A stretch of DNA of 64,000 bases from Saccharopolyspora hordei. GTDB taxonomy: Bacteria; Actinomycetota; Actinomycetes; Mycobacteriales; Pseudonocardiaceae. The position numbers and the translations under genes were made by a program. The stretch covers positions 2,207,001-2,271,000 of the forward strand of contig NZ_JACCFJ010000001.1 in NCBI RefSeq assembly GCF_013410345.1, in the 5' to 3' direction. Position 1 is the first letter of the stretch. Each line of letters starts with the position of its first letter. Of this stretch, positions 1-64,000 are shown piece after piece. The notes under the pieces are model-generated. The model had not been told where the DNA came from and did no database searches. It was given only the letters and a program-made list of their open reading frames with translations.

Positions 1-1
1 G

Positions 2-1871
2 AGCTACGGCGCGATCTCCGCCGAGGCGCACGAGACGCTGGCGATCGCGATGAACCGCATCGGCGGCAAGTCCAACTCCGGTGAGGGCGGCGAGGACGTC
101 GACCGGCTCTACGACCCGGAGCGGCGCTCCGCGGTCAAGCAGGTCGCCTCCGGCCGGTTCGGCGTCACCAGCGAGTACCTGGTCAACGCCACGGACATCC
201 AGATCAAGATGGCGCAGGGCGCCAAGCCCGGTGAGGGCGGTCAGCTGCCCGGCCACAAGGTGTACCCGTGGGTGGCCAAGACCCGGCACTCCACGCCGGG
301 CGTGGGGCTGATCTCGCCGCCGCCGCACCACGACATCTACTCGATCGAGGACCTGGCGCAGCTGATCCACGACCTCAAGAACGCCAACGAGCACGCCCGC
401 GTGCACGTCAAGCTGGTGTCCGAAGTGGGCGTCGGCACGGTCGCGGCGGGTGTGTCCAAGGCGCACGCGGACGTGGTGCTGATCTCCGGCCACGACGGCG
501 GGACCGGTGCGGCGCCGCTGACCTCGCTCAAGCACGCTGGCACGCCGTGGGAGGTCGGCCTGGCCGAGACGCAGCAGACGCTGCTGCTCAACGGCCTGCG
601 GGACCGCATCACGGTGCAGGTCGACGGCGGGTTCAAGACCGGCCGCGACGTCGTGGTGGCGGCGCTGCTGGGCGCCGAGGAGTACGGCTTCGCCACCGCG
701 CCGCTGGTGGTCGAGGGCTGCGTGATGATGCGCGTCTGCCACCTCGACACCTGTCCGGTGGGCGTGGCGACCCAGAACCCGGAGCTGCGCAAGCGCTACA
801 CCGGCAAGGCCGAGCACGTGGTGAACTTCTTCGAGTTCATCGCGCAGGAGGTCCGGGAGTACCTGGCGCAGCTGGGCTTCCGCACCCTCGACGAGGCGAT
901 CGGCCAGGTCTCCGCGCTCCGCGTGGACGAGGCGGTGGAGAACTGGAAGGCCCGCGGGCTGGACCTCTCCCCGGTGTTCGCCGAGCCGAAGACCCCGTAC
1001 TCGCCGGTGCGGCGCCGGGTCCGCGAGCAGGACCACGGCCTGGACCGGGCGCTGGACCGCACGCTGATCCAGCTCGCCGAGGCGGCGCTGGAGGACGCCC
1101 GCCCGGTGAAGCTGCAGCTGCCGGTGCGCAACGTCAACCGCACCGTCGGCACGCTGCTGGGTGCGGAGGTCACCCGCCGCTACGGCGGTGACGGGCTGCC
1201 GGACGACACCATCCACGTCCAGCTGGAGGGCTCGGCCGGTCAGTCGCTGGGCGCCTTCCTGCCGCGGGGCATCACGCTGGACATGGTCGGCGACGCCAAC
1301 GACTACGTCGGCAAGGGCCTGTCCGGCGGGCGGGTCATCGTGCGCCCGCACCCGGACGCGCCGTTCGCCGCCGAGGACCAGGTGATCGCGGGCAACGTGA
1401 TCGGCTACGGCGCGACGAGCGGTGAGGTCTTCCTGCGCGGCAAGGTCGGCGAGCGCTTCGCGGTGCGCAACTCCGGCGCGCTGCTGGTCGCCGAGGGCGC
1501 GGGGGACCACGCCTTCGAGTACATGACCGGTGGCCGCGCGGTGGTGCTCGGCGGCACCGGCCGCAACGTGGGCGCCGGCATGTCGGGCGGCATCGCCTAC
1601 GTGCTGGACCTGGACCCGGTGCGGGTGAACACCGCGATGGTGGACCTGCAGCGGCCCAGCGCCAAGGAGCTCAAGTGGCTGCAGGAGGTCGTGCAGCGCC
1701 ACCACGAGTACACCGGGTCGACGGTGGCGGCCTCGCTGCTGGGTGACTGGCCGCGGCGCTCCGCAGCGTTCCGCAAGGTGATGCCGCGCGACTACCAGCG
1801 GGTCTTGGAGGCCATGCGGATGGCCAAGATCGAGGGCCGGGACATCGACGAGGCGATCATGGAGGCTTCCC

Positions 1872-1879
<8 letters not shown>
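2..1879 (+). CDS. gltB: Glutamate synthase large subunit (GOGAT alpha), 5'-truncated by window edge
   Basis: This is the C-terminal part of the large subunit of NADPH glutamate synthase, which transfers the amide nitrogen of glutamine to 2-oxoglutarate. The reading frame is open from base 2, so the gene starts upstream of the window. The FMN-binding synthase domain is visible, including the SNSGEGGED stretch near the start and the [3Fe-4S] cysteines encoded at 719, 737 and 752, spaced C-x5-C-x4-C as in the family. The C-terminal third is the Gly-rich beta-helix domain (repeated [18 protein letters not shown] turns). The stop overlaps the start of gltD by 8 bp, so the two subunits are almost certainly translationally coupled. 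Identity is very sure; only the 5' end is missing. Confidence 0.97.
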
Positions 1880-3374
<1,495 letters not shown>

Positions 3375-3386
3375 CCCGCTTCCCGC

Positions 3387-3423
3387 AGGGCGCTCCCCAT
3401 CGCCGGCTGGCGGGGAGCGCCCT
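3387..3423 (+). terminator. Hairpin terminator after gltBD
   Basis: A perfect 12-bp inverted repeat (AGGGCGCTCCCC, 3387-3398, and its complement, 3412-3423) around a 13-nt loop lies 12 bases after the gltD stop. There is no U-tract, as is usual for high-GC actinomycete terminators. Confidence 0.75.
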
Positions 3424-3425
3424 CC

Positions 3426-3517
3426 GCGTGTCCGCACGCGATTCCGGTGGGAACCAGACGTCTGGTTTCCCGTGAGATCACGGTGCCGCACGGGGCACGT
3501 CGCCGATCCCCCTGCGC
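3426..3517. repeat. Copy A of a ~90-bp operator-carrying repeat
   Basis: This stretch and 5389-5476 align over nearly their whole length: a shared GCGTGTCCGCACGC start, then AACCAGACGTCTG, then GCACGGGGCACG, then a CCCCCTGCGC end. By eye they are about three-quarters identical. The centre of copy A is the perfect 12-bp palindrome CCAGACGTCTGG (3454-3465). The same AGACGTCT core lies at the promoter of the GntR gene at 4365-4372, so the repeats probably carry binding sites for that regulator or its relatives (inference). Confidence 0.7.
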
Positions 3518-3557
3518 CGAACTGACCCAGGGGCGTTCAGTCCCTGGAGAGCAGAAG

Positions 3558-3592
3558 GCGCCTTCCACCGCCGACCACCGGCGGAAGGCGCC
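3558..3592 (-). terminator. Hairpin terminator of the GntR gene
   Basis: GGCGCCTTCC (3558-3567) pairs with GGAAGGCGCC (3583-3592), and an additional GCC/GGC pair extends the stem across a small bulge. It sits about 14 bases beyond the stop of the leftward GntR gene, so it probably ends that transcript. Confidence 0.6.
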
Positions 3593-3605
3593 CTTCGTGC
3601 GTGCG

Positions 3606-4348
3606 TCAGTCCGCGTCCCAGGCGTAGCGGAGTTCGTAGCCGATACCGGACATCACCATGTCGGTGGCCTCGACGACCCGGTCGCCGCTCCACGTGCGGC
3701 GCCGAACGGTGAGCACCGGGCCGCTGCCGAGGTCGAGCAGCTGGCGCTCGTTCGCGTCCGGCATGCGGGCGCTCACGATCTCCTCGTGCCGGGTGATCTC
3801 GAAACCCGCCTCCTCCAGGCGCGCGAGCGCGCCACCAGGGCCGGTGTCCGTTCCTTCCAGCGCGGTGCCCCTCGTGATGTCGCGGGGCAGCCGGGACACG
3901 GCGAGCATGACCGGTTCACCGTCGGCACGCATCACCCGGTCGCGGACGCACAGCTCGGAATCCTCGGCCACGCCGGGGAGTTCCGCGTAGTCCTGCGCGG
4001 GTTCGAACCACACCCGGACCGACGTCGTCGGGTGAAGCCCTGGTCGTCGGCCTCGGCCAGGAAAGCGGCCCGGTTCTGCTCCCTGCGCGCCTTGGCCAGT
4101 CGTTCGCGGGAGTCCAGTCGGCGAACCACTCTCGGTGGTGCGACGAACACGCCGACGCCGTGCCGCATCTGCACCAGACCGGCGTCCCGGAGTTCCTTGA
4201 GCGCCTGCCGGACGGTGGTTCGCGAAGCCTCGAACTGCTCTTGCAGTGCTTGCTCCGTCGGCAGCTGGTCACCTGCGCTCAGCGCGCCGCTGTCGATCTG
4301 ACTTCGCAGCGTCGCCGCGATCTCCTGGTACTTCGCTGCGGCGGACAT
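3606..4348 (-). pseudogene. GntR/HutC-family repressor, single-base frameshift
   Basis: A GntR-type transcription factor split over two frames. The first frame encodes the winged helix (KYQEIAATLRSQIDSG, LPTEQALQEQFEASRTTVRQAL, GLVQMRHGVGVFV) and runs up to DDQGFT. The other frame continues with VRVWFEPAQDYAELPGV and a complete UTRA ligand-binding domain ending GIGYELRYAWDAD. Adding one C to the CCC run near 4030 joins the frames into one protein of about 247 residues, the usual length for the HutC subfamily. ATG at 4348 has a GAGG about nine bases upstream; a GTG at 4363 is the alternative start. The AGACGTCT palindrome at 4365-4372 is directly upstream, suggesting autoregulation. Either a recent inactivating deletion or a sequencing error in a C run. 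Confidence 0.85.
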
Positions 4349-4363
4349 CCGAACACCTCGCAC

Positions 4364-4373
4364 TAGACGTCTG
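4364..4373. promoter_or_regulatory. GntR operator-like palindrome (AGACGTCT core)
   Basis: TAGACGTCTG contains the 8-bp palindrome AGACGTCT and lies 16 bases upstream of the repressor ATG. The same core occurs at 3456-3463 and 5419-5426 inside the two flanking repeats. Palindromes next to GntR genes are usually autoregulatory operators; binding itself is inferred. Confidence 0.6.
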
Positions 4374-4434
4374 GGACCTCACGAACGAGTGTCCCACCTT
4401 GCCTCACTCATGAGTTTCCCGCGACCTTCTGAGT

Positions 4435-4470
4435 CGTATGAGACGTATGAGACGACTGATGCGTATGAGG
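4435..4470 (+). repeat. Array of 9-bp direct repeats upstream of small ORFs
   Basis: Four consecutive 9-bp units: CGTATGAGA (4435), CGTATGAGA (4444), the degenerate CGACTGATG (4453) and CGTATGAGG (4462). A 10-bp palindrome ACTCATGAGT lies just before them at 4406-4415. The array fills the gap between the divergent GntR gene and the small ORF at 4480, so it is placed like an iteron-type or multi-site regulator binding region. This is strikingly AT-richer than the surroundings. Confidence 0.6.
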
Positions 4471-4479
4471 TGAGTTCGT

Positions 4480-4719
4480 GTGGCGCTCTTCGCTCAGGGG
4501 CAGTCGGGAAGTCGCTGGGAAGCGGCAGGAAGCCAGCCGGAGGCGCGTCGACTTGCGCGATCGGCCGACGCCGTGGAGGCCGCGGAAGCGGATGCCACTG
4601 CGATGAGTGCCGTCGAGCTCGTCCAGCTCGCGCGTCCGGGGCGTCATGAACGCCCGTCATGCGCGGATCGCCCGGTTGGTGCGAGCGGCGGTCCTGGTGC
4701 TCGACAACGCGGCCGATGA
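4480..4719 (+). CDS. Small hypothetical protein, uncertain 3' end
   Basis: A 79-residue reading frame starting at GTG 4480 behind GAGGTGAG (4467-4474). The first 55 residues (MALFAQGQSGSRW..., then Ala/Glu-rich, then MSAVELVQLARPG) look protein-like. The end is Arg/Gly/Pro-rich and overlaps the next ORF by 74 bases in another frame, which suggests a frameshift or a shorter real gene. I recognise no family. It is the first of a run of tiny rightward ORFs divergent from the GntR gene, an arrangement seen in actinomycete integrative elements. Confidence 0.35.
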   Translation: MALFAQGQSGSRWEAAGSQPEARRLARSADAVEAAEADATAMSAVELVQLARPGRHERPSCADRPVGASGGPGARQRGR

Positions 4720-4864
4720 CATCGCCCGTGGCACGTGGGCGGATTCCGAGCTGAAGAGCATGGCCGACGCGCTCGACGTGCTGACAGCGGCGTTGCGCGG
4801 TGAAGGCAGAACCGCGACCGGGCACGACGTGCTGGTCGTCGATGCGGAAAGGATCGACCGTTGA
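4646..4864 (+). CDS. Small helical hypothetical protein (72 aa)
   Basis: The reading frame from ATG 4646 encodes 72 residues with a clear amphipathic helical pattern (MNARHARIARLVRAAVLVL, then a TWADSELKSMADALDVLTAAL helix) and an acidic end. No signal peptide is apparent and I recognise no family. Its stop overlaps the next ORF's TTG start (TTGA, 4861-4864), so the two are probably co-translated. Downstream of the 9-bp repeat array and divergent from the broken GntR gene. An in-frame start at 4607 would add 13 mostly Ser residues and is less likely. Confidence 0.5.
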   Translation: MNARHARIARLVRAAVLVLDNAADDIARGTWADSELKSMADALDVLTAALRGEGRTATGHDVLVVDAERIDR

Positions 4865-5004
4865 TCCTCGTGAGCGCGTGCGCCGGCGTTGCGGCAGTGC
4901 TGACCTTGTGGTGGATCGTCCGTTTGTTCTTGCCAGCCGCAGCGCGCTGGAGGTCGCGAAGGCGCACCAACGGTGCGGTCCCTGGTGGAGCGAATCGAGG
5001 CTGA
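4861..5004 (+). CDS. Tiny single-pass membrane protein (47 aa)
   Basis: A 47-codon frame starting at TTG 4861, overlapping the previous stop by 4 bp. Residues 2-29 form one hydrophobic helix (ILVSACAGVAAVLTLWWIV then RLFLPAAARW) followed by a very basic tail (RSRRRTNG). This is the pattern of a small inner-membrane protein with its C-terminus in the cytoplasm. No family recognised. The 4-bp overlap is the main reason to believe the TTG start. Confidence 0.4.
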   Translation: MILVSACAGVAAVLTLWWIVRLFLPAAARWRSRRRTNGAVPGGANRG

Positions 5005-5188
5005 GGCTGGCAGAGGCGGCCGTCATCGCCTGCGTGAGCCGATCGCCGACCGCGGAGGTGCCGCCGGTGACGGCGCCTCCGACGAGGTGCTGACGCGTTC
5101 GCCGCAACCCGAGGAGCCCGATCCTCGCGGGTACGTGCGAAGTCCGCTGGTCCTGCGACGAGTTCTCGCTGGGCTGCGGCGCTCGTAG
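4973..5188 (+). CDS. Small hypothetical protein (71 aa)
   Basis: GTG-started frame of 71 residues overlapping the preceding mini-ORF by 32 bases. It begins MRSLVERIEAEAGRGG, has an acidic, flexible centre and ends basic (RSPLVLRRVLAGLRRS). No recognised family or transmembrane helix. Last of the run of small rightward ORFs between the two repeat copies. Confidence 0.35.
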   Translation: MRSLVERIEAEAGRGGRHRLREPIADRGGAAGDGASDEVLTRSPQPEEPDPRGYVRSPLVLRRVLAGLRRS

Positions 5189-5595
5189 ACCCGGCTCGGT
5201 GCTGGCCGCACTCCCTCCCCGAGACCCGGCACCGAGCTTCCCCGGCCGGACGGCGTCCCGCGCCCGCGTCGTCCGGCCCCTCTCAACTCGTCTCCACGAT
5301 CGAGACGATCCGCGAGGATGACGAAGCCCGGTACGGGGAGTTCCTCGCGGTGTGCTCGCGCCGGGGGCTCGTCGCTTGAGGGGCCGGTGCGTGTCCGCAC
5401 GCAACTCCAATGGAAACCAGACGTCTGATCCCCATCGGAATTGCGGTGCACGGGGCACGCGCCGGTCCCCCTGCGCAGTGCGGGTGTTCCGTTCCTGAGC
5501 GGGTCGCCCGGGCGGGGGACGGTCGAGTATCCTGCCGCGGGTGTCCGGAAACGCCCGGACTTGACTGTCCTCAGTAGACCGACCTCGGGGGAGCG
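5189..5595. other. Gene-free stretch between the small ORFs and the PH-like gene
   Basis: No convincing gene. An open frame ending at the TGA near 5378-5380 reads ...STIETIREDDEARYGEFLA... and then stops, and could be the 3' remnant of a lost gene, but it has no start and I do not claim it. The rest contains repeat copy B and the leader of the gene at 5596. Confidence 0.4.
5389..5476. repeat. Copy B of the ~90-bp operator-carrying repeat
   Basis: Second copy of the repeat at 3426-3517, in the same orientation, about 1.9 kb away. It keeps AACCAGACGTCTG (5416-5427 region) with the palindrome arms slightly decayed (CCAGACGTCTGA). The two copies bracket the GntR gene and the small ORFs. Confidence 0.7.
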
Positions 5596-6090
5596 GTGGA
5601 GTTCCACAAGAGCCAGCACCGGCTGGTCATGGCCGTCGTCTTCCTGGCGCTCGGCGTGGCGGGGTCCGCGCTGATGACCGTCTGGGCCGACCAGGTCGGG
5701 CGGATCCCGGTGCTGTCCGTGGTGTCTCCCGTGCTCCTGGTCATGGGCATCGCGACGCTCATCGGCAGCCTGCGGCCGTTCACGTTGCGGGTCGACGGGC
5801 GCGGCATCCTGCTGGAGCACCCGGCTCGGCGGGTGCGGGTCGAGCTGGCCTGGCAGCAGATCGAGCAGGTCTCGGTGGAGAAGCTGCCCAGGCCCCGGGG
5901 CGAGCGGGGCGCCGCCACCTACCTGACGGTCTGGCTGCGGGGCGGGGAGAACCCCGGGGTGCCGCAGAAGAGGGCGATCCGGCGCGACGGCCGGGTCGGC
6001 TACCGGCTGCTCGACGTCAACGACGTCCGCGAGAGCGCGGACGAGCTCCGCACCACGCTCTCCCACTACGGCGCCTCGGTCTTCCGCTGA
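5596..6090 (+). CDS. PH-domain-like membrane protein
   Basis: A 164-residue protein with two transmembrane helices at the start (about residues 11-28 and 38-58) followed by a cytoplasmic beta-rich segment (FTLRVDGRGILLEHP, VRVELAWQQIEQVSVE, YLTVWL) typical of bacterial PH-like (bPH2) domains. Start is GTG 5596 with GGGGGAG just upstream. Such proteins are common in actinomycetes and have no firm function. It stands alone, convergent with helD. Confidence 0.75.
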   Translation: MEFHKSQHRLVMAVVFLALGVAGSALMTVWADQVGRIPVLSVVSPVLLVMGIATLIGSLRPFTLRVDGRGILLEHPARRVRVELAWQQIEQVSVEKLPRPRGERGAATYLTVWLRGGENPGVPQKRAIRRDGRVGYRLLDVNDVRESADELRTTLSHYGASVFR

Positions 6091-6094
6091 CCAC

Positions 6095-6119
6095 CCGCGG
6101 GAACGCGAGCGCCCCGCGG
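6095..6119. terminator. Short hairpin between convergent genes
   Basis: CCGCGGG (6095-6101) pairs with CCCGCGG (6113-6119) around an 11-nt loop, filling the 30-bp gap between the stops of the PH-like gene and helD. It could serve both strands. Confidence 0.45.
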
Positions 6120-6120
6120 A

Positions 6121-8415
6121 TCACCCGATCTTGCGCAGGACCTCCGGCAAGTCCTCGGTGTGGAGGACGCCGAGGCGCTGGGTCGCCCGGGTCAGGGCCA
6201 CGTAGAGGTCGTTGAGGCCGCGTTCGGACCCCGCCGCGATCGCGGCCGGCTCCACGAGCAGCACCGAGTCGAACTCCAGGCCCTTGGCCTGCTCCACGGT
6301 CAGCAGCACGGCGGGGGAGTCCAGGTCGTCGGGGCTGGTGCCCATCGCCGCCTCGGGCAGCGACTCCACCACCCGCGGCCCGACCTCGGCCAGCAGCTCC
6401 GGCGGCATGAGCACCGCCAGCCGCCCGTCCTCGACCTCCCGCAGCTCCTCGGCGACCGCGCCCGGCAGCGCCGCGGCCAGGTCGCCGACCCGGCGCGCCC
6501 ACGGCCGGTGCCCGCTGGTGCGCACCGACTTCGGCGCCTCCAGGTCGGTGTCCATCGCGGCCAGCACGTCGGCCGCGACGTCCATGATCTCGGCCGGGGT
6601 GCGGTAGTTGACCGTGAGCTCGGCCAGCTTCCAGCGGTCCTGCACGTACGGGTGCAGCACCTCGTGCCAGGTGTCCGCCCCGGCCAGCGCACCGGTCTGC
6701 GCGACGTCGCCGACCAGCGTCATCGACCGGCTCGGGCAGCGGCGCATGAGCACCCGCCACGCCATCGGCGACAGCTCCTGCGCCTCGTCCACGATCACGT
6801 GCCCGAACGTCCAGGTGCGGTCCTCGGCGGCGCGCTCGGCCGCGGTCAGGTCGCTGCGGGCGCGGAACCGCTCGGCGAGCAGCTCGGCGTCCAGCACGTC
6901 CTTCACCCGCAGCCGCTCCTCGTCGGCGATCTCCTCGTCCTGCTCCATGATGTGCAGGACGCCCTGCGCGTAGGCGAGCTCTTCGCGCTCCTGGCGTTCG
7001 CGCTCGGCGCGGGCCTGCTCGTCGTCCTCGCCGAGCAGCTCGGCCAGCTCGTCCAGCAGCGGCACGTCGGCCGGGGTCCACGGCGAGCCCGCCGGGCGCA
7101 GCAGTTCCGCGCGCTCGGCGTCGTCGAGGTGCTTGCGGCTCGCCGAGGCCAACAGCTCCGGCGAGCTGAGCAGCTCGTCCAGCAGCTGCTGGGGGCTGGT
7201 CTCCGGCCACAGCTCGTCGAGCGCCCGGTCCACCGCCGGGTCGGCGCGCAGCTCGACGTTGATCTCGTCCAAGTCGCGGCGGTCGAGCAGGTCGCGGCCG
7301 AGCCGGTCGGCCACCTGCAGGGTCAGCGCGCGGAACATCTCGTCGCGGAACACCCGCCGCGCCAGGTTGTGCGGCCGGCGGGTGCGGCGAGCGCGGGTGC
7401 GGGCCTGCGTCGCGGTGGCCCGGTCGATGCGCAGCGGCTCGCGGTCGAAGGTGACCTCGACGTGGTCGGACGGCACCTGCTGGCGGTCGCGGACCGCGGC
7501 GGTCAGCACGTCGACCATGCTCGCGCGGCCCTTGATCTCCGCCGCCCGCGCGGACTCCACGCCGGTCGCGGTGATCCCGGGGTACAGACCGCCCACAGTG
7601 GACAGCAGCACGCCGGTCTCGCCGAGGGACGGCAGCACCTGGCCGATGTAGCGCAGGAACGTCTCGTTCGGACCGACGACCAGCACACCGCGCTTGGACA
7701 GCTGCTCGCGGAACGTGTAGAGCAGGTAGGCCGCGCGGTGCAGCGCCACGGCGGTCTTGCCGGTCCCCGGCCCGCCCTGCACGACGAGCACGCCGTTCAT
7801 GCCGGCGCGGATGATCCGGTCCTGCTCGGCCTGGATGGTGGCGACGATGTCCTGCATCTGCCCGGTGCGGCGGGCGTCGAGCCGGGCCAGCAGCGTCGCC
7901 TCCCCGGCCAGCCCGAGGTCGCTGCCCTGCTCGGCGGCGTCGAGGTCGAGCACCTCGTCCTCGTAGTCCAGGACCTTGCGCCAGCTGGTGCGCAGGTGCC
8001 GCCGGCGGCGCACGCCGTCGCGGGCGGCGGCGGTGGCCAGGTAGAACGGCCGGGCGGCCGGGGCGCGCCAGTCCAGCAGCAGCGGTTCGTACTCGTTGTC
8101 CTCGTCGAACAGTCCGATCCGGCCGATGTGGAAGGTCTCACCGCTGTCCAGGTCCAGCCGGCCGAAGCACATCCCGTGCTCCACGGCGCTGAGCTGGCTG
8201 AGCTTGTCGGTGTACATCCGGGCGGAGATGTCGCGCTCGGTGCGGGCCTGCGGCGGTCCACCGCTGTCCCGGAGCGTGTCCTTCAACCGCTGCGCGGTCT
8301 CCTCCCGCAGGGCGTCGAGCTTCTCGTACAGCGTGTCGAGGTACTGCTGCTCGGCTGCCAGTTCCTGCGCGCGGACCGCATCCCGATCGGCTCGGGCGTT
8401 GGACAATTGCGCCAC
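6121..8415 (-). CDS. helD: HelD-like RNA polymerase-associated helicase
   Basis: A 764-residue UvrD/Rep-like superfamily 1 ATPase of the HelD type. The N-terminus is a coiled coil (AAEQQYLDTLYEKLDALREE), as in the arm that enters the RNA polymerase secondary channel. Next comes the HelD signature region FHIGRIGLFDEDNEYEPLLLDWRAP, then Walker A GGPGTGKT near residue 213, a large insertion, Walker B region VIVDEAQELSPMAW, and the C-terminal NDLYVALTRATQ motif. HelD proteins free stalled or inactive RNA polymerase from DNA; some actinomycete relatives (HelR) protect against rifamycins. I saw no obvious rifamycin-associated promoter element upstream. GTG start at 8415. Transcribed alone. Confidence 0.88.
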   Translation of the reverse strand: MAQLSNARADRDAVRAQELAAEQQYLDTLYEKLDALREETAQRLKDTLRDSGGPPQARTERDISARMYTDKLSQLSAVEHGMCFGRLDLDSGETFHIGRIGLFDEDNEYEPLLLDWRAPAARPFYLATAAARDGVRRRRHLRTSWRKVLDYEDEVLDLDAAEQGSDLGLAGEATLLARLDARRTGQMQDIVATIQAEQDRIIRAGMNGVLVVQGGPGTGKTAVALHRAAYLLYTFREQLSKRGVLVVGPNETFLRYIGQVLPSLGETGVLLSTVGGLYPGITATGVESARAAEIKGRASMVDVLTAAVRDRQQVPSDHVEVTFDREPLRIDRATATQARTRARRTRRPHNLARRVFRDEMFRALTLQVADRLGRDLLDRRDLDEINVELRADPAVDRALDELWPETSPQQLLDELLSSPELLASASRKHLDDAERAELLRPAGSPWTPADVPLLDELAELLGEDDEQARAERERQEREELAYAQGVLHIMEQDEEIADEERLRVKDVLDAELLAERFRARSDLTAAERAAEDRTWTFGHVIVDEAQELSPMAWRVLMRRCPSRSMTLVGDVAQTGALAGADTWHEVLHPYVQDRWKLAELTVNYRTPAEIMDVAADVLAAMDTDLEAPKSVRTSGHRPWARRVGDLAAALPGAVAEELREVEDGRLAVLMPPELLAEVGPRVVESLPEAAMGTSPDDLDSPAVLLTVEQAKGLEFDSVLLVEPAAIAAGSERGLNDLYVALTRATQRLGVLHTEDLPEVLRKIG

Positions 8416-8497
8416 CTTGTACCTGGGGATCGGCTAGGGGAACGGGCGGACCCGACTCCGCCGGGGCCCGACCCACCAGTGTACCGCCCGCAGCGCA

Positions 8498-8551
8498 GGG
8501 GGTCGTGAGTGCGAAGACCGGCTCCAACCGGCTCCCGCACTCACGACCCCC
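8498..8551 (-). terminator. Long hairpin terminator after gntP, member of a repeat family
   Basis: A perfect 16-bp inverted repeat (GGGGGTCGTGAGTGCG at 8498-8513, complement at 8536-8551) with a 22-nt loop that contains two copies of ACCGGCT. It starts 4 bases past the permease stop. A closely related hairpin with the same GTCGTGAGTGCG stem and ACCGGCT loop follows the ligase gene at 41375-41420. Confidence 0.75.
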
Positions 8552-8555
8552 GTGG

Positions 8556-9965
8556 TCACAGGACCGCGGACAGCCCCAGGATCACCGCGAAGGAGACGAC
8601 CGAGAGCAGCGTCTCCATCGCCGACCAGGTCTTCAAGGTCTGCCCGACGGTCATCCCGAAGTACTCCTTGACCAGCCAGAACCCGGCGTCGTTGACGTGC
8701 GAGAGGAACAGCGAGCCGGAGCCGATGGCCAGCGCGACCAGGGCGCCCTGCGCGGGCGGCATGTCGACCACCATCGGCGCCACCATCCCGGCCGCCGAGA
8801 TCGTGGCCACCGTGGCCGACCCGGTGGCGACCCGGATGCCGACCGCGATCAGCCAGCCCAGCACCAGCGGAGAGAGGTGCGCCCCGCTGGCCAGGTCGGT
8901 GATCATGGTGTTCACCCCGGAGTCGACCAGGGTCTGCTTGAAACCACCGCCGGCGCCGACGATGAGGATGATCCCGGCGATCGCGGGCAGCGAGCCGCCG
9001 ACCACGTCGGCGAGCCGGTTGCGGCTGAACCGGGCGCCGGTGCCGAGCACCACGATGGCGATCAGCACGGTGAGCATCATGGCGACCACCGGGGTGCCGA
9101 TGGTGTCGAGCACCCGGTAGCCGACGGTCCCCTCGGCCAGCGTCAGGTCGGCCACGGACTTGCCGAGCATGAGCACCACGGGCAGCAGCAGCATGGTGAC
9201 GGCGGCGAGGAAGCTGGGCCGCTTCTCCGGTGCGGTCTCCGTCGCGGACCCGCCGAGCAGGTGGGCGGCCGGGGACAGCGGCACGCGCTGGGCGATGAAG
9301 GCGCCGAACACCGGACCGGCGACGATGGCGGTCGGGATCGACACGAGCACGCCGAGCGCGAGGGTGGTGCCCAGGTCGACGTGCAGCGCGTCGACCGCGG
9401 CGAGCGGGCCGGGGTGCGGCGGGACGAGCCCGTGCAGGATCGACAGCCCGGCCAGCGCGGGGATGCCGATGCGCAGCATCGGCTGCTCGGACCGGCTGGC
9501 CACCATGACCACGACCGGGACCAGCAGCACGACGCCGACCTCGAAGAACATCGGCAGACCCAGCAGCGCGGCGATGAACACCATCGCCCACGGCAGGGTG
9601 CGCTGCGTGGTGCGGCGCAGCACCGTCTCCACGACCTGCTCGGCGCCGCCGGTGTCGGTGAGCAGCTTGCCGAGCATCGCGCCGAGCGCCACGAGCAGGC
9701 CGACGTCGCCGACCGTCCCGCCGAGGCCTTCGGTGAAGGTGTCGACCAGGTCGCTGAACGGCATCCCGGCGACCACGCCGAGCGTGGTGGCGCCCAGGGC
9801 CAGGGACAGGAAGGGGTGCAGCTTCGCCCAGCTGATCAGCACCACGATGACGGCGATGCCGGCGATGGCCGCGGTGAGCAGGCGGGCGTCGTGCGCGCTC
9901 CACGCGCCGGGCTCCGGGGCCTGGGCGAGGGCGGCGGTGAGGCTGCCGCGAAGGCTGGTTGGCAT
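8556..9965 (-). CDS. gntP: Gluconate:H+ symporter, GntP family
   Basis: An integral membrane permease of 469 residues with about 12-14 hydrophobic segments and the GntP hallmarks GLPMFFEVGVVLLVPVV, HGLVPPHPGPLAAVDAL, GNTM-like VNTMITDLASG, and SVATATISAAGM-like SATVATISAAGMVAP. The family imports gluconate and related sugar acids with protons. ATG 9965 is preferred over one 12 codons upstream because GAGGAG lies nine bases ahead of it. Divergent from the FadR-type regulator at 10119, with a 22-bp AT-rich palindrome between, so it is probably repressed by that protein. No gluconate kinase is nearby. Confidence 0.9.
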   Translation of the reverse strand: MPTSLRGSLTAALAQAPEPGAWSAHDARLLTAAIAGIAVIVVLISWAKLHPFLSLALGATTLGVVAGMPFSDLVDTFTEGLGGTVGDVGLLVALGAMLGKLLTDTGGAEQVVETVLRRTTQRTLPWAMVFIAALLGLPMFFEVGVVLLVPVVVMVASRSEQPMLRIGIPALAGLSILHGLVPPHPGPLAAVDALHVDLGTTLALGVLVSIPTAIVAGPVFGAFIAQRVPLSPAAHLLGGSATETAPEKRPSFLAAVTMLLLPVVLMLGKSVADLTLAEGTVGYRVLDTIGTPVVAMMLTVLIAIVVLGTGARFSRNRLADVVGGSLPAIAGIILIVGAGGGFKQTLVDSGVNTMITDLASGAHLSPLVLGWLIAVGIRVATGSATVATISAAGMVAPMVVDMPPAQGALVALAIGSGSLFLSHVNDAGFWLVKEYFGMTVGQTLKTWSAMETLLSVVSFAVILGLSAVL

Positions 9966-10008
9966 GGAGGGGCTCCTCGTTGAGCAGCTGGTGCGCGGCA
10001 CAGCCTAA

Positions 10009-10030
10009 GCAATAAGTATGACTTTATTGC
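10009..10030. promoter_or_regulatory. Palindromic operator between gntP and its regulator
   Basis: GCAATAA, 8 bases, TTATTGC: perfect 7-bp arms in a very AT-rich spot in otherwise GC-rich DNA, 44 bases before the permease ATG and 89 before the regulator ATG. An extra AAGTATG occurs inside it and again at 10045-10051. The position and symmetry fit the site of the divergent GntR-family regulator. Confidence 0.6.
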
Positions 10031-10118
10031 CATGTTGACCGATCAAGTATGCCTGTTGTTCCCGTCACCCGTCCGTTCCGGCCTATGTTCGAGGCGGTCG
10101 ACGACGGGAAGGGGCGAC

Positions 10119-10835
10119 ATGGCCGGCGGGCTGCACGACAGGGTCCTGGACGTGCTCGGGCACGAGATCGCCGCCGGCACGCACCCGCCCGGCAGCGTCC
10201 TGCGCACCGAGGACGTCGAGCAGCGGTTCGGCATCTCCCGCAGCGTCGCCCGCGAGGTCGTGCGCAGCCTCGCCTCGATCCGGCTGGTGGTCGGCCGCCA
10301 GCGGGTCGGGACCGTGGTGCGCCCGCGCGAGGACTGGAACGCCTTCGACCCGCAGCTCATCCGCTGGCAGCTGGCGGCCGACCGCACCGCGCAGCTGAAG
10401 ACCCTCGCGGAGCTGCGCACCGCGGTGGAACCGGTGGCCGCGGCGGCGGCCGCCCAGCGCGCCTCGCACGAGGACGCGGCCCGGCTGGTGTCGCTGTCCG
10501 AGCGGATGGTCGCCACCGCGCGCGCCGGCGACCTGGACACCTTCATGGCCGCCGACGTCGAGTTCCACCGGCTGGTGCTGACGGCGTCGGGCAACGAGAT
10601 GTTCGCCCAGCTGCACGAGGTCGTCGAGGAGCTGCTGCGCTGGCGGGCCGGGCACGGCCTGATGCCCGAACACCCGCGCCCGGTAGCAGTACGGTTGCAC
10701 TGCGAGATCGCGGAGTGCATCCGCAGCGGTGATCGGGCGCGGGCGGAGGGGGCCATGCGCGAACTGGTCGCCGAAGCGCTGGAGGGAACCCTCGCCGGTC
10801 TGGCGGACCAGCAGGCTCCCGCCGTCCCCAGCTAG
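10119..10835 (+). CDS. FadR-type (FCD) GntR regulator of gluconate uptake
   Basis: A 238-residue transcription factor. Residues 1-70 form the winged helix (HDRVLDVLGHEIAAG, GSVLRTEDVEQRFGISRSVAREVVRSL, VVGRQRVGTVVRP). The rest is an FCD ligand domain with the metal-ligand pattern (AADVEFHRLVL... and VRLHCEIAECI). ATG 10119 follows GGAAGGGG. Its divergent position next to gntP and the palindrome between them suggest it senses gluconate or a phosphorylated derivative; the ligand is inferred. Confidence 0.85.
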   Translation: MAGGLHDRVLDVLGHEIAAGTHPPGSVLRTEDVEQRFGISRSVAREVVRSLASIRLVVGRQRVGTVVRPREDWNAFDPQLIRWQLAADRTAQLKTLAELRTAVEPVAAAAAAQRASHEDAARLVSLSERMVATARAGDLDTFMAADVEFHRLVLTASGNEMFAQLHEVVEELLRWRAGHGLMPEHPRPVAVRLHCEIAECIRSGDRARAEGAMRELVAEALEGTLAGLADQQAPAVPS

Positions 10836-10837
10836 GT

Positions 10838-10853
10838 GTCCCGAGGCCGGGAC
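10838..10853. terminator. Short hairpin between convergent genes
   Basis: GTCCCG (10838-10843) and CGGGAC (10848-10853) around a 4-nt loop directly after the regulator stop. Weak but well placed between two convergent genes. Confidence 0.35.
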
Positions 10854-10881
10854 GGCGGCTCGCCAGTCGCGTGCGGCCTGG

Positions 10882-11562
10882 TCAGTAACCCATGTAGCTA
10901 CCGCCGCTGCGAACGCCGGAGACGCCGGGGACGTCGCTCACCGATCCGTACCGGGCGATCGCGTAGCGGGTGGCCGCGATGATGTTGTCCACCGGGTCGT
11001 AGATGTTCTCGTGCCCGGGGAGCGCGAAGGACTCGAAGGTCGGCTCGATGGTCTGCATCAGACCGATCGACGGGGTGCCGGCCGCGGCGTTGGAGTCCCA
11101 GTCGTTCGTGGCGGTCGGGTCGCCGTTGGACTCGTGCATGATGATCGTGCGGATGGCCTCGGGGTCGACCTGGTCGCGCGAGACGCCGTTCTGCTCCATG
11201 ACGCGGACGGCCTCGTCGATCCACGCGCCGATGTGGTCCACCGGCTTCTGCTCGACCGGCTGCTCCGGCGCGGGGGCCGCCTCCGGCGCGGGTGCAGCCT
11301 CGGGGGCGGGCTGCGGCGCCGGGGCGGGGGCCGGTGCGGCGGGAAGCGGCGCGGAGTCGTTGACGGGGGAAACGACTGCGGCCGTCTTCACTCGGGGTTG
11401 CTCGGCACCGGTGCCGGCCATGCCGGTGAACGCGCCCAGGACGCCGAACGCGGCCACCGCGGTGCCGACCTGCAGCGCTCGCGTCTTCGGGGGGACGCGG
11501 TGCTGGCGCTTCGGGGCGTCGCCGAGGAACGTCGCGCGCAGCCGGCTCGCCGTGTTCGACAC
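10882..11562 (-). CDS. Secreted or membrane-anchored lytic transglycosylase-like protein
   Basis: A 226-residue protein with a hydrophobic helix near residues 30-50 (VGTAVAAFGVLGAFTGMAG), then a long Pro/Ala/Glu linker, then a C-terminal SLT-like lysozyme fold (IRTIIMHESNGDPTATNDWD, SIGLMQTIEPTFESF, YDPVDNIIAATRYAIARYG). The Glu in MHESNG is the expected catalytic acid for cleaving peptidoglycan glycan strands. GTG 11562 is chosen because AGAGGA precedes it; an upstream in-frame ATG at 11712 would add 50 polar residues. Actinomycete genomes carry several such proteins; which role this one has (growth, sporulation, resuscitation) cannot be read from sequence. Confidence 0.82.
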   Translation of the reverse strand: MSNTASRLRATFLGDAPKRQHRVPPKTRALQVGTAVAAFGVLGAFTGMAGTGAEQPRVKTAAVVSPVNDSAPLPAAPAPAPAPQPAPEAAPAPEAAPAPEQPVEQKPVDHIGAWIDEAVRVMEQNGVSRDQVDPEAIRTIIMHESNGDPTATNDWDSNAAAGTPSIGLMQTIEPTFESFALPGHENIYDPVDNIIAATRYAIARYGSVSDVPGVSGVRSGGSYMGY

Positions 11563-11899
11563 CGTCCTCTCCCCACGGTGCGAACGCGTCGGCCGGCTCC
11601 CTCGGCCGTCGGGGGTGTGCTCGTCGGGTACGTGGTCGTTGAGGTGATGGTCTTCGGGGTTCACGCATCCCAGGTTCCAGCACGGAGAGTGCACACGCAC
11701 CGAGGTTTGCACCTAGGCAAGTACCTAGATTCGACTGGTCGGGGGACTACGGCGCGATCGACAACTACGGAAAGTGAGAACCTGGGGGCTCATCGCACCG
11801 TGCCGGCGCGCACCGCGGTCAGGACGTGCGGGCGCACCGGGCTCGGTGCCGCGGGGAGCGTGGGGACCGCCGTCGGGCGGTGGAGGTGCCGGGGGTGGG
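11563..11899. other. Intergenic stretch, mostly leader of the transglycosylase-like gene
   Basis: No gene seen. On the leftward strand it would be the 5' leader of the gene starting at 11562. It includes a CCTAGG palindrome (11712-11717) with ACCTAG repeated at 11723-11728. I checked it for a cyclic-di-AMP (ydaO) riboswitch, common ahead of such genes in actinomycetes, and did not find a convincing match. Confidence 0.4.
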
Positions 11900-14257
11900 T
11901 CAGCGCGGGGCGGGGTCGGCGGGTGCGCCGGTCCCGCGCTGGGCGGCCACCCACCCGGCGATCTGCGCGCGCGAGGAGAAGTCGAGCTTGGTCAGGATGT
12001 TCTGCACGTGGCCCTCCACGGTGCGCTGCGCGATGACCAGGCTCTCCGCGATCTCCTTGTTCGTGTTGCCCTGCGCGACCAGCTCCGCGATCTGCCGCTC
12101 GCGGCGCGTGAGCGGCATCGGATGGACGTTCTCCTCGCTGCGCGCCCGGGCGTGCCGCTTGGTCTCCAGCGCGAAGTCGATGAGGTGCGGCACGGACAGC
12201 CGGCGGCCCCGGTCGAAGGCCTCCTGGAACGCCTCCTCGCCCAGCGCCGAGCGGGTCTGCGACAGGTGGGCCTCGTGGTCGGTGGCGAACGGCGCCCAGA
12301 ACCCGGGCGCGGCGGACACCGCGTCCCAGACCGACGAGGCCGCGCCGAACAGCCGCGCGGCGCGGTCGTGCTTGCCCTGCCGCTGGGCGATCCAGGCGAG
12401 GCTGTCGATGCCGAGGGCGATGCCCAGCCGGTTGTCCAGCTTCCGCTGCAGCCGGACGGCCTTCTTCGCCGCCGTCTCGGCCCGCTCCAGCTCGCCGCGC
12501 ACCGCCTCGGTCTGCGCCGACGCCCACAGCGCGTAGGACCGCCAGTACAGCTCACCGTGCTCGGTGGCCAGCCGGACGCAGTCCTCCAGCGCCTCGAGAC
12601 CGCTCTCGGGGTCCTCGTGGAGCCCCTTGACCAGGCCCAGGCCGAACAGCGCGAACAGCTCCCCGGGCAGCGAGCCGTGCTTGCGGAACTGCGCGAGCGC
12701 GTCTTCCACCAGCGAGATCGCGCGCGCCGCGTTGTTGTCCGCGAACGCCGCCAGGCCCCGCACCAGCGCCAGGTACGGCTTCTCGGCCTCCTCGCCGCGC
12801 TGCGTGGCCAGCACCGTCGCCTGCTCCAGGGTCGAGCGCACGCTGTCCAGGTCACCGTGCAGCAGCGCGAACCACGCGCTGATCCGCAGCGCGCGCACCC
12901 GCTCGGGCACGTCGCGCGGGGTGCTGGCCAGCACCTGCTCCAGCCAGTGGCGCGCCTCGCCGTTGAGCCCGCGGATGACCCAGTACGGCCACAGGTCGGT
13001 GGCCAGCGCCAGCGCCGTGCCCGCGGTGTCGGGGTGCGCCGCGGCCGTCTGCAGCGCGGTGCGCAGGTTGCCCTGCTCGCTGCGCATCCGCTGCACCCAC
13101 TCGACCTGGTCCGGGCCGATCCAGCTGTCGGCGAAGCGCTCGGCGAGGGCGCTGAAGAACGACAGGTGCCGCCGCTGCATGGCGTCCAGCTCGCCGAACT
13201 CCTCGAGCTTGTCCTGCCCGTACTCGCGCAGCGCGTGCGGCAGCCGGAAGCGGGCCTCGCCGCTCTCCTCCACGCGCAGCAGCACGGACTTGTCCACCAG
13301 CGAGTGGACCGAGCTCAGCACGTCGGAGCCGGACAGGACGTCGCGGACCACGTGCTCGGCGGCGGCCAGGTCGAAGGTGCCGGAGAACACCGACATCCGC
13401 GCCCACGCCAGCCGGTCCTGGTCGGAGGCCAGCTCGTAGCTCCAGTCGATCAGCGCGCGCAGCGACCGCTGCCGGGCCGGGGCGCTGCGGCGGCCCTCGG
13501 TGAGCAGGTCGTACCGCTCGGCGAGGCGCTCCTCCAGCTGCTGCACGGACAGTGAGCGCAGCCGCACCGCGGCCAGCTCGATGGCCAGCGGGTTGCCGTC
13601 GAGGTGGTGGCACAGCCGCATCAGCGCGGTGGCGTTCTCCGGCGTCACCTCGAACTCGGGCACCGCCGCCCGGGCCCGGTCGACGAACAGGCGCACCGAG
13701 GCGAACTGCTCGTGGGCCTCCGGCGGCGGCAGGTGCTCGATGTCGGGCACCTGCAGCGGCGGCACGACCATGGTGGCCTCGCCGGCGACGCCGAGGGACT
13801 GCCGGCTGGTGGCCAGCACCCGCACGCCGGGGCACCACCGCACCACCGCGTCCACCAGCAGCGCGACCTCGTCGACCACGTGCTCGCAGTTGTCCAGCAC
13901 GAGCAGCATCTCGCGGTTCTTGAGCTGCTCGACGACGGTGTCGAGGTCCTCGCCGGCGCTGGGGCCGCCGATGCCGAGCTGCTCGACGACCGTGTCGATC
14001 ACGCGGGACCGGTCCTGGAGGTCCTCGAGTCCGACGTACCAGGCCTTGTCCCGGAACGAGCGGCGCATGCCGGCGGCCACCCGGATGGCGAGCCGCGTCT
14101 TGCCGACCCCGCCGGGCCCGGTGAGGGTGACGACACGGGACTCCGCGAGCAGCCGCTTGGTCAGGGTGATCTCACGGCGCCGGCCGACGAAGCTCGTGAC
14201 GTCGGCCGGGAGGTTGCCCGCTGCATCCCGCACGCGGGCGCGCGCAGTAGAGACCAC
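11900..14257 (-). CDS. Large ATPase/TPR regulator with C-terminal LuxR HTH
   Basis: A 785-residue signal-transduction ATPase. The N-terminal FVGRRREI box and Walker A GPGGVGKTRLA (about residues 46-56) start an NB-ARC/AAA-type domain with Walker B LLVLDNCEHVVDE. The middle (about 400-690) is helical and TPR-like. The last 65 residues form a LuxR/GerE helix-turn-helix (LTRRERQIAELVAQGNTNKEIAESL...VEGHVQNILTKL). This layout matches the COG3903-type predicted ATPase regulators widespread in actinomycetes, sometimes grouped with LAL regulators. Start is GTG 14257. No target is suggested by the neighbours. Confidence 0.85.
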   Translation of the reverse strand: MVSTARARVRDAAGNLPADVTSFVGRRREITLTKRLLAESRVVTLTGPGGVGKTRLAIRVAAGMRRSFRDKAWYVGLEDLQDRSRVIDTVVEQLGIGGPSAGEDLDTVVEQLKNREMLLVLDNCEHVVDEVALLVDAVVRWCPGVRVLATSRQSLGVAGEATMVVPPLQVPDIEHLPPPEAHEQFASVRLFVDRARAAVPEFEVTPENATALMRLCHHLDGNPLAIELAAVRLRSLSVQQLEERLAERYDLLTEGRRSAPARQRSLRALIDWSYELASDQDRLAWARMSVFSGTFDLAAAEHVVRDVLSGSDVLSSVHSLVDKSVLLRVEESGEARFRLPHALREYGQDKLEEFGELDAMQRRHLSFFSALAERFADSWIGPDQVEWVQRMRSEQGNLRTALQTAAAHPDTAGTALALATDLWPYWVIRGLNGEARHWLEQVLASTPRDVPERVRALRISAWFALLHGDLDSVRSTLEQATVLATQRGEEAEKPYLALVRGLAAFADNNAARAISLVEDALAQFRKHGSLPGELFALFGLGLVKGLHEDPESGLEALEDCVRLATEHGELYWRSYALWASAQTEAVRGELERAETAAKKAVRLQRKLDNRLGIALGIDSLAWIAQRQGKHDRAARLFGAASSVWDAVSAAPGFWAPFATDHEAHLSQTRSALGEEAFQEAFDRGRRLSVPHLIDFALETKRHARARSEENVHPMPLTRRERQIAELVAQGNTNKEIAESLVIAQRTVEGHVQNILTKLDFSSRAQIAGWVAAQRGTGAPADPAPR

Positions 14258-14411
14258 GCCACGAGCTTAACCGTCGGGAAGGCCGCTGACCTGCGATCTT
14301 GTCCGCGCTCACTTGCCGTCACCCAGTCGGGTGGCGACCGGCGCGGTGGTCCTCTCGTACTACCCACGCCGGGTGAACGACTCACGAGTTCGCGAGCGAA
14401 CCGCAGCCGCC

Positions 14412-15131
14412 TCAGACCTGACCGACGAAGTACACGGTGTCCTGGGTGAACGGGCTCGGCTGCACCGAGACCTGGAGCTCACCCGGCTCGCTGCCGATCT
14501 CGAACACCGACGTGTAGATCACGTCGTCGCCGGACGGGACCTCCACGTCCGGCACGACGTCCCCTGCGGCGAGGTCCTGCTGCGGGACGCGGCCGTTGTG
14601 CTGGGCGGTGATCTGCGACAGCACGACGTTGTACGCCCGCGCGCCCTCGTTGCGGACCCGCACATCGAACTGGACTTACCGCTTGCCCGCCGGAGGCCGC
14701 TCGAAGACGTTCGACTTCGTGCAGGGCTCGGGCTCGGAGATCGTGATGACCTCACCGGTCGACCACTTGTGGCTCCGGCCGAAGCCCAGCCGCACCGGTT
14801 CCCCGGACGTCGCCACCTAGCCGTCCGCCAGGACGCTAGTGCCGAGGGCCTCGTCGAGCGCCTGCGAGAAGACCACCTGTGCCACGACGGTCACCACGAC
14901 CGCCAGGACGCGCAGGCCGGAGGCGATGCCCGCCATCGCCTTCTTGGTGCCGAACAGGGCGATCACGCCGAGGAGCAGACCGACGAATGCGGCCACCGCC
15001 GTCACGTTGTTCAGGATCGGGACGACCGACCCCACCACGCCCACGATCCCGAGCACCAGCGCGGCGATCGCGAGTCCCTTGAACTTCGTCCGCTGCGGAG
15101 GCGCGTACGGGCGCGGAGCCTGCTGGGGCAT
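14412..15131 (-). pseudogene. DUF4190/DUF4352-type membrane protein with two in-frame stops
   Basis: One continuous leftward frame from ATG 15131 (GAGGGGA upstream) to the stop at 14412, interrupted by TAG at 14817-14819 and TAA at 14676-14678. Segment 1 has a Pro-rich head and two or three membrane helices (GLAIAALVLGIVGVVGSVVPIL; VAAFVGLLLGVIALFG), as in DUF4190. Segments 2 and 3 read LGFGRSHKWSTGEVITISEPEP, then PPAGKR-stop-VQFDVRVRNEGARAYN, then ...VYTSVFEIGSEPGELQVSV-like, as in the extracellular DUF4352 domain. All three pieces share one frame without gaps, so only two point changes separate this from an intact protein of about 239 residues. The second stop sits where family members usually have an aromatic residue (TAC to TAA). 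Confidence 0.8.
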
Positions 15132-15256
15132 GGAGATCCCCTCGTTCGTCACTGCGGTCCTTGCCTGATCCCTCCCGAGATCGCCGGACATCTTGGGGAC
15201 GGTTCGTGATCGGCTGTTCACTGAGGGTGATATCGCTGTGCGGCTAGGCTCGGCGC

Positions 15257-15922
15257 GTGCGGTTCGAGGGTTTCGGGGACGGTGCCGTCGAGTTCTTCGA
15301 CGGGTTGGAGGCGGACAACTCGAAGGCCTTCTGGAGTGACAACCTGGCGCTGTACCGGGAGCACGTGCGCGGGCCGATGGAGGCGTTGATCGCCGAGCTG
15401 GAACCCGAGTTCGGGCCCGGCTTCGGCGTCGGCAAGGTGTTCCGGCCGCACCGCGACGTGCGGTTCAGCCGGGACAAGTCGCCGTACAAGACGCACTGCG
15501 GGGCGGTGGTCGAGCGGGGGCGCGGCGGCGGCGCCTTCTACGTCGACATCAGCGCCGCCGGCATGACCGTCGCCGGCGGCTGCTTCCACACCGAGTCCGA
15601 CCAGCTCGCCCGGTTCCGCACCGCCGTGGACACCGACGTCCACGGCGACCACCTGCGGCGGCTGCTGGACGCGCTGGCGGCGTCCGGCTGGGAGATCACC
15701 GGCGACGTGCTCAGGAGCCGTCCGCGCGGGGTCGCCGCCGACCACCCGCGGCTGGACCTGCTGCGGCACCGCACGCTGTACGCGGTCCAGCTCTGGGAAC
15801 CCGACGACGCGCTGCACGACCGCAGGTGCCTGGACCGGGTGCGTCGCGCGTGGGAGCAGCTGCGGGAGCTCAACCAGTGGTGCGCCGACCACGTCGGCGT
15901 CACGGAGAAGACCTGCCGCTGA
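15257..15922 (+). CDS. DUF2461 (TIGR02453) family protein
   Basis: A 221-residue protein of the DUF2461 family, recognised by FFDGLEADNSKAFW near the start, FRPHRDVRFSRDKSPYKTH in the middle and the GAFYVDISAAGMTVAGG stretch. Members are cytosolic, widespread and without proven function. GTG 15257 is the first plausible start, right after a TAGGCT-like -10 region. Its last 23 bases overlap the end of the convergent VanZ-like gene. Confidence 0.85.
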   Translation: MRFEGFGDGAVEFFDGLEADNSKAFWSDNLALYREHVRGPMEALIAELEPEFGPGFGVGKVFRPHRDVRFSRDKSPYKTHCGAVVERGRGGGAFYVDISAAGMTVAGGCFHTESDQLARFRTAVDTDVHGDHLRRLLDALAASGWEITGDVLRSRPRGVAADHPRLDLLRHRTLYAVQLWEPDDALHDRRCLDRVRRAWEQLRELNQWCADHVGVTEKTCR

Positions 15923-16292
15923 CCTTCCGCGTCAGCGCCACGACCGCCCAGCCGATCGCCGCACCCGCGACGTCCACCAGGCCGTCGACCACGTCACAGC
16001 TGCGCCCGATCGGCAGCAGGCCCTGCAGCACCTCCGACACCGCGGCGTAGCCGGCCAGTGCGGGCAGCAGCGTCACCGCCGGGATCCCCGCGGTCCGGCC
16101 GGTGAGGGCCAGGGCCGCGAACAGGGCGGCGTGCACCACCTTGTCCGTGCCGGGCGGCGCGGTCGGCACCCCTGACGCGGGCATGAACAGCACGAGCAGG
16201 CTCACCGCCACCGCGATCACGAACGGTAGCCGGGTGAGCTGCGTTCTGCACCGATCCAGCAACGATCTCCCAGGTGGGCCTGTCGGAGGCAT
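15900..16292 (-). CDS. VanZ-like membrane protein
   Basis: A 130-residue protein with three to four hydrophobic segments and the VanZ-like motif TDKVVHAALFAALAL followed by ...SEVLQGLLPIGRSCDVVDGLVDVAGAAIGW, in which the E-x-x-Q and D-x-x-D-x-x-x-N/D-type pattern is conserved. The family is named after a teicoplanin-resistance accessory protein, but stand-alone copies are common and of unknown role. Overlaps the DUF2461 gene tail to tail by 23 bp; its 5' end is 44 bp from the divergent pyk start. Confidence 0.75.
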   Translation of the reverse strand: MPPTGPPGRSLLDRCRTQLTRLPFVIAVAVSLLVLFMPASGVPTAPPGTDKVVHAALFAALALTGRTAGIPAVTLLPALAGYAAVSEVLQGLLPIGRSCDVVDGLVDVAGAAIGWAVVALTRKVSGRSSP

Positions 16293-16336
16293 GGCGCGTG
16301 CTGCGCACGCCGGTCAACAGACTACGCTGGCATGAT

Positions 16337-17758
16337 GTGAGTCGACGAGCCAAGATCGTTTGTACCATGGGCCCTGCCACCTCCACACCGGAGAAGATGG
16401 CAGAGCTCGTCAACAGCGGAATGGACGTCGCCCGGCTGAACTTCAGCCACGGCAGCCACGCCGATCACCAGCGGGTCTACGAGATGGTCCGGGCCGCGGC
16501 CAAGGAATCCGGCCGCGCCGTGGGCATCCTGGGCGACCTGCAGGGTCCGAAGATCCGGCTCGGCAAGTTCGCCGCCGGGCCGGTCGAGTGGCGCACCGGC
16601 GACATCGTGCGCATCACTGTCGACGACGTCCAGGGCACCCACGACCGGGTGTCCACGACCTACAAGGGCCTCGCCAAGGACGCCAAGCCCGGCGACCGGC
16701 TGCTGGTCGACGACGGCAAGGTGGGGCTGACCGTGACCGACGTCGAGGACAACGACGTCGTGTGCGAGGTGACCGAGGGCGGTCCCGTTTCGGACCACAA
16801 GGGGATCTCGTTGCCGGGCATGGACGTTTCGGTGCCCGCACTGTCCGAGAAGGACGTCGAGGACCTGGAGTTCGCGCTGGAGCTCGGCGTGGACTTCATC
16901 GCGCTGTCCTTCGTCCGCAGCCCGGCCGACATCGACCTGGTGCACCAGGTGATGGACCGGGTCGGCCGCCGCGTCCCGGTGATCGCGAAGCTGGAGAAGC
17001 CGGAGGCGGTGGACAACCTGGAGGCCATCGTGCTGGCCTTCGACGGCGTCATGGTCGCCCGCGGCGACCTCGGCGTCGAGCTGCCGCTGGAGCACGTTCC
17101 GCTGGTGCAGAAGAAGGCGATCCGGATCGCGCGGGAGAACGCGAAGCCGGTGATCGTCGCCACGCAGATGCTCGACTCCATGATCAACAACTCGCGCCCG
17201 ACGCGCGCGGAGACCTCCGACGTCGCCAACGCGGTGCTCGACGGCACCGACGCGGTGATGCTCTCCGGGGAGACCAGCGTCGGCCGCTACCCGGTGGAGA
17301 CGGTGCAGACGATGGCGCGCATCGTCGAAGCGGTCGAGGCCGGCTCGACGGCTCCGCCGGCGCTCAGCCACGTGCCGCGCACCAAGCGCGGCGTGATCTC
17401 CTACGCGGCTCGCGACATCGGCGAGCGCCTCAACGCCAAGGCGTTGGTGGCGTTCACGCAGTCCGGCGACACCGTGCGCCGACTGGCCCGGTTGCACACC
17501 CGGCTGCCGCTGCTGGCGTTCACCCCCGAGGAGTCGGTGCGGAGTCAGCTCGCTCTCACTTGGGGGACGGAAACGTTCTTGGTTCCTAAAGTGGACACCA
17601 CGGACCAGATGGTGCGCCAGGTCGACCAGGCGATGCTGTCCCTGGGTCGATCGCAGCGCGGTGACATGGTCGTCATCGTGGCGGGTTCCCCGCCCGGCAC
17701 GGTCGGTTCCACCAACCTCATCCGCGTGCACCGTCTGGGCGAGGAAGACCACGTCTGA
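16337..17758 (+). CDS. pyk: Pyruvate kinase
   Basis: Converts phosphoenolpyruvate and ADP to pyruvate and ATP in glycolysis. The 473-residue protein has RRAKIVCTMGPATSTPEKM at the start, the NFSHGSH motif, the catalytic-site region VIAKLEKPEAVDNLEAIV with the active-site Lys, MVARGDLGVELP, and the TSDVANAVLDGTDAVMLSGETSVGRYPVE loop. GTG 16337 gives the standard length; in-frame starts upstream add residues absent from the family. No Shine-Dalgarno sequence is visible, so the mRNA may be nearly leaderless. A hairpin at 17770-17797 follows. Confidence 0.97.
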   Translation: MSRRAKIVCTMGPATSTPEKMAELVNSGMDVARLNFSHGSHADHQRVYEMVRAAAKESGRAVGILGDLQGPKIRLGKFAAGPVEWRTGDIVRITVDDVQGTHDRVSTTYKGLAKDAKPGDRLLVDDGKVGLTVTDVEDNDVVCEVTEGGPVSDHKGISLPGMDVSVPALSEKDVEDLEFALELGVDFIALSFVRSPADIDLVHQVMDRVGRRVPVIAKLEKPEAVDNLEAIVLAFDGVMVARGDLGVELPLEHVPLVQKKAIRIARENAKPVIVATQMLDSMINNSRPTRAETSDVANAVLDGTDAVMLSGETSVGRYPVETVQTMARIVEAVEAGSTAPPALSHVPRTKRGVISYAARDIGERLNAKALVAFTQSGDTVRRLARLHTRLPLLAFTPEESVRSQLALTWGTETFLVPKVDTTDQMVRQVDQAMLSLGRSQRGDMVVIVAGSPPGTVGSTNLIRVHRLGEEDHV

Positions 17759-17769
17759 TCCGCCACCAC

Positions 17770-17797
17770 GGACGGGAGCCGCTCGGCGCTCCCGTCC
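17770..17797 (+). terminator. Hairpin terminator after pyk
   Basis: GGACGGGAGC (17770-17779) pairs perfectly with GCTCCCGTCC (17788-17797) around an 8-nt loop, 11 bases after the pyk stop. Confidence 0.65.
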
Positions 17798-17830
17798 GGC
17801 CGATCCGGCGCACGACCCGAGGAGCACGCA

Positions 17831-18769
17831 GTGACCGAAGCGGCCCGAGCTGCCGCGGCAGACCCGGCGGGCACCCGCTTGCCGGGCGACGTCCCGCTCG
17901 ACGTCAACGGCATCCCGCACGGCCAGCCCGTGCTGGACAGCCTGGTTGCCCTGCTGGACCTGGAGCGCATCGAGGAGAACATCTTCCGCGGGGTGAGCCC
18001 CGCGACCTCGCCGGTGCGCGTGTTCGGCGGTCAGGTCGCTGGTCAAGCGCTGGTCGCGGCCGGTCGCACGGTGCCGCCGGAGCGGCGGGTGCACTCGCTG
18101 CACGCCTACTTCATCCGCCCCGGCGACCCGAGCATCCCGATCGTCTACGAGGTCGACCGCACCCGCGACGGCCGCTCGTTCACCACCCGGCGGGTCGTGG
18201 CGGTGCAGCGCGGCAAGGCGATCTTCTCGCTGTCGGCGTCGTTCCAGGTCGACGAGGAGGGCATCGACCACGCCGAGCCGATGCCGGAGGTGCCGGACCC
18301 GGAGACGCTGCCGACCTTCGGCGAGCAGGTCGGGTCGCTCATCGACGTCCTCGGGCGCGGGCAGCCGCGGCCGATCGACGTGCGCTACGTGACCGAACCG
18401 CCGTGGGTGAGCCGGGAGCACGGGCCGCGCGAGGCCCGCAGCCAGGTGTGGATGCGCGCCGACGGCGTGCTGCCCGACGACGACCTGCTGCACGTGTGCA
18501 TCGCGGCGTTCGCCTCGGACATGACGCTGCTGGACGCGGTGCTCGCCCGGCACGGCGTGTACTGGGGCCTGGACGAGGTGAACGGGGCGAGCCTGGACCA
18601 CGCGATGTGGTTCCACCGCCGCTTCCGCGCGGACGAGTGGCTGCTCTACGACTGCGCCTCGCCGAGCGCGTCCGGCGCCCGCGGCCTGGCCACCGGCCGG
18701 TTCTTCTCCCGCGACGGCCAGCTCGTCGCCACCGTCGTCCAAGAAGGACTGCTCCGCGTCGGCGGCTGA
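17831..18769 (+). CDS. tesB: Acyl-CoA thioesterase II (TesB type)
   Basis: A 312-residue double-hotdog thioesterase that hydrolyses acyl-CoA to free acid. It shows the first hotdog signature RVFGGQVAGQALVAAGRTV and VHSLHAYFIRPG, and the second-domain signature SLDHAMWFHRRFRADEWLLYD, then RGLATGRFFSRDG...VATVVQEGLLR. Start GTG 17831 follows GAGGAGCA. The N-terminus has about 30 extra residues compared with short family members. A shorter paralogue lies at 43020. It may share a transcript with pyk only by read-through past the hairpin. Confidence 0.92.
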   Translation: MTEAARAAAADPAGTRLPGDVPLDVNGIPHGQPVLDSLVALLDLERIEENIFRGVSPATSPVRVFGGQVAGQALVAAGRTVPPERRVHSLHAYFIRPGDPSIPIVYEVDRTRDGRSFTTRRVVAVQRGKAIFSLSASFQVDEEGIDHAEPMPEVPDPETLPTFGEQVGSLIDVLGRGQPRPIDVRYVTEPPWVSREHGPREARSQVWMRADGVLPDDDLLHVCIAAFASDMTLLDAVLARHGVYWGLDEVNGASLDHAMWFHRRFRADEWLLYDCASPSASGARGLATGRFFSRDGQLVATVVQEGLLRVGG

Positions 18770-18814
18770 TCCGCGGCGGAGCCGCGCCCGCACTTCCGCG
18801 CGCCCGCGCGGAGC

Positions 18815-19888
18815 TCAGTCCTCGGAGTCCTTCTCCTTGGCGTGCTGGGCGCGGCGCCGCTCCTCGCGGTAGCCGTAGGCGGCTTGCCGCACGGCGGCGT
18901 CGGTCTCCAGGCTGGACCCGAGGGCGCCGGCGATGAGCGCCATCGAGGACACCATCCACGCCAGCCGCGCGTAGGAGGCGAAGTCGGCGGTGTGGCCGAG
19001 CATCTCGCCGAGCACGCGCGCGTCGAGCAGCGTCAGCGCACCGGCGAGGCTGACCACGTAGACCAGGGCGTAGAGGCAGGCCACGCCCAACGACAGCGTG
19101 GTCACCGTCGAGGTGTTGTAGATCGCGGCCAGCCTCCGGTCCCGGACCGCGCCGCGGCCGACGCGCTCCCACAGCCCGTGCGCGGCGATCAGCCACACGG
19201 TCATCAGCGCCAGCGCGAACACCGTGGCGGTCAGCGCGCGCAGCGGGCTCATCACGTCGCCGAGCTGCCAGACCGTCGAGGTGAACAGGCCGAACCCGGC
19301 GGCGGCGAGCGCGGCCGCCAGCGCGCTGGACAGTCCCCAGACCAGCTGCCACGGCCGGTTCGCCCGCACCATCCCGGACACCAGCCGCACCCAGCCCCGC
19401 CTCTGCAGCGTGGTGTAGCGGATGTCGATCTGGCCCTCGTGCTGCGTGCGGTGCACCGGGCCGAGCGGGGACGACTGCTCGCTGTGGTCCTGCATCAGGT
19501 CTTCCAGCAGCTGCGTCATCAGCTGGTAGGTGCGGTGGTAGGTCCGGAGCGCGCCGAGGGCGGGCAGCGACACGAGCGCGACGCGGCGCTGCGTGCTGAC
19601 GTCGGCCAGCAGCGGCCGGTCCTGCAGCAGCAGCGGCAGGTCGGTGATGCAGATGCCGTAGTCCCAGCCCCGTTCCTGGCGGTGGGCCTCGACGGCGGAG
19701 AGCAGGTCCTCGCTGGCGTTGTGGCCCGCGGTGAGCGGGTCGGTGCGCACGTCGATGGTCCACCGCTGTCCGGTGCGGTTCGCCAACCAGGTGGTCACGC
19801 GCTCAGCAGTGCGCTGCCCGACGTGCGTGGGCATGTCCGGGTCGGTGACCAGACCCAGCACGTGGTCGGCCTGCTCCTGCTCCGCCAA
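18815..19888 (-). CDS. Hypothetical four-helix membrane protein
   Basis: A 357-residue protein of no family I recognise. Residues 1-160 form a soluble domain (GLVTDPDMPTHVGQRTAERV; NASEDLLSAVEAHRQERGWDYGICITDLPLLLQDRPL). Four hydrophobic segments follow, at about residues 185-205, 222-240, 268-290 and 308-325, and the C-terminus is highly charged. The layout suggests a cytosolic sensor or enzyme-like head on a membrane anchor. Neighbours (tesB, lrp) give no functional hint. ATG-less start at 19888 is GTG or ATG-type in MAEQEQADH. Confidence 0.7.
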   Translation of the reverse strand: MAEQEQADHVLGLVTDPDMPTHVGQRTAERVTTWLANRTGQRWTIDVRTDPLTAGHNASEDLLSAVEAHRQERGWDYGICITDLPLLLQDRPLLADVSTQRRVALVSLPALGALRTYHRTYQLMTQLLEDLMQDHSEQSSPLGPVHRTQHEGQIDIRYTTLQRRGWVRLVSGMVRANRPWQLVWGLSSALAAALAAAGFGLFTSTVWQLGDVMSPLRALTATVFALALMTVWLIAAHGLWERVGRGAVRDRRLAAIYNTSTVTTLSLGVACLYALVYVVSLAGALTLLDARVLGEMLGHTADFASYARLAWMVSSMALIAGALGSSLETDAAVRQAAYGYREERRRAQHAKEKDSED

Positions 19889-19953
19889 CGGGCGTCCTCC
19901 TCAGACGGTGGTCCTGCCCACCCTGCTGTGCCGCGACGGGACGCGCAACCAGT

Positions 19954-20457
19954 TCAGCTCCGGCGGCGGCGCTTCGGGCGGAGGTGGCGGGGCGGCGTCA
20001 GGGCCTTGGTGCGCAGCTGTTCCAGCACGATCGAGCTGGTGAAGTGGCGGACTTCGGTGCGGGAAGCGAGCCTGTCCACCAGGAACTCCTGCAGGTGCGT
20101 GGTGTCGGCCACCGCCACGTGCAGCAGGAAGTCGGCCTGACCGCTGACGTGCAGCAGCGAGCGGGTCTCCGGCTGCGCCATCACGAACTCGCGGAACTGG
20201 TCGACGACCTGCCGGGTGTGCGGACGGACGTTGATCGCGACCACCGCTTCCAGCACCAGTCCGGTCGCCGCCGGGTTGACGTCGATGTGCGCCCCGGTGA
20301 TCACGCCCTGTTCCCGCAACCGGCGCACCCGTTGCAGGCAGCTGGAGGGGGCCAGCCCGACCCGTTCTGCCAGCGTCCGGTTCGGCAGCGTCGCGTCGTT
20401 CTGCAACTCCTCCAAGATGCGCCAGTCGACCGAATCGAGTTCGACGGATTCCTGCAT
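19954..20457 (-). CDS. Lrp/AsnC-family regulator
   Basis: A 167-residue leucine-responsive-type regulator. Residues 8-50 are the winged helix (LDSVDWRILEELQNDATLPNRTLAERVGL, SSCLQRVRRLREQG), the rest an AsnC ligand domain (VNPAATGLVLEAVVAINV; VSGQADFLLHVAVADTTHLQEFL). The C-terminus ends in a basic tail (RPKRRRRS). ATG 20457 is used; the frame stays open far upstream but that extension is a shadow. It is divergent from a LysE-type exporter, the standard arrangement for amino-acid-induced export. CGAACAT (20461-20467) and ATGTTCG (20508-20514) in the gap could be part of its site. Confidence 0.92.
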   Translation of the reverse strand: MQESVELDSVDWRILEELQNDATLPNRTLAERVGLAPSSCLQRVRRLREQGVITGAHIDVNPAATGLVLEAVVAINVRPHTRQVVDQFREFVMAQPETRSLLHVSGQADFLLHVAVADTTHLQEFLVDRLASRTEVRHFTSSIVLEQLRTKALTPPRHLRPKRRRRS

Positions 20458-20547
20458 GACCGAACATCCTACGGAGGAGATGGATCGACGGCGAACGGAA
20501 CTCGAGAATGTTCGCGTTCCCACCACCTTTCCTTCGGAGGAGGAGTC

Positions 20548-21156
20548 GTGCACATCGCCTGGGGGTCGTTCCTGCTGGCGCTGCTGGTGATCGTCGTGGT
20601 TCCCGGTCCTGACTTCGTGCTGGTCACGCGCAACGCGGCGACCGGGACGCGCTGGGGTTGGCTGGCCGCGGCCGGGACGACCTGCGGGCTGCTGGTGCAC
20701 GCGACGGCGGCGACGCTGGGCCTCTCGGCGCTGGTGGTCGCCGTCCCGGCGGCGCTGCTCGTGGTGAAGGTGATCGGCGTGGCCTACCTGGCCTGGATGG
20801 GCCTGCAGATCGTGCGCAAGGCCGGGACCGGCGCCGACGAACCGGTGGTGGCCGCTCCCACGTCCGGGCGCGCGGTCTTCCTGCGCGGGCTGCTCACCGA
20901 CGTGCTCAACCCGAAGGTCATGCTGACGTTCCTGACGCTGCTGCCGCAGGCGATGGACCCGGCCGCCGACCCGGTGGCGCAGGCCGCGCTGCTCAGCGGG
21001 GTCGCGGTGAGCGGGTTCGCGCTCTGGTGGCTGATCGTGGTCCCGTCGGTGCGGTGGCTGTCGGCGCTGCTGGCCGATCCCAAGCGGCGCACGGTCTTCG
21101 AGCGCTGCTGCGGCGGCGCGCTGCTGGCCATGGCGACCTCGATCGCCGTCGCCTGA
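20548..21156 (+). CDS. LysE/RhtB-family amino acid exporter
   Basis: A 202-residue inner-membrane exporter with about six helices and the family signature PGPDFVLVTRNAATGTRWG near residue 19, plus FLRGLLTDVLNPKVMLTFLTLLPQ. GTG 20548 follows a strong GGAGGAGGAG. The family exports amino acids such as lysine, threonine or homoserine lactone; the substrate is not readable here. Divergent Lrp regulator supports amino-acid-induced control. Confidence 0.92.
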   Translation: MHIAWGSFLLALLVIVVVPGPDFVLVTRNAATGTRWGWLAAAGTTCGLLVHATAATLGLSALVVAVPAALLVVKVIGVAYLAWMGLQIVRKAGTGADEPVVAAPTSGRAVFLRGLLTDVLNPKVMLTFLTLLPQAMDPAADPVAQAALLSGVAVSGFALWWLIVVPSVRWLSALLADPKRRTVFERCCGGALLAMATSIAVA

Positions 21157-21241
21157 GGCGACGCCGTCGGCGCGTGCGTTGACCGTCGCCCTGCTCGCGC
21201 TGCAAGATCGGTCGGTCGGGCGGGGCGGAGGGAGCTGGGTG

Positions 21242-22816
21242 ATGCGTCGACGGTGGGTGCTCGGGTTGGTCGTCGCGGTGGGGGTCTCGGTCGCCGTCGT
21301 GGCGCCGTCCGGGGCCGCGCCGTCCGGACCGGACGCGTTGCGCGTCGACCTCGACGACATCCTCGCCGACCCGCGGTTGGACGGTGCGTACGCGGGCGTG
21401 GTGGTCCGCGACCCGGCCACCGACGAGGTGCTCTACAGCAGGCAGGCCACGGCGCGGGCGACCCCGGCCTCCAACGCGAAGCTGCTCACCGCGGCCGCCG
21501 CGCTGGAGGCGCTCGACCCGGACCACCGGTTCCGCACCGAGGTCGTCACCGACGCCCCGCAGGTCGGTCCGGTGCTGCTCGGCGACCTGCACCTGCGCGG
21601 CACCGCTGACCCGACGGTGCTCGCCGCCGACTACGACCGGCTCGCGGAGCAGGTCGCGGCGGCGGGGATCCGCGTGGTGCAGGGCGGGTTGCGCACCGAC
21701 GACACCTGGTTCGACGACGTCCCGCTGGGCACCGGCTGGGCGTGGGACGACGAGCCGTACTACTACTCGGCGCCGGTCTCGGCGCTGACCGTGGCGCCCA
21801 ACACCGACTTCGACGCCGGGACCGCGATCGTGCGGGTGCGCCCGACCGCGGAGGGGCTGCCCGCCGAGCTGGAGCTGGACCCGGCCACCGGCGTCGTGCA
21901 GCTCGACAACCGGACCACCACGTCCGCCGCGGGCGGTGAGCCGGACGTGGTGGTCGAGCGCGAGCACGGCGGGTCGCGCGTGGTGGTGCGCGGGACGGTG
22001 CCCGCGGACGCGGAACCGCTCGAGGAGTTCACCACCGTGCCGGACCCGTCCGCCTACGCCGCCGACGTGTTCGCCCGCGCCCTGGCCGCGCACGGGGTGC
22101 ACGTCCGCGAGGTGGGGGAGGGGACGGCGCCGGAGGGCGCGCGGGTGGTGGCCGCGCGGGAGTCGATGCCGCTGCGCGAGCTGCTGGTGCCGTTCCTCAA
22201 GCTCAGCAACAACGGGCACGCCGAGGTGCTGGTCAAGGCGATGGGACGGGACGTGCGCGGGGAGGGCAGCTGGCCGGCCGGCGTGGCGGTGCTGACCGAG
22301 CAGCTGCGCGCGCTGGGCCTGTCGCCCGAGGCGCTGGAGCTGGTGGACGGCTCCGGTCTGTCCAGGATGGACGGTGTGACGCCGGAGCAGCTGACCGTGC
22401 TGCTGGACAACGCCCGGCAGCGTCCCTGGTTCCCGGCCTTCTCCGACGCGCTCCCGGTGGCCGGTGTCGCGGACCGCATGGTCGGCGGCACGCTCCGCAA
22501 CCGGATGGCCGGCACGGCGGCGGAGGGCAACGTGCGGGCCAAGACCGGCTCGCTGACCGGGGTCACCTCGCTGTCCGGCTACGTCACGGCCGCGGACGGT
22601 CGCGAGCTGGTGTTCTCGGTGGTGCTCAACGACTTCACCTCCGACTCCCCGAGGGACCTGGAGGACGCGATCGCGATCCGCCTCGCCGAGTACCGCGGTG
22701 CCGACGACCAGCCGCGCGGCCGCCCGCAGGTGCCGCGAACGCTGGTCCAGCGGGACGACCCGCGCACCCGGGTCGACGAGGGCGCGCTGGAGTGCTCGTG
22801 GGTGCGGGCGTGCTGA
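21242..22816 (+). CDS. dacB: D-alanyl-D-alanine carboxypeptidase/endopeptidase (PBP4 type)
   Basis: A 524-residue secreted penicillin-binding protein of the S13 family that trims or cleaves peptidoglycan peptides. A signal peptide covers about residues 1-28 (WVLGLVVAVGVSVAVVAPSG). All three active-site motifs are present: SNAK (about 77-80), SNN (about 321) and KTG (about 434). The region between the first two is the long insertion typical of DacB. ATG 21242 is favoured by GGAGGGAG upstream; GTG 21239 is a near-equal alternative. Stands alone; DedA follows 160 bp later. Confidence 0.93.
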   Translation: MRRRWVLGLVVAVGVSVAVVAPSGAAPSGPDALRVDLDDILADPRLDGAYAGVVVRDPATDEVLYSRQATARATPASNAKLLTAAAALEALDPDHRFRTEVVTDAPQVGPVLLGDLHLRGTADPTVLAADYDRLAEQVAAAGIRVVQGGLRTDDTWFDDVPLGTGWAWDDEPYYYSAPVSALTVAPNTDFDAGTAIVRVRPTAEGLPAELELDPATGVVQLDNRTTTSAAGGEPDVVVEREHGGSRVVVRGTVPADAEPLEEFTTVPDPSAYAADVFARALAAHGVHVREVGEGTAPEGARVVAARESMPLRELLVPFLKLSNNGHAEVLVKAMGRDVRGEGSWPAGVAVLTEQLRALGLSPEALELVDGSGLSRMDGVTPEQLTVLLDNARQRPWFPAFSDALPVAGVADRMVGGTLRNRMAGTAAEGNVRAKTGSLTGVTSLSGYVTAADGRELVFSVVLNDFTSDSPRDLEDAIAIRLAEYRGADDQPRGRPQVPRTLVQRDDPRTRVDEGALECSWVRAC

Positions 22817-22977
22817 CCGCTGCGCGCGCCGATCGCCGCCACCGGGAGCGGGACCACCCTGGGGTCAGGTGTGATCTCGACCTCAGGGAACTTCTGAGGG
22901 GGATTCCGGGTACCGCGCTCTCGTTGCGCCGGTAGCGTGACGCCAGCAGTCGACGTCCCGCACGAGGAGCCCGATCC

Positions 22978-23643
22978 GTGACCTTCATCAGCGACGTCCT
23001 GGCAGCCGTCGGAAGCCTGCCGAAGCCGCTACTGGTACTGGTGACCGGAGCTCTCGTGCTCGGCGAGTGCACCATCGGCCTGGGTTTCCTGGTGCCGGGC
23101 GAGAGCGGGCTGCTGATCGCCGCGGCCGCGGTCACCGACCTCGGCTTCTTCCTGGTGCTGGCCGCTGTCGTCGCGGTGTGCGCGGCCGTCGGGGACAACA
23201 TCGGCTTCTGGCTGGGGCGCCGCTACCGGTGGCGGATGCGCGAGACCAAGGTGGTCCGCAAGCTCGGCCAGCACCACTGGGACCGGGCCGGGGGTCTGCT
23301 GCGGAGGTGGGGGATCGGCGCGGTGCTGGTCGGCCGCTTCCTGCCGGTGGTGCGCACCCTGATGCCCGCCGCGGCCGGGACCAGCGGCATGTCCTACCTG
23401 AAGTTCGTGGTGTCCTCCCTGGTCGGCGCGATCGCGTGGTCCGCGACGCACGTGAGCATCGGCTGGCTGGCCGGAGCGTCGGCCAAGTACGTCGAGGAAT
23501 CGCTCGGGCACGCGAGCTGGGTGCTGGCGGCCGTGGTCGTCGCCGCCGGGGTGGCGGTCTGGCTCCGGCGCCGCCGCCGCGCCGCGAAGCAGCTCGACGT
23601 CGCCCCGGAGGAGCCCGCGGAGGACGTCGAGACCGCCGCGTGA
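22978..23643 (+). CDS. DedA-family membrane protein
   Basis: A 221-residue protein with the DedA/SNARE-associated fold: GLGFLVPGESGLLIAAAAV, then AVGDNIGFWLGRRYRWRMRE, then the conserved VLVGRFLPVVRTLMPAAAG reentrant motif, then two helices and a basic tail. DedA proteins act in the membrane, and several recycle undecaprenyl phosphate or flip phospholipids. GTG 22978 follows GAGGAGC. Intact, in contrast to the second, broken DedA copy at 24850-25215. Confidence 0.9.
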   Translation: MTFISDVLAAVGSLPKPLLVLVTGALVLGECTIGLGFLVPGESGLLIAAAAVTDLGFFLVLAAVVAVCAAVGDNIGFWLGRRYRWRMRETKVVRKLGQHHWDRAGGLLRRWGIGAVLVGRFLPVVRTLMPAAAGTSGMSYLKFVVSSLVGAIAWSATHVSIGWLAGASAKYVEESLGHASWVLAAVVVAAGVAVWLRRRRRAAKQLDVAPEEPAEDVETAA

Positions 23644-23700
23644 GGCTCGGGTGGGCGTGCGGCCCCGGACACCGGTGGCAGGCCACGTCGGTGGCTGGGC

Positions 23701-24645
23701 TCACTGCGTCGCGGGCACCCAGTGCCCCTCGAAGTCGTAGGTGAAGGAACCGCCGAGCCGCTCGCCGTCGACGACGCGTCCGAACTGCGCCGCTCCGGTG
23801 CCGACGGTCTCGACGGGAGCGCCGTCGGCGGTGCCGTCGCTGCGCACCACCACGTCTTCCGTCTTCCCGCGGTAGGACGTGGTGACGACGAGCTCCCAGC
23901 GACACCGGCAGTCCTCGGTCAGGGCGACGACCTCGAACCCCTGCTCTTCGTCCTCGTCGAGCGTGAGGTTGTGCGTGTGCAGGAAGGGCTGGTCGATCCC
24001 GGTCCTCTGGTCGTAGCTGCGCAGGTCCCCCTCGCCGCGGTCGAGGTACGCCACGACCCGCTCGAGCGGGTCCGCGCCCTGCGGACTGCCGGTCAGGAGC
24101 GTGCCGCTGGGGCCGGGGAGGCGCTCGACCACTCTGGCTCGGAGACGGACGACCGCCACGGGCTCGCGGCGCTGACCGGTCAGCACGACCTCGTGCCTCG
24201 TCGCGGTCCAGCACTCGTCCGTGCAGAAGCCGGACCAGCGGGTACCGCCGCGTGCCCGCACCTGCTCGTCGGCCGACGTGTCACCGTCGCTGACGTGCCG
24301 GTCGGCCAGGGCGCCGAGCTCGGCGATCTCCTCGGGGTGGAACGCCCGGTCGAAGACCCAGCTCCAGCCGTCGACCTCGTCCTCCCACAGCGGTTCCACC
24401 CTCGTCCCGACCGGTGGGCGGCCGGCGAGCCGGGCGTCCTCCGCGTCCTCGACGGCGCGCTGGCCCCGGACCTCTTGATCGGGCGCCTGCTCGGACGTGA
24501 GCCAAGCGCTGTGGTGGGCTCCGACCAAGTCGATCAGCAGCGGCGCCACGACGATCGTGGTGATCCCGGTCCAGACGGAGGTCCGGCGTCGACCCCGCCG
24601 AGGGGACATCCTTCCCGCCACCGTGCGCCTGCGGTTCCTCCGCAC
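23701..24645 (-). CDS. Membrane-anchored hypothetical protein
   Basis: About 314 residues. A basic head (RRNRRRTVAGRMSPRRGRRR) precedes one transmembrane helix (TGITTIVVAPLLIDLVGAH), with the remaining roughly 260 residues presumably outside. The external part is charged, has a few conserved-looking cysteines (GFCTDECW and EDCRCRW, which could form disulfides) and ends GSFTYDFEGHWVPATQ. No family recognised. Two adjacent GTG codons (24648, 24645) follow GGAGGAG, and I chose the inner one. Confidence 0.6.
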   Translation of the reverse strand: MRRNRRRTVAGRMSPRRGRRRTSVWTGITTIVVAPLLIDLVGAHHSAWLTSEQAPDQEVRGQRAVEDAEDARLAGRPPVGTRVEPLWEDEVDGWSWVFDRAFHPEEIAELGALADRHVSDGDTSADEQVRARGGTRWSGFCTDECWTATRHEVVLTGQRREPVAVVRLRARVVERLPGPSGTLLTGSPQGADPLERVVAYLDRGEGDLRSYDQRTGIDQPFLHTHNLTLDEDEEQGFEVVALTEDCRCRWELVVTTSYRGKTEDVVVRSDGTADGAPVETVGTGAAQFGRVVDGERLGGSFTYDFEGHWVPATQ

Positions 24646-24849
24646 CACCCGCTCCTCCACGTGATCAGGAGAACACCGATGGTGGCGAACAGCTCGCGGT
24701 CCGGGCACTCGTCCAGGGCGAGAAGACCTGTGGGGGCGCGGTTTCCCGCCCGAGTGACCGTGGTGCGTCCTCGCGACGCGAACCCCGACGCGGGTGGTGC
24801 GGAAGCCGGAGAGGCCTCGACGGCGTCGGCGCAGGCCCCTCCGGCGTGA

Positions 24850-25215
24850 TCAGGCGCGGGTGCGGCGGTTGCGTCGGACGCGGGCGGTGACGAACCAGGC
24901 GACCGCGGCCAGCACCACGACGACCACCACCTGCTGGAAGGACCCGACGTAGGCCTCCACCCGCCACCAGTTCTGGCCGAGGGAGTACCCGGCGAGCACC
25001 AGCGCGGAGTTCCACACCAGGCTGCCGAGCGCGGTGAGGACCAGGAACGGCAGCAGCGGCATCCGCTCCACCCCGGCGGGCAGGGAGACGAAGCTGCGGA
25101 AGACCGGCACCATCCGGCCCAGGAACACGGTCCCGCCCGAGCCAGGCGCCGAGCCAGTACAGCACCACGGCACCGACGACGGAACCGAGCGCGGTCCCCA
25201 GGACCGCGCCGGGTC
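24850..25215 (-). pseudogene. Broken second DedA gene
   Basis: The leftward frame ending at 24850 encodes the C-terminal half of a DedA protein: TVFLGRMVPVFRSFVSLPAG, PFLVLTALGSLVWNSALVLAGYSLG and a last helix with a basic tail. A DedA central helix (VLGTALGSVVGAVVLYWLGAWLG) is present just upstream but in a different frame, and the roughly 35-45 residues that normally separate these motifs are missing at about 25136. Everything N-terminal to VLGTALG is also absent, replaced by the start of the kinase remnant on the other strand. At least two deletions are therefore needed. Confidence 0.8.
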
Positions 25216-25218
25216 GCG

Positions 25219-25896
25219 GCGCTCGAGCGGGCGCTGGCGCGGCGCTTCCTCGAACCGGACCGGGCCGAGCGGCTGCGCCGCCGGGTGGAGGAGCTGTCGG
25301 TCACCCGGGCAGCCGTGGTGGCGGCGGTCCGCGAGGAGCGCCGCCGCATCGAACGTGACCTGCCCGACGGCGTGCAGCAGCGGCTGGTGGCGCTGGGCGT
25401 CCTGATCGGCCGGGCCCGCCGTGCGGACGGCGACCGGGCGGCCGAGCTGCTCGCCCAGGCCCACCAGGAGACCCAGGAAGTGCTGCAGGACCTCCGCGAC
25501 GTCGCGTGGCGGGTGTACCCGGCCGCGCTGGACGCGGGTGGTCTGCAGCCGGCGCTGGCGGCGTTGGCGGAGCGGGCCGGGGTGCGGGTCGAGCTGGACC
25601 TCGCGGTGGGGACCCGGCCGGAGGTGGACGTGGAGGCGGTGGCGTACTTCGTGGTGTCCGAGGCGGTGACGAACGCCGCCAAGCACGCCGCCGCGAGTGT
25701 CGTCGGCGGCCGGGTGCGACGGGGAGCGGGGTGGCTCGTGGTCCGGGTCGAGGACGACGACGCCGGTGGTGCCTCGGTGTCGGGCGCAGGGCTCTCCGGC
25801 CTGGCGCGGCGCGTGGCGGCGTTGGACGGGAGGTTCACAGTGGACAGTCCGGTGGGCGGGCCGACGGTGGTCACCGCGGAGCTGCCGTGCGCGTGA
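25219..25896 (+). pseudogene. Truncated sensor histidine kinase lacking its phosphoacceptor His
   Basis: The C-terminal part of a NarL-type sensor kinase. The open frame starts abruptly at ALERALARRFL without a start codon; a possible internal GTG lies at 25285. The DHp helix reads RRRIERDLPDGVQQRLVALGV: Pro (CCC, 25363-25365) stands where the family has the phosphorylated His (RDLHDG). The ATPase domain follows with the N box VVSEAVTNAAKHAAA and a G box GAGLSGLARRVAALDG. All sensory and membrane segments are missing. The next gene overlaps by 10 bp. With no sensor and no phosphoacceptor it cannot work as a normal kinase; a residual phosphatase or partner role is conceivable but unsupported. 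Confidence 0.85.
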
Positions 25897-26549
25897 TCCT
25901 GGCCGACGACGCGACGCTGCTGCGGGAAGGGCTGGTGCGGCTGCTCGCCGAGGAGGGGCACGAGGTCGCCGCCGCGGTCGGCGACGCGCCGAGCTTGCTG
26001 TCCGAAGTGGACCGACACCGGCCGGGCGTCGCGGTGGTCGACGTGCGGATGCCGCCCACCCACACCGACGACGGGCTGCGCGCGGCGCTGGAGATCCGCA
26101 GCCGGTTCCCCGAGGTCGGTGTGCTGGTGCTCTCGCAGCACGTCGAGAAGCGCTACGCCGTCGAGCGGATCACCGGCGACCGCGCCCGCGTCGGCTGCCT
26201 GCTCGAGGACCGCGTGGTGCAGGTCGACGAGTTCCTCGACGCCCTCGAGCGGGTCGCCCGCGGCGGGGTGGCGCTCGACCCGGAGGTGGTTCGCCGCCTG
26301 CCGTCCACCGCGGCCCGGGACCCGCTCGCCGACCTGGCGCCGCGCGAGCGGGACGTGCTCGACCAGATGGCGCAGGGCCGGACCAACGCGGGGATCGCGG
26401 CCCACCTGCACGTCTCGCAGAGCGCGGTGGACAAGCACGTCAACTCGATCTTCGGCAAGCTCGCCCTGCCCCGCGCCACCGGCTGCAGCCGCCGGGTCCT
26501 GGCGGTCCTGCGCTACCTGGAGTCCAGTTCGGACGGTGGTCGCGGCTAG
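25887..26549 (+). CDS. NarL/FixJ-type response regulator with degenerate receiver
   Basis: A 220-residue response regulator. The receiver keeps the acidic pair (ILADDATLL), the phosphorylatable Asp in VAVVDVRMPP and the Ser switch residue in VLVLSQHVEKRYA. The conserved Lys of the usual LLKDRV motif is Glu (GCLLEDRVVQVDEF). The C-terminal LuxR helix-turn-helix is intact (LAPRERDVLDQMAQGRTNAGIAAHL, VDKHVNSIFGKL). GTG 25887 overlaps the kinase remnant by 10 bp. Because the partner kinase is broken, the regulator is probably orphaned or drifting. Confidence 0.85.
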   Translation: MRVILADDATLLREGLVRLLAEEGHEVAAAVGDAPSLLSEVDRHRPGVAVVDVRMPPTHTDDGLRAALEIRSRFPEVGVLVLSQHVEKRYAVERITGDRARVGCLLEDRVVQVDEFLDALERVARGGVALDPEVVRRLPSTAARDPLADLAPRERDVLDQMAQGRTNAGIAAHLHVSQSAVDKHVNSIFGKLALPRATGCSRRVLAVLRYLESSSDGGRG

Positions 26550-26566
26550 CGCACGGCTCCCGGAAC

Positions 26567-26606
26567 GGCGTCGGCCCGGCTCGCCGCAGCGAACCGGGCC
26601 GACGCC
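26567..26606. terminator. Bidirectional hairpin terminator
   Basis: GGCGTCGGCCCGG (26567-26579) pairs with CCGGGCCGACGCC (26594-26606), and the stem continues inward with one mismatch to a CGCA loop. Sits between the convergent response-regulator and permease genes. Confidence 0.75.
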
Positions 26607-26630
26607 GGTGTCACACCGGGAGCGCGCGCC

Positions 26631-28016
26631 TCACCCCACCGGGGTGTGCTGGCGCTCCTGCTGCCGCTTGCGCGACGCCAGGTAGCCGACCACCACCGCG
26701 ACCACCAGGACCGGCGTGATGTAGAGCGCGATGCGGGTCTCCTCGTCGAAGGCCAGCAGCACCACGACCAGCGCCAGGAACGCCAGCACCACGTAGTTCG
26801 ACCACGGGGCGAACGGCATCCGGAACGTGCCGGCCGGGAGGTCACCGCGCGCCACCTTGCGCCGGTAGCCGAGGTGCGCGATGAGGATCATCGCCCAGGT
26901 GAAGATGGCCCCGACGGTGCTCGCGCTGGTGATGTAGGTGAACGCCTGTTCCGGCACGAAGTAGTTGAGCACCACGCCGATCAGCATCACGCAGAACGTC
27001 ACGGCGATCGCCCGCGCCGGCACCGCCCGGCCGCTGAGCCGCGCCACCGCCCGCGGGGCCTGGCCGTCCAGGGCCAGCGTGCGGATCATCCGGCCGGTCG
27101 AGTAGATGCCGCTGTTGCACGACGACAGCGCCGCCGTGGTCACCACGAAGTTCACCACGCCCGCGGCGGCCGGGATGCCGATCAGGGTGAAGGCGTGCAC
27201 GAACGGGCTGCCGTCGGCCGGGAACTCGAACCACGGCACCAGCGCGGTCAGGGCGACCAGCGCGCCGACGTAGAAGATCAGGATCCGCCACATGACCGCG
27301 TTGATGGCCCGGGGCAGCACCTTGGTCGGGTTGCTGCTCTCGCTGGCGGTCTGCCCGACCATCTCCACGCCGATGAAGGCGAACATGACGATCTGGAAGG
27401 CCAGCAGGGCGGAGATGCCGCCGTTGGGGAAGAACCCGCCGTGCGACCAGATGTTGCTCAGCGACGCGGTCGGCCCGACGTCGCTGAACCCGAAGACCAG
27501 GATCAGCGCGGCCAGCACGATGAGGCCGATGATGGCCACCACCTTGATCAGCGCGAACCAGAACTCGAACTCGCCGAACAGCTTCACCGCGATCAGGTTC
27601 ACGCCGCTGAGCACGACCAGCGCGCACAGCGCCGGGATCCACTGCGGGACCTCCGGGAACCAGAACTGGAAGTACTGGCCGACCGCGGTGATCTCGGCCA
27701 TGCCGGTGACGATCCAGACCAGCCAGTAGCCCCAGCCGACCGCGAACCGCGCCCACGGTCCGACGAACTCACCGGCGTACTCGGCGAAGGAACCGCTCAC
27801 CGGGCGGTACATCAACAGCTCACCCAGGGCGCGCATCACGAAGAAGATCATCAGGCCGGCGATCGCGTAGTTCAGGATCAGACCGGGGCCGACCTGGTGC
27901 AGCGCCTTTCCGGAACCGAGGAACAACCCGACGCCGATCGCACCGCCGATGGCGATCATGTTGATGTGCCGAGTGCTCAGGTCCTTCCGGTACTCCTCGG
28001 TCGCTGGTTGGCTCAT
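26631..28016 (-). CDS. Amino acid permease (APC superfamily, AAT family)
   Basis: A 461-residue permease with about 12 transmembrane helices. It opens with LSTRHINMIAIGGAIGVGLFLGSG, the AAT-family substrate-binding helix, and has PVSGSFAEYAGEFVGPWARFAVGWGYWLVW, EFEFWFALIKVVAII and FIGVEMVGQTASESSNP. Close family members include transporters for proline, GABA, asparagine or D-Ala/Ser/Gly (ProY, GabP, AnsP, CycA); the exact substrate is uncertain. ATG 28016 follows GGAGGAG. It lies downstream of the glycine-riboswitch operon on the same strand but beyond a strong terminator, so it is transcribed separately. Confidence 0.9.
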   Translation of the reverse strand: MSQPATEEYRKDLSTRHINMIAIGGAIGVGLFLGSGKALHQVGPGLILNYAIAGLMIFFVMRALGELLMYRPVSGSFAEYAGEFVGPWARFAVGWGYWLVWIVTGMAEITAVGQYFQFWFPEVPQWIPALCALVVLSGVNLIAVKLFGEFEFWFALIKVVAIIGLIVLAALILVFGFSDVGPTASLSNIWSHGGFFPNGGISALLAFQIVMFAFIGVEMVGQTASESSNPTKVLPRAINAVMWRILIFYVGALVALTALVPWFEFPADGSPFVHAFTLIGIPAAAGVVNFVVTTAALSSCNSGIYSTGRMIRTLALDGQAPRAVARLSGRAVPARAIAVTFCVMLIGVVLNYFVPEQAFTYITSASTVGAIFTWAMILIAHLGYRRKVARGDLPAGTFRMPFAPWSNYVVLAFLALVVVLLAFDEETRIALYITPVLVVAVVVGYLASRKRQQERQHTPVG

Positions 28017-28307
28017 CGAAGTGAACTCCTCCAAGGACGGGTGCGGGTGCGGGGTGGATCCGCGTGGGCCGCCGCCCGCAACGCGTTGCTCGGCAGCGTG
28101 TTTCGCTGGAGCTGCGCAGATACTCCGGCATCCGGCCTTCACTGGCAAGAGTTCCAGCCCAGTTGACCTCGCGCACCCCCGGCTGCGATCGAATCGATAT
28201 CTCAACTCGGTCGGGCGAACGTCGTTTTCCGGGCATGCAGGGCGAATCCGATGAGTCCTGGGTCACACCCGACGTGTCCGTCCTCAGTGGATCACGCGCA
28301 TGAGAAA
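28017..28307. other. Intergenic leader of the permease gene
   Basis: No gene seen. On the leftward strand this is the promoter and leader region of the permease. I saw no riboswitch. Bordered on the right by the glyA terminator hairpin. Confidence 0.4.
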
Positions 28308-28345
28308 GACCGGTGCGCGCGGACAGAGGTCCGCGCGCACCGGTC
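28308..28345 (-). terminator. Hairpin terminator after glyA
   Basis: A perfect 17-bp inverted repeat (GACCGGTGCGCGCGGAC and its complement) closed by an AGAG loop, starting 19 bases after the glyA stop. Very stable. Confidence 0.8.
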
Positions 28346-28363
28346 GTCGAGCGCTGGGAACCG

Positions 28364-29644
28364 TCAGAGGTTCGGGTACAGCGGGTGCTTGGTCGCCAGC
28401 GCCTCCACGCGGGCGCGCAGCTTGGCGCTGGTGGTCTCGTCGAAGCCCGGCTTGAGGGCCTCGGCGACGATGTCGGCGACCTCGGTGAACTCGGTCCGGC
28501 CGAACCCGCGGGTGGCCAGCGCCGGGGTGCCGATGCGCAGCCCGGAGGTCACCATCGGCGGGCGCGGGTCGTTCGGCACCGCGTTGCGGTTGACCGTGAT
28601 GCCGATCTCGTGCAGCCGGTCCTCGGCCTGCTTGCCGTCCAGCTCGGAGTTGCGCAGGTCGACCAGCACCAGGTGCACGTCGGTGCCGCCGGAGACCAGC
28701 TGCACCCCGGCCTCCCGGGCGTCGTCGGCCAGCAGCCGCTCCGCCAGGATCTGCGCGCCCTCGAGGGTGCGGCGCTGCCGGTCCTTGAACTCCTCACCCG
28801 CGGCGATCTTGAACGCCACCGCCTTGCCCGCGATGACGTGCTCCAGCGGGCCGCCCTGCTGGCCGGGGAACACCGCCGAGTTGAACTTCTTGGTGAACTC
28901 CTCGTCGGAGGACAGGATCACGCCACCGCGCGGACCGCCGAGGGTCTTGTGCGTGGTGGTGGTGACGACGTGGGCGTGCGGCACCGGGTTCGGGTGCAGG
29001 CCCGCGGCCACCAGGCCGGCGAAGTGCGCCATGTCGACCATCAGGTAGGCGCCGACCTCGTCGGCGATCTCCCGGAACCGCTTGAAGTCCAGCTGCCGCG
29101 GGTAGGCCGACCACCCGGCGATGATCAGCTGCGGCTCGTGCTCGCGGGCCAGCCGGGCGACCTCGTCCATGTCGACCCGGTGGTCGTCCTCGCTGACGTG
29201 GTACGGCACCACGTTGTAGAGCTTGCCGGAGAAGTTGATCCGCATGCCGTGGGTCAGGTGCCCACCGTGCGCCAGGTCCAGGCCCATGATGGTGTCGCCC
29301 GGCTTGAGCAGCGCGAACATCGCCGCCGCGTTGGCCTGCGCGCCGGAGTGCGGCTGCACGTTGGCGAAGGAGGCGCCGAAGAGCTCCTTGATCCGGTCGA
29401 TGGCGAGCTGCTCGACGACGTCGACGTGCTCGCAGCCGCCGTAGTAGCGGCGGCCCGGGTAGCCCTCGGCGTACTTGTTGGTCAGCACGGAGCCCTGCGC
29501 TTCGAGCACGGCCTGGGGGGCGAAGTTCTCCGAGGCGATCATCTCCAGCGTGGTCTGCTGGCGGTCGAGTTCAGCGCGGACCGCCGCCGCCACCTCTGGG
29601 TCCACCGCGGCCAGCTGATCGTTGAACAGGTCCGGTGTCGACAT
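28364..29644 (-). CDS. glyA: Serine hydroxymethyltransferase
   Basis: Interconverts serine and glycine with tetrahydrofolate and PLP. The 426-residue protein has [20 protein letters not shown] near the start, [15 protein letters not shown], and the PLP-binding Lys in [15 protein letters not shown] (about residue 231). ATG 29644 follows AGGAGG. The gene starts 23 bp after gcvT on the same strand, so both are under the glycine riboswitch at 30886-31084. Pairing glyA with gcvT lets excess glycine feed one-carbon metabolism. Confidence 0.97.
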
Positions 29645-29667
29645 GGTGTTGCCTCCTGTTGTGTCTC

Positions 29668-30771
29668 TCAGGCGTTGCGGCGGTAGAACGGCAGCTCGAC
29701 GACCTGGACCGCGACGGCCTTGCCGCGGATGTCGACCTGCAGCTGCGTGCCGGGTTCGCTGTGGTCGCGATCGACGTAGGCCATCCCGATCGGGTGGCCC
29801 AAGGTCGGGGACGGCGCGCCGCTGGTCACCACGCCGACCTCGGCGCCGTCGGCGTCCAGCACGCGGTAGCCGTGCCGGGGCGCGCGGCGCTGGTCGGTGG
29901 TCAGACCCACCAGGGTGCGTTCGGTGGGCTTGTCCGCGAGGGCGGCCAGCGCCTCCTTGCCGACGAAGTCGCCGGGCTTGTCGAGCTTGACCACCCGGCC
30001 GAGGTTGGCGTGGAAGGGAGTGAGGTCGGCGGAGAGCTCGTTGCCGTACAGCGGCATCCCCGCCTCCAACCGCAGCGTGTCGCGGCAGGACAGCCCGGCC
30101 GGCTGCAGCCCGTGCTGCGCGCCGGACTCGGTCAGCGCCTGCCACACGGCCTCGGCGTCACCGGGCGCGGTGAACAGCTCGAAGCCGTCCTCGCCGGTGT
30201 AGCCGGTGCGTGCCAGCAGCACGTCCTTGCCCGCGACCCGGGACGGGTAGCCCGCGTAGTACTTGACGCCGGAGAGGTCGGTGTCGGTCAGGGGCTCCAG
30301 GATCGCCACGGCGTTCGGGCCCTGCACCGCGATCAGCGCGTGGTCGTCGGAGACGTCCTCGTGGCGGGCGTCGAACCCGGTGACCCGCTCGGCCAGCTCG
30401 GCGGAGACCACGGCGGCGTTCGCGGCGTTGGCCACCACCAGGAACTCCTGCTCGGCCAGCCGGTAGACGATCAGGTCGTCCAGCACACCGCCCTGCGGGT
30501 TGCAGATCATGGTGTAGCGGGCGCGGCCGGGCTTGATCGCGGAGGCGTTGGCCACCAGCGCGTAGTCCAGCGCGTCGGCGGCCTGCGGACCGCTGATCCG
30601 GATCTCGCCCATGTGGGTCAGGTCGAACAGGCCGGCGGCGGTGCGCACCGCGTTGTGCTCGGCGGTGTCGCCCGAGTAGCGCAGCGGCATCTGCCAACCG
30701 GCGAACTCGGTGAAGGTGGCTCCGAGCGCCTCGTGCACGTGGTGCAGGGGCGTCCGTCGTGGCGACGACAT
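29668..30771 (-). CDS. gcvT: Glycine cleavage system T protein (aminomethyltransferase)
   Basis: Transfers the methylene group from the aminomethyl-lipoyl H protein to tetrahydrofolate, releasing ammonia. 367 residues, with [26 protein letters not shown] at the start, [49 protein letters not shown] and [19 protein letters not shown]. The gcvH and gcvP genes are not in the window. Leader carries a tandem glycine riboswitch; glyA follows 23 bp downstream. Confidence 0.96.
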
Positions 30772-30885
30772 GGTTGTTGTGACTCCTCCTGGTGGGCGCC
30801 GGTCGGCAGTCGAGGGCCGGTCAGCTCACTGCGCCCAACCTTACGGGGGCACCTCGACCCCGACCTGCGCGGGCTTGGCGCTGGT

Positions 30886-31084
30886 CGGGCGGTCTCCCCG
30901 GAGTCATTGGCCTGAGAGTTTCGCCACCGTCGAGCGGTGACTTGCACCGTGGGCGAGGAGCGTCGTCGCTCCTGCTTTTCTCCGTGATCGCCTGGTGCCG
31001 TGCGGTGCCGGTGCCTGAGAGTTTGCTGGGGAGTATTGCTCCTTCGGCGCTCCGGTCCCGCCTGGGCCGGAGTCTCTCCCGCAC
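30886..31084 (-). ncRNA. Tandem glycine riboswitch ahead of gcvT-glyA
   Basis: Read leftward, aptamer 1 (about 31084-31005) begins GCGGGAGAGACTCC, contains the core GCGCCGAAGGAGCAA and ends AAACTCTCAGGCACC. Aptamer 2 (about 30990-30886) begins CACGGAGAAAAGC and ends GCGAAACTCTCAGGCCAATGAC then GGGGAG. Both conserved glycine-aptamer cores are present, joined by a short linker. It lies 115 bases before gcvT. Such elements switch on glycine catabolism genes when glycine is plentiful. Confidence 0.92.
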
Positions 31085-31221
31085 GACGTCATCGGCGCTG
31101 TATTGGGTTGTGCGACTTGGACGCTACGAACCCCCGGTGACCCACGTCAACCGGACGGGCGAGTGATCTCGTGCTGACCCGCGGTCGCCGACCGGGGCGT
31201 TGCGGAGGCGTCCCCTCCCGG

Positions 31222-31875
31222 TCACCGGGTGTCGCCGGGGGTGCGGCTCTTCTCGCGCAGCTCGCGGTACTGCGTGCGCAGGCCGTCGATGAGGGCTTCG
31301 AGGGCGAGCTCAAAGCTGGCCTCGTCGATCTCCGCGGCGTGCTCGCGGAGCAGGTGGGCCTTGCCCAGGTGCGGGAAGCGCTCGTCGTAGAGCTCCGCGT
31401 CGTCCGGGAAGCCGCCGCTGAACGACCCCATCGCCGAGCCCACCACCAGGTACTTCGTCGAGGCGCCGATCATCGTGGCGTAGCGCTGCGGCCAGCCCGC
31501 GCTGGTCAGGCCGCCGTGCACCGCGTCGGCGCGGCGCAGGGCGTTCTCCCGGCGGGCCGGGCCGGAGGCCAGGAACGGCACCAGGTTGGGGTGGGCGACC
31601 AGCGCTGCCCGGTAGGAGCGGGCCCAGACGCGCAGGCCGGTCGTCCAGTCCTGCTCGAAGCCGGAGACGTCGACCGCGGCCATGACGTCGTCGGCGATCT
31701 CGTGCAGCAGGTCTTCCTTGGTCGAGACGTGGTTGTACAGCGAGGCCGCGCGCACCCCGAGCCGTTCGGCGAGCCGGCGCATGGACAGCGCTTCGAGCCC
31801 CTCGGCGTCGATGATCTCCAGACCGACGCGGCGGATGCGGTCCGGTGACAACCGGGGAGTGGTCGGTCTGGGCAC
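31222..31875 (-). CDS. TetR-family repressor
   Basis: A 217-residue repressor. The helix-turn-helix is LSMRRLAERLGVRAASLYNHVSTKEDLLHEIADDV (residues about 30-64), preceded by RLSPDRIRRVGLEIIDAEGLEA; the C-terminal domain resembles TetR_C types (GYRA-like YRAALVAHPNLVPFL). GTG 31875 follows GAGGAGA; a longer frame upstream is unlikely. Divergent from an acyl-CoA dehydrogenase with a perfect palindrome between (31933-31949), so it most likely controls that gene and itself, with an acyl-CoA-like ligand (inference). Confidence 0.88.
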   Translation of the reverse strand: MPRPTTPRLSPDRIRRVGLEIIDAEGLEALSMRRLAERLGVRAASLYNHVSTKEDLLHEIADDVMAAVDVSGFEQDWTTGLRVWARSYRAALVAHPNLVPFLASGPARRENALRRADAVHGGLTSAGWPQRYATMIGASTKYLVVGSAMGSFSGGFPDDAELYDERFPHLGKAHLLREHAAEIDEASFELALEALIDGLRTQYRELREKSRTPGDTR

Positions 31876-31932
31876 GGCGTCTCCTCGTCGATCCCTTGCC
31901 ACGCTCGTCAGCGTCGTCCTAGGCTGCCACAA

Positions 31933-31949
31933 AACTAACGATGTTAGTT
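31933..31949. promoter_or_regulatory. TetR operator palindrome
   Basis: AACTAAC-GAT-GTTAGTT, perfect 7-bp arms, in the gap between the divergent tetR gene (start 31875) and acyl-CoA dehydrogenase (start 31977). Classic form and place for a TetR-family site. Confidence 0.75.
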
Positions 31950-31976
31950 AGATGGCCGCAGGGAAAGGATCCGGCG

Positions 31977-33155
31977 ATGGTCGACTTCTCGCTCTCCGAC
32001 ACCGAGCGCGACATCAGGGACTGGGTGCGCAACTTCGTGCAGCGCGAGCTCGTCCCGCTGGAGCCCGAGGTGCTGCGTCGGGAGCGGGCCGGTGAGCGGG
32101 GCCTGACCAAGGACGAGCAGCGCGAGCTGCAGCTGAAGGCGAAGGAAGCCGGCTTCTGGGGCATCCAGACGCCCGAGGAGTACGGCGGGATGGGCCTGTC
32201 GGCGGTGATGTCGGCGCTCATCGAGGTCGAGCTCGGCCGCACCTACGTGCCGTTCCGGTTCGGCGGCTACGCCGACAACATCCTCTACCACGCCAACGAG
32301 GAGCAGAAGCAGCGCTACCTGCTGCCGACCATCGAGGGCACGCGCAAGTCCTGCTTCGCGATCACCGAGCCGGGCGCCGGGTCGGACGCCAAGCACCTGC
32401 GCACCACGGCGGTCAAGGACGGCTCCGAGTGGGTGATCAACGGCGAGAAGACGTTCATCACCGGCGGCATCGACGCCGACTTCGTCATGGTCTTCGCCGT
32501 CACCGACAAGGAGAAGGGTGCCGACGGTGGCGTCACCTGCTTCCTGGTCGACCGCGAGATGGGCTGGAAGTCCGAGCCGATCGACATCATGGGCCCGTGG
32601 GAGCGCCAGCCCGCGTCCCTGGTCTTCGACAACGTGCGGGTGCCGGAGGGCAACGTGCTCGGCGAGGTCGGGCACGGGTTCAAGCTCGCCATGCAGTGGA
32701 TCGGCCGCGGCCGCTACATGCTGCCCGCCCGGGCGCTCGGCGCCTGCGAGCGGCTGGTCGAGATGGGCATGGAGTACGCCAAGCAGCGCGAGACCTTCGG
32801 CAAGCCGATCGCCGAGCGCCAGGCCATCCAGTGGATGATCGCCGACTCGGCCGTGGAGATCGAGGCGCTGCGCTGGCTGGTGCTGCAGGCGGCCTGGCAG
32901 ATCGACCAGGGCCTGGACTCCCGCCACGCGCAGTCCATCGCCAAGCTCTACGGCGCCACCCGCGCCAACGAGATCGTCGACCGGGTGCTGCAGATCCACG
33001 GCGGCATGGGCTACACCAAGGAGCTGCCGATCGAGCGCTGGTACCGCGACCTGCGGCTGCTGCGGATCTTCGAGGGCACCGACGAGATCCAGCGGCGCAC
33101 CCTGGCCCGCAACCTGCTCAAGGGCCACGCGTCGGTTCGCGGAGTGCTCGGCTGA
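31977..33155 (+). CDS. Acyl-CoA dehydrogenase
   Basis: An FAD flavoenzyme of 392 residues that introduces a 2,3 double bond into acyl-CoA. Signatures: CFAITEPGAGSDAKHLRTTA, VINGEKTFITGG, the helical C-terminal domain FGKPIAERQAIQWMIADSA, and QIHGGMGYTKELPIERWYRDLRLLRIFEGTDEIQ, whose EGT Glu is the usual catalytic base. ATG 31977 follows AAAGGA; a start at 31941 lies inside the operator and is unlikely. Not linked to other beta-oxidation genes here; the substrate is unknown. Confidence 0.92.
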   Translation: MVDFSLSDTERDIRDWVRNFVQRELVPLEPEVLRRERAGERGLTKDEQRELQLKAKEAGFWGIQTPEEYGGMGLSAVMSALIEVELGRTYVPFRFGGYADNILYHANEEQKQRYLLPTIEGTRKSCFAITEPGAGSDAKHLRTTAVKDGSEWVINGEKTFITGGIDADFVMVFAVTDKEKGADGGVTCFLVDREMGWKSEPIDIMGPWERQPASLVFDNVRVPEGNVLGEVGHGFKLAMQWIGRGRYMLPARALGACERLVEMGMEYAKQRETFGKPIAERQAIQWMIADSAVEIEALRWLVLQAAWQIDQGLDSRHAQSIAKLYGATRANEIVDRVLQIHGGMGYTKELPIERWYRDLRLLRIFEGTDEIQRRTLARNLLKGHASVRGVLG

Positions 33156-33212
33156 CCACGCTCCGCGGGTAGCCTGGGGGTGGTGCCGTGACGCCGATCC
33201 CCGGGAGAAGAG

Positions 33213-33371
33213 ATGTCGCTGTTCAAGAAGGTCGCGGAGTTCGCCAGCAGCCCGCAGGGCAAGAAGGTGATCGACCAGGCCAAGAAGTACGCCTCTGACC
33301 CGAAGAACAAGGAGAAGATCGAGCAGGTCAAGAACAAGCTGCTCGGCGGCAAGGGCGGCAAGACGCCCTGA
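33213..33371 (+). CDS. Small basic helical protein (52 aa)
   Basis: ATG 33213 with GGGAGAAGAG upstream opens a 52-residue frame beginning MSLFKKVAEFASSPQGKKVI and ending NKLLGGKGGKTP. It is Lys-rich and strongly helical, resembling small actinobacterial proteins sometimes grouped with MT0933-type antitoxins, though I cannot confirm membership. It is followed at once by a good hairpin (33384-33416), which supports it as a real transcribed gene. No toxin partner is visible nearby. Confidence 0.7.
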   Translation: MSLFKKVAEFASSPQGKKVIDQAKKYASDPKNKEKIEQVKNKLLGGKGGKTP

Positions 33372-33383
33372 CCCACTGATCAC

Positions 33384-33416
33384 CGAACGGCTCCCGGCGG
33401 TTCCGGGGGCCGTTCG
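33384..33416 (+). terminator. Hairpin terminator after the 52-aa protein gene
   Basis: CGAACGGCTCCCGG (33384-33397) pairs with CCGGGGGCCGTTCG (33403-33416), 14 bp with one G-U, loop of 5, followed by TCCTTCC. Confidence 0.75.
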
Positions 33417-33538
33417 TCCTTCCGGGCCCCGCCCGCGGCGGCAGCGGGCGGCGCACCACGGCGCTCGATCCTGGTCCCCGGGGTGCCCAGGTCGGTTAGG
33501 CTTCGCGCGCATCGACGTCGATGGGCAGGAGCGGACCC

Positions 33539-34156
33539 ATGTCGCAACCGCAGTGGCCGGGGAATCCGCCAGGGGCGGGCAGACGCGTGCCGCCCCACCA
33601 GCAGCCGCCGCAGCGCGGCCCGGTCCCGCCGCCGGGCTCGTCGCGGCGACCCGCCCCACCGCCTGCGCAGCAGTCCCTGCGCGGGCAGCTCCCCCCGCCG
33701 CCGCAGCCGCCCTCGTCCTCCGAGGAGGCTCCGCAGCGCCCGGGGGCGGTGCTCGCGGCCGCTGCGCTCGGCGGGGTCACGGCGCTGGTCGTGCTCGGCG
33801 TCGCCGTTCACACCCTCGTCGCCGGGCTCGCGGGGGCCAGCGGGGGAGGGGAGGTCGCCGTGGTGCTGCTGGCGCTCATCGTCGGCTCGGTCGGCGCCGC
33901 GCACGCGCTCGGGGTCTACCGGCTGCTGCACCCGCGCTCCCCGGACACCGGGACGATGGCGCTGGCCGGCTGGACCACGGTGGCCGTCACCGGCTTCGGG
34001 GTGGTCCGCTCGGTCCGCGGGCGCGGGGACGGCCCCGACCCGCTCACGTTGCTGGTGTGGGGCGGCCTGGCCGCCGTGGTGATCGCGTTGCTGGTGCTCA
34101 TCACGCGCCCGTCCGTCACGCGGTGGGTGCAGGCGCGCGCCCGCGGGCGCGGCTGA
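33539..34156 (+). CDS. Proline-rich membrane protein
   Basis: A 205-residue protein. The first 75 residues are Pro/Gln/Arg-rich and probably disordered in the cytoplasm. Four hydrophobic helices follow, at about 77-97, 105-125, 140-158 and 172-190, ending in a basic tail (RWVQARARGRG). ATG 33539 lies behind CAGGAGCG. The design is common in actinomycetes (DUF-type integral membrane proteins) but I cannot name a family. Confidence 0.7.
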   Translation: MSQPQWPGNPPGAGRRVPPHQQPPQRGPVPPPGSSRRPAPPPAQQSLRGQLPPPPQPPSSSEEAPQRPGAVLAAAALGGVTALVVLGVAVHTLVAGLAGASGGGEVAVVLLALIVGSVGAAHALGVYRLLHPRSPDTGTMALAGWTTVAVTGFGVVRSVRGRGDGPDPLTLLVWGGLAAVVIALLVLITRPSVTRWVQARARGRG

Positions 34157-34165
34157 GCGCCGGCG

Positions 34166-34612
34166 TCAGCGCCGCCGGCGGGCGAAGACCACGCGGTCGA
34201 CCAGCACGAACTTGACCACGAACATGACCGCGTAGGTGCCCAGGAACGCGCCCCAGACGACCGCGACCTGCGCGCTGCGCGCGTCCGGGAACACGGTGCG
34301 CGCGAGGTCGTCGGCGTGGTGGGTGGCGAGCGCGGCCAGCAGCGCGGTGGTCACCGAGATGACCGCGTAGCGCAGCACCTCGCCGCGCAGGCCCGCCCGG
34401 CCGGTGCTGCCCCAGGTGCGCCGGTTGAGCGTGAAGTTCGGGATGGCGCCGGCCAGCCACGCGGTGACCGTCGCCGCCACCGGGACCGCGCCCAGGGCGT
34501 AGACGACGAGGAAGACGAGCTGGCTGATCGTGGTCGCCACCACCGACGCCGCGGCGAACCGGCTGAGCAGCCGCCAGTACCGCCTGGCGCCGGTCGCCGT
34601 CTGCGCTGCCAT
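34166..34612 (-). CDS. GtrA-family membrane protein
   Basis: A 148-residue protein with four transmembrane helices and GtrA features: YWRLLSRFAAASVVATTISQLVFLVVY, AAWLAGAIPNFTLNRRTWG-like (TAWLAGAIPNFTLNRRTW) and the C-terminal FVVKFVLVDRVVF. GtrA proteins are thought to take part in moving lipid-linked sugars across the membrane for cell-surface polysaccharide modification. ATG 34612 follows GGAGGCGG. No glycosyltransferase neighbour. Its end is 9 bp from the convergent membrane-protein gene. Confidence 0.85.
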   Translation of the reverse strand: MAAQTATGARRYWRLLSRFAAASVVATTISQLVFLVVYALGAVPVAATVTAWLAGAIPNFTLNRRTWGSTGRAGLRGEVLRYAVISVTTALLAALATHHADDLARTVFPDARSAQVAVVWGAFLGTYAVMFVVKFVLVDRVVFARRRR

Positions 34613-34992
34613 ACCGCCTCCGTGTCCCCTCGGCCGGAGACGATACCCAGCGGCCTCCGCCCGGCCGTCGAACCCACCTGGTCGTCCGAGCGCGGGCGGC
34701 GAGGATTGGGCCGCGTGGCGGCTGGAATATACCAACGAGTCGATGCACACTTGATCGCGAACGTTGCGGTCGCGGTCAAGGGCCGTGGTACGGGGAGCGG
34801 TGCCCCGGGCGCGGAGTCGACGACTCCCCACCCGGGGCACCTACCGTGTGTCGGGGGGCTTCCACACGGTTCTACTGAACAGTAACTCGTTCAGTACACG
34901 TCAGCGATACGACACGTGGGTCAATCTTCGCGCAGCGTCAACACCGAGGGTTCCCGCCGGAACCCGACCGGATGACGGCTTCCCCGAAGGTC
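34613..34992. other. 380-bp gene-free stretch with an unassigned palindrome
   Basis: No gene with coding character on either strand. Contains the leader of the GtrA gene and, at 34873-34896, an 8-bp perfect inverted repeat. Confidence 0.5.
34873..34896. promoter_or_regulatory. Operator-like palindrome without an adjacent regulator
   Basis: TACTGAAC, 8 bases, GTTCAGTA: perfect 8-bp arms, AT-rich, resembling TetR-type sites. It lies about 260 bases ahead of the leftward GtrA gene and about 100 beyond the end of the TauE gene, with no regulator gene next to it. Confidence 0.45.
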
Positions 34993-35889
34993 TCAGCTGC
35001 GCACCGGGTCCGCTTCCTCGGCCTCGACCGCGGCGCGGTCCGCGCGGATCACCCGGACGGTGTAGACGAGGGCGGCCACCCAGGCCACCGCGATGAGCGA
35101 GTAGAGGACCGTGGGCGTGGGCGCGGGCAGGCCGAAGTCCTTGACCAAGGTGCGCGCGTTGGTGAGCACGATCAGCCCGCCGGCGCCGACCCCGATCAGC
35201 CGCATCGGCACGACGCGCACCAGGTAGGCGGCCAGCGGCGCGGCGACCACACCGCCGAGCAGCAGCGCGCCCACGGTCAGCCAGGACAGCCCCTGCTGCG
35301 CGAGGGAGAACAGGAAGCCCAGGCTCGCCGCGGCCGCGATGAGGAACTCGCTGGTGTCCACCGAGCCGATGACCTTGCGCGGCTCGACCCGGCCGGTGCT
35401 CAGCAGGGTCGGGGTCGCCACCGGGCCCCAACCGCCACCGCCGGTGGCGTCCACGAACCCGGCGACCAGGCCGAGCGGGGCGAGCAGCTTCGGGCTGACG
35501 CCGGTGAGCTGCCGCCGGCGCAGCGGTCGGAAGGCGAACCGCACCAGCACGTAGACGCCGAGCACGAGCAGGACCGTCGACATCCACGGCTCGGCGGCCT
35601 CGGTGGAGAGGTTGCTCAGCACGGTGGCGCCGAGGAACGCCCCGATCGCCCCCGGCACGCCGAGCGAGAGCACGACGCGCCAGTCCACGTTGCCGAACTT
35701 CCAGTGGGAGACGCCGGAGGCCACCGACGTGCCCAGCTCGGCGAGGTGCACCGAGGCGGAGGCCACCGCCGGGCTCATCCCGGCCGCGAGCAGGATGGTC
35801 GTCGACGTCACGCCGTAGGCCATGCCCAGCGAGCCGTCGACCAGCTGCGCGATGAAACCACCGAGCGCGAAGATCAGGAACGCTTGCAC
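34993..35889 (-). CDS. TauE/SafE-family sulfite/organosulfonate exporter
   Basis: A 298-residue permease with about eight helices arranged as two repeats. Motifs: GGFIAQLVDGSLGMAYGVTSTTILL near the start and its counterpart GLVAGFVDATGGGGWGPVATPTLL in the second half, both typical of TauE/SafE. The family exports small anions such as sulfite or sulfoacetate. GTG 35889 (GGAGA upstream) removes an unlikely Pro/Arg-rich extension. No sulfur-metabolism genes are nearby, so the substrate is open. Confidence 0.88.
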   Translation of the reverse strand: MQAFLIFALGGFIAQLVDGSLGMAYGVTSTTILLAAGMSPAVASASVHLAELGTSVASGVSHWKFGNVDWRVVLSLGVPGAIGAFLGATVLSNLSTEAAEPWMSTVLLVLGVYVLVRFAFRPLRRRQLTGVSPKLLAPLGLVAGFVDATGGGGWGPVATPTLLSTGRVEPRKVIGSVDTSEFLIAAAASLGFLFSLAQQGLSWLTVGALLLGGVVAAPLAAYLVRVVPMRLIGVGAGGLIVLTNARTLVKDFGLPAPTPTVLYSLIAVAWVAALVYTVRVIRADRAAVEAEEADPVRS

Positions 35890-36644
35890 GATGTCTCCGA
35901 GGGTGCGAAGGGGATGCCGGAACCGGCGTGCGGGACGACGCGCGCAGCGGGGCGCAGCCGGAACGGGTGGGGTTTGGAGCGGGGCAGTGCGTGCGGGGCT
36001 ACCGCGCGTCCCGACACCCTGCGGAGGTGACGCGGCGGAGGTCCACGTGGAGTCGCTGCACGAGCAGCCGCCACTGATCGCCATGCGTCATGCGGGTCAG
36101 TGAAACAGATGCCGCCGTCGAGTGGCACCGCCTCCCAGACTGCGGGAGGCCGGGTTGCGGTGATCGCGACGATCTGTGCGCAAGGCCACCTGAGGCGGTG
36201 GACGATCTCGCGACAGCGGTCGGCCGCACTGCTCGCGGGCGTCGCGCGCGGGCGTCCGCTGTGGACCGACGCGGGTTCGGCGCGGTGCGCGGCGACCGCG
36301 GGCGGGCGTCGCGATCACGTCCATGACCTGCGGCAACGGCGTGGCGATCATCGTCCGTCCGGCGGCCGGGACCGGGGCTGGCCGTGGTGGAGCTGAGCGC
36401 TGTCCCCGTGCGCCGTCGTTATCGGGAGGTCATCTTCTCTCGATACCCAGAGTGATTGTCCGCGTGATGTCCGTGGCGTGATGTTCAGGTGAGCGGGGGA
36501 TAGCTTGCGCCTGTTGATGACTCTCAGCTACGTTCGCCGCTCGTACGTCACGGTTCGGTCACGACGACGCCTCGCTCCCCCGAGAGGTGATCCCCGCGCC
36601 CCCGAGCGGGCAGTGGCCGGACCTCCCCGAGACGGAAGGTGGAG
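35890..36644. other. 755-bp gene-poor intergenic region
   Basis: No frame with convincing coding character. It holds a 7-bp hairpin (GCCTCCC 36130-36136, GGGAGGC 36144-36150) not next to any gene end, and a longer-range 12-bp inverted repeat, GTGATCGCGACG (36160-36171) with its complement at 36307-36318. The right part is the promoter and leader of the M23 peptidase gene, which in other actinomycetes can contain regulatory RNA; I recognise none here. Confidence 0.5.
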
Positions 36645-37409
36645 ATGGGCAAGCACCGCAAGGAGGGTGGTCGTACCCCGAAGGCCGCCCTCCCCCTACG
36701 GAACAAGGTCTTCGCAGCGGTGGTGGCCGGTGGTGCCTTCGCCGCCGTGGGACAGCCACTGGCTGCGGCAGGCGGGTCCGAGGCCCCGCACCGCAGCACC
36801 GCGGTGCACCCGCTCGCCGGGACCAAGCCGCTGAACCGAGCGATCACCGGGACCCCGACCAGCCCGGCCTCGGTCCAGCTGCTGGCGCCGGCGCCCGCCA
36901 CCGACTCGGCCCGGGAGTCGGCGCAGGTCGACAAGGCCGAGGCCATCGCGCGGGCCCGCGCGGAAGCCGAGCGCGCGGCCGAGGCCAAGCGGGCTGAGGA
37001 GGAAGCGGCCCGCAAGGCGGCGAACAGCTTCGTCAAGCCGGCGGAGGGCACCTTCACCTCCGGCTTCGGTGCCCGCTGGGGCTCCAGCCACCGGGGCATC
37101 GACATCGCCAACAAGATCGGCACCCCGATCCGCGCGGTGACCGCGGGCACCGTGATCGACGCCGGCCCGGCCAGCGGCTTCGGCCAGTGGATCCGGATCA
37201 AGCACGACGACGGCACGATCACCGTCTACGGCCACATCAACACCATCGACGTCGACGAGGGCGACCGGGTCGGCGCCGGCGACCAGATCGCCACGATGGG
37301 CAACCGCGGCCAGTCCACCGGTCCGCACCTGCACTTCGAGGTGCACGTGGACGGCACCAAGACCAACCCCCTGCCGTGGCTGCGCGACCGCGGCATCGAG
37401 GTGCGGTGA
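36645..37409 (+). CDS. Secreted M23-family peptidase (LytM domain)
   Basis: A 254-residue protein. Residues 18-40 form a signal peptide or anchor (RNKVFAAVVAGGAFAAVGQPLAAAG). Residues about 95-125 are a charged helix rich in Ala, Glu and Arg, a likely coiled coil. The C-terminal LytM domain has all zinc and catalytic elements: HRGIDIANKIGTPI (His149, Asp153), YGHIN, and GPHLHFEVHV (His228, His230). It should therefore be an active peptidoglycan endopeptidase rather than a degenerate activator. ATG 36645 follows GGAAGGTGG. Confidence 0.92.
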   Translation: MGKHRKEGGRTPKAALPLRNKVFAAVVAGGAFAAVGQPLAAAGGSEAPHRSTAVHPLAGTKPLNRAITGTPTSPASVQLLAPAPATDSARESAQVDKAEAIARARAEAERAAEAKRAEEEAARKAANSFVKPAEGTFTSGFGARWGSSHRGIDIANKIGTPIRAVTAGTVIDAGPASGFGQWIRIKHDDGTITVYGHINTIDVDEGDRVGAGDQIATMGNRGQSTGPHLHFEVHVDGTKTNPLPWLRDRGIEVR

Positions 37410-37426
37410 GCACCTCCCCCTGAGCA

Positions 37427-37467
37427 GCCGCCCGGGACCTGGAATCCCCCGACAGGTTCCGGGCGGC
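37427..37467. terminator. Hairpin between the M23 and sigma-factor genes
   Basis: GCCGCCCGGGACCTG (37427-37441) pairs with CAGGTTCCGGGCGGC (37453-37467), 15 bp with one G-U, between two convergent stops. Confidence 0.7.
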
Positions 37468-37482
37468 TTCCCATCCCGCGGG

Positions 37483-38298
37483 TCAGTCCGCGGCGGTCTC
37501 GGCGGGCGTGTCGTCCTCGAGGCGCTGCCGGAGCCAGCTGAGCGTGCGGGCCAGCAGCCGGGAGACGTGCATCTGGGAGATGCCGATCTGCTCGGCGATC
37601 TGGGTCTGCGTCATGCCGCGGAAGAACCGCATCACCAGGATCCGCCGCTCCCGGTCCGGCAGGGTCTCCAGCAGCGGCCGCACCATCTCCCGGTTCTCCA
37701 CCTCGGCGAGCTCGGCGTCGTCGGAGCCGATCGCATCGCCCAGAGGGATCTCGTCGGTGTCGGTGAGCAGCTCGTCCAGCGACGCGCTGCGGTAGGCGTT
37801 GCCCGCCTCCAGGCCGTGGTAGACCTCGTCGACGCTGATGCCGAGGTGCTTGGCCAGTTCGCTCGGCGTCGGCGCCCGGCCCAGCTCCTGCGACAGGCGG
37901 GAGATCGCCGCCGACACCGACAGGTGCAGCTCCTGCAGGCGGCGTGGCATCCGCACCGCCCAGCCGGTGTCGCGGAAGTGGCGCCGCACCTCGCCCATGA
38001 TCGTCGGGACCGCGTAGGACAGGAAGTCCACCCCGCGCTCCGGGTCGAACCGGTCCACCGCGTTGATCAGGCCCAGGGTGGCGACCTGCGTCAGGTCCTC
38101 CTGCGACTCACCGCGGTGGCTGAAGCGGCGGGCGATGTGCTCGGCCACCGGCAGGTGCTCGGTGACCAGTTTGTCCCGCAGCTCCGAGTAGCGGGGGTCT
38201 TGCTTGTCCAACTTCGCGAGCTCGCCGAAGAGCGGCGCCAGCCGATCGTAGCGCTCGTTGCGCGAATGTGCCGTCGGCTTGGAGTCCGCTCGTCTCAC
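37483..38298 (-). CDS. sigF: SigF/SigB-type stress or sporulation sigma factor
   Basis: A 271-residue group 3 sigma factor. Region 2 reads LPVAEHIARRFSHRGESQEDLTQVATLGLINAVDRFDPERGVDFLSYAVPTIMGEVRRHFRD. Region 3 follows (RMPRRLQELHLSVSAAISRLSQELGRAPTPSELA) and region 4 is ILVMRFFRGMTQTQIAEQIGISQMHVSRLLARTLSWLR. Overlaps the upstream anti-sigma gene by 4 bp, so the pair is co-translated, as in SigF/RsbW modules of mycobacteria and streptomycetes. Which of the several SigF paralogues it is cannot be told. Confidence 0.93.
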   Translation of the reverse strand: MRRADSKPTAHSRNERYDRLAPLFGELAKLDKQDPRYSELRDKLVTEHLPVAEHIARRFSHRGESQEDLTQVATLGLINAVDRFDPERGVDFLSYAVPTIMGEVRRHFRDTGWAVRMPRRLQELHLSVSAAISRLSQELGRAPTPSELAKHLGISVDEVYHGLEAGNAYRSASLDELLTDTDEIPLGDAIGSDDAELAEVENREMVRPLLETLPDRERRILVMRFFRGMTQTQIAEQIGISQMHVSRLLARTLSWLRQRLEDDTPAETAAD

Positions 38299-38702
38299 AC
38301 GTGTGCCGTCCGTCCTTTGGTCAACTCGATCCGCACCAGGTTGCTGCCGTCACCGGCAGCGTGACCCGACTCGACCGAGGTTGACACATCGTCGGCAAGA
38401 GCGCTCAACACGCGCCAGCTGAACGTGTCCTTCCGCGGCCCGAAGGCGTCGTGGCTCGCCACCTCGGCGGTCATCGACAGCTCGTCGTCCGTGGTCCGGA
38501 ACCGGCACACCAGGGTCGCGTCCGGTGCCGCCAACCGGATCAGCGAGGAGCAGGCCTCGTCCACCGCCAACCGCAGGTCGGCGATCGAGTCCACGTCGTA
38601 GTCGGCGCGCATCGCGAGGTCTCCGACGACAGCTCGCATCACCGCCAGCTGGGTGGGCTCGGCCGCGGTGCGCACCTCGACCACGCTCGTTGCGGATGTC
38701 AT
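38295..38702 (-). CDS. RsbW/UsfX-like anti-sigma factor
   Basis: A 135-residue GHKL-fold protein that should bind the adjacent sigma factor and hold it inactive. VDSIADLRLAVDEACSSLIRLA is the N box in the UsfX form, and the C-terminal WRVLSALADDVSTSVE..LVRIELTK covers the rest of the ATP fold. ATG 38702 (GAGGGG upstream) is preferred to in-frame starts at 38738 and 38789. Ends 4 bp inside sigF. No anti-anti-sigma gene is next to it, so control must come from elsewhere. Confidence 0.85.
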   Translation of the reverse strand: MTSATSVVEVRTAAEPTQLAVMRAVVGDLAMRADYDVDSIADLRLAVDEACSSLIRLAAPDATLVCRFRTTDDELSMTAEVASHDAFGPRKDTFSWRVLSALADDVSTSVESGHAAGDGSNLVRIELTKGRTAHV

Positions 38703-38831
38703 CGGCTCGCCCCTCGCGACCTCGCGTTCCACGCTCATCCCGGGCCACCTCGTCTCGGTCGGTGCGGCGCGACCATCACTCGCAGTCACCTGCGTACCCG
38801 AGCCCCGGACCGAACAAACGGACGCTCCGGG

Positions 38832-39461
38832 TCACACGAGGCTGCTCCAGTAGTCCCAGAACCGCACCAGGATCAGAACGACGATCACCAGATACCACAG
38901 GACTAGCACCACGCTGTGGACCTTGTGAAGCGCCACGCCGAGGGAACGGCCCCCGCCGAGGTGGCTCTCGGTGAGGTTGTGCAGCGTGGTGTACCAGAAC
39001 AGCGCGATGGTGACGACCCACACGACCATGCAGTACGGGCACAGCGCGCCGATCTCGTAGAGGCTCTGCACCACCAGCCAGTGGATGAAGACCACCGCGA
39101 GGGTGGTGCCCGCCTGCATCCCCAGCCAGAACCAGCGGGGCGGGCGGAAGCCGGCCAGCACCGCGACCCCGGCGGTGACCACCACCGGGAACGCAGCCAC
39201 CCCGATCAGCGGGTTCGGGAAGCCCAGCAGCGCGGCCTGCGGGCTGTCCATCACCGAACCGCAGGAGACGATCGGGTTGATGCTGCAGGTCGGCACGTAG
39301 TCCGGGTCGACCAGCTTCTCCAGCTTCTCGACGACGAGCGCGAAGGAGCTGGCCAGCCCGACGAGCCCGCCCACGACGTAGAGCCAGCCCAGGCCGCGGG
39401 GCTGCCGGGGCGCGCTCGGGTCCTCGGGCGCGGTCCGGTCGACGGCGTGGGCGGTGGTCAC
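38832..39461 (-). CDS. Vitamin K epoxide reductase (VKOR) family protein
   Basis: A 209-residue, five-helix membrane protein that reoxidises DsbA-type thiol oxidases using quinone. The loop cysteines are in CSINPIVSCGSVMDSPQAALLG, and the redox CPYC motif is in GALCPYCMVVW (about residues 140-143). GTG 39461 overlaps the dsbA stop (GTGA). Same-operon dsbA makes the pairing explicit. Actinobacteria generally use VKOR in place of DsbB. Confidence 0.93.
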   Translation of the reverse strand: MTTAHAVDRTAPEDPSAPRQPRGLGWLYVVGGLVGLASSFALVVEKLEKLVDPDYVPTCSINPIVSCGSVMDSPQAALLGFPNPLIGVAAFPVVVTAGVAVLAGFRPPRWFWLGMQAGTTLAVVFIHWLVVQSLYEIGALCPYCMVVWVVTIALFWYTTLHNLTESHLGGGRSLGVALHKVHSVVLVLWYLVIVVLILVRFWDYWSSLV

Positions 39462-40210
39462 TTGGCCAGCTCCGCGTCCAGCTTGCTGCGGAAGGCCTGG
39501 GCGACCTGCTCCCAGGTCTTCACGTCGGCGCCCGGCTCGAACTTGCGGCCGTTGATGAAGAGGGTCGGGGTGCCCTTCACCCCGGCGCGGTCGCCGTCCG
39601 CGAGGTCGGCGTCGATCTTGGCGCTCACCTGCGGCGAGGCGGCGTCCGCGCGGAACTTCGCCACGTCCAGGCCGATGCGCTGGGCGTACTGCTCGAACAG
39701 CCCCTGCGCCTTGGCCACGTCCTCGGAGACCTTGCCGTCCGGGGTGACCGCCCACTCCATGTAGTTGTCGTAGAGGGCGTGGTACATCTCGCGGTACTTG
39801 CCCTGCAGCGCGGCGGCCTCGGCGGCCTGCGCGGCCGGCCGGGCCAGCGGGTGGGCCTTCTGCAGCGGGTAGTTGCGGGTGACGAAGTTGATCTTGCCCG
39901 CGTACTCCTGCTCGACCTTCTTGGTCAGGTTCGTGTAGTAGTCCCAGCAGGCGGGGCACTGGTAGTCGAGGAACTCGACCACCGTGACCTTGCTGTCCGG
40001 CGACTCGAGGAGCGCGTTGCTGTCCGGCTTGCGCAGCAGCTCGGCCGCCACCGGCGGGCCGGCGGGCTGCTCGGCACTGGTGCCGCCGTCGCGGTTGAAC
40101 CACAGCACGCCGCCGATCACGCCCACCGCCACCACGACCACGATCGCGGTGAGGATGACGTTGATGGACGGCCCGCTTCCCTTGGTCAGCGGATTCGTGT
40201 TCTTCGACAT
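39458..40210 (-). CDS. DsbA-like membrane-anchored thiol oxidase
   Basis: A 250-residue protein with one N-terminal helix (VILTAIVVVVAVGVIGGVLWF) and an extracytoplasmic thioredoxin fold. The active site is CPAC in FLDYQCPACWDYY (about residues 84-87), with the cis-Pro loop in GVKGTPTLFING. It introduces disulfides into secreted proteins and is recycled by VKOR encoded immediately downstream (4-bp overlap). ATG 40210 is chosen over a GTG or ATG-type extension of 17 residues that is Pro/Arg-rich. Confidence 0.93.
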   Translation of the reverse strand: MSKNTNPLTKGSGPSINVILTAIVVVVAVGVIGGVLWFNRDGGTSAEQPAGPPVAAELLRKPDSNALLESPDSKVTVVEFLDYQCPACWDYYTNLTKKVEQEYAGKINFVTRNYPLQKAHPLARPAAQAAEAAALQGKYREMYHALYDNYMEWAVTPDGKVSEDVAKAQGLFEQYAQRIGLDVAKFRADAASPQVSAKIDADLADGDRAGVKGTPTLFINGRKFEPGADVKTWEQVAQAFRSKLDAELAK

Positions 40211-40367
40211 CGGGGCTTTCACCTTCGGCCTGGTCCAGGGGGTGCGTCCAGTTTCCCGCATTCACCCTGTCGTGGATCGGAGCGGGGTGGGACTCACAGC
40301 TGTCTCACAGGTCGCTCTCAGCTTCGGCCGGTTTGCCGTTCCTCGCCGCTCGGGTACGCAAGGTCGC

Positions 40368-41363
40368 GTGAACGACCCGCTGCGCTTGGTCGACCGGTCC
40401 GAGCAGGCCAGGCTCCGCGCCTGGCGCGGTGGCACCTGGCACGAGCCGACGCTGGCGACCCTGACCCACCACCGGTTCTCCGACTCCGACTGGCTGTTCG
40501 AACGCAAGCTGGACGGGGTGCGGGTGATCGCCGGCTGCGACGGCGGCCGCCCGGTGCTGTGGTCGCGCAACCGCAAGCGGGTCGACGCCGCCTACCCCGA
40601 GGTCGTGGACGCGCTGGTGGAGCAGTGCGCCGACCGGTTCGTCATCGACGGCGAGGTGGTCGCCTTCGAGGGCGACCGGACCAGCTTCGCCCGGCTGCAG
40701 AAGCGCATCCACCTCACCGACCCGGAGGCTGCCCGGCGGACCGGGGTGGCGGTGCACTACTACGTGTTCGACCTGATCGCCTTCGGCGGCGTGGACCTGA
40801 CCGGGCTGTCGCTGCGCACCAGGAAGCGGCTGCTGCGCGAGTGCTTCGAGTTCGCCGACCCGCTGCGGTTCAGCGCTCACCGGGTGGGCGACGGCGAGGC
40901 GTTCTTCCGCGAGGCCTGCCGCCGCGGGTGGGAGGGCCTGATCGCCAAGCGCGCGGACCGGCCCTACCGGGCCGGGCGCAGCCGCGACTGGCTGAAGTTC
41001 AAGTGCGTCTCGGACCAGGAGTTCGTCATCGGCGGGTTCACCGACCCCAAGGGCGGTCGGTCCGGCTTCGGCGCCCTGCTGATCGGCTACTACCAGGGCG
41101 GGCGCCTGCGCTACGCGGGCAAGGTCGGCACCGGCTACGACGAGCGGACGTTGCGGGAGCTGCGGGCCGAGCTGGACCGTCGGGCCCGGACGAGCTCGCC
41201 CTTCGCCGACGACGTCGCCGAGCCGGGGGCGCACTGGGTGGCCCCGGAGCTGGTGGCCCAGATCGGCTTCACCGAGTGGACGGAGGACGGCAAGCTCCGC
41301 CACCCCCGGTTCTCCGGACTGCGCAACGACAAGCGCCCCGAGGACGTGGTCCGCGAGGCCTGA
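40368..41363 (+). CDS. ATP-dependent DNA ligase (LigD ligase-domain type)
   Basis: A 331-residue stand-alone ligase. Motif I is FERKLDGVRVIAG with the adenylated Lys near residue 47. Other elements are FVIDGEVVAF (motif III region), EGLIAKRADRPYRAGRSRDWLKFKC (motifs IV-V) and the C-terminal OB fold ending WTEDGKLRHPRFSGLRNDKRPEDVV, typical of LigD ligase domains. GTG 40368 gives the domain's normal boundaries. The polymerase and phosphoesterase modules of LigD and a Ku gene are absent here, so it acts either with partners elsewhere or in another repair role (LigC-like). Confidence 0.9.
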   Translation: MNDPLRLVDRSEQARLRAWRGGTWHEPTLATLTHHRFSDSDWLFERKLDGVRVIAGCDGGRPVLWSRNRKRVDAAYPEVVDALVEQCADRFVIDGEVVAFEGDRTSFARLQKRIHLTDPEAARRTGVAVHYYVFDLIAFGGVDLTGLSLRTRKRLLRECFEFADPLRFSAHRVGDGEAFFREACRRGWEGLIAKRADRPYRAGRSRDWLKFKCVSDQEFVIGGFTDPKGGRSGFGALLIGYYQGGRLRYAGKVGTGYDERTLRELRAELDRRARTSSPFADDVAEPGAHWVAPELVAQIGFTEWTEDGKLRHPRFSGLRNDKRPEDVVREA

Positions 41364-41374
41364 CCCTCACACCT

Positions 41375-41420
41375 GTCGTGAGTGCGGGAACCGGCTGGGA
41401 CCGGCTTCCGCACTCACGAC
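41375..41420. terminator. Long hairpin terminator, second member of the repeat family
   Basis: GTCGTGAGTGCGG (41375-41387) pairs with CCGCACTCACGAC (41408-41420), loop containing two ACCGGCT-like copies. It lies between convergent stops at 41363 and 41433. Near-identical in stem and loop to 8498-8551. Confidence 0.75.
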
Positions 41421-41432
41421 CCCCACGGAACC

Positions 41433-41588
41433 TCAGCGGCTGATCTCGATCGCGGCGTTGCTGGCCGCCGGCTGCACCGGGACTTGGGTCTGTGCAGGAC
41501 TGGGGCTCCACGCCGCGAGCAGGACGGTCGTGACGACCATCAACACCGTTCCGACAACCGACACGATCGTGCGGCTGTTGCTCTGCAT
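41433..41588 (-). CDS. Small exported or membrane peptide (51 aa)
   Basis: ATG 41588, with GGAGG well placed upstream, encodes 51 residues: a short polar head, a hydrophobic segment (VSVVGTVLMVVTTVLLAAW) and a Pro/Gln/Ala-rich tail. It could be a signal peptide with a 25-residue product or a single-pass membrane peptide. No family recognised. Confidence 0.55.
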   Translation of the reverse strand: MQSNSRTIVSVVGTVLMVVTTVLLAAWSPSPAQTQVPVQPAASNAAIEISR

Positions 41589-42204
41589 GGCGAGTGCCTC
41601 CGGCTTTCGTGCGCAGGGATGAGGGTGGATCGCGGCGACGCCTGACCGGCGTCCCACCAGGGGTGTCGCCGCCGAGTGGAACAACGTTAGCGACCTGCTC
41701 ACATGTTCCTCCTGTGATGCGGAACTCCCTGGTCAGGGGCGGTTTTCGGCTCCCTGCAACGGCTTTCGTCGCCCGGCGTGGTGGGTCGATGACCCTGCGT
41801 CGTCCAGCCGCGTGCGCAGGGGCTTCACCGGGTCGGGCGCGTCGTTTTCCCCGTAGCGGCAGGTGAAGGATCAGTCGCCGGTTGCAGTGGATCACCGGCG
41901 CTCCCGCGCGTGCGCACTCGGTCGCCGTCGGTGTCGGCTCGTTGACCCGGCGTGTCGACCTCGGGCGGGAGGTGCGCGGCCGGGGCTGCCAGCAGCTGCA
42001 GGTGACGGATCGGTGGCGCGGCGGTCCCCGTCGGCCGCGAGGCAGGATCTCCACCGCTGCAAGGGGAGGATCATCGATCTCGTCGTTCGCACCGACGCGC
42101 TGCGCGGGTCTCCGTCGCCGTGGGCGATGGGTCGACGACCCTCTGTGGCGTGTCGGCTGCACGGAGGATTCCCCGTCGCTGCGCGCGAAGGATCACCCGG
42201 GCGC
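41589..42204. repeat. 616-bp noncoding region with degenerate internal repeats
   Basis: No credible gene. Two kinds of motif recur: GGGTCGATGACCCTGCG (41783 region), with relatives near 41936-41952 and 42129-42145, and a GC(T/A)GC-purine-rich-GAAGGATCA motif at 41856-41873, 42055-42073 and 42177-42195. The pattern suggests three diverged copies of a unit of about 120-200 bp. Function unknown; alignment by dot plot would be needed to define the unit. Confidence 0.4.
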
Positions 42205-42900
42205 TCAGGAGCCCGAGACGCTCGTCGGGTCGTGCGACCAGAACCCCGCTCCCTGCAAGTGGTGGATCAGCAGCTCCCCGGAGCGGACCACGTGCTCGTG
42301 CATCGTCTCCCGCGCGGCGACCGGGTCGTGCTGGCGCAGCGCGATCAGCAGCGCGCGGTGGTCGTCGGCCGCCATCTGGCGCCAGCCGGGCAAGGTCGCG
42401 GCGACGTGCTGGGGCGCGTAGCGCACCGCGATGCCCAGGAACCACGCCAGCTTCGGCGACTCCGCGACCTGCCACAGCAGCGCGTGGAAGCGCGTCACCA
42501 GTCCGCCCATGTCGGCCAGCACGAACTGCGCGGCGAACTGCATCTCCTCCACCAGGGCGGCGAGTTCGGCGAGTTCGTCGGCACCGATCCGCTCCGCGGC
42601 GCGGGCGGTGAGCTCCCCGGCGATCCCGGCCAGCAGCTGGTGCGCGTCGGCGAAGTCGTGGCGGCTCAGCGGGGCCACCGTGAAGCCGCGGCGTGGTTCC
42701 AGGTCGACGAAGCCCTCGCCGCGGAGCGTCAGCAGTGCCTCGCGGACCGGGGTGACGCTGACCCCGAGGTGGTCGGCGAGCCGTTCCAGGTGCAGGTGGT
42801 CGCCCGACCGGAGGCGGCCGGTGATGATCCACTCACGCAGCCGGCCGGCCAGCTCGTCGGGCAGCCGCGGGGACTGCGCGCGCGTCGCCGCGTGGCTCAC
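42205..42900 (-). CDS. GntR-family regulator, FCD subfamily
   Basis: A 231-residue regulator. The winged helix is LAGRLREWIITGRLRSGDHLHLERLADHLGVSVTPVREALLTLRGEGFVDLEPRRGFTVAPL; the FCD domain follows, with FHALLWQVAESPKLAWFL and DDHRALLIALRQHDPVAARETMHEHVVRS containing the usual metal-binding His residues. GTG 42900. Divergent from a TesB-type thioesterase 120 bp away, which is the most likely target. Confidence 0.88.
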   Translation of the reverse strand: MSHAATRAQSPRLPDELAGRLREWIITGRLRSGDHLHLERLADHLGVSVTPVREALLTLRGEGFVDLEPRRGFTVAPLSRHDFADAHQLLAGIAGELTARAAERIGADELAELAALVEEMQFAAQFVLADMGGLVTRFHALLWQVAESPKLAWFLGIAVRYAPQHVAATLPGWRQMAADDHRALLIALRQHDPVAARETMHEHVVRSGELLIHHLQGAGFWSHDPTSVSGS

Positions 42901-43019
42901 CGCTCGGACACCTCCTGCGGCGTGCCGGTCGTGGACCGCGTCGCGAGCGGGGCGGCCGCGAGTGTGTCGCGTGTCACGGGGAACTTGATACCACCCGTCG
43001 CAAGTAGTTGGTTCGGTCC

Positions 43020-43868
43020 GTGGACGTTCCTCGCCTGGCTGACCTGCTCGACCTCGCCGAGCGGGGGGCCGACCGGTTCCTCGGCGGCACGCAGCCGCTG
43101 CCCCGGCCCCGCACCTTCGGCGGGCTGTTGCTGGCCCAGTCGATCGCCGCGGCGGGCCGCACCGTGCCCGCGGACCGGCCGGTGCACTCGATGCACGCGC
43201 TGTTCGTGCGGGCGGCCGACGCGGCCTCGCCGGTGGAGTACGCGGTCGACCGGGTCCGGGACGGCGGAGCGACCTCGTCGCGCCGGGTGATCGCCAGCCA
43301 GGGCGGGGTCGAGGTGTTCACCGCGCTGGTGTCGTTCCAGCGCGACCGCGACGGGCTGCGGCACCAGGCCGAGCCGCCGTCGGCGACGGCGCCCGAGGAG
43401 CTGCCGCCGCTGCACGAGCGCTTCGCCGACTCCGACGTGCCGGTCCCGGACTGGTGGCGCCTGCCGCGGGCGATCGAGCTGCGCCACGTCGACCGCACCC
43501 CGTACCCGCCGCCGGTCGAGCCCGTCGACGACTCCCGGCACCTGGTGTGGATGCGCGCCCCGGAGAAGCTGCCGGACGAGCCCCTGCTGCACGCCTGCGC
43601 GCTGGCCTACGCGTCGGACATGACCCTGCTGGAGCCGGTGTTCCTGCTGCACGGCGTCGACCGGCACGCCACGGGGGTGCAGCTGGCCAGCCTGGATCAC
43701 GCCATGTGGTTCCACGAAGACCTCCGAGCCGACGAGTGGCTGCTCTACGACCAGGACTGCCCGGTGGCGGCGGGCGGCCGCGTGCTTGGACGCGGCAACG
43801 TCTTCGACCGTTCCGGCCGGCACGTCGCCACGGTCGCCCAGGAGGGCCTCCTGCGCATCCCCCGCTGA
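43020..43868 (+). CDS. Acyl-CoA thioesterase (TesB-like)
   Basis: A 282-residue double-hotdog thioesterase, paralogue of the gene at 17831. It has RTFGGLLLAQSIAAAGRTV, VHSMHALFVRAAD, SYASDMTLL-like (AYASDMTLLEPVF) and SLDHAMWFHEDLRADEWLLYD followed by RGNVFDRSGRHVATVAQEGLLR. GTG 43020 is used; a TTG four codons earlier is possible. Divergent from an FCD-type GntR regulator. Confidence 0.9.
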   Translation: MDVPRLADLLDLAERGADRFLGGTQPLPRPRTFGGLLLAQSIAAAGRTVPADRPVHSMHALFVRAADAASPVEYAVDRVRDGGATSSRRVIASQGGVEVFTALVSFQRDRDGLRHQAEPPSATAPEELPPLHERFADSDVPVPDWWRLPRAIELRHVDRTPYPPPVEPVDDSRHLVWMRAPEKLPDEPLLHACALAYASDMTLLEPVFLLHGVDRHATGVQLASLDHAMWFHEDLRADEWLLYDQDCPVAAGGRVLGRGNVFDRSGRHVATVAQEGLLRIPR

Positions 43869-44025
43869 TCCCGCCTCACCCCGGCCCCCGCGGCGCGACC
43901 TCAACGCCCGCCCGCGCCCACCGCGACGAGGCGAAGGGCACCTCCCGTGGACGTCGCTGCGGGGGTCGGGAGGCGGGGCGGCGAGTGGGGGTGGGGGTGG
44001 GTTCCCGGCCGGTATCGTTCCTCTC

Positions 44026-45234
44026 GTGGTAGCTGATCCTGCCGAGAACCCAGCCGACGTCACGCACGCGTTGGCTCGCAAGCGACTCCAGGACGTGCCG
44101 GCCCTCACCGAGCGGCTGATGGCCGCCATCTTCACCGACAACCCCGAGTGGACCGACTACAGCCCGGTCCCGAAGGAAGACCTGTGGGAGGGCTGCCGGC
44201 AGTACCTCGAACGCATCCTGCAGATCGTCAGCGGCCAGGTGCCCGGGCCCGACGGCGACGACGTGGCCGCCGAGATCGGCCGCCGCCGCGCCGAGCAGGG
44301 CGTGCCGCTGGAGGTGATGCTGCGGACCTTCCGCCTCGGCGGCCGGGTCGTGTGGGAGGCGCTGGTCGACCAGGCGCACCAGGACGGCGCGGACCCCGAC
44401 GCGCTGCTGGGCGTGGCGACCTCGATCTGGAGGGTGATCGACGGACTGTCCTCGACGCTGTCCACCTCGTACCGCAACACCGAGATGGAACGGGTGCGCC
44501 GCGACGACCAGCGGCGGCACGCCCTGGTGGAGGACCTGCTGGCCGGTCGGGCGCGCGACATCGCCTTCGCGCAGCGCACCGCCAAGGAGCTGGACCTGCC
44601 GACCGGCGGGAACTACGTGGTGGTCGTCGCGGCCATGACCGACGACGGCGGGTTCGCGCTGCGCGGGCACCACGACGCGCTGACCGCGCTGCACGTCCGG
44701 TCGGTGTGGCAGGTGCGCGCCGACTCCCTGGTCGGCTTGGTGGCGCTGGAGCAGCGGGACAAGGACCTGGTGCTGGAGGCGCTGCGGCCGCTGGCGCGCG
44801 GCCGGGTCGCGGTGTCGCCGACGGTGCGGGGGCTGGCCGAGGTGGGGCTGGCCCACCAGCTCGCGACGACCACGTTGGGCACCTCCTCCTACGGCGCCTC
44901 GGAAGTGGTGACCCTGGAGGAGCGGTTCCCGGAGGCGCTGCTGGTGCAGTCGCCGGACCTGGCGCAGCGCCTGCTGGAGTCGCAGCTCGGCCCGGTGCTG
45001 GAGCTGCCGGTCCGGGAGCGGGACATGCTGCTGGAGACGCTGACCGCGTGGCTGGAGGAGAACTGCTCCACCGCCAACGCCGCGGTCCGCCTGCACTGCC
45101 ACCGCAACACGGTGCTCAACCGCCTGCACCGCATCACGTCGCTGATCGGCCAGCCGCTGCACGGCCGCACCGCCTACGTGTCGCTGTCGCTGGCCCTGTC
45201 GGCGCTGCGCCTCCGCGACGGCCTGCGCGACTGA
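44026..45234 (+). CDS. PucR/CdaR-like transcriptional regulator
   Basis: A 402-residue regulator of the PucR type common in actinomycetes. The N-terminal helical half (ALTERLMAAIFTDNPEWTDY...EQGVPLEVMLRTFRLGGRVVWEAL) resembles the RsbRD-like/GGDEF-like domain seen in these proteins. The C-terminus is a PucR helix-turn-helix: LTAWLEENCSTANAAVRLHCHRNTVLNRLHRI, ending LSLALSALRLRDGL. GTG 44026. Target and ligand unknown. A hairpin follows at 45240-45270. Confidence 0.87.
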   Translation: MVADPAENPADVTHALARKRLQDVPALTERLMAAIFTDNPEWTDYSPVPKEDLWEGCRQYLERILQIVSGQVPGPDGDDVAAEIGRRRAEQGVPLEVMLRTFRLGGRVVWEALVDQAHQDGADPDALLGVATSIWRVIDGLSSTLSTSYRNTEMERVRRDDQRRHALVEDLLAGRARDIAFAQRTAKELDLPTGGNYVVVVAAMTDDGGFALRGHHDALTALHVRSVWQVRADSLVGLVALEQRDKDLVLEALRPLARGRVAVSPTVRGLAEVGLAHQLATTTLGTSSYGASEVVTLEERFPEALLVQSPDLAQRLLESQLGPVLELPVRERDMLLETLTAWLEENCSTANAAVRLHCHRNTVLNRLHRITSLIGQPLHGRTAYVSLSLALSALRLRDGLRD

Positions 45235-45239
45235 CGCGC

Positions 45240-45270
45240 GGACGCGCACCGGCGGCACCGGTGCGCGTCC
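45240..45270. terminator. Bidirectional hairpin terminator
   Basis: GGACGCGCACCGG (45240-45252) pairs with CCGGTGCGCGTCC (45258-45270) around a 5-nt loop, between two convergent stops. Confidence 0.75.
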
Positions 45271-45282
45271 GTCAGGTGGAGA

Positions 45283-46668
45283 TCAGCGCTGTGCTGCGAC
45301 GTGGAGGGAGTAGACCATCCGCCCGCCCGGGTACTCGCTGACGCTCCAGACGTCGTGGCCGCCGTCCGCGGTCGGCCACAGCGCGAGGTCCTCCGCGCCG
45401 ACGGGCGCCGGCTCCTGCGCGGCAGGCGCGAGCACCTCGCCGGGATCGCGTTCCGTCAAGTACAGGACGCTGTTGTCGTTCTCGCCCGCCTCGTGCGGGC
45501 CGTTGGTCTTGCTGAGGTACCAGCGGCCGTCGACGCGCAGGGCCCCCTGCACGTTGGTCGGCTCGAGCCGGTGCACCTCGTCGGCCCGCCAGAGGTGGCT
45601 GGGATCGGTGATCTGCTCGCCCCGGTCGTCGAGGGAGTCGGCGAGCCGCCAGGCGGCCGCCCGTCCCGCCACTTCCTGGTTCTGGTCGCAGTACTCACCC
45701 GCGATGAGGTGGTGGTCCGGGGTGCTGCGGTCGAGCGAGACGTAGGAGAAGACCATCGCCTCGTCCTCGGCGCTGCACCTCGTCCCCTGCGCAGCGGTGA
45801 CCTCCCAGGCCGCCACCTGCGGCATCACGTAGCGGTAGCCGTGGCCGTGGTAGGTCCCGTCGTGCCTGCCGATCTTGTCGGGGTCCTCCGTGGTGCCGTT
45901 CGACGCCGCCCCCAGGTCGTAGATGTGGCGCATGTCGAACACCCGGAACCCGGCCGCGGTGTCGGCCACGTAGAGGAAGTCGCCGTACCAGACGATCCCG
46001 CCCGCGTGCAGCGACTTGTCCTGGCCGGTCAGCACGCTCCGGTAGCTCGGGGCGCCGTTGTCGTCGATGACCGGGTAGGCGAGCAGCACGTGCCGGTAGG
46101 CGTTCGTCTGCTTGTCGAGGAAGGTGATGCGGACGCCCTTCTCGATCCCGTTCTCGTGCTCCTCCTCCTCGGTCGGGCCGTTCGTGACCTCGTGGTCGTA
46201 CCAGCTGACGAGGATCGCCTGCTCGGGGCCCGCGAGCTGGCCGCCCTGCGCGTCGGCGGCGGTGGTGACGCCCTGCGGGTACCAGTAGCGCACGTCGTCG
46301 TCGCCGGACTGGAAGCAGAAGCTCTCGGCCACGTCGGGCAGCTCGTCCGCGTCGTCGTCATCGATGGCGCCGGCGTTGCAGGCCCCGTCGGCGTCGTGCT
46401 CCGCGGTCCGGTTGGCCTCGGCGAGGACGTCGCTCACCGTGACCCTCGGCAGCTCGGCGTCGAGCCGGGCGACCGCGTCCCGGACCGCGTCCCCCTGGTC
46501 GTCGGGCCGGAGTTCGAAGTTCGCCGGGTCCAGCGGGTCGGGTTCCGGCGCCGCCGTCGCCGCGGGCACCGCCGTGGCCAGCAGCCCCACCGCGGCCAGC
46601 GCGACCCCCGTCGCGGTGCGCAGCCGCCAGCGGCCCGCCCCCGCGGACCTGCGTCGGTCGATGTTCAC
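45283..46668 (-). CDS. Secreted protein of unknown function, propeller-like
   Basis: A 461-residue protein with a signal peptide (residues about 15-40: RLRTATGVALAAVGLLATAV then an AxA-type site PAATAA). The mature part has LVIVD/propeller-like stretches (GGIVWYGDFLYVADTAAGFRVFDMRHIYDL; WYLSKTNGPHEAGENDNSVLYL) and a few cysteines. Family not recognised by name, but related secreted proteins occur in actinomycetes. No enzyme motif seen. Monocistronic. Confidence 0.7.
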   Translation of the reverse strand: MNIDRRRSAGAGRWRLRTATGVALAAVGLLATAVPAATAAPEPDPLDPANFELRPDDQGDAVRDAVARLDAELPRVTVSDVLAEANRTAEHDADGACNAGAIDDDDADELPDVAESFCFQSGDDDVRYWYPQGVTTAADAQGGQLAGPEQAILVSWYDHEVTNGPTEEEEHENGIEKGVRITFLDKQTNAYRHVLLAYPVIDDNGAPSYRSVLTGQDKSLHAGGIVWYGDFLYVADTAAGFRVFDMRHIYDLGAASNGTTEDPDKIGRHDGTYHGHGYRYVMPQVAAWEVTAAQGTRCSAEDEAMVFSYVSLDRSTPDHHLIAGEYCDQNQEVAGRAAAWRLADSLDDRGEQITDPSHLWRADEVHRLEPTNVQGALRVDGRWYLSKTNGPHEAGENDNSVLYLTERDPGEVLAPAAQEPAPVGAEDLALWPTADGGHDVWSVSEYPGGRMVYSLHVAAQR

Positions 46669-47152
46669 GTCGCACCCCCAGATGCGTGCTGTGTGATCAC
46701 GTGACCGGGGCAGGCTAATGGGTGGACGGGGTCGCGACGCGTGTGGATCGGCTGTCCGTCACACCATCGGAGCAGTGGGCCGCCGAGGCGTCCGTTCCCA
46801 CGGTCGAGCGATCTCCGTCGCTCACCGCACCTGTGCAATGACGACACCCGGGCGCTCCCACACTCCGGACCCCGGCGCCGTCCTGACCGCCGGGTCCGGC
46901 ACGACCTCCGCCTGTCCGTGCCTGCGGACCCCCTGAGTTGTGACCGGCGTCTCGGACACGGAGGGTGCCGCTGGTGTCACCTGGAGTGCGCGCCGGGCGG
47001 AGGACTGTGCGAGTTGCACAGTCGCGCTGGGAGAAGTCTGGGCGAGCGGGCATAGCGCCCGAGTGGTCGCGCTCACGACACTCTGGGTGAGGATTGCCCG
47101 CTCGATCCGGGCTCTCCGCAACCGGCGCGTGCGTACGAAGGAGCACAGCGAA
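46669..47152. other. 484-bp intergenic region upstream of the dehydrogenase operon
   Basis: No gene seen. It contains the leaders of two divergent genes and a perfect palindrome at 47003-47023. TGTGCAATGAC near 46834 shares the TGTGC half-site. Confidence 0.5.
47003..47023. promoter_or_regulatory. Palindrome upstream of the lpdA-pdhABC operon
   Basis: GACTGTGC-GAGTT-GCACAGTC, perfect 8-bp arms, 130 bases before the lpdA start. It is the only strong symmetric site in the gap, and it is not at a gene end, so an operator is more likely than a terminator. The cognate regulator is not in the window. Confidence 0.55.
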
Positions 47153-48613
47153 GTGCAGGAGTTCGACCTTCTCGTGGTGGGTGGCGGCCCCGGTGGGTAC
47201 GTCGCCGCGATCCGGGCCGCGCAGCGCGGCCTCTCGGTCGGAGTGGTGGAAAAGGAGCGGCCCGGTGGGGTCTGCCTGAACTGGGGCTGCATCCCGACCA
47301 AGGCGATGCTGCGGTCGGCCGAGGTCTACGAGACCGTGCAGCACGCGGCCGAGTTCGGGATCAACGTCGAGAACGTCAGCGTCGACTACGACGCGATCCG
47401 CCGCCGCAAGAGCAGCGTCGTCAAGGGGCTCACCGACGGCGTCGCCGGGCTGCTGAAGAGCAACGGCGTCACCGTCATCAACGGCCACGCCCGGTTCACC
47501 GGACCGACCACCGTGGACGTCTACGCCACCGGCGACTCGCCGCTGGGCGCCGACGGCCCGCGCTACGCCGCCGAACCGGCGGGCGGGGCGCCGATCGAGC
47601 AGGTCAAGGCCCGCGATGTCATCATCGCGACCGGTTCGGTCCCCGTGCAGCTGCCGCTGCCCGGCGCGGACCTGCCCGGCGTGATCACCTCGGACGGCGC
47701 CTTCGGTCTCGAGGAGGTGCCGCGGCGCATCGCCATCATCGGCGGCAGCGCGGTCGGCGCCGAGTGGGCGACGCTGTTCAGCACCCTCGGCAGCGAGGTC
47801 AGCATCATCGAGATGCAGAAGACCCTGGTGCCCGCCGAGGACGTCGAGGTCGGCAAGGCGCTGGGCCGCTCGTTCAGCAAGCGCGGCATCAAGGTCCTCA
47901 CCGAGGCCACCGTGTCCCGCGTGGACGAGTCCGCCGACGGCCTGACGGTGACCGTCGACGGCGCCAAGCCGCAGAAGATCGACGTCGACGTGGTGCTGGT
48001 CGGCGTCGGCCGCAAGCCCAACACCGCCAACCTCGACCTGGACAAGACCGGGGTGGCCACCACCGAGCGCGGTTTCATCACCGTCGACGACACGCTGCGC
48101 ACCAACGTCGAGCACGTCTACGCCATCGGTGACGTCACCGGCAAGGCGCTGCTCGCGCACGTCGCGTCCCACCAGGGCGTCGTCGCGGCCGAGACGATCG
48201 CCGGCCACCACGCCTCGATCGACTACGACGTCATCCCGGCCGCGACCTTCACCCACCCGGAGATCGCCAGCGTGGGCCTCACCGAGGCGCAGGCGAAGGA
48301 AGCCGGTCACGACGTGGTCGCCGCGAAGTTCCCGTTCGCCGCGCTGGGCCGCGCCCAGAGCTACGGCGACACCGAGGGCTTCCTGAAGATCGTCGCCGGC
48401 AAGAAGTACGGCGAGGTCCTGGGCGTGCACATCATCGGGCACTCCGCCAGCGACCTGATCACCGAGGGCGCGCTGGCCATGGCGCTGGAGGCCACCCTCG
48501 ACGAGCTCGCCGAGACCATCCACGCGCACCCGACCCTGGGCGAGATCGGCATGGAGGCCGCGATGGCGGCCCTCGGCCTGCCGGTGCACGTCGCACCGCC
48601 CAAGAAGCGCTGA
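47153..48613 (+). CDS. lpdA: Dihydrolipoamide dehydrogenase (E3)
   Basis: The flavoprotein that reoxidises lipoyl groups of 2-oxo-acid dehydrogenase complexes. 486 residues: FAD fold VVGGGPGGYVAAIRAA at 8-23, redox disulfide GGVCLNWGCIPTKA (Cys41, Cys46), NAD fold IIGGSAVGAEWATLF, and C-terminal HAHPTLGEIGMEA with the catalytic His-Glu. An insertion of about 20 residues (ATGDSPLGADGPRYAAEP) precedes the VIIATGS motif. GTG 47153 follows GAAGGAG. First gene of the operon, an uncommon position for E3. Confidence 0.95.
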   Translation: MQEFDLLVVGGGPGGYVAAIRAAQRGLSVGVVEKERPGGVCLNWGCIPTKAMLRSAEVYETVQHAAEFGINVENVSVDYDAIRRRKSSVVKGLTDGVAGLLKSNGVTVINGHARFTGPTTVDVYATGDSPLGADGPRYAAEPAGGAPIEQVKARDVIIATGSVPVQLPLPGADLPGVITSDGAFGLEEVPRRIAIIGGSAVGAEWATLFSTLGSEVSIIEMQKTLVPAEDVEVGKALGRSFSKRGIKVLTEATVSRVDESADGLTVTVDGAKPQKIDVDVVLVGVGRKPNTANLDLDKTGVATTERGFITVDDTLRTNVEHVYAIGDVTGKALLAHVASHQGVVAAETIAGHHASIDYDVIPAATFTHPEIASVGLTEAQAKEAGHDVVAAKFPFAALGRAQSYGDTEGFLKIVAGKKYGEVLGVHIIGHSASDLITEGALAMALEATLDELAETIHAHPTLGEIGMEAAMAALGLPVHVAPPKKR

Positions 48614-48630
48614 GGAAACAACAGGACACA

Positions 48631-48701
48631 GGAGCGGTGCGCGGCGCCCCAGAGCCCGGCCGGACCGGCTGAGCCCCGCACCACGCGGCTGCCACCGCTC
48701 C
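48631..48701 (+). other. Possible stem between lpdA and pdhA
   Basis: GGAGCGGTG (48631-48639) is complementary to CACCGCTCC (48693-48701), enclosing a GC-rich segment that can fold further. It lies in the 113-bp gap between lpdA and pdhA and could act as a partial terminator or RNA-processing element that sets the E3-to-E1 ratio. Confidence 0.35.
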
Positions 48702-48726
48702 TGACCCGATCGAGAAGGGGACCGTG

Positions 48727-49827
48727 ATGGCACAGACGGCCACGCGCAGCAAGCCGTCCACCCGCAGCACCGCCAAGCGGCGCAGCAGCGGGGTACGCGG
48801 CTCGAACCGCGGACGCTTCACCGGGGAGTCTCCGGAGCTGCTCCAGGACTACTTCCGGGAGATGACCCTGATCCGCCGCTTCGAGGAGCGCGCGGCGCAG
48901 GGCTACACCCAGGCCAAGATCGGCGGGTACTGCCACCTCAACCTCGGTGAGGAGGCCACCGTCGTCGGCCTGATGCGCGCGCTGCGCAAGACCGACCTGC
49001 TGTTCACCAACTACCGCGAGCACGGCTACGCCATCGCCAAGGGCATCGAGCCCGGCCGCGTGATGGCCGAGCTCTACGGCCGCACCACCGGCACCTCCAA
49101 GGGCTGGGGCGGCTCGATGCACATGTTCGACGTGGAGTCCGGGCTGCTCGGCGGCTACGGCATCGTCGGCGGCCAGATCCCGCTGGCCACCGGTGCCGCG
49201 CTGGCCATCGACTACCGCTCCGGCGACCAGGTCGTGATGTGCCAGATGGGCGACGGCACCACCAACATCGGTGCCTTCCACGAGGCGCTGAACATCGCGG
49301 CGCTGTGGAACCTGCCGGTGGTGTTCGTGGTGGTGAACAACCAGCTCGGCATGGGGACCACAGTGGACAAGTCCTCCGCGGAGCCGGAGCTGTTCAAGCG
49401 CGCCGCGGCCTACAAGATGCCCGGCGAGCGGGTGGACGGCAACGACGTGCTGGCGGTCCGCGACGCGGCGACCCGGCTGGTCGAGCAGGCCCGCAACGGC
49501 GGCGGCCCGGCCCTGCTGGAGTGCGTCAGCGAACGGCTCAAGGGCCACTCGGTGGTCGACCCGGCCAAGTACCGCAGCGAGGAGTCGGTGGCCAAGGCCA
49601 AGGCGGCCGACCCGGTCCTCGCCTTCCGGGCGCAGTTGATCGAGGCGGGTGTGCTGGACGAGGACAGCGCCGCGGAGATCGAGCGCCAGGCGCAGGCCGA
49701 GGCCGACGCGGCGGTCGCGTTCGCCGACGACAGCCCGCACCCGGACCCGTCCACGCTGTTCGACTACACCTACGCCACGCCGGTCGCCAACGACTCCCGA
49801 CGCCTCCCCGCCGACCCGGTCTTCTGA
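48727..49827 (+). CDS. pdhA: 2-oxo-acid (probably pyruvate) dehydrogenase E1 alpha
   Basis: Alpha chain of a heteromeric E1. 366 residues. The TPP-Mg motif is MGDGTTNIGAFHEALNIAALWNLPVVFVVVNN. TNYREHGYAIAKGIEPGRVMAELYGR and KGWGGSMHMFDVESGLLGGYGIVGG are typical of PdhA/acetoin-type E1 alpha rather than the branched-chain enzymes. An extra basic N-terminal tail of about 30 residues (RSKPSTRSTAKRRSS) precedes the fold. ATG 48727 behind GAGAAGGGG. Because many actinomycetes use the homodimeric AceE, this is an additional or alternative complex. Confidence 0.92.
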   Translation: MAQTATRSKPSTRSTAKRRSSGVRGSNRGRFTGESPELLQDYFREMTLIRRFEERAAQGYTQAKIGGYCHLNLGEEATVVGLMRALRKTDLLFTNYREHGYAIAKGIEPGRVMAELYGRTTGTSKGWGGSMHMFDVESGLLGGYGIVGGQIPLATGAALAIDYRSGDQVVMCQMGDGTTNIGAFHEALNIAALWNLPVVFVVVNNQLGMGTTVDKSSAEPELFKRAAAYKMPGERVDGNDVLAVRDAATRLVEQARNGGGPALLECVSERLKGHSVVDPAKYRSEESVAKAKAADPVLAFRAQLIEAGVLDEDSAAEIERQAQAEADAAVAFADDSPHPDPSTLFDYTYATPVANDSRRLPADPVF

Positions 49828-49967
49828 CGCCACTCCCGGGATCGACGCGAACGAGGAACCGTCGCGGTCTTCGCGACACCCCGCCACACGGTCCGTGGGT
49901 GCTCCGGGTCGCTCCGGCGACCGGGGACACCCACGGTCCCCCCATTGCTTCTGCAGGAGAAACACCC

Positions 49968-50963
49968 TTGGCCGTCATCACGTACCGCCAAGCGTTGCAC
50001 GACACGCTTCGCGAGGAAATGCTGCGCGATGAGGACGTCTTCCTCATCGGCGAGGAGATCGGGGTCTTCGAGGGCTCCTACAAGATCACCGCAGGTCTGC
50101 TGAAGGAGTTCGGCGAGAAGCGGGTGCGCGACACCCCGATCGCCGAGGAGGGCTTCGTCGGTGCCGCGGTCGGTGCGGCCATGCTGGGGCTGCGCCCGGT
50201 GGTCGAGCTGATGACGATCAACTTCTCGCTGATCGCGCTGGACCAGATCGTCAACCACGCGGCCAAGATCTACGGCATGTTCGGCGGCCAGACCAGCGTC
50301 CCGATGGTGCTGCGCACGCCGGGTGGTGGTGGCCAGCAGCTGGGCGCCACCCACTCGCAGAACATCGAGCTGTACTACGCCTTCGTGCCCGGCCTGAAGG
50401 TCGTCGCGCCGAGCACGCCCGCCGACGCCAAGGCGCTGCTGCTGGCCTCGATCCGGGACGACGACCCGGTGCTGTTCCTGGAGAACCTCTCGCTGTACAA
50501 CACCAAGGGCGAGGTCCCGGACGTCGTCGAGCCGGCCGAGATCGGCAAGGCGAAGGTGACCCGCGAGGGCACCGACATCACCGTCATCGGCTACTCCCGG
50601 ATGGCGATGGTGGCCCAGCAGGTCGCCGAGGAGCTGCACGCCGAGGAGGGCATCAACGCCGAGGTCGTGGACCTGCGCAGCCTGCGTCCGCTGGACCGGC
50701 AGACCATCGTGGACTCCGTGCGCAAGACCGGGTGCGCCGTCGTCGCGGAGGACGACTGGCTGACCTACGGCATCGGCGCGGAGATCGCCGCGTCCATCTC
50801 GGACGGTGCGTTCGACTACCTGGACGCCCCGGTCCGCCGCGTGGCGGCCGCGGAGGTGCCGCTGCCGTACGCCAAGCCGTTGGAGCGCGCCGCGCTCCCG
50901 TCCGCCGAGTCCCTGACGACCGCGATCCACCAGACCCTGGACGCGGTCGGTCGCCGCCGCTGA
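49968..50963 (+). CDS. pdhB: 2-oxo-acid dehydrogenase E1 beta
   Basis: Beta chain of E1, 331 residues, completing the thiamine diphosphate site. Features: YRQALHDTLREEMLRDEDVFLIGEEIGVFEGSYKITAGL, DTPIAEEGFVGAAVGAAMLGLRPVVELM, SVPMVLRTPGGGGQQLGATHSQ and the C-terminal transketolase domain (VVDLRSLRPLDRQTIVDSVRKT). The start is the rare TTG at 49968, supported by GGAGA eight bases upstream and by the protein beginning exactly where family members do. It is 140 bp after pdhA. Confidence 0.93.
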   Translation: MAVITYRQALHDTLREEMLRDEDVFLIGEEIGVFEGSYKITAGLLKEFGEKRVRDTPIAEEGFVGAAVGAAMLGLRPVVELMTINFSLIALDQIVNHAAKIYGMFGGQTSVPMVLRTPGGGGQQLGATHSQNIELYYAFVPGLKVVAPSTPADAKALLLASIRDDDPVLFLENLSLYNTKGEVPDVVEPAEIGKAKVTREGTDITVIGYSRMAMVAQQVAEELHAEEGINAEVVDLRSLRPLDRQTIVDSVRKTGCAVVAEDDWLTYGIGAEIAASISDGAFDYLDAPVRRVAAAEVPLPYAKPLERAALPSAESLTTAIHQTLDAVGRRR

Positions 50964-50988
50964 GGCCTGTGCTCACCCGAGGAAGACG

Positions 50989-52239
<1,251 letters not shown>

Positions 52240-52251
52240 CGCGCACGGACG

Positions 52252-52291
52252 AGGCCCCTCCCGCGACGGCCCCGACTCGCGGGAGGGGCCT
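52252..52291. terminator. Bidirectional hairpin terminator after pdhC
   Basis: A perfect 15-bp inverted repeat (AGGCCCCTCCCGCGA, 52252-52266, complement 52277-52291) around a 10-nt loop, ending 3 bases from the convergent gene's stop. Confidence 0.8.
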
Positions 52292-52293
52292 TC

Positions 52294-53133
52294 TCACGTC
52301 TGCGGCTGCCGACCGGTCTCCTCCTGGTGGACGCGGACGAGCTCGGGGGCGTAGGCCAGGAACAGCTGGAGGGTGCTGACCGGGAGCCCGAGCGGGTCCG
52401 GCAGGACCAGGTCGTGCGCCACGTGCGCGCCCCGGTAGGCGGGGACGGGGTCGGTCACGTCGGTGAACCAGCGCAGGAAGTCGACGGGCACGACCGGGAT
52501 CCCGGTGGTCTGGCCCAGGTCCTCGTCGAGCACCAGCAGCGCGGTCTGCGGGTTGCGCAGCACCCAGCGGTACAGCTCGCTGAACTGGAAGACCTGCCGG
52601 TCGACGCGGCTCGGGCGGGCGCCGTGGGCCTCGGCCAGGCGCACCCCGTGCTCGGTCGAGGCCTGTTCCGCCTCGCCCCACGCCGGGTCGTGCACCCAGC
52701 GGTCGCCCAGCTCGCCGCGCTGCAGGCGGCGCAGGTAGTCCGCCCACAGGCGGGACCCCGGGTTGCCGCCGTCGTCCTCGGAGACGCCGAGGGCGATCGC
52801 GGTGCCGCGCTCGATGCCCTCCAGGATCCCGGCGTCGACGTGCGAGACCCACGAACCGCGCTCGCCGAAGCCGTGCTCGACGAAGAAGCGGATGATCCCC
52901 TCGATGTTGCGCCAGTGCCGGAACCCCGGCACGTGCTCGGCGGCGACCCGGTCCTGCACCGCGCGGACGAACACCAGCCGCTGGGTCAGCGGCAGCGCCT
53001 CCAGCTCGGCCGCCGAGCAGTCCAACGTGGACGCGCACTGCCTGCCGGTGCGCTCCTGCGCCTGCGCCGGGACCGGGAGCAGGACCAGCACGAGGGCGAG
53101 CAGCACGCTCGCGGGGCGGGTGGCGGTGGCCAC
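52294..53133 (-). CDS. Secreted hypothetical protein
   Basis: A 279-residue protein with a signal peptide (ASVLLALVLVLLPVPAQA, cleavage near residue 25) and two early Cys (QCASTLDCS) that may form a disulfide. The mature region is helical: RLVFVRAVQDRVAAEHVPGF, NIEGIIRFFVEHGFGERGSWVSHVDAGILEGIERGTAIAL, PVDFLRWFTDVTDP. No family recognised. GTG 53133 follows GAGGAGG. Confidence 0.65.
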   Translation of the reverse strand: MATATRPASVLLALVLVLLPVPAQAQERTGRQCASTLDCSAAELEALPLTQRLVFVRAVQDRVAAEHVPGFRHWRNIEGIIRFFVEHGFGERGSWVSHVDAGILEGIERGTAIALGVSEDDGGNPGSRLWADYLRRLQRGELGDRWVHDPAWGEAEQASTEHGVRLAEAHGARPSRVDRQVFQFSELYRWVLRNPQTALLVLDEDLGQTTGIPVVPVDFLRWFTDVTDPVPAYRGAHVAHDLVLPDPLGLPVSTLQLFLAYAPELVRVHQEETGRQPQT

Positions 53134-53316
53134 GGAGAACCTCCTCGATCCGGACGGTCGAGGGGGAGTGAACCACCGAGCCGGGCACCGCAGGTGCACG
53201 CCACCACGGCGGGCACCTGCTTTCACCGGAACGGATCAGGCGAGACCCCGTCGCAGCGCGCGGTTCCCGGTGTCGCGGTCCGGTGTGGACACCCGCCGGA
53301 CCGCGGCACCGCCGCG

Positions 53317-54339
53317 TCAGCTGAGCGCTTCGACGAGCTTCGGCGTGAGGCGGTCCAGCGCGTACGGGATGCTGGAGACCGTGGCCGAGCCGAGCGCCAT
53401 GGTGAGGTCGTAGTCGTCGAGCAGGACCAACGAACCCCGCTTGGCGGCCGGGAGGTTGTTCAGCAGCGGGTCGTTGCGCACCGCGTCCACGTCGGTGGGC
53501 TTGGCCGTGGTGACGATGACGACGTCGGCGTCCAGCAGCGAGACCTGCTCCTTGCTGACCTTGACGTTGAACTTGCCGCCGCTGTCCAGGCCCTCGATGG
53601 CCGGCGACAGCGTCAGGCCCAGCTGCTCCAGCAGTGCGGTCCGCGCGTCCTGCTTGGTGTAGGCGGCGTAGGTGCCCGCCGAGTCGGTGCGGACGGTGAC
53701 GTGGGTCTTGCCCTGGAACAGCGGGTTCGCCTGGCGGGTCTGGTCGATGCGCGCCTGGGTCTCGGCGACGAGCCGGGCGACCTCGTCCTGCTTGCCCAGC
53801 GCCTGGCCGATCGTCTCGGCCTGCAGCCGCCAGTCCACGCCGTAGTCGATGGTGCCCGGCGGCTGCGCCACCACCGGGTTGAAGGCGGACAGCCGCTCGT
53901 ACTGCTCCTCGGTCAGCGCGCTCTGCAGCGCGACCATGACGTCGGGGGCCAGCGCGATGACGCTCTCCGGGTCGACCTCGCTGCCCAGGACCTTCGGCTT
54001 CTCCCCGCGCAGCATCGGCTCCACCCACGGGCCGACGCCGCTCTCCCACGGCCCCCACGCGGTCAGCCCGACCGGGACGACGCCCAGCGGCAGCAGCACG
54101 TCGTGGTCGGTGATGCCGAGGGAGACGACGCGCTGCGGGGCGGACGGGATCTCCGCGGTGCCGTACCGGTTCGGGATGCTCGTCGGGAAGCCCGGCCCGG
54201 CCTGGGCGTCGCCCGCCTCGCCGGGTGCGTCGCTGGTGCCGCAGGCCGCCAGACCCGCGGCGGCGAGCATCCCGGTCGCGCCGACCAGGAAGCTCCGCCG
54301 GCCGAACCTGGTGCGAGCGGCTGCTGGGTGAGGAGTCAT
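53317..54339 (-). CDS. Iron-siderophore ABC transporter substrate-binding lipoprotein
   Basis: A 340-residue FecB/FepB-type binding protein. The N-terminus combines a twin-Arg stretch (RRSFLVGATGML) with a lipobox (LAACG, Cys about 33), so it should be a membrane-anchored lipoprotein. PQRVVSLGITDHDVLLPLGVVPVGL and PESVIALAPDVMVALQ are typical of class III siderophore binders. An IdeR-type iron box lies upstream at 54372-54390. No permease or ATPase genes are adjacent, so it must share a transporter encoded elsewhere. Confidence 0.92.
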   Translation of the reverse strand: MTPHPAAARTRFGRRSFLVGATGMLAAAGLAACGTSDAPGEAGDAQAGPGFPTSIPNRYGTAEIPSAPQRVVSLGITDHDVLLPLGVVPVGLTAWGPWESGVGPWVEPMLRGEKPKVLGSEVDPESVIALAPDVMVALQSALTEEQYERLSAFNPVVAQPPGTIDYGVDWRLQAETIGQALGKQDEVARLVAETQARIDQTRQANPLFQGKTHVTVRTDSAGTYAAYTKQDARTALLEQLGLTLSPAIEGLDSGGKFNVKVSKEQVSLLDADVVIVTTAKPTDVDAVRNDPLLNNLPAAKRGSLVLLDDYDLTMALGSATVSSIPYALDRLTPKLVEALS

Positions 54340-54371
54340 CTGGCACGTCCTTGGTGATCCGACCTACGGTT

Positions 54372-54390
54372 GGAAGCAAGGCTAACCTAA
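54372..54390 (-). promoter_or_regulatory. IdeR/DtxR iron box
   Basis: The 19-bp stretch matches 14 of 19 positions of the mycobacterial/corynebacterial iron box TTAGGTTAGGCTAACCTAA; the GGCTAACCTAA half is perfect. It lies 33-51 bases before the siderophore-binding lipoprotein gene, so that gene should be repressed when iron is sufficient. Confidence 0.82.
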
Positions 54391-54501
54391 CAACGACGCG
54401 GCGCGATGGCGTTGGTGAACCGGATCACCGGGCGTACGCTGAGCTCGGGGGCGGTCGCACGTGCTCGGCGTGCGAGCGGACGGACCGGCGTGGGAGTCGC
54501 G

Positions 54502-54711
54502 ATGAGTGACGATGACGTCTTCAACCGCCGATGGGTGCTCGCCGAGGACGAGTTGCTCCGGATGCTCTGGCGCTGCTACGCCGGGGAGAACCCCGACGTC
54601 GTGCTGGTGGAGCTGCACGCCTGCCGCCGCGGCGAGCGCCGCAACCCCGGACCGTTCAACACGCGCACGGCCGGGGCCGCCCGGCGCAGGCGCCACCGCG
54701 TGGTGCACTGA
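54502..54711 (+). CDS. Small hypothetical protein (69 aa)
   Basis: ATG 54502 with GGGAG upstream. 69 residues: acidic/helical first half (MSDDDVFNRRWVLAEDELLRML, WRCYAGENPDVVLVELHA) and a very basic tail (RRGERRNPGPF...ARRRRHRVVH). No family recognised. The composition shift suggests a nucleic-acid-binding tail. A longer frame from 54406 lacks a good ribosome-binding site. Confidence 0.5.
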   Translation: MSDDDVFNRRWVLAEDELLRMLWRCYAGENPDVVLVELHACRRGERRNPGPFNTRTAGAARRRRHRVVH

Positions 54712-54788
54712 TCACTCGTCGCCGCCCCGGACCGCGCCCGGTGGCCGGTACGGTGTCCGGTGATCGACACCGCACTGGAGGCGACCTG

Positions 54789-55550
54789 ATGAGCTCGTTC
54801 CTGACCGGGGCCCGCGCGCTGGGCACCGGTTTCGGCGTCCTCGTGCGCCGCCCGAAGCTGCTGCTCCTCGGCGCACTGCCCGCGCTGATCAGTGCCGTGC
54901 TGCTGCTGGGCTCCCTGGGCACGCTGATCTACTTCAGCAGCGACCTGGTCACCTGGATGACGCCGTTCGCCGACGGCTGGGGCGACCTCGGTCGCCGGGC
55001 GCTGCGCATCCTGCTCGGCGTGGCGCTGGTGGGGGCGGCCGCGCTGCTGGCCTCGGTGTCGTTCATCGCGGTCACGCTGCTCGTCGGCGGGCCGTTCTAC
55101 GAGCACATCGCCGAGGAGGTCGAGGACGAGCTGGGGCTGGACACCTCCGACGACGGCGCGGGCGTGCTGACGCAGGTCGGACGCGGCGTGCGGGACTCGG
55201 TGAAGCTGGTGCTGATCGCGCTGGTCGGCGCGGTCGTGCTGTTCGCGGTCGGGTTCGTCCCGGTGGTGGGGCAGGTCGCCGGGGTGGTGCTCGGCGCGCT
55301 GTTCGGGGCCTGGCTGGTCACCCTCGAGATGGTCGGTCTGGTCTTCGCGCGGCGCGGTCTGGGGCTGGCCGACCGGCGCGCGGCGCTGCGCCGGCACCGG
55401 GCCGCGACCTACGGCTTCGGCCTGCCGACCTACCTGCTCTGCCTCGTCCCGGTGCTGCAGCTGGTGGTGATCCCGTCGGCCGTGGTGGGCGGAGCGCTGC
55501 TGGCGCACCAGGTGCTCGGGACGGCGCCGCGGACCGTTCCGCAGGGCTGA
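54789..55550 (+). CDS. EI24/CysZ-like membrane protein
   Basis: A 253-residue protein with four to six hydrophobic helices and EI24-domain features: GARALGTGFGVLVRRPKLLLLGALPALISAVLL near the start, GGPFYEHIAEEVEDELG, and FGLPTYLLCLVPVLQLVVIPSAVVGGALLAHQ at the end. CysZ proteins take up sulfate; actinobacterial EI24 proteins are not characterised. ATG 54789 follows GGAGGCGA. Monocistronic. Confidence 0.85.
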   Translation: MSSFLTGARALGTGFGVLVRRPKLLLLGALPALISAVLLLGSLGTLIYFSSDLVTWMTPFADGWGDLGRRALRILLGVALVGAAALLASVSFIAVTLLVGGPFYEHIAEEVEDELGLDTSDDGAGVLTQVGRGVRDSVKLVLIALVGAVVLFAVGFVPVVGQVAGVVLGALFGAWLVTLEMVGLVFARRGLGLADRRAALRRHRAATYGFGLPTYLLCLVPVLQLVVIPSAVVGGALLAHQVLGTAPRTVPQG

Positions 55551-55604
55551 GTCGTCACACGCGCGTCATCGGAACGCCGCGTCCGGGGCCTTAGAGTCGG
55601 GTGC

Positions 55605-56918
55605 GTGACGAAGCCTGTGCAGCCGGACGACTCCTACCTCCGCGCCGTGTCCGCCGCCACCGAGCGGGCGGTCGCGGCGGCCGAACCCCTCCGCTCCGCC
55701 CACGCCGGGGCCGACGAGGCGCTGTGCGCCGAGGTCGAGGAGCGGGTGGACGGCCACGCGGACGACCTCGTCGCGCTCAGCCGCGACCTCCACGCGCACC
55801 CGGAGGAGGGGTTCGCCGAGCACCGCTCGGCCGGCCAGGTCGCCGACCTGCTTCGTCGCCACGGGCACGAGGTCGAGGTGGGCGTCGGCGGGCTGGACAC
55901 CGCGCTGCGCGCGTCCGTCGGGTCCACCGGGCCGCACGTCGCCGTGCTGGCCGAGTACGACGCGCTGCCGGGCATCGGCCACGGCTGCGGGCACAACGTC
56001 ATCTGCTCGGCGGCGGTGGGCGCGTTCCTGGCCGCCGCGACCGCGGTGAGCGCGACCGGGGGCCGGGTGAGCCTGCTCGGCACCCCCGCCGAGGAGGGCG
56101 GGGGCGGCAAGGAGCACCTGGCGCGGGCGGGCCTGTTCGACGACGTCGACGCGGTGGTGATGCTGCACCCGTTCTCGCACGACATCGCCGACCACCCGTT
56201 CCTCGGCCGCCGGCAGGTCGAGGTGGTGTTCCACGGCGTGGCCGCGCACGCCGCCGCGCAGCCGTTCATGGGGCGCAACGCCCTCGACGCGGTGGTGCTG
56301 ACCTACCAGGGCGTCGCGGCGCTGCGCCAGCACGTGCCGTCCACGGACCGGGTGCACGGGATCATCACCGACGGCGGCAAGCGGCCCAACGTGGTCCCCG
56401 ACCGCGCCGCCGCGCTGTTCTACGTGCGCTCCGCCGAACCCGGGTCGCTGCGCGACCTGGCCGCCCGGATCGAGTCCATCGCGCACGGCGCAGCGGCCAT
56501 GACGGGCTGCGGCGTGGAGTTGAACTGGGACACCAACCCGGCCTACCTGCCGATCCGGCACAACCAGGTGCTGGCCGCGCGCTGGGCCGAGCACCAGTCG
56601 CGGCGCGGCCGGACGTCGTTGCCGCGCGGCGTGGTCCCGGAGTACCTGACCGGCTCGACGGACCTCGGCAACATCAGCTACCGGGTGCCGTCGATCCACC
56701 CGATGATCGGCCTCGGCGACCCGAACCTCTCGCTGCACACCGAGGAGTTCGCCGCCGCGGCGGGCAGCGAGGCGGGGGACCGGGCGGTGCTCGACGGCGC
56801 GGCCGGCCTGGCGCTGACCGCCGTGGACTACCTGGCCGACGCGACGCTGCGCGAGGCGGTCCACGCCGAGTTCGACGCCGCGGGCGGCCCGCTCGACGTC
56901 CCCGCCTTCTTCGACTGA
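55605..56918 (+). CDS. M20-family amidohydrolase (AbgB/peptidase M20D-like)
   Basis: A 437-residue metallo-amidohydrolase. Metal-binding motifs: LAEYDALPGIGHGCGHNVI, GTPAEEGGGGKEHLARAG and the C-terminal IHPMIG..NLSLHTEEFAAAA; the dimerisation domain is in the middle (VEVVFHGVAAHAAAQPFMGRNALDAV). Such enzymes cleave amide bonds in N-acyl amino acids or p-aminobenzoyl-glutamate; the true substrate is unknown. GTG 55605. Hairpin at 56921-56959 follows directly. Confidence 0.9.
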   Translation: MTKPVQPDDSYLRAVSAATERAVAAAEPLRSAHAGADEALCAEVEERVDGHADDLVALSRDLHAHPEEGFAEHRSAGQVADLLRRHGHEVEVGVGGLDTALRASVGSTGPHVAVLAEYDALPGIGHGCGHNVICSAAVGAFLAAATAVSATGGRVSLLGTPAEEGGGGKEHLARAGLFDDVDAVVMLHPFSHDIADHPFLGRRQVEVVFHGVAAHAAAQPFMGRNALDAVVLTYQGVAALRQHVPSTDRVHGIITDGGKRPNVVPDRAAALFYVRSAEPGSLRDLAARIESIAHGAAAMTGCGVELNWDTNPAYLPIRHNQVLAARWAEHQSRRGRTSLPRGVVPEYLTGSTDLGNISYRVPSIHPMIGLGDPNLSLHTEEFAAAAGSEAGDRAVLDGAAGLALTAVDYLADATLREAVHAEFDAAGGPLDVPAFFD

Positions 56919-56920
56919 CG

Positions 56921-56959
56921 ACGACCACCGCGCCGGGTCCGGCCCGGCGCGGTGGTCGT
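56921..56959. terminator. Bidirectional hairpin terminator
   Basis: A perfect 17-bp inverted repeat (ACGACCACCGCGCCGGG and its complement) with a TCCGG loop, between the convergent stops of the amidohydrolase (56918) and the fused ABC gene (56965). Confidence 0.85.
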
Positions 56960-56964
56960 GGCGG

Positions 56965-58905
56965 TCACTGGTCGCGGAGGAAGGCCTCCACGGTCTCCTT
57001 CGTGACGACCTGGACCGGGATGTTCGTCGGTGCACCAGGCCCGAGGTCGTGGGCGCGGGCCGCGCGGACCGCCTGCTCCACCGCGGCCTTGCCGAGCAGC
57101 TTCGGCTGCTGGGCCACGTCGGCGCTCTCGGTGCCCGCCTGCACCGCGGCCAGGCCTTCCGGGGTGCCGTCGAACCCGACGACCTTGACGTCGGTGCCGG
57201 CGCGGGCGCCCAGGGCCTTGATCGCGCCCAGCGCCATCTCGTCGTTGGCCGCGAAGACGCCGCGGACCTCCGGGTGCGCCTGCACGATGTTCTGCATGAC
57301 GTCCAGGGCCTTGGTGCGGTCGAAGTCGGCCGGCTGCGAGGCCACCACCTGGATGCCCGGGTGGTTGCGGATCTCCTCGGTGAAGCCCTGACCGCGCTCC
57401 CGCGCCGCCGAGGTGCCCGGCTGGCCCTCCAGCACCGCGACCGGCCCGGACCCCACCAGCTGCGCCAGCTGCTGCGCCGCCAGCCGACCGCCGGCGACGT
57501 TGTCGGAGGCCACTGTGGTGACCACGGTGCCGCCGCTGGGCGCGCGGTCCACGCCGATCACCGGGATCTCCGCCGCGTTCGCCGCCTTCACCGAGGGCAC
57601 CACCGCGTCGGAGTCCACCGGGTTGAGCACGATCGCGTCCACGTCCTGCGCGATGGCGTTCTGCACCGCGTTCGCCTGCTGCGAGGCGTCTTCGCCGGCG
57701 TCGGTGACCCGCAGTTCCACGCCGAGCCGGTCGGCCTCCTGCTGCGCCCCTTCGCGCAGGTCGACGAAGAACGGGTTGTTCAGTGTGGACACCGACAGCG
57801 CGATCCGCAGCCTGCCGTCGTCGGCGGCCTGCTGCCGCTGGTAGACCGCCCAACCGGCGGCCACCACGAGCAGCGCGGTCACCGCCGCCGTGGCCCGCCG
57901 CACCGCGGGGGTGCGCAGCAGCCCCGGCCCGCGCCGCCCGCTGCGCCGGCGCTGGCGCACGGTGTCGAACAGCACCGCCGCGGCGATCACCGCACCGATG
58001 ACCACCTGCTGCCAGAACGCCGACACGTCCAGCAGGTTCAGCCCGTTGCGCAGCACCGCGAGGACGAGCGCGCCGACGAAGGTGCCCAGCGCCGACCCGA
58101 CGCCCCCGGCGAGGCTGGCCCCGCCGATCACCACGGCGGCGATGGCGTCCAGCTCGTAGCCGGTGCCCGCCTCCGGCTGCGCCGATGCCAGCCGCGCCGC
58201 GAGCAGGATGCCCGCCACGGCCGCGAAGAGCCCGGACAGCGCGTAGATGACCAGTTGCTGGCGGGTGACCTTGATGCCGGACAGCCGCGCGGCCTCGGCG
58301 TTGCCGCCGATCGCGTACATCGCGCGCCCGACGTAGGTCCGCCGCAGCACGAACGCCGTGACCAGCCCGATCGCCAGCATCACCAGCACCGGGTAGGGGA
58401 GCACCCCGAACAGCTCGCCGCTGCCGACCTCGGTGAGCCAGCCCTCCACGCCGACCGGCCGGCCGTCGGAGACGACCAGCGCCAGACCGCGCGCCACGCT
58501 GAGCATCGCGAGCGTGGCGATGAACGGCGGGACCCGCCCGGCGGTGATGAGCACACCGCTGACCAGCCCGGCGAGCGCACCGGAGGCCAGGCCGGCCGGG
58601 ACCGCCAGCCACAGCGGCAGGCCCACCGAGGTCATCGCCCAGCCGGTCACGATGCCGGCGAGCCCGGCGACGCTGCCCACCGACAGGTCGATGCCGCCGC
58701 TGACGATCACGAACGTCATGCCGAACGCCAGCACCGCCACCACGGACGCCTGCACACCCACGTTGAGCAGGTTGTTCGCGGTCAGGAAGTCCGGTGACAA
58801 CAGCGCCAGCAGGACCACCAGCACGACCAGTCCGCCGAGCGGACCGCCCGCGCGGCCGAGCGCGACCCGCCAGCGCGGGGTGGTGCCGACCTCGTCGTCA
58901 GGCAT
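56965..58905 (-). CDS. Fused ribose-type ABC permease and sugar-binding protein (RbsC-RbsB)
   Basis: One uninterrupted 646-residue frame holds two proteins normally made separately. Residues about 1-330 are an RbsC-type permease (FGMTFVIVSGGIDLSVGS, RVPPFIATLAMLSVARGLAL, MYAIGGNAEAARLSGIKV, GGASLAGGVGSALGTFVGA). Residues about 335-357 are a further helix (ATAAVTALLVVAAGWAVYQ). Residues about 365-646 are an RbsB-type periplasmic-binding domain (LSVSTLNNPFFVDLREGAQ, VDAIVLNPVDSDAVVP, VFAANDEMALGAIKALG, VVGFDGTPEGLAAV). The binding domain should thus be tethered outside the membrane next to its own channel. ATG 58905 (GGAGGAG upstream) overlaps the upstream ATPase gene by 8 bp. The regulator upstream is divergent LacI. 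Confidence 0.92.
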   Translation of the reverse strand: MPDDEVGTTPRWRVALGRAGGPLGGLVVLVVLLALLSPDFLTANNLLNVGVQASVVAVLAFGMTFVIVSGGIDLSVGSVAGLAGIVTGWAMTSVGLPLWLAVPAGLASGALAGLVSGVLITAGRVPPFIATLAMLSVARGLALVVSDGRPVGVEGWLTEVGSGELFGVLPYPVLVMLAIGLVTAFVLRRTYVGRAMYAIGGNAEAARLSGIKVTRQQLVIYALSGLFAAVAGILLAARLASAQPEAGTGYELDAIAAVVIGGASLAGGVGSALGTFVGALVLAVLRNGLNLLDVSAFWQQVVIGAVIAAAVLFDTVRQRRRSGRRGPGLLRTPAVRRATAAVTALLVVAAGWAVYQRQQAADDGRLRIALSVSTLNNPFFVDLREGAQQEADRLGVELRVTDAGEDASQQANAVQNAIAQDVDAIVLNPVDSDAVVPSVKAANAAEIPVIGVDRAPSGGTVVTTVASDNVAGGRLAAQQLAQLVGSGPVAVLEGQPGTSAARERGQGFTEEIRNHPGIQVVASQPADFDRTKALDVMQNIVQAHPEVRGVFAANDEMALGAIKALGARAGTDVKVVGFDGTPEGLAAVQAGTESADVAQQPKLLGKAAVEQAVRAARAHDLGPGAPTNIPVQVVTKETVEAFLRDQ

Positions 58906-60409
58906 CGGTTTCTCCTCCGGTGTGCTCCGCCGAGACGGCGAGCGCCAGCACGCGCTCCTGGGTCGCCTCGGCACCGTCCAGTTCGCCGCGCAGCCGCCCG
59001 TCGGCCAGCACCAGCACCCGGTCGCTGAGGCCGAGCAGTTCGGGCAGGTCGCTGGAGACGACGAGCACCGTGGTGCCCGCGCGAGCGAGTTCGTTGATGA
59101 GTTCGTAGATCTCGGCGCGGGCGCCGACGTCGATGCCGCGGGTCGGCTCGTCGAGGATGAGCACCCGCGGGCCGGCCAGCAGCCACTTGCCGATGACGAT
59201 CTTCTGCTGGTTGCCGCCGGAGAGCGTCAGCGCGGGCTGGTCCAGCCCGGCGGTGCGGATCCGCAGCCGCTCCACCGACTCCGCCGCGGCGCGCCGCTGC
59301 TCGGCCAGGTCGACCAACCCGGCCCGGGTGCGGTCGGACAGCGTGGCCAGGCCCAGGTTCTCGGCCACCGAGGCGCCCAGCACCAGGCCCTGCCCGGCGC
59401 GGTCCTCGGGAACCAGCGCGAGCCCGGCGGCGCGGGCCGCGGCGATGTCGCCGGGCGGGATCCGCTGCCCGCCGACCAGCACTTCGCCCCGGTCGTAGCG
59501 GTCGGCGCCGAACAGCGCGCGCACCAGCTCGGTCCGGCCGGCGCCGACCAGGCCGCCGATGCCGACCACCTCGCCGGCCCGCGCGGTGAAGCTGATGTCG
59601 GACAGCACGCCGTGGCTGGTCAGCCCGCGCACCTCCAGCTGCACCTCGCCGATCTCGGCGTCGCGGGGCGGGTACTGCTGGTCGACGGTGCGGCCGACCA
59701 TCAGCCGCACCAGCTCGTCCTGGTCGGTGTCCGCGGGCACCTCGGCCACCTTGGCGCCGTCGCGCAGCACGCTGACCCGGTCGCCGATCTCGGCGACCTC
59801 GTCGAGCAGGTGGGAGATGAACACCACGCCGACGCCCCGCGCGGTGAGGTCGCGGACGATGCCGAACAGCCGGTCCACCTCGGCGCGGCTGAGCACCGCG
59901 GTCGGTTCGTCCATGACCAGGAACCGGGTGTCCAGGCTGAGCGCCTTGGCGATCTCCACCAGCTGCCGGTGCGCGACGCCGAGGTCGCCGACCACGGCGT
60001 CGGGGTCCAGGTCCAGGCCCGTCCGCTCGATGAGCTCGGCGGCCTGGCGGCGCATCGCGCGGCGGTCGACGATCCCGAAGCGGCGCGGCGGCCTGCCCAG
60101 GAAGACGTTCTCGGCCACGGTCAGCTGCGGGACCAGCGCCATCTCCTGGTGGATGGTGGCGATGCCCAGGCGCTCGGCGTCCTCGGGGCCGTGGAAGCGC
60201 ACCGGGCGCCCGTCCACCCGGACCTCGCCGGTGTCCGGGCGGTGCGCACCGGCGATCATCTTGATCAGCGTGCTCTTGCCCGCGCCGTTCTCGCCGAGCA
60301 GGACGTGCACCTCGCCGGGGCGCACGTCGAAGTCCACCGCGTCCAGGGCGCGCACACCGGGGTAGGTCTTGGAGACCCCGATCAGCTCCAGGTGCCCGTC
60401 GTCGGCCAT
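58898..60409 (-). CDS. rbsA: Ribose-type sugar ABC transporter ATPase
   Basis: A 503-residue double-ATPase. The first domain has Walker A GENGAGKST (about 39-47), the signature LGVAHRQLVEIAKAL and LVMDEPTAVLS. The second has the family's modified Walker A GLVGAGRTE and an LSGGNQQKIVIGKWL signature with LILDEPTRGIDVGA. This is the RbsA/XylG/MglA type that powers monosaccharide import. ATG 60409 is used. The stop lies within the start of the fused permease gene, so they are co-translated. No sugar kinase or isomerase is nearby, so the sugar is unidentified. Confidence 0.95.
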   Translation of the reverse strand: MADDGHLELIGVSKTYPGVRALDAVDFDVRPGEVHVLLGENGAGKSTLIKMIAGAHRPDTGEVRVDGRPVRFHGPEDAERLGIATIHQEMALVPQLTVAENVFLGRPPRRFGIVDRRAMRRQAAELIERTGLDLDPDAVVGDLGVAHRQLVEIAKALSLDTRFLVMDEPTAVLSRAEVDRLFGIVRDLTARGVGVVFISHLLDEVAEIGDRVSVLRDGAKVAEVPADTDQDELVRLMVGRTVDQQYPPRDAEIGEVQLEVRGLTSHGVLSDISFTARAGEVVGIGGLVGAGRTELVRALFGADRYDRGEVLVGGQRIPPGDIAAARAAGLALVPEDRAGQGLVLGASVAENLGLATLSDRTRAGLVDLAEQRRAAAESVERLRIRTAGLDQPALTLSGGNQQKIVIGKWLLAGPRVLILDEPTRGIDVGARAEIYELINELARAGTTVLVVSSDLPELLGLSDRVLVLADGRLRGELDGAEATQERVLALAVSAEHTGGETDA

Positions 60410-60438
60410 CACCGTCAGCTCCACTCGTCGTTGAGCGC

Positions 60439-60458
60439 GGAAACTGTAATCGGTTTCC
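60439..60458. promoter_or_regulatory. LacI operator 1 (upstream of rbsA)
   Basis: GGAAAC, 8 bases, GTTTCC. It contains GTAATCGGTTTC (60446-60457), the exact reverse complement of the motif in operator 2. It lies 30 bases before the rbsA start. Confidence 0.75.
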
Positions 60459-60514
60459 GTAGCGGGATCACGATGAAGCACGAGGGATCGGCTGTCAACC
60501 CTGGTGATGGGTGC

Positions 60515-60526
60515 GAAACCGATTAC
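60515..60526. promoter_or_regulatory. LacI operator 2 (upstream of the LacI gene)
   Basis: GAAACCGATTAC, the inverted 12-bp copy of the core in operator 1, 69 bp away. GAAACCGATT-type sequences are typical of LacI-family sites. The two may be bridged by a tetramer or serve the two divergent promoters separately. Confidence 0.75.
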
Positions 60527-60584
60527 ACTCCGATCTCAGTCGTGGCGCGACGGTGCGCCCACGACCCCGAGCTGAGGAGGTGGC

Positions 60585-61562
60585 GTGGGCGTCACGATCC
60601 ACGATGTGGCGGCGCGGGCGGGGGTTTCGGTGGCGACCGCGTCCCGCGCGCTGTCCGGGCAGCGCGGCGTGCGGGCGGAGAACCGCGCCAAGGTGCTGGC
60701 GGCGGCGCGCGAGCTCGACTACGAGCCCAACGTCGTGGCCGCGTCGCTGCGCAGCCGCACCACGCACACCATCGGCATGGTCGTGCCCCGCATCGCCAAC
60801 CCGTTCTTCGCCACGCTCGTGGAGTCGATCGAGACCCAGCTGCACGACGGCCAGCGCAGCCTGCTGCTGGCCACCTCGCACTACGACCCGGAGGTCGAGC
60901 AGCGCCAGGTCCGCGCCCTGCTGGACCGCCGGGTGGACGCGCTGATCATGATCCCGTGCCACCGCGAGCGCAGCGGTGCGGCGCTGACCACGGCGGCGGC
61001 GCGGATCCCGGTGCTCCAGCTCGACCTGCGGGTGGACGGCTTCGCGGGCAGCTGGGTCGGCGTGGACAACGAGGCCGGGCTCTGGCAGGTGGTGCGGCAC
61101 CTGACCGAGCGCGGCGCGCGGAGCCTGGTGTTCGTGGGCGCCGAGCCCACCGACTCGGCCGCGCAGGCGCGGCTCGACGGCTACCGACGGGCGGTCGGCG
61201 ACGGCGAGGACGTGCTGCTCGGCGACTTCAGCAAGGAGTGGGGCCAGCGTGCGGCGGAGCTGCTGCTGCAGCGGGGCGCGCTGCCCGACGGCATCGTCTG
61301 CGGCAACGACACGATCGCGCTCGGCGTGCTCGGTGAGCTCACGTCCCGGCGGGTCCGGGTCCCGGAGGACGTGCTGGTCACGGGGTTCGACGACATCCCC
61401 TACGCCGCACTGGCCCAGCCCGCGCTGACCACCGTCCGCCAGCCGCAGCAGCAGATCGCGGCCGAGGCGGTCCGCGTCCTCGACGCCCGGTTGGCGGGCG
61501 AGGAGACGGCCCTGCGCAGCACCGCGATCACCCCGGACCTCGTCGTCCGCGCCTCCGCCTGA
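60585..61562 (+). CDS. LacI-family repressor of the adjacent sugar importer
   Basis: A 325-residue repressor. The helix-turn-helix is TIHDVAARAGVSVATASRALSGQ with the hinge YEPNVVAASLRSRTTHTIGMVVP; the rest is a periplasmic-binding-like effector domain (NPFFATLVESIETQ, VVRHLTERGARSLVFVG, PDGIVCGNDTIALGVL, VTGFDDIPYAALAQPALTTVRQP). GTG 60585 follows GAGGAGG. Divergent from rbsA with paired operators between them, so it almost certainly represses the transporter until its sugar binds. Confidence 0.93.
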   Translation: MGVTIHDVAARAGVSVATASRALSGQRGVRAENRAKVLAAARELDYEPNVVAASLRSRTTHTIGMVVPRIANPFFATLVESIETQLHDGQRSLLLATSHYDPEVEQRQVRALLDRRVDALIMIPCHRERSGAALTTAAARIPVLQLDLRVDGFAGSWVGVDNEAGLWQVVRHLTERGARSLVFVGAEPTDSAAQARLDGYRRAVGDGEDVLLGDFSKEWGQRAAELLLQRGALPDGIVCGNDTIALGVLGELTSRRVRVPEDVLVTGFDDIPYAALAQPALTTVRQPQQQIAAEAVRVLDARLAGEETALRSTAITPDLVVRASA

Positions 61563-61680
61563 CCAGACGACCCCGTGGCCCGGCGCGGGAAGGAGTCGAG
61601 GTGGAGGGCACCTCTCGCCGATCCAGTTGGGGAAGGTGCCCGTCGTTCCGCGGGTGGGTGGTCTTCGGTCCTTCGTTAGG

Positions 61681-62427
61681 GTGGGCGGCGACCTGTCCCC
61701 GGAACGCCTGGTGTCTGCTGTGGACGAGATCGTGCGGGAGTGGACCGCGCAGCTGCTCGACTCGGGCAGCGTCGCCGCGCTGGTCGCGGGCCTGGTCGCG
61801 CTGGCCCTGGTGCTCCACCGCGCCACGTGGCTGCCGCTGCGCGGGGTGGTGACCATCGCGCACGAGGGCGGGCACGCCCTGGTCGCGCTGCTCAGCGGGC
61901 GCACGCTCAACGGGATCCGGCTGCACTCCGACACCTCCGGGCTCACCGTGTCCACCGGCAAGCCGACCGGACCGGGCATGGTCTTGACGCTGTTCGCCGG
62001 GTACCCGGCGGTGTCGCTGCTCGGCCTCGGCGGGGCGTGGCTGGTCACCGTCGACCTGGCGCACGTGATGCTGTGGGGCTGCGTCGCGCTGCTGGCGGCC
62101 GTGCTGCTGGCGGTCCGCAACGTCTACGGCGTGCTGTCGGTCCTGGTGACCGGTGGTGCGGTGTTCGCGGTGTCCTGGTTCGCCACCCCGGCCTGGCAGG
62201 CCCTGTGCGGCGCGCTGCTGTGCTGGTTCCTGCTCTTCGGCGGCGTGCGGCCGATCGCCGAGCTGCGCCGCAAGCGGTCCCACGGCCGGGCGGCCAGCTC
62301 CGACGCCGACCAGCTCGCCCGCCTCACCGGCGTGCCCGCCGGGTTGTGGCTGGCCTGCTGGTTCCTCATCGCCCTGGTGTGCCTGGTCTTCGGCGCCCGC
62401 TGGCTGCTGCTCATGCCCCAGTTGTGA
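61681..62427 (+). CDS. M50B-like membrane metalloprotease homologue
   Basis: About 248 residues with roughly six transmembrane helices. The first membrane region includes TIAHEGGHALVALLSG, an HExxH-like HEGGH motif in the place used by M50-type site-2 proteases. The C-terminal charged loop (RRKRSHGRAASSDADQLARLTGVP) precedes the last helix. Actinomycete homologues are usually called M50 family metallopeptidases. The start is uncertain: GTG 61681, GTG 61711 and TTG 61627 are all in frame and none has a strong ribosome-binding site. Confidence 0.75.
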   Translation: MGGDLSPERLVSAVDEIVREWTAQLLDSGSVAALVAGLVALALVLHRATWLPLRGVVTIAHEGGHALVALLSGRTLNGIRLHSDTSGLTVSTGKPTGPGMVLTLFAGYPAVSLLGLGGAWLVTVDLAHVMLWGCVALLAAVLLAVRNVYGVLSVLVTGGAVFAVSWFATPAWQALCGALLCWFLLFGGVRPIAELRRKRSHGRAASSDADQLARLTGVPAGLWLACWFLIALVCLVFGARWLLLMPQL

Positions 62428-62471
62428 CCCCGCTCCTTGCCAGCGGGCCGCGTTTCCCGCAGCATCACGGC

Positions 62472-63374
62472 GTGACGAGTGCTTCCGATGCCCTGGGTGG
62501 CGTGTTCCCGCTGACCTCCGACCTCCGGGTCAGCCGAGTCGGTTTCGGTGCGATGCAGCTGGCCGGTCCGGGCGTGTTCGGCCCGCCCGCCGATCGCGAG
62601 CAGGCGGTCCGGGTGCTGCGCCGAGCCGTGGAACTCGGCATCGACCACATCGACACCAGCGACTTCTACGGCCCGTGGGTGGTCAACGAGCTGATCGCGG
62701 AGGCGCTGCGCCCCTACGGCGAGGGCCTCGTGCTGGCCACCAAGATCGGCGCCTACCGCGACCACGAGGGCGCGTGGCTGCCGCTGAACCACCCGGACGC
62801 GCTGCGCGCCCAGGTGCACGACAACCTGCGCCGGCTGCACCTGGAGGCGCTGGACCTGGTCTACCTGCGGCACACGGTGGACCGCGGGATCCCGCTGGCC
62901 GACCAGCTCGGCGCGCTGACCGAGCTGCGCGAGCAGGGGCTGGTGCGCGCCATCGGACTGTCCAACGTGTCCGTCGAGCAGTACGCCGAGGCGCGGCAGC
63001 ACGCCGAGATCGCCGCGGTGCAGAACCTCTACAACGTGGTCAACCGCACGTCCGCGGACCTGCTGGCCCGGACCGCCGCGGACGGTGTCGCGTTCGTCCC
63101 GTTCTTCCCGCTGGGGTCCGGTTTCGCGGACAGCCGGGCGCGGCAGGACGAGGTGCTGCGGGGCGTCGCCGAGCGCCACGGCGCGACCCCGGCCCAGGTC
63201 TCGCTGGCCTGGCTGCTGCGGCGGTCGGACAACGTCCTGCTCATCCCCGGCACGTCCTCGGTGGCGCACCTGGAGGAGAACACCGCGGCGGGCTCGATCG
63301 GGCTCTCCGAGGCCGACCTCAGCGCCCTGGACGCGCTCGTCGCCGACGGCGAGACCCTCGAAGAGGCGCACTGA
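62472..63374 (+). CDS. Aldo/keto reductase
   Basis: A 300-residue NADPH-dependent oxidoreductase with a TIM-barrel fold. Motifs: VSRVGFGAMQLAGPG, the catalytic DTSDFYGPW (Asp, Tyr), VLATKIGAYRD (Lys), LVYLRHTVDRG (His), IGLSNVSVEQY, and the cofactor-phosphate loop LLIPGTSSVAHLEENTAA. Similar proteins are often annotated as oxidoreductases induced by stress. GTG 62472, 44 bp after the M50-like gene, in the same direction. Confidence 0.9.
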   Translation: MTSASDALGGVFPLTSDLRVSRVGFGAMQLAGPGVFGPPADREQAVRVLRRAVELGIDHIDTSDFYGPWVVNELIAEALRPYGEGLVLATKIGAYRDHEGAWLPLNHPDALRAQVHDNLRRLHLEALDLVYLRHTVDRGIPLADQLGALTELREQGLVRAIGLSNVSVEQYAEARQHAEIAAVQNLYNVVNRTSADLLARTAADGVAFVPFFPLGSGFADSRARQDEVLRGVAERHGATPAQVSLAWLLRRSDNVLLIPGTSSVAHLEENTAAGSIGLSEADLSALDALVADGETLEEAH

Positions 63375-63539
63375 GCCGCCACAACGCCTGACCGACGGCG
63401 GTTCCACGAACGAGGGCCCGGTCAGCTGGTCGGGCCTCTCGATCGATACGGAAGCAGCAGCACCGTTACGCCCTGCGGGAGAGGGTGGTGTCACCCAGTA
63501 GTCTGGTCGACACGCAACGGCGCGAGAGGCGAGGCGGAC

Positions 63540-64000
63540 GTGAACGAACCAGCGAACTGGGTCCCCGACGACGTCGACGAAGAAGTCCCCAGCGCAGCAC
63601 GGCTCTACGACTACCTGCTCGGCGGTGCGCACAACTTCGCCGCGGACCGCGCACTGGCCGAGAAGTTCCTGGCCGCGCTGCCCAGCGCGCGCGACGTCGC
63701 CCGGCTGAACCGGGCGTTCCTGCGCCGCGCGGTGGTCTTCATGGGACAGCAGGGGGTCCGGCAGTTCCTCGACGTCGGCTCGGGGATCCCGACGGTGGGC
63801 AACGTGCACGAGATCGCCCAGAGCGCCGACCCGGAAGCGCGCGTGGTCTACGTGGACTACGAGTCGGTCGCGGTGGCGCACAGCCAGCTGATGCTGGAGG
63901 ACAACGACCGCGCCACCATCGTGCAAGCCGACATGACCGACCCGGACTCCATCCTCAAGCACCCGGAGACCCTTCGGCTGCTGGACTTCGACGAACCGGT
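63540..64000 (+). CDS. SAM-dependent methyltransferase (DUF574 type), 3'-truncated by window edge
   Basis: The first 153 residues of a methyltransferase of the large actinomycete DUF574/Methyltransf_19 group. Typical opening SAARLYDYLLGGAHNFAADRALAEKF, then RLNRAFLRRAVVFM and the SAM-binding loop FLDVGSGIPTVGNVHEIAQ followed by VVYVDYESVAVAHSQLML. GTG 63540 follows GAGAGGCGAGG. The gene runs beyond the window. Physiological substrates of this group are unknown. Confidence 0.92.
   Translation, partial: MNEPANWVPDDVDEEVPSAARLYDYLLGGAHNFAADRALAEKFLAALPSARDVARLNRAFLRRAVVFMGQQGVRQFLDVGSGIPTVGNVHEIAQSADPEARVVYVDYESVAVAHSQLMLEDNDRATIVQADMTDPDSILKHPETLRLLDFDEP

Follow-up and report, generated by a model that had tools for sequence, protein, structure and literature searches.

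The two repeats of about 90 bp that bracket a GntR regulator gene in the 64,000-nucleotide stretch of DNA analysed here (the window) each contain one member of an extensive family of 46-bp palindromes that, among the genomes searched, is restricted to one genus. We consider it likely that the family is REP-like and non-autonomous, and that its copies act as hairpins at the 3' ends of genes.

The repeats are real, as originally proposed: copy 1 (3426–3517, plus strand, 92 bp) lies 3' of gltD and copy 2 (5389–5476, plus strand, 88 bp) upstream of a 164-aa gene, they share direct orientation with 75 of 94 aligned columns identical, and copy 1 used as a query against the whole genome retrieves copy 2 at an E value of 1.6 × 10−13. 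In the same search, all other matches to copy 1 span at most 35 bases, leaving no third full repeat, and the better of them (E < 0.001) are confined to query positions 13–52, the palindromic centre. The recurring unit is the 46-bp palindrome rather than the whole repeat, and roughly 45 bp outside it are common to copies 1 and 2 only. The members in the window occupy positions 3437–3482, beginning 62 bp past the gltD stop codon and scoring 59.1 bits with our covariance model R1, and 5400–5445, also matched by R1 and ending 150 bp ahead of the 164-aa gene. As both were among the ten copies from which R1 was built, the family rests on places other than these.

R1 finds the palindrome at 75 places in the 5.78-Mb genome, of which 64 reach E ≤ 0.01 (a manual count based on 139 strand matches with E ≤ 1). 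The expectation that a genome-wide search would reveal a dispersed family is thereby borne out for the palindromic centre, but not for the full repeat. A congener, G014, has at least 112 places, and a degenerate 46-mer allowing up to three mismatches gives 107 plus-strand and 112 minus-strand matches there; this 46-mer is present in 10 of the 22 genus members examined (the genus is probably Saccharopolyspora), while its reversed control has no match in any of the 22. With matches required to reach E ≤ 1 × 10−4, the palindrome occurs in 15 of the 22 and is found neither in the other seven nor in 19 relatives outside the genus, and among 120 genomes of the taxonomic family, searched with stricter filters (E ≤ 1 × 10−6), it appears in three, all of them members of the genus. 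One G014 copy used as a query had no match in plasmid and phage collections, and Rfam covariance models had none at E ≤ 5 in window positions 1–12000; three Rfam matches on one G014 stretch, all far below gathering scores, were disregarded. At least 26 G014 places (a manual count among the matches listed, with 20 of the source copies chosen by top score) carry one of two 46-bp versions that differ at a single central base, in flanks mostly unrelated to each other. Many G014 copies are identical and probably recent, whereas the copies in the genome studied here are degenerate and probably old.

Gene context was checked for the 61 best-scoring of the 75 own-genome places. All 61 copies are outside called genes: 35 sit between tandem genes, 24 between convergent genes, one between divergent genes and one has no orientation call. 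The 20 G014 copies examined divide into 11 tandem and nine convergent, and only five of the 11 tandem copies are nearer the preceding stop codon than the following start. Compared with 30 gaps within the window, defined by our own gene finder, which overlooks genes with unusual codon usage, divergent placement is depleted (P = 3 × 10−6) and convergent placement enriched (P = 0.001). By eye, another hairpin adjoins many copies and may be the real terminator.

Most printed copies start with CGC(G) and finish with (C)GCG, and the arms of the palindrome covary modestly. Of 52 own-genome copies, 36 are exactly 46 bp long, and in an alignment (A3) of all of these except L174, 35 copies in total, full-hairpin covariation is 0.299 compared to 0.250 ± 0.014 in shuffles, none of 500 of which was as high. 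Counting Watson–Crick pairs only, 36 copies pair at 68.9%, whereas shuffles average 65.2% (s.d. 1.3), and at least one of 1,000 shuffles reached the observed value. A second alignment (A2) was not used for covariation because it includes each copy in both orientations, and inner half-hairpins were rejected as the structural unit because their covariation is not above that of shuffles. Changes between orthologous copies point the same way: in 12 comparisons drawing on 10 distinct G014 elements (a thirteenth, C versus G002, was gapped and dropped), both arms had changed at 10 of 252 stem pairs where independence predicts 1.7, and at six where it predicts 0.8 when the outer 19 pairs are taken alone. 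Eight of these 10 replaced one Watson–Crick pair with another and two did not end as Watson–Crick pairs; one-arm changes, at 21, exceed both-arm changes. For copy 2 of the window, the minus strand of 5387–5480 folds at −55.8 kcal/mol (z = −6.0) and the plus strand has a z of −1.9, while the two strands of copy 1 have z scores of −1.2 and −2.1, so that three of the four strand folds lie within about two standard deviations of shuffles.

The palindromes in G014 are often doubled, a second and diverged palindrome starting 73–98 bp away. Matching sites were compared between relatives for three G014 regions, whereas another region, L209, was covered by an R1 scan alone; at these sites the palindrome is present in some genomes and absent in others. 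Sites without it are not cleanly empty, and because their flanking bases are altered too, loss or replacement competes with gain. Target-site duplications, which the original prediction had proposed to look for, are not convincing among 40 copies of G014 and 45 of the genome studied here, as the two flanks of these 85 copies rarely match and then over 2–3 bp at most (2 bp in nine and three copies, respectively; 3 bp in one). The known driver of REP elements is a Y1 (RAYT-type) transposase. In a search for its domain (PF01797) that covered 11 of the 15 palindrome-bearing genomes and found the Escherichia coli positive control, it was undetected in six (G000, G002, G004, G007, G009 and G014) and present in five (G005, G006, G008, G013 and, in part only, G012), and it was also found in one (G011) of four genus genomes with no palindrome match; with six of 11 bearers negative, we rejected it as the driver. 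Separately, TGTCGG-type hairpins occur near 21 of 40 G014 copies, five of 52 own-genome copies and one of 100 random positions, a count we do not use as evidence because these control positions were mostly coding rather than intergenic.

The original prediction proposed, among other possibilities, that the repeats could be dispersed operators of the GntR repressor, on the grounds that both carry the same 8-bp word, AGACGTCT, as the GntR promoter. The word is indeed there, at 3456 and 5419 in the centres of the two family members and at 4365–4372 in the promoter, where its conservation extends to four GntR homologues from the genus. These are its only three occurrences in the window, yet three or more were also present in eight of 100 dinucleotide-shuffled versions of it, counted anywhere irrespective of clustering, and the whole genome has 15 compared to nine for the reversed control word. 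Within the family, AGACGTCT occurs in just two of 52 own-genome copies, and even the shorter GACGTC in 24. GntR-region DNA and palindromes are moreover found without each other: G001, G003 and G020 have the former with no palindrome match at E ≤ 1 × 10−4, GntR loci of relatives keep the promoter word without a palindrome (G012 showing weak matches only, of 16.7–20 bits), and of two genomes with many palindromes, G013 has no match to the GntR region and G004 one of only 44 bp. Copies lie 3' of genes rather than at promoters, and the regulator itself (GntR/UTRA, HutC-like; 3606–4363, minus strand) has a frame broken near 4.03 kb into overlapping frames at 3932–4363 and 3606–4013. Control of the family by this repressor is thus unsupported and, in our estimation, very improbable; the promoter word is likely the regulator's own operator, separate from the palindromes, and the regulator has no demonstrated part in the family. 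Somewhat less improbable, but still quite unlikely, is that the ~90-bp copies, resembling attachment sites or footprints of recombination, are the direct-repeat ends of an integrative element, now decayed, to which the GntR gene and small ORFs belonged. Their direct orientation and the sequence past the palindrome that they alone share would fit, as does the accessory nature of the DNA between them, on which the original prediction was right: from gltD to the 164-aa gene (patch 3375–5595) the gap is 2,221 bp here but 168 and 169 bp in G013 and G007, respectively, and downstream of gltD G004 and G014 each have other accessory DNA. Window positions 4631–5253 match, at 74% DNA identity, a stretch likewise downstream of gltD in G014. 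The G014 patch at that spot, however, has no palindrome match. No integrase or transposase domain was found in the five patch ORFs scanned, and neither Pfam nor NCBIfam has a match to a small ORF at 4607–4864 (plus strand). There are 73 further palindrome places in the genome, while patch DNA has only two short matches elsewhere in the genome (111 and 42 bp), and the family lacks convincing target-site duplications. Integration linked to a tRNA was rejected, as there is none in the window.

In the REP-like reading that we favour, the palindrome, almost always downstream of a stop codon, would be transcribed into 3' untranslated RNA and may form a hairpin that is functional whichever way it is read, protecting transcripts of the preceding gene or gene pair or contributing to their termination; being non-autonomous, it would multiply by way of a single-stranded hairpin intermediate on which some putative enzyme acts. 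A more specific version, which we hold only tentatively, is that of an actinobacterial REP-like element, with more than 100 copies per genome and dozens identical, amplified without a RAYT and serving also as a portable two-way 3'-end module; the proposed routes are a hairpin-copying enzyme or template-switch copying that would rewrite both arms together. We regard it as rather unlikely that the copies are ordinary bidirectional intrinsic terminators, immobile and selected at gene ends, with conversion and a shared optimum accounting for their likeness. Such terminators would explain the positions past stop codons and between convergent genes, the unrelated short hairpin seen by eye at site S1 in two of three relatives without palindromes (G018 and G008), and the both-arm changes, a pattern reported for Bacillus cereus terminators in an excerpt of PMC5381666. 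They would not lead one to expect so many identical G014 copies in mostly unrelated flanks, if these were independent, nor the lack of matches in seven genomes of the genus and in those outside it; many copies adjoin another hairpin, and no T-run terminator pattern was found in window positions 3300–5700, a region holding only two copies. Actinobacterial terminators may lack a T-run.

REP families, best known from proteobacteria, are associated with RAYT transposases. Here, a palindrome family varies among species of an antibiotic-producer genus, with the Y1 transposase undetected in several of the richest genomes, and culturable strains make it testable what besides RAYTs spreads such elements. 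The family would also matter for the annotation of 3' ends and for genetic engineering, because identical hairpins in such numbers are liable to recombine and to disturb assembly, with dozens of them in one genome.

Among known systems, bidirectional intrinsic terminators share with the family a hairpin past stop codons and between convergent genes, and both-arm changes, but differ in that the family is a repeated sequence with sharp 46-bp boundaries, identical in many G014 copies, and without the T-run pattern at its two window copies. Miniature inverted-repeat elements (MITEs) are likewise short, non-coding, many-copy repeats with inverted symmetry; the palindromes lack their target-site duplications, and no full-length parent element turned up incidentally. 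REP elements, as described in excerpts of PMC3733652, are short, high-copy palindromes outside genes, usually located where the neighbouring genes run in tandem or converge, and often form dimers with structured spacers. The family resembles them and REPINs in its high copy number (75 places in this genome and 112 or more in G014), patchy presence among related species, placement between tandem or convergent and rarely divergent genes, and doublets. It differs in lacking a GTAG guide tetranucleotide at the hairpin foot, in having a single symmetric palindrome as its unit, in being found in one actinobacterial genus only among the genomes searched, and in the six of 11 bearers without a detected Y1 transposase. 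A further comparison is with the CGTC-tagged REPs of Di Nocera et al. (2013, PMC3733652), which, in the excerpts of that paper, have CGTC, TGTC or CCTC at the 5' foot of a hairpin with a stem of 8–9 bp and a CCA tail, and are rarely arranged tail-to-tail. Relative to that description, the tags of our family are internal, overlapping (GACGTC, in 24 of 52 own-genome copies) and tail-to-tail, the stem has 6 bp, the tail is GCG and the inner half-hairpins do not covary above shuffles; yet when many copies are followed outward from the centre, a small hairpin with a four-base loop has CGTC at its 5' foot, replaced in some variants by TGTC or CCTC, the same tags as in those excerpts.

The two repeats lie where the original prediction placed them, at 3426–3517 (92 bp, 3′ of gltD) and 5389–5476 (88 bp, upstream of a 164-aa gene), in direct orientation with 75 of 94 aligned columns identical, a strong similarity (E = 1.6e-13). 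The word they share, AGACGTCT, occurs in the window at 3456, 4365 and 5419 and is by itself weak evidence, because three or more such words also turn up somewhere in 8 of 100 shuffled versions of the window and the whole genome has 15 sites for it and 9 for the reversed word. Searching the genome with copy 1 returned one full-length partner, copy 2, and no third full copy, as all other places match over at most 35 bases; the better of these partial matches fall on its palindromic centre, a 46-bp element (3437–3482 in copy 1, 5400–5445 in copy 2). The extra roughly 45 bp common to both copies are likely to reflect local duplication or recombination between copies.

It is the palindrome that forms a genome-wide family, which the prediction had named as one possibility. 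With a covariance model (R1) built from 10 copies, both window copies among them, we found 139 strand matches in the S. hordei genome at E ≤ 1, corresponding to at least 75 places (150 candidates scored). Taken over 36 copies of 46 bp, the consensus reads CGCGATTCCGGTGGGGACCGGACGTCCGATCTCCACCGGGATCGCG, with about half of the positions weakly determined. Among 41 relatives, 15 genomes match at E ≤ 1e-4, all of them within the genus (15 of 22, compared to 0 of 19 outside it), and five of these (G007, G009, G016, G017 and G021) have only weaker matches, with best E values of 2e-7 to 8e-5. A family-wide draw of 120 genomes, which holds at least five genus members and was filtered more strictly than the 41 relatives, gave three matching genomes at E ≤ 1e-6, again all in the genus.

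Copy number varies widely, and the spread in G014 is probably recent. A degenerate 46-mer pattern with up to three mismatches was found in 10 of the 22 genus genomes, and the reversed 46-mer, our control, in none; the five genomes with weaker R1 matches have no pattern match. The richest is G014, with 107 matches on the plus strand and 112 on the minus strand; most of these are one place read on each strand, which leaves at least 112 places. It is followed by G004 (66 plus/68 minus), G002 (60/58), G012 (31/31), G013 (16/14), G018 (12/9), G006 (11/13) and G000 (only 2/2). One of two versions that are one central base apart occupies at least 26 G014 places, as counted from partial lists, and S. 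hordei copies are degenerate by comparison. The 20 G014 copies examined with their flanks are the top scorers, so that their identity is partly due to selection; their flanks are mostly unrelated, with a TGTCGG-type hairpin adjoining several. This TGTCGG...CCGACA hairpin adjoins many G014 copies (L052–L071, L096) and may be a local terminator. Moving outward, the first base beyond the palindrome is A in 3% and T in 31% and 37% of cases (G014 and S. hordei).

We evaluated gene context with our own codon-usage gene caller for 61 copies of the 75 places, best scores first. Of these, 35 are in tandem gaps, 24 in convergent gaps and one in a divergent gap, with window copy 2 left without a class, and none lies inside a called gene. 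Genes whose codon use is atypical escape this caller, part of the GntR gene among them. Compared to window gaps of at least 100 bp (16 tandem, 12 divergent, 2 convergent), divergent gaps are depleted (Fisher test, P = 3e-6) and convergent gaps enriched (P = 0.001). Tandem copies lie a median of 36 bp from the preceding stop, which is nearer than the next start in 29 of 35; the 20 G014 copies divide into 11 tandem and 9 convergent, with the stop nearer in just 5 of the 11.

The proposal that the palindromes are operators of the intervening GntR regulator (3606–4363; HTH and UTRA domains in two overlapping frames, the frame broken near 4.03 kb in alignments with relatives) is not supported by the comparison. 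The GntR promoter, including AGACGTCTA, is kept in G002, G012, G014 and G018; in G001 the word differs once, and the G003 sequence cannot be aligned upstream. At these GntR loci R1 finds only weak places in L144 of G012 (16.6–20 bits). Nor do the two travel together, which argues against control by GntR: G001, G003 and G020 have GntR-region DNA and no palindrome match, whereas palindromes are numerous in G013, which has no GntR-region match, and in G004, which has just a 44-bp one, in a DNA-level search that diverged genes could escape.

The patch itself is accessory, as originally suggested. The gap between gltD and the 164-aa gene is 2,221 bp here, 168 bp in G013, 169 bp in G007, 211–747 bp in four others and about 3.1 kb, with other genes inside, in G004; across the loci of these seven relatives R1 at E ≤ 0.1 has a single match, which scores 16.6 bits and lies beyond the gap in L093. 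In G014, DNA downstream of gltD is 74% identical to window 4631–5253, has no R1 match and adjoins helix-turn-helix and WXG-like ORFs (translations read by eye). The position downstream of gltD thus appears to be an accessory hotspot whose contents vary by species (window 3375–5595, L145, L090), comprising the GntR patch, the helix-turn-helix and WXG-like ORFs, or hydrolase- and TetR-like genes, the latter two sets assigned by eye.

Individual sites also differ between species. At site S1, a palindrome pair is present in G014, G002 and G012, its first member is seen at a contig end in G013, and a short unrelated sequence takes its place in G018, G008 and G021. Sites E and B carry a doublet in G014 and G002 and none in G012 and G004; at site A, G012 lacks the element and G004 has one palindrome adjoining another repeat; at site C, G012 carries a different palindrome; and at site D the arrangement varies. 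At S3, G002 lacks the perfect palindrome seen in G014 and about 66 bp along with it; a single palindrome rather than two is present in G012, G013 and G004. Because the junctions are not clean, both gain and loss are possible at these sites. Four G014 regions, picked because they contain copies, hold five doublets (starts 73–98 bp apart) and five singles, with a hairpin between doublet members, by eye, where the sequence was read; the S. hordei list has two doublets, about 95 bp apart. The G012 site (L213) matching L210:13256–13301 has a different double palindrome, of GATTTCGTACGAAATC type, where G014, G002 and G004 carry the family element. A second dispersed repeat of about 170–245 bp (L096:14941–15184 in G014) occurs at many places in G004, G012 and G013 and at others in G002 and G018 and G008, and that copy is absent at the matching site of G013, G018, G021, G005 and G006.

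Within S. hordei, there is moderate evidence that pairing exceeds what column composition alone would give. Across 35 copies, 82.4% of the pairs in the full hairpin are standard (79.8% in shuffles), with a covariation of 0.299 (0.250 ± 0.014, with 0 of 500 shuffles as high), yet kinship of copies can lift such values without constraint, and Watson–Crick pairs alone (36 copies; 68.9% compared to 65.2%, s.d. 1.3) are matched by at least one of 1,000 shuffles. The two inner hairpins have no covariation excess over shuffles, and folding both strands of each window copy gives one extreme value (z = −6.0) and three between −1.2 and −2.1. When 10 G014 elements were set against orthologues in G002, G012 or G004 (12 comparisons), 31 of the 252 stem pairs were changed, 21 in one arm and 10 in both, where the per-arm rate predicts 1.7 both-arm changes (P about 1e-5); 8 of the 10 exchange one Watson–Crick pair for another. 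The outer 19 pairs alone give six, with 0.8 expected. Such changes would result from any one of three processes: template switching during repair of palindromes, conversion between copies, or selection that favours pairing.

As for a driver, the Y1 transposase domain PF01797 (RAYT family) was undetected in 6 of 11 palindrome-bearing genomes searched (G000, G002, G004, G007, G009, G014), with a positive E. coli control, and present in five (G005, G006, G008, G012 in part, G013) and in one of four genus genomes without palindromes (G011). Its presence does not track palindrome copy number. A description of the family was not recognised among the open-access papers searched, and the main text of a study of REPs (PMC3733652) lacks the words Actinobacteria, Saccharopolyspora, Streptomyces, Frankia and Mycobacterium. 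For S. erythraea, a transcriptome study notes 190 putative intergenic ncRNAs as well as long inverted repeats (PMC3610266). REPs, as described in PMC3733652, lie mostly in tandem and convergent gaps; they include dimers whose spacers are structured, and families tagged with CGTC.
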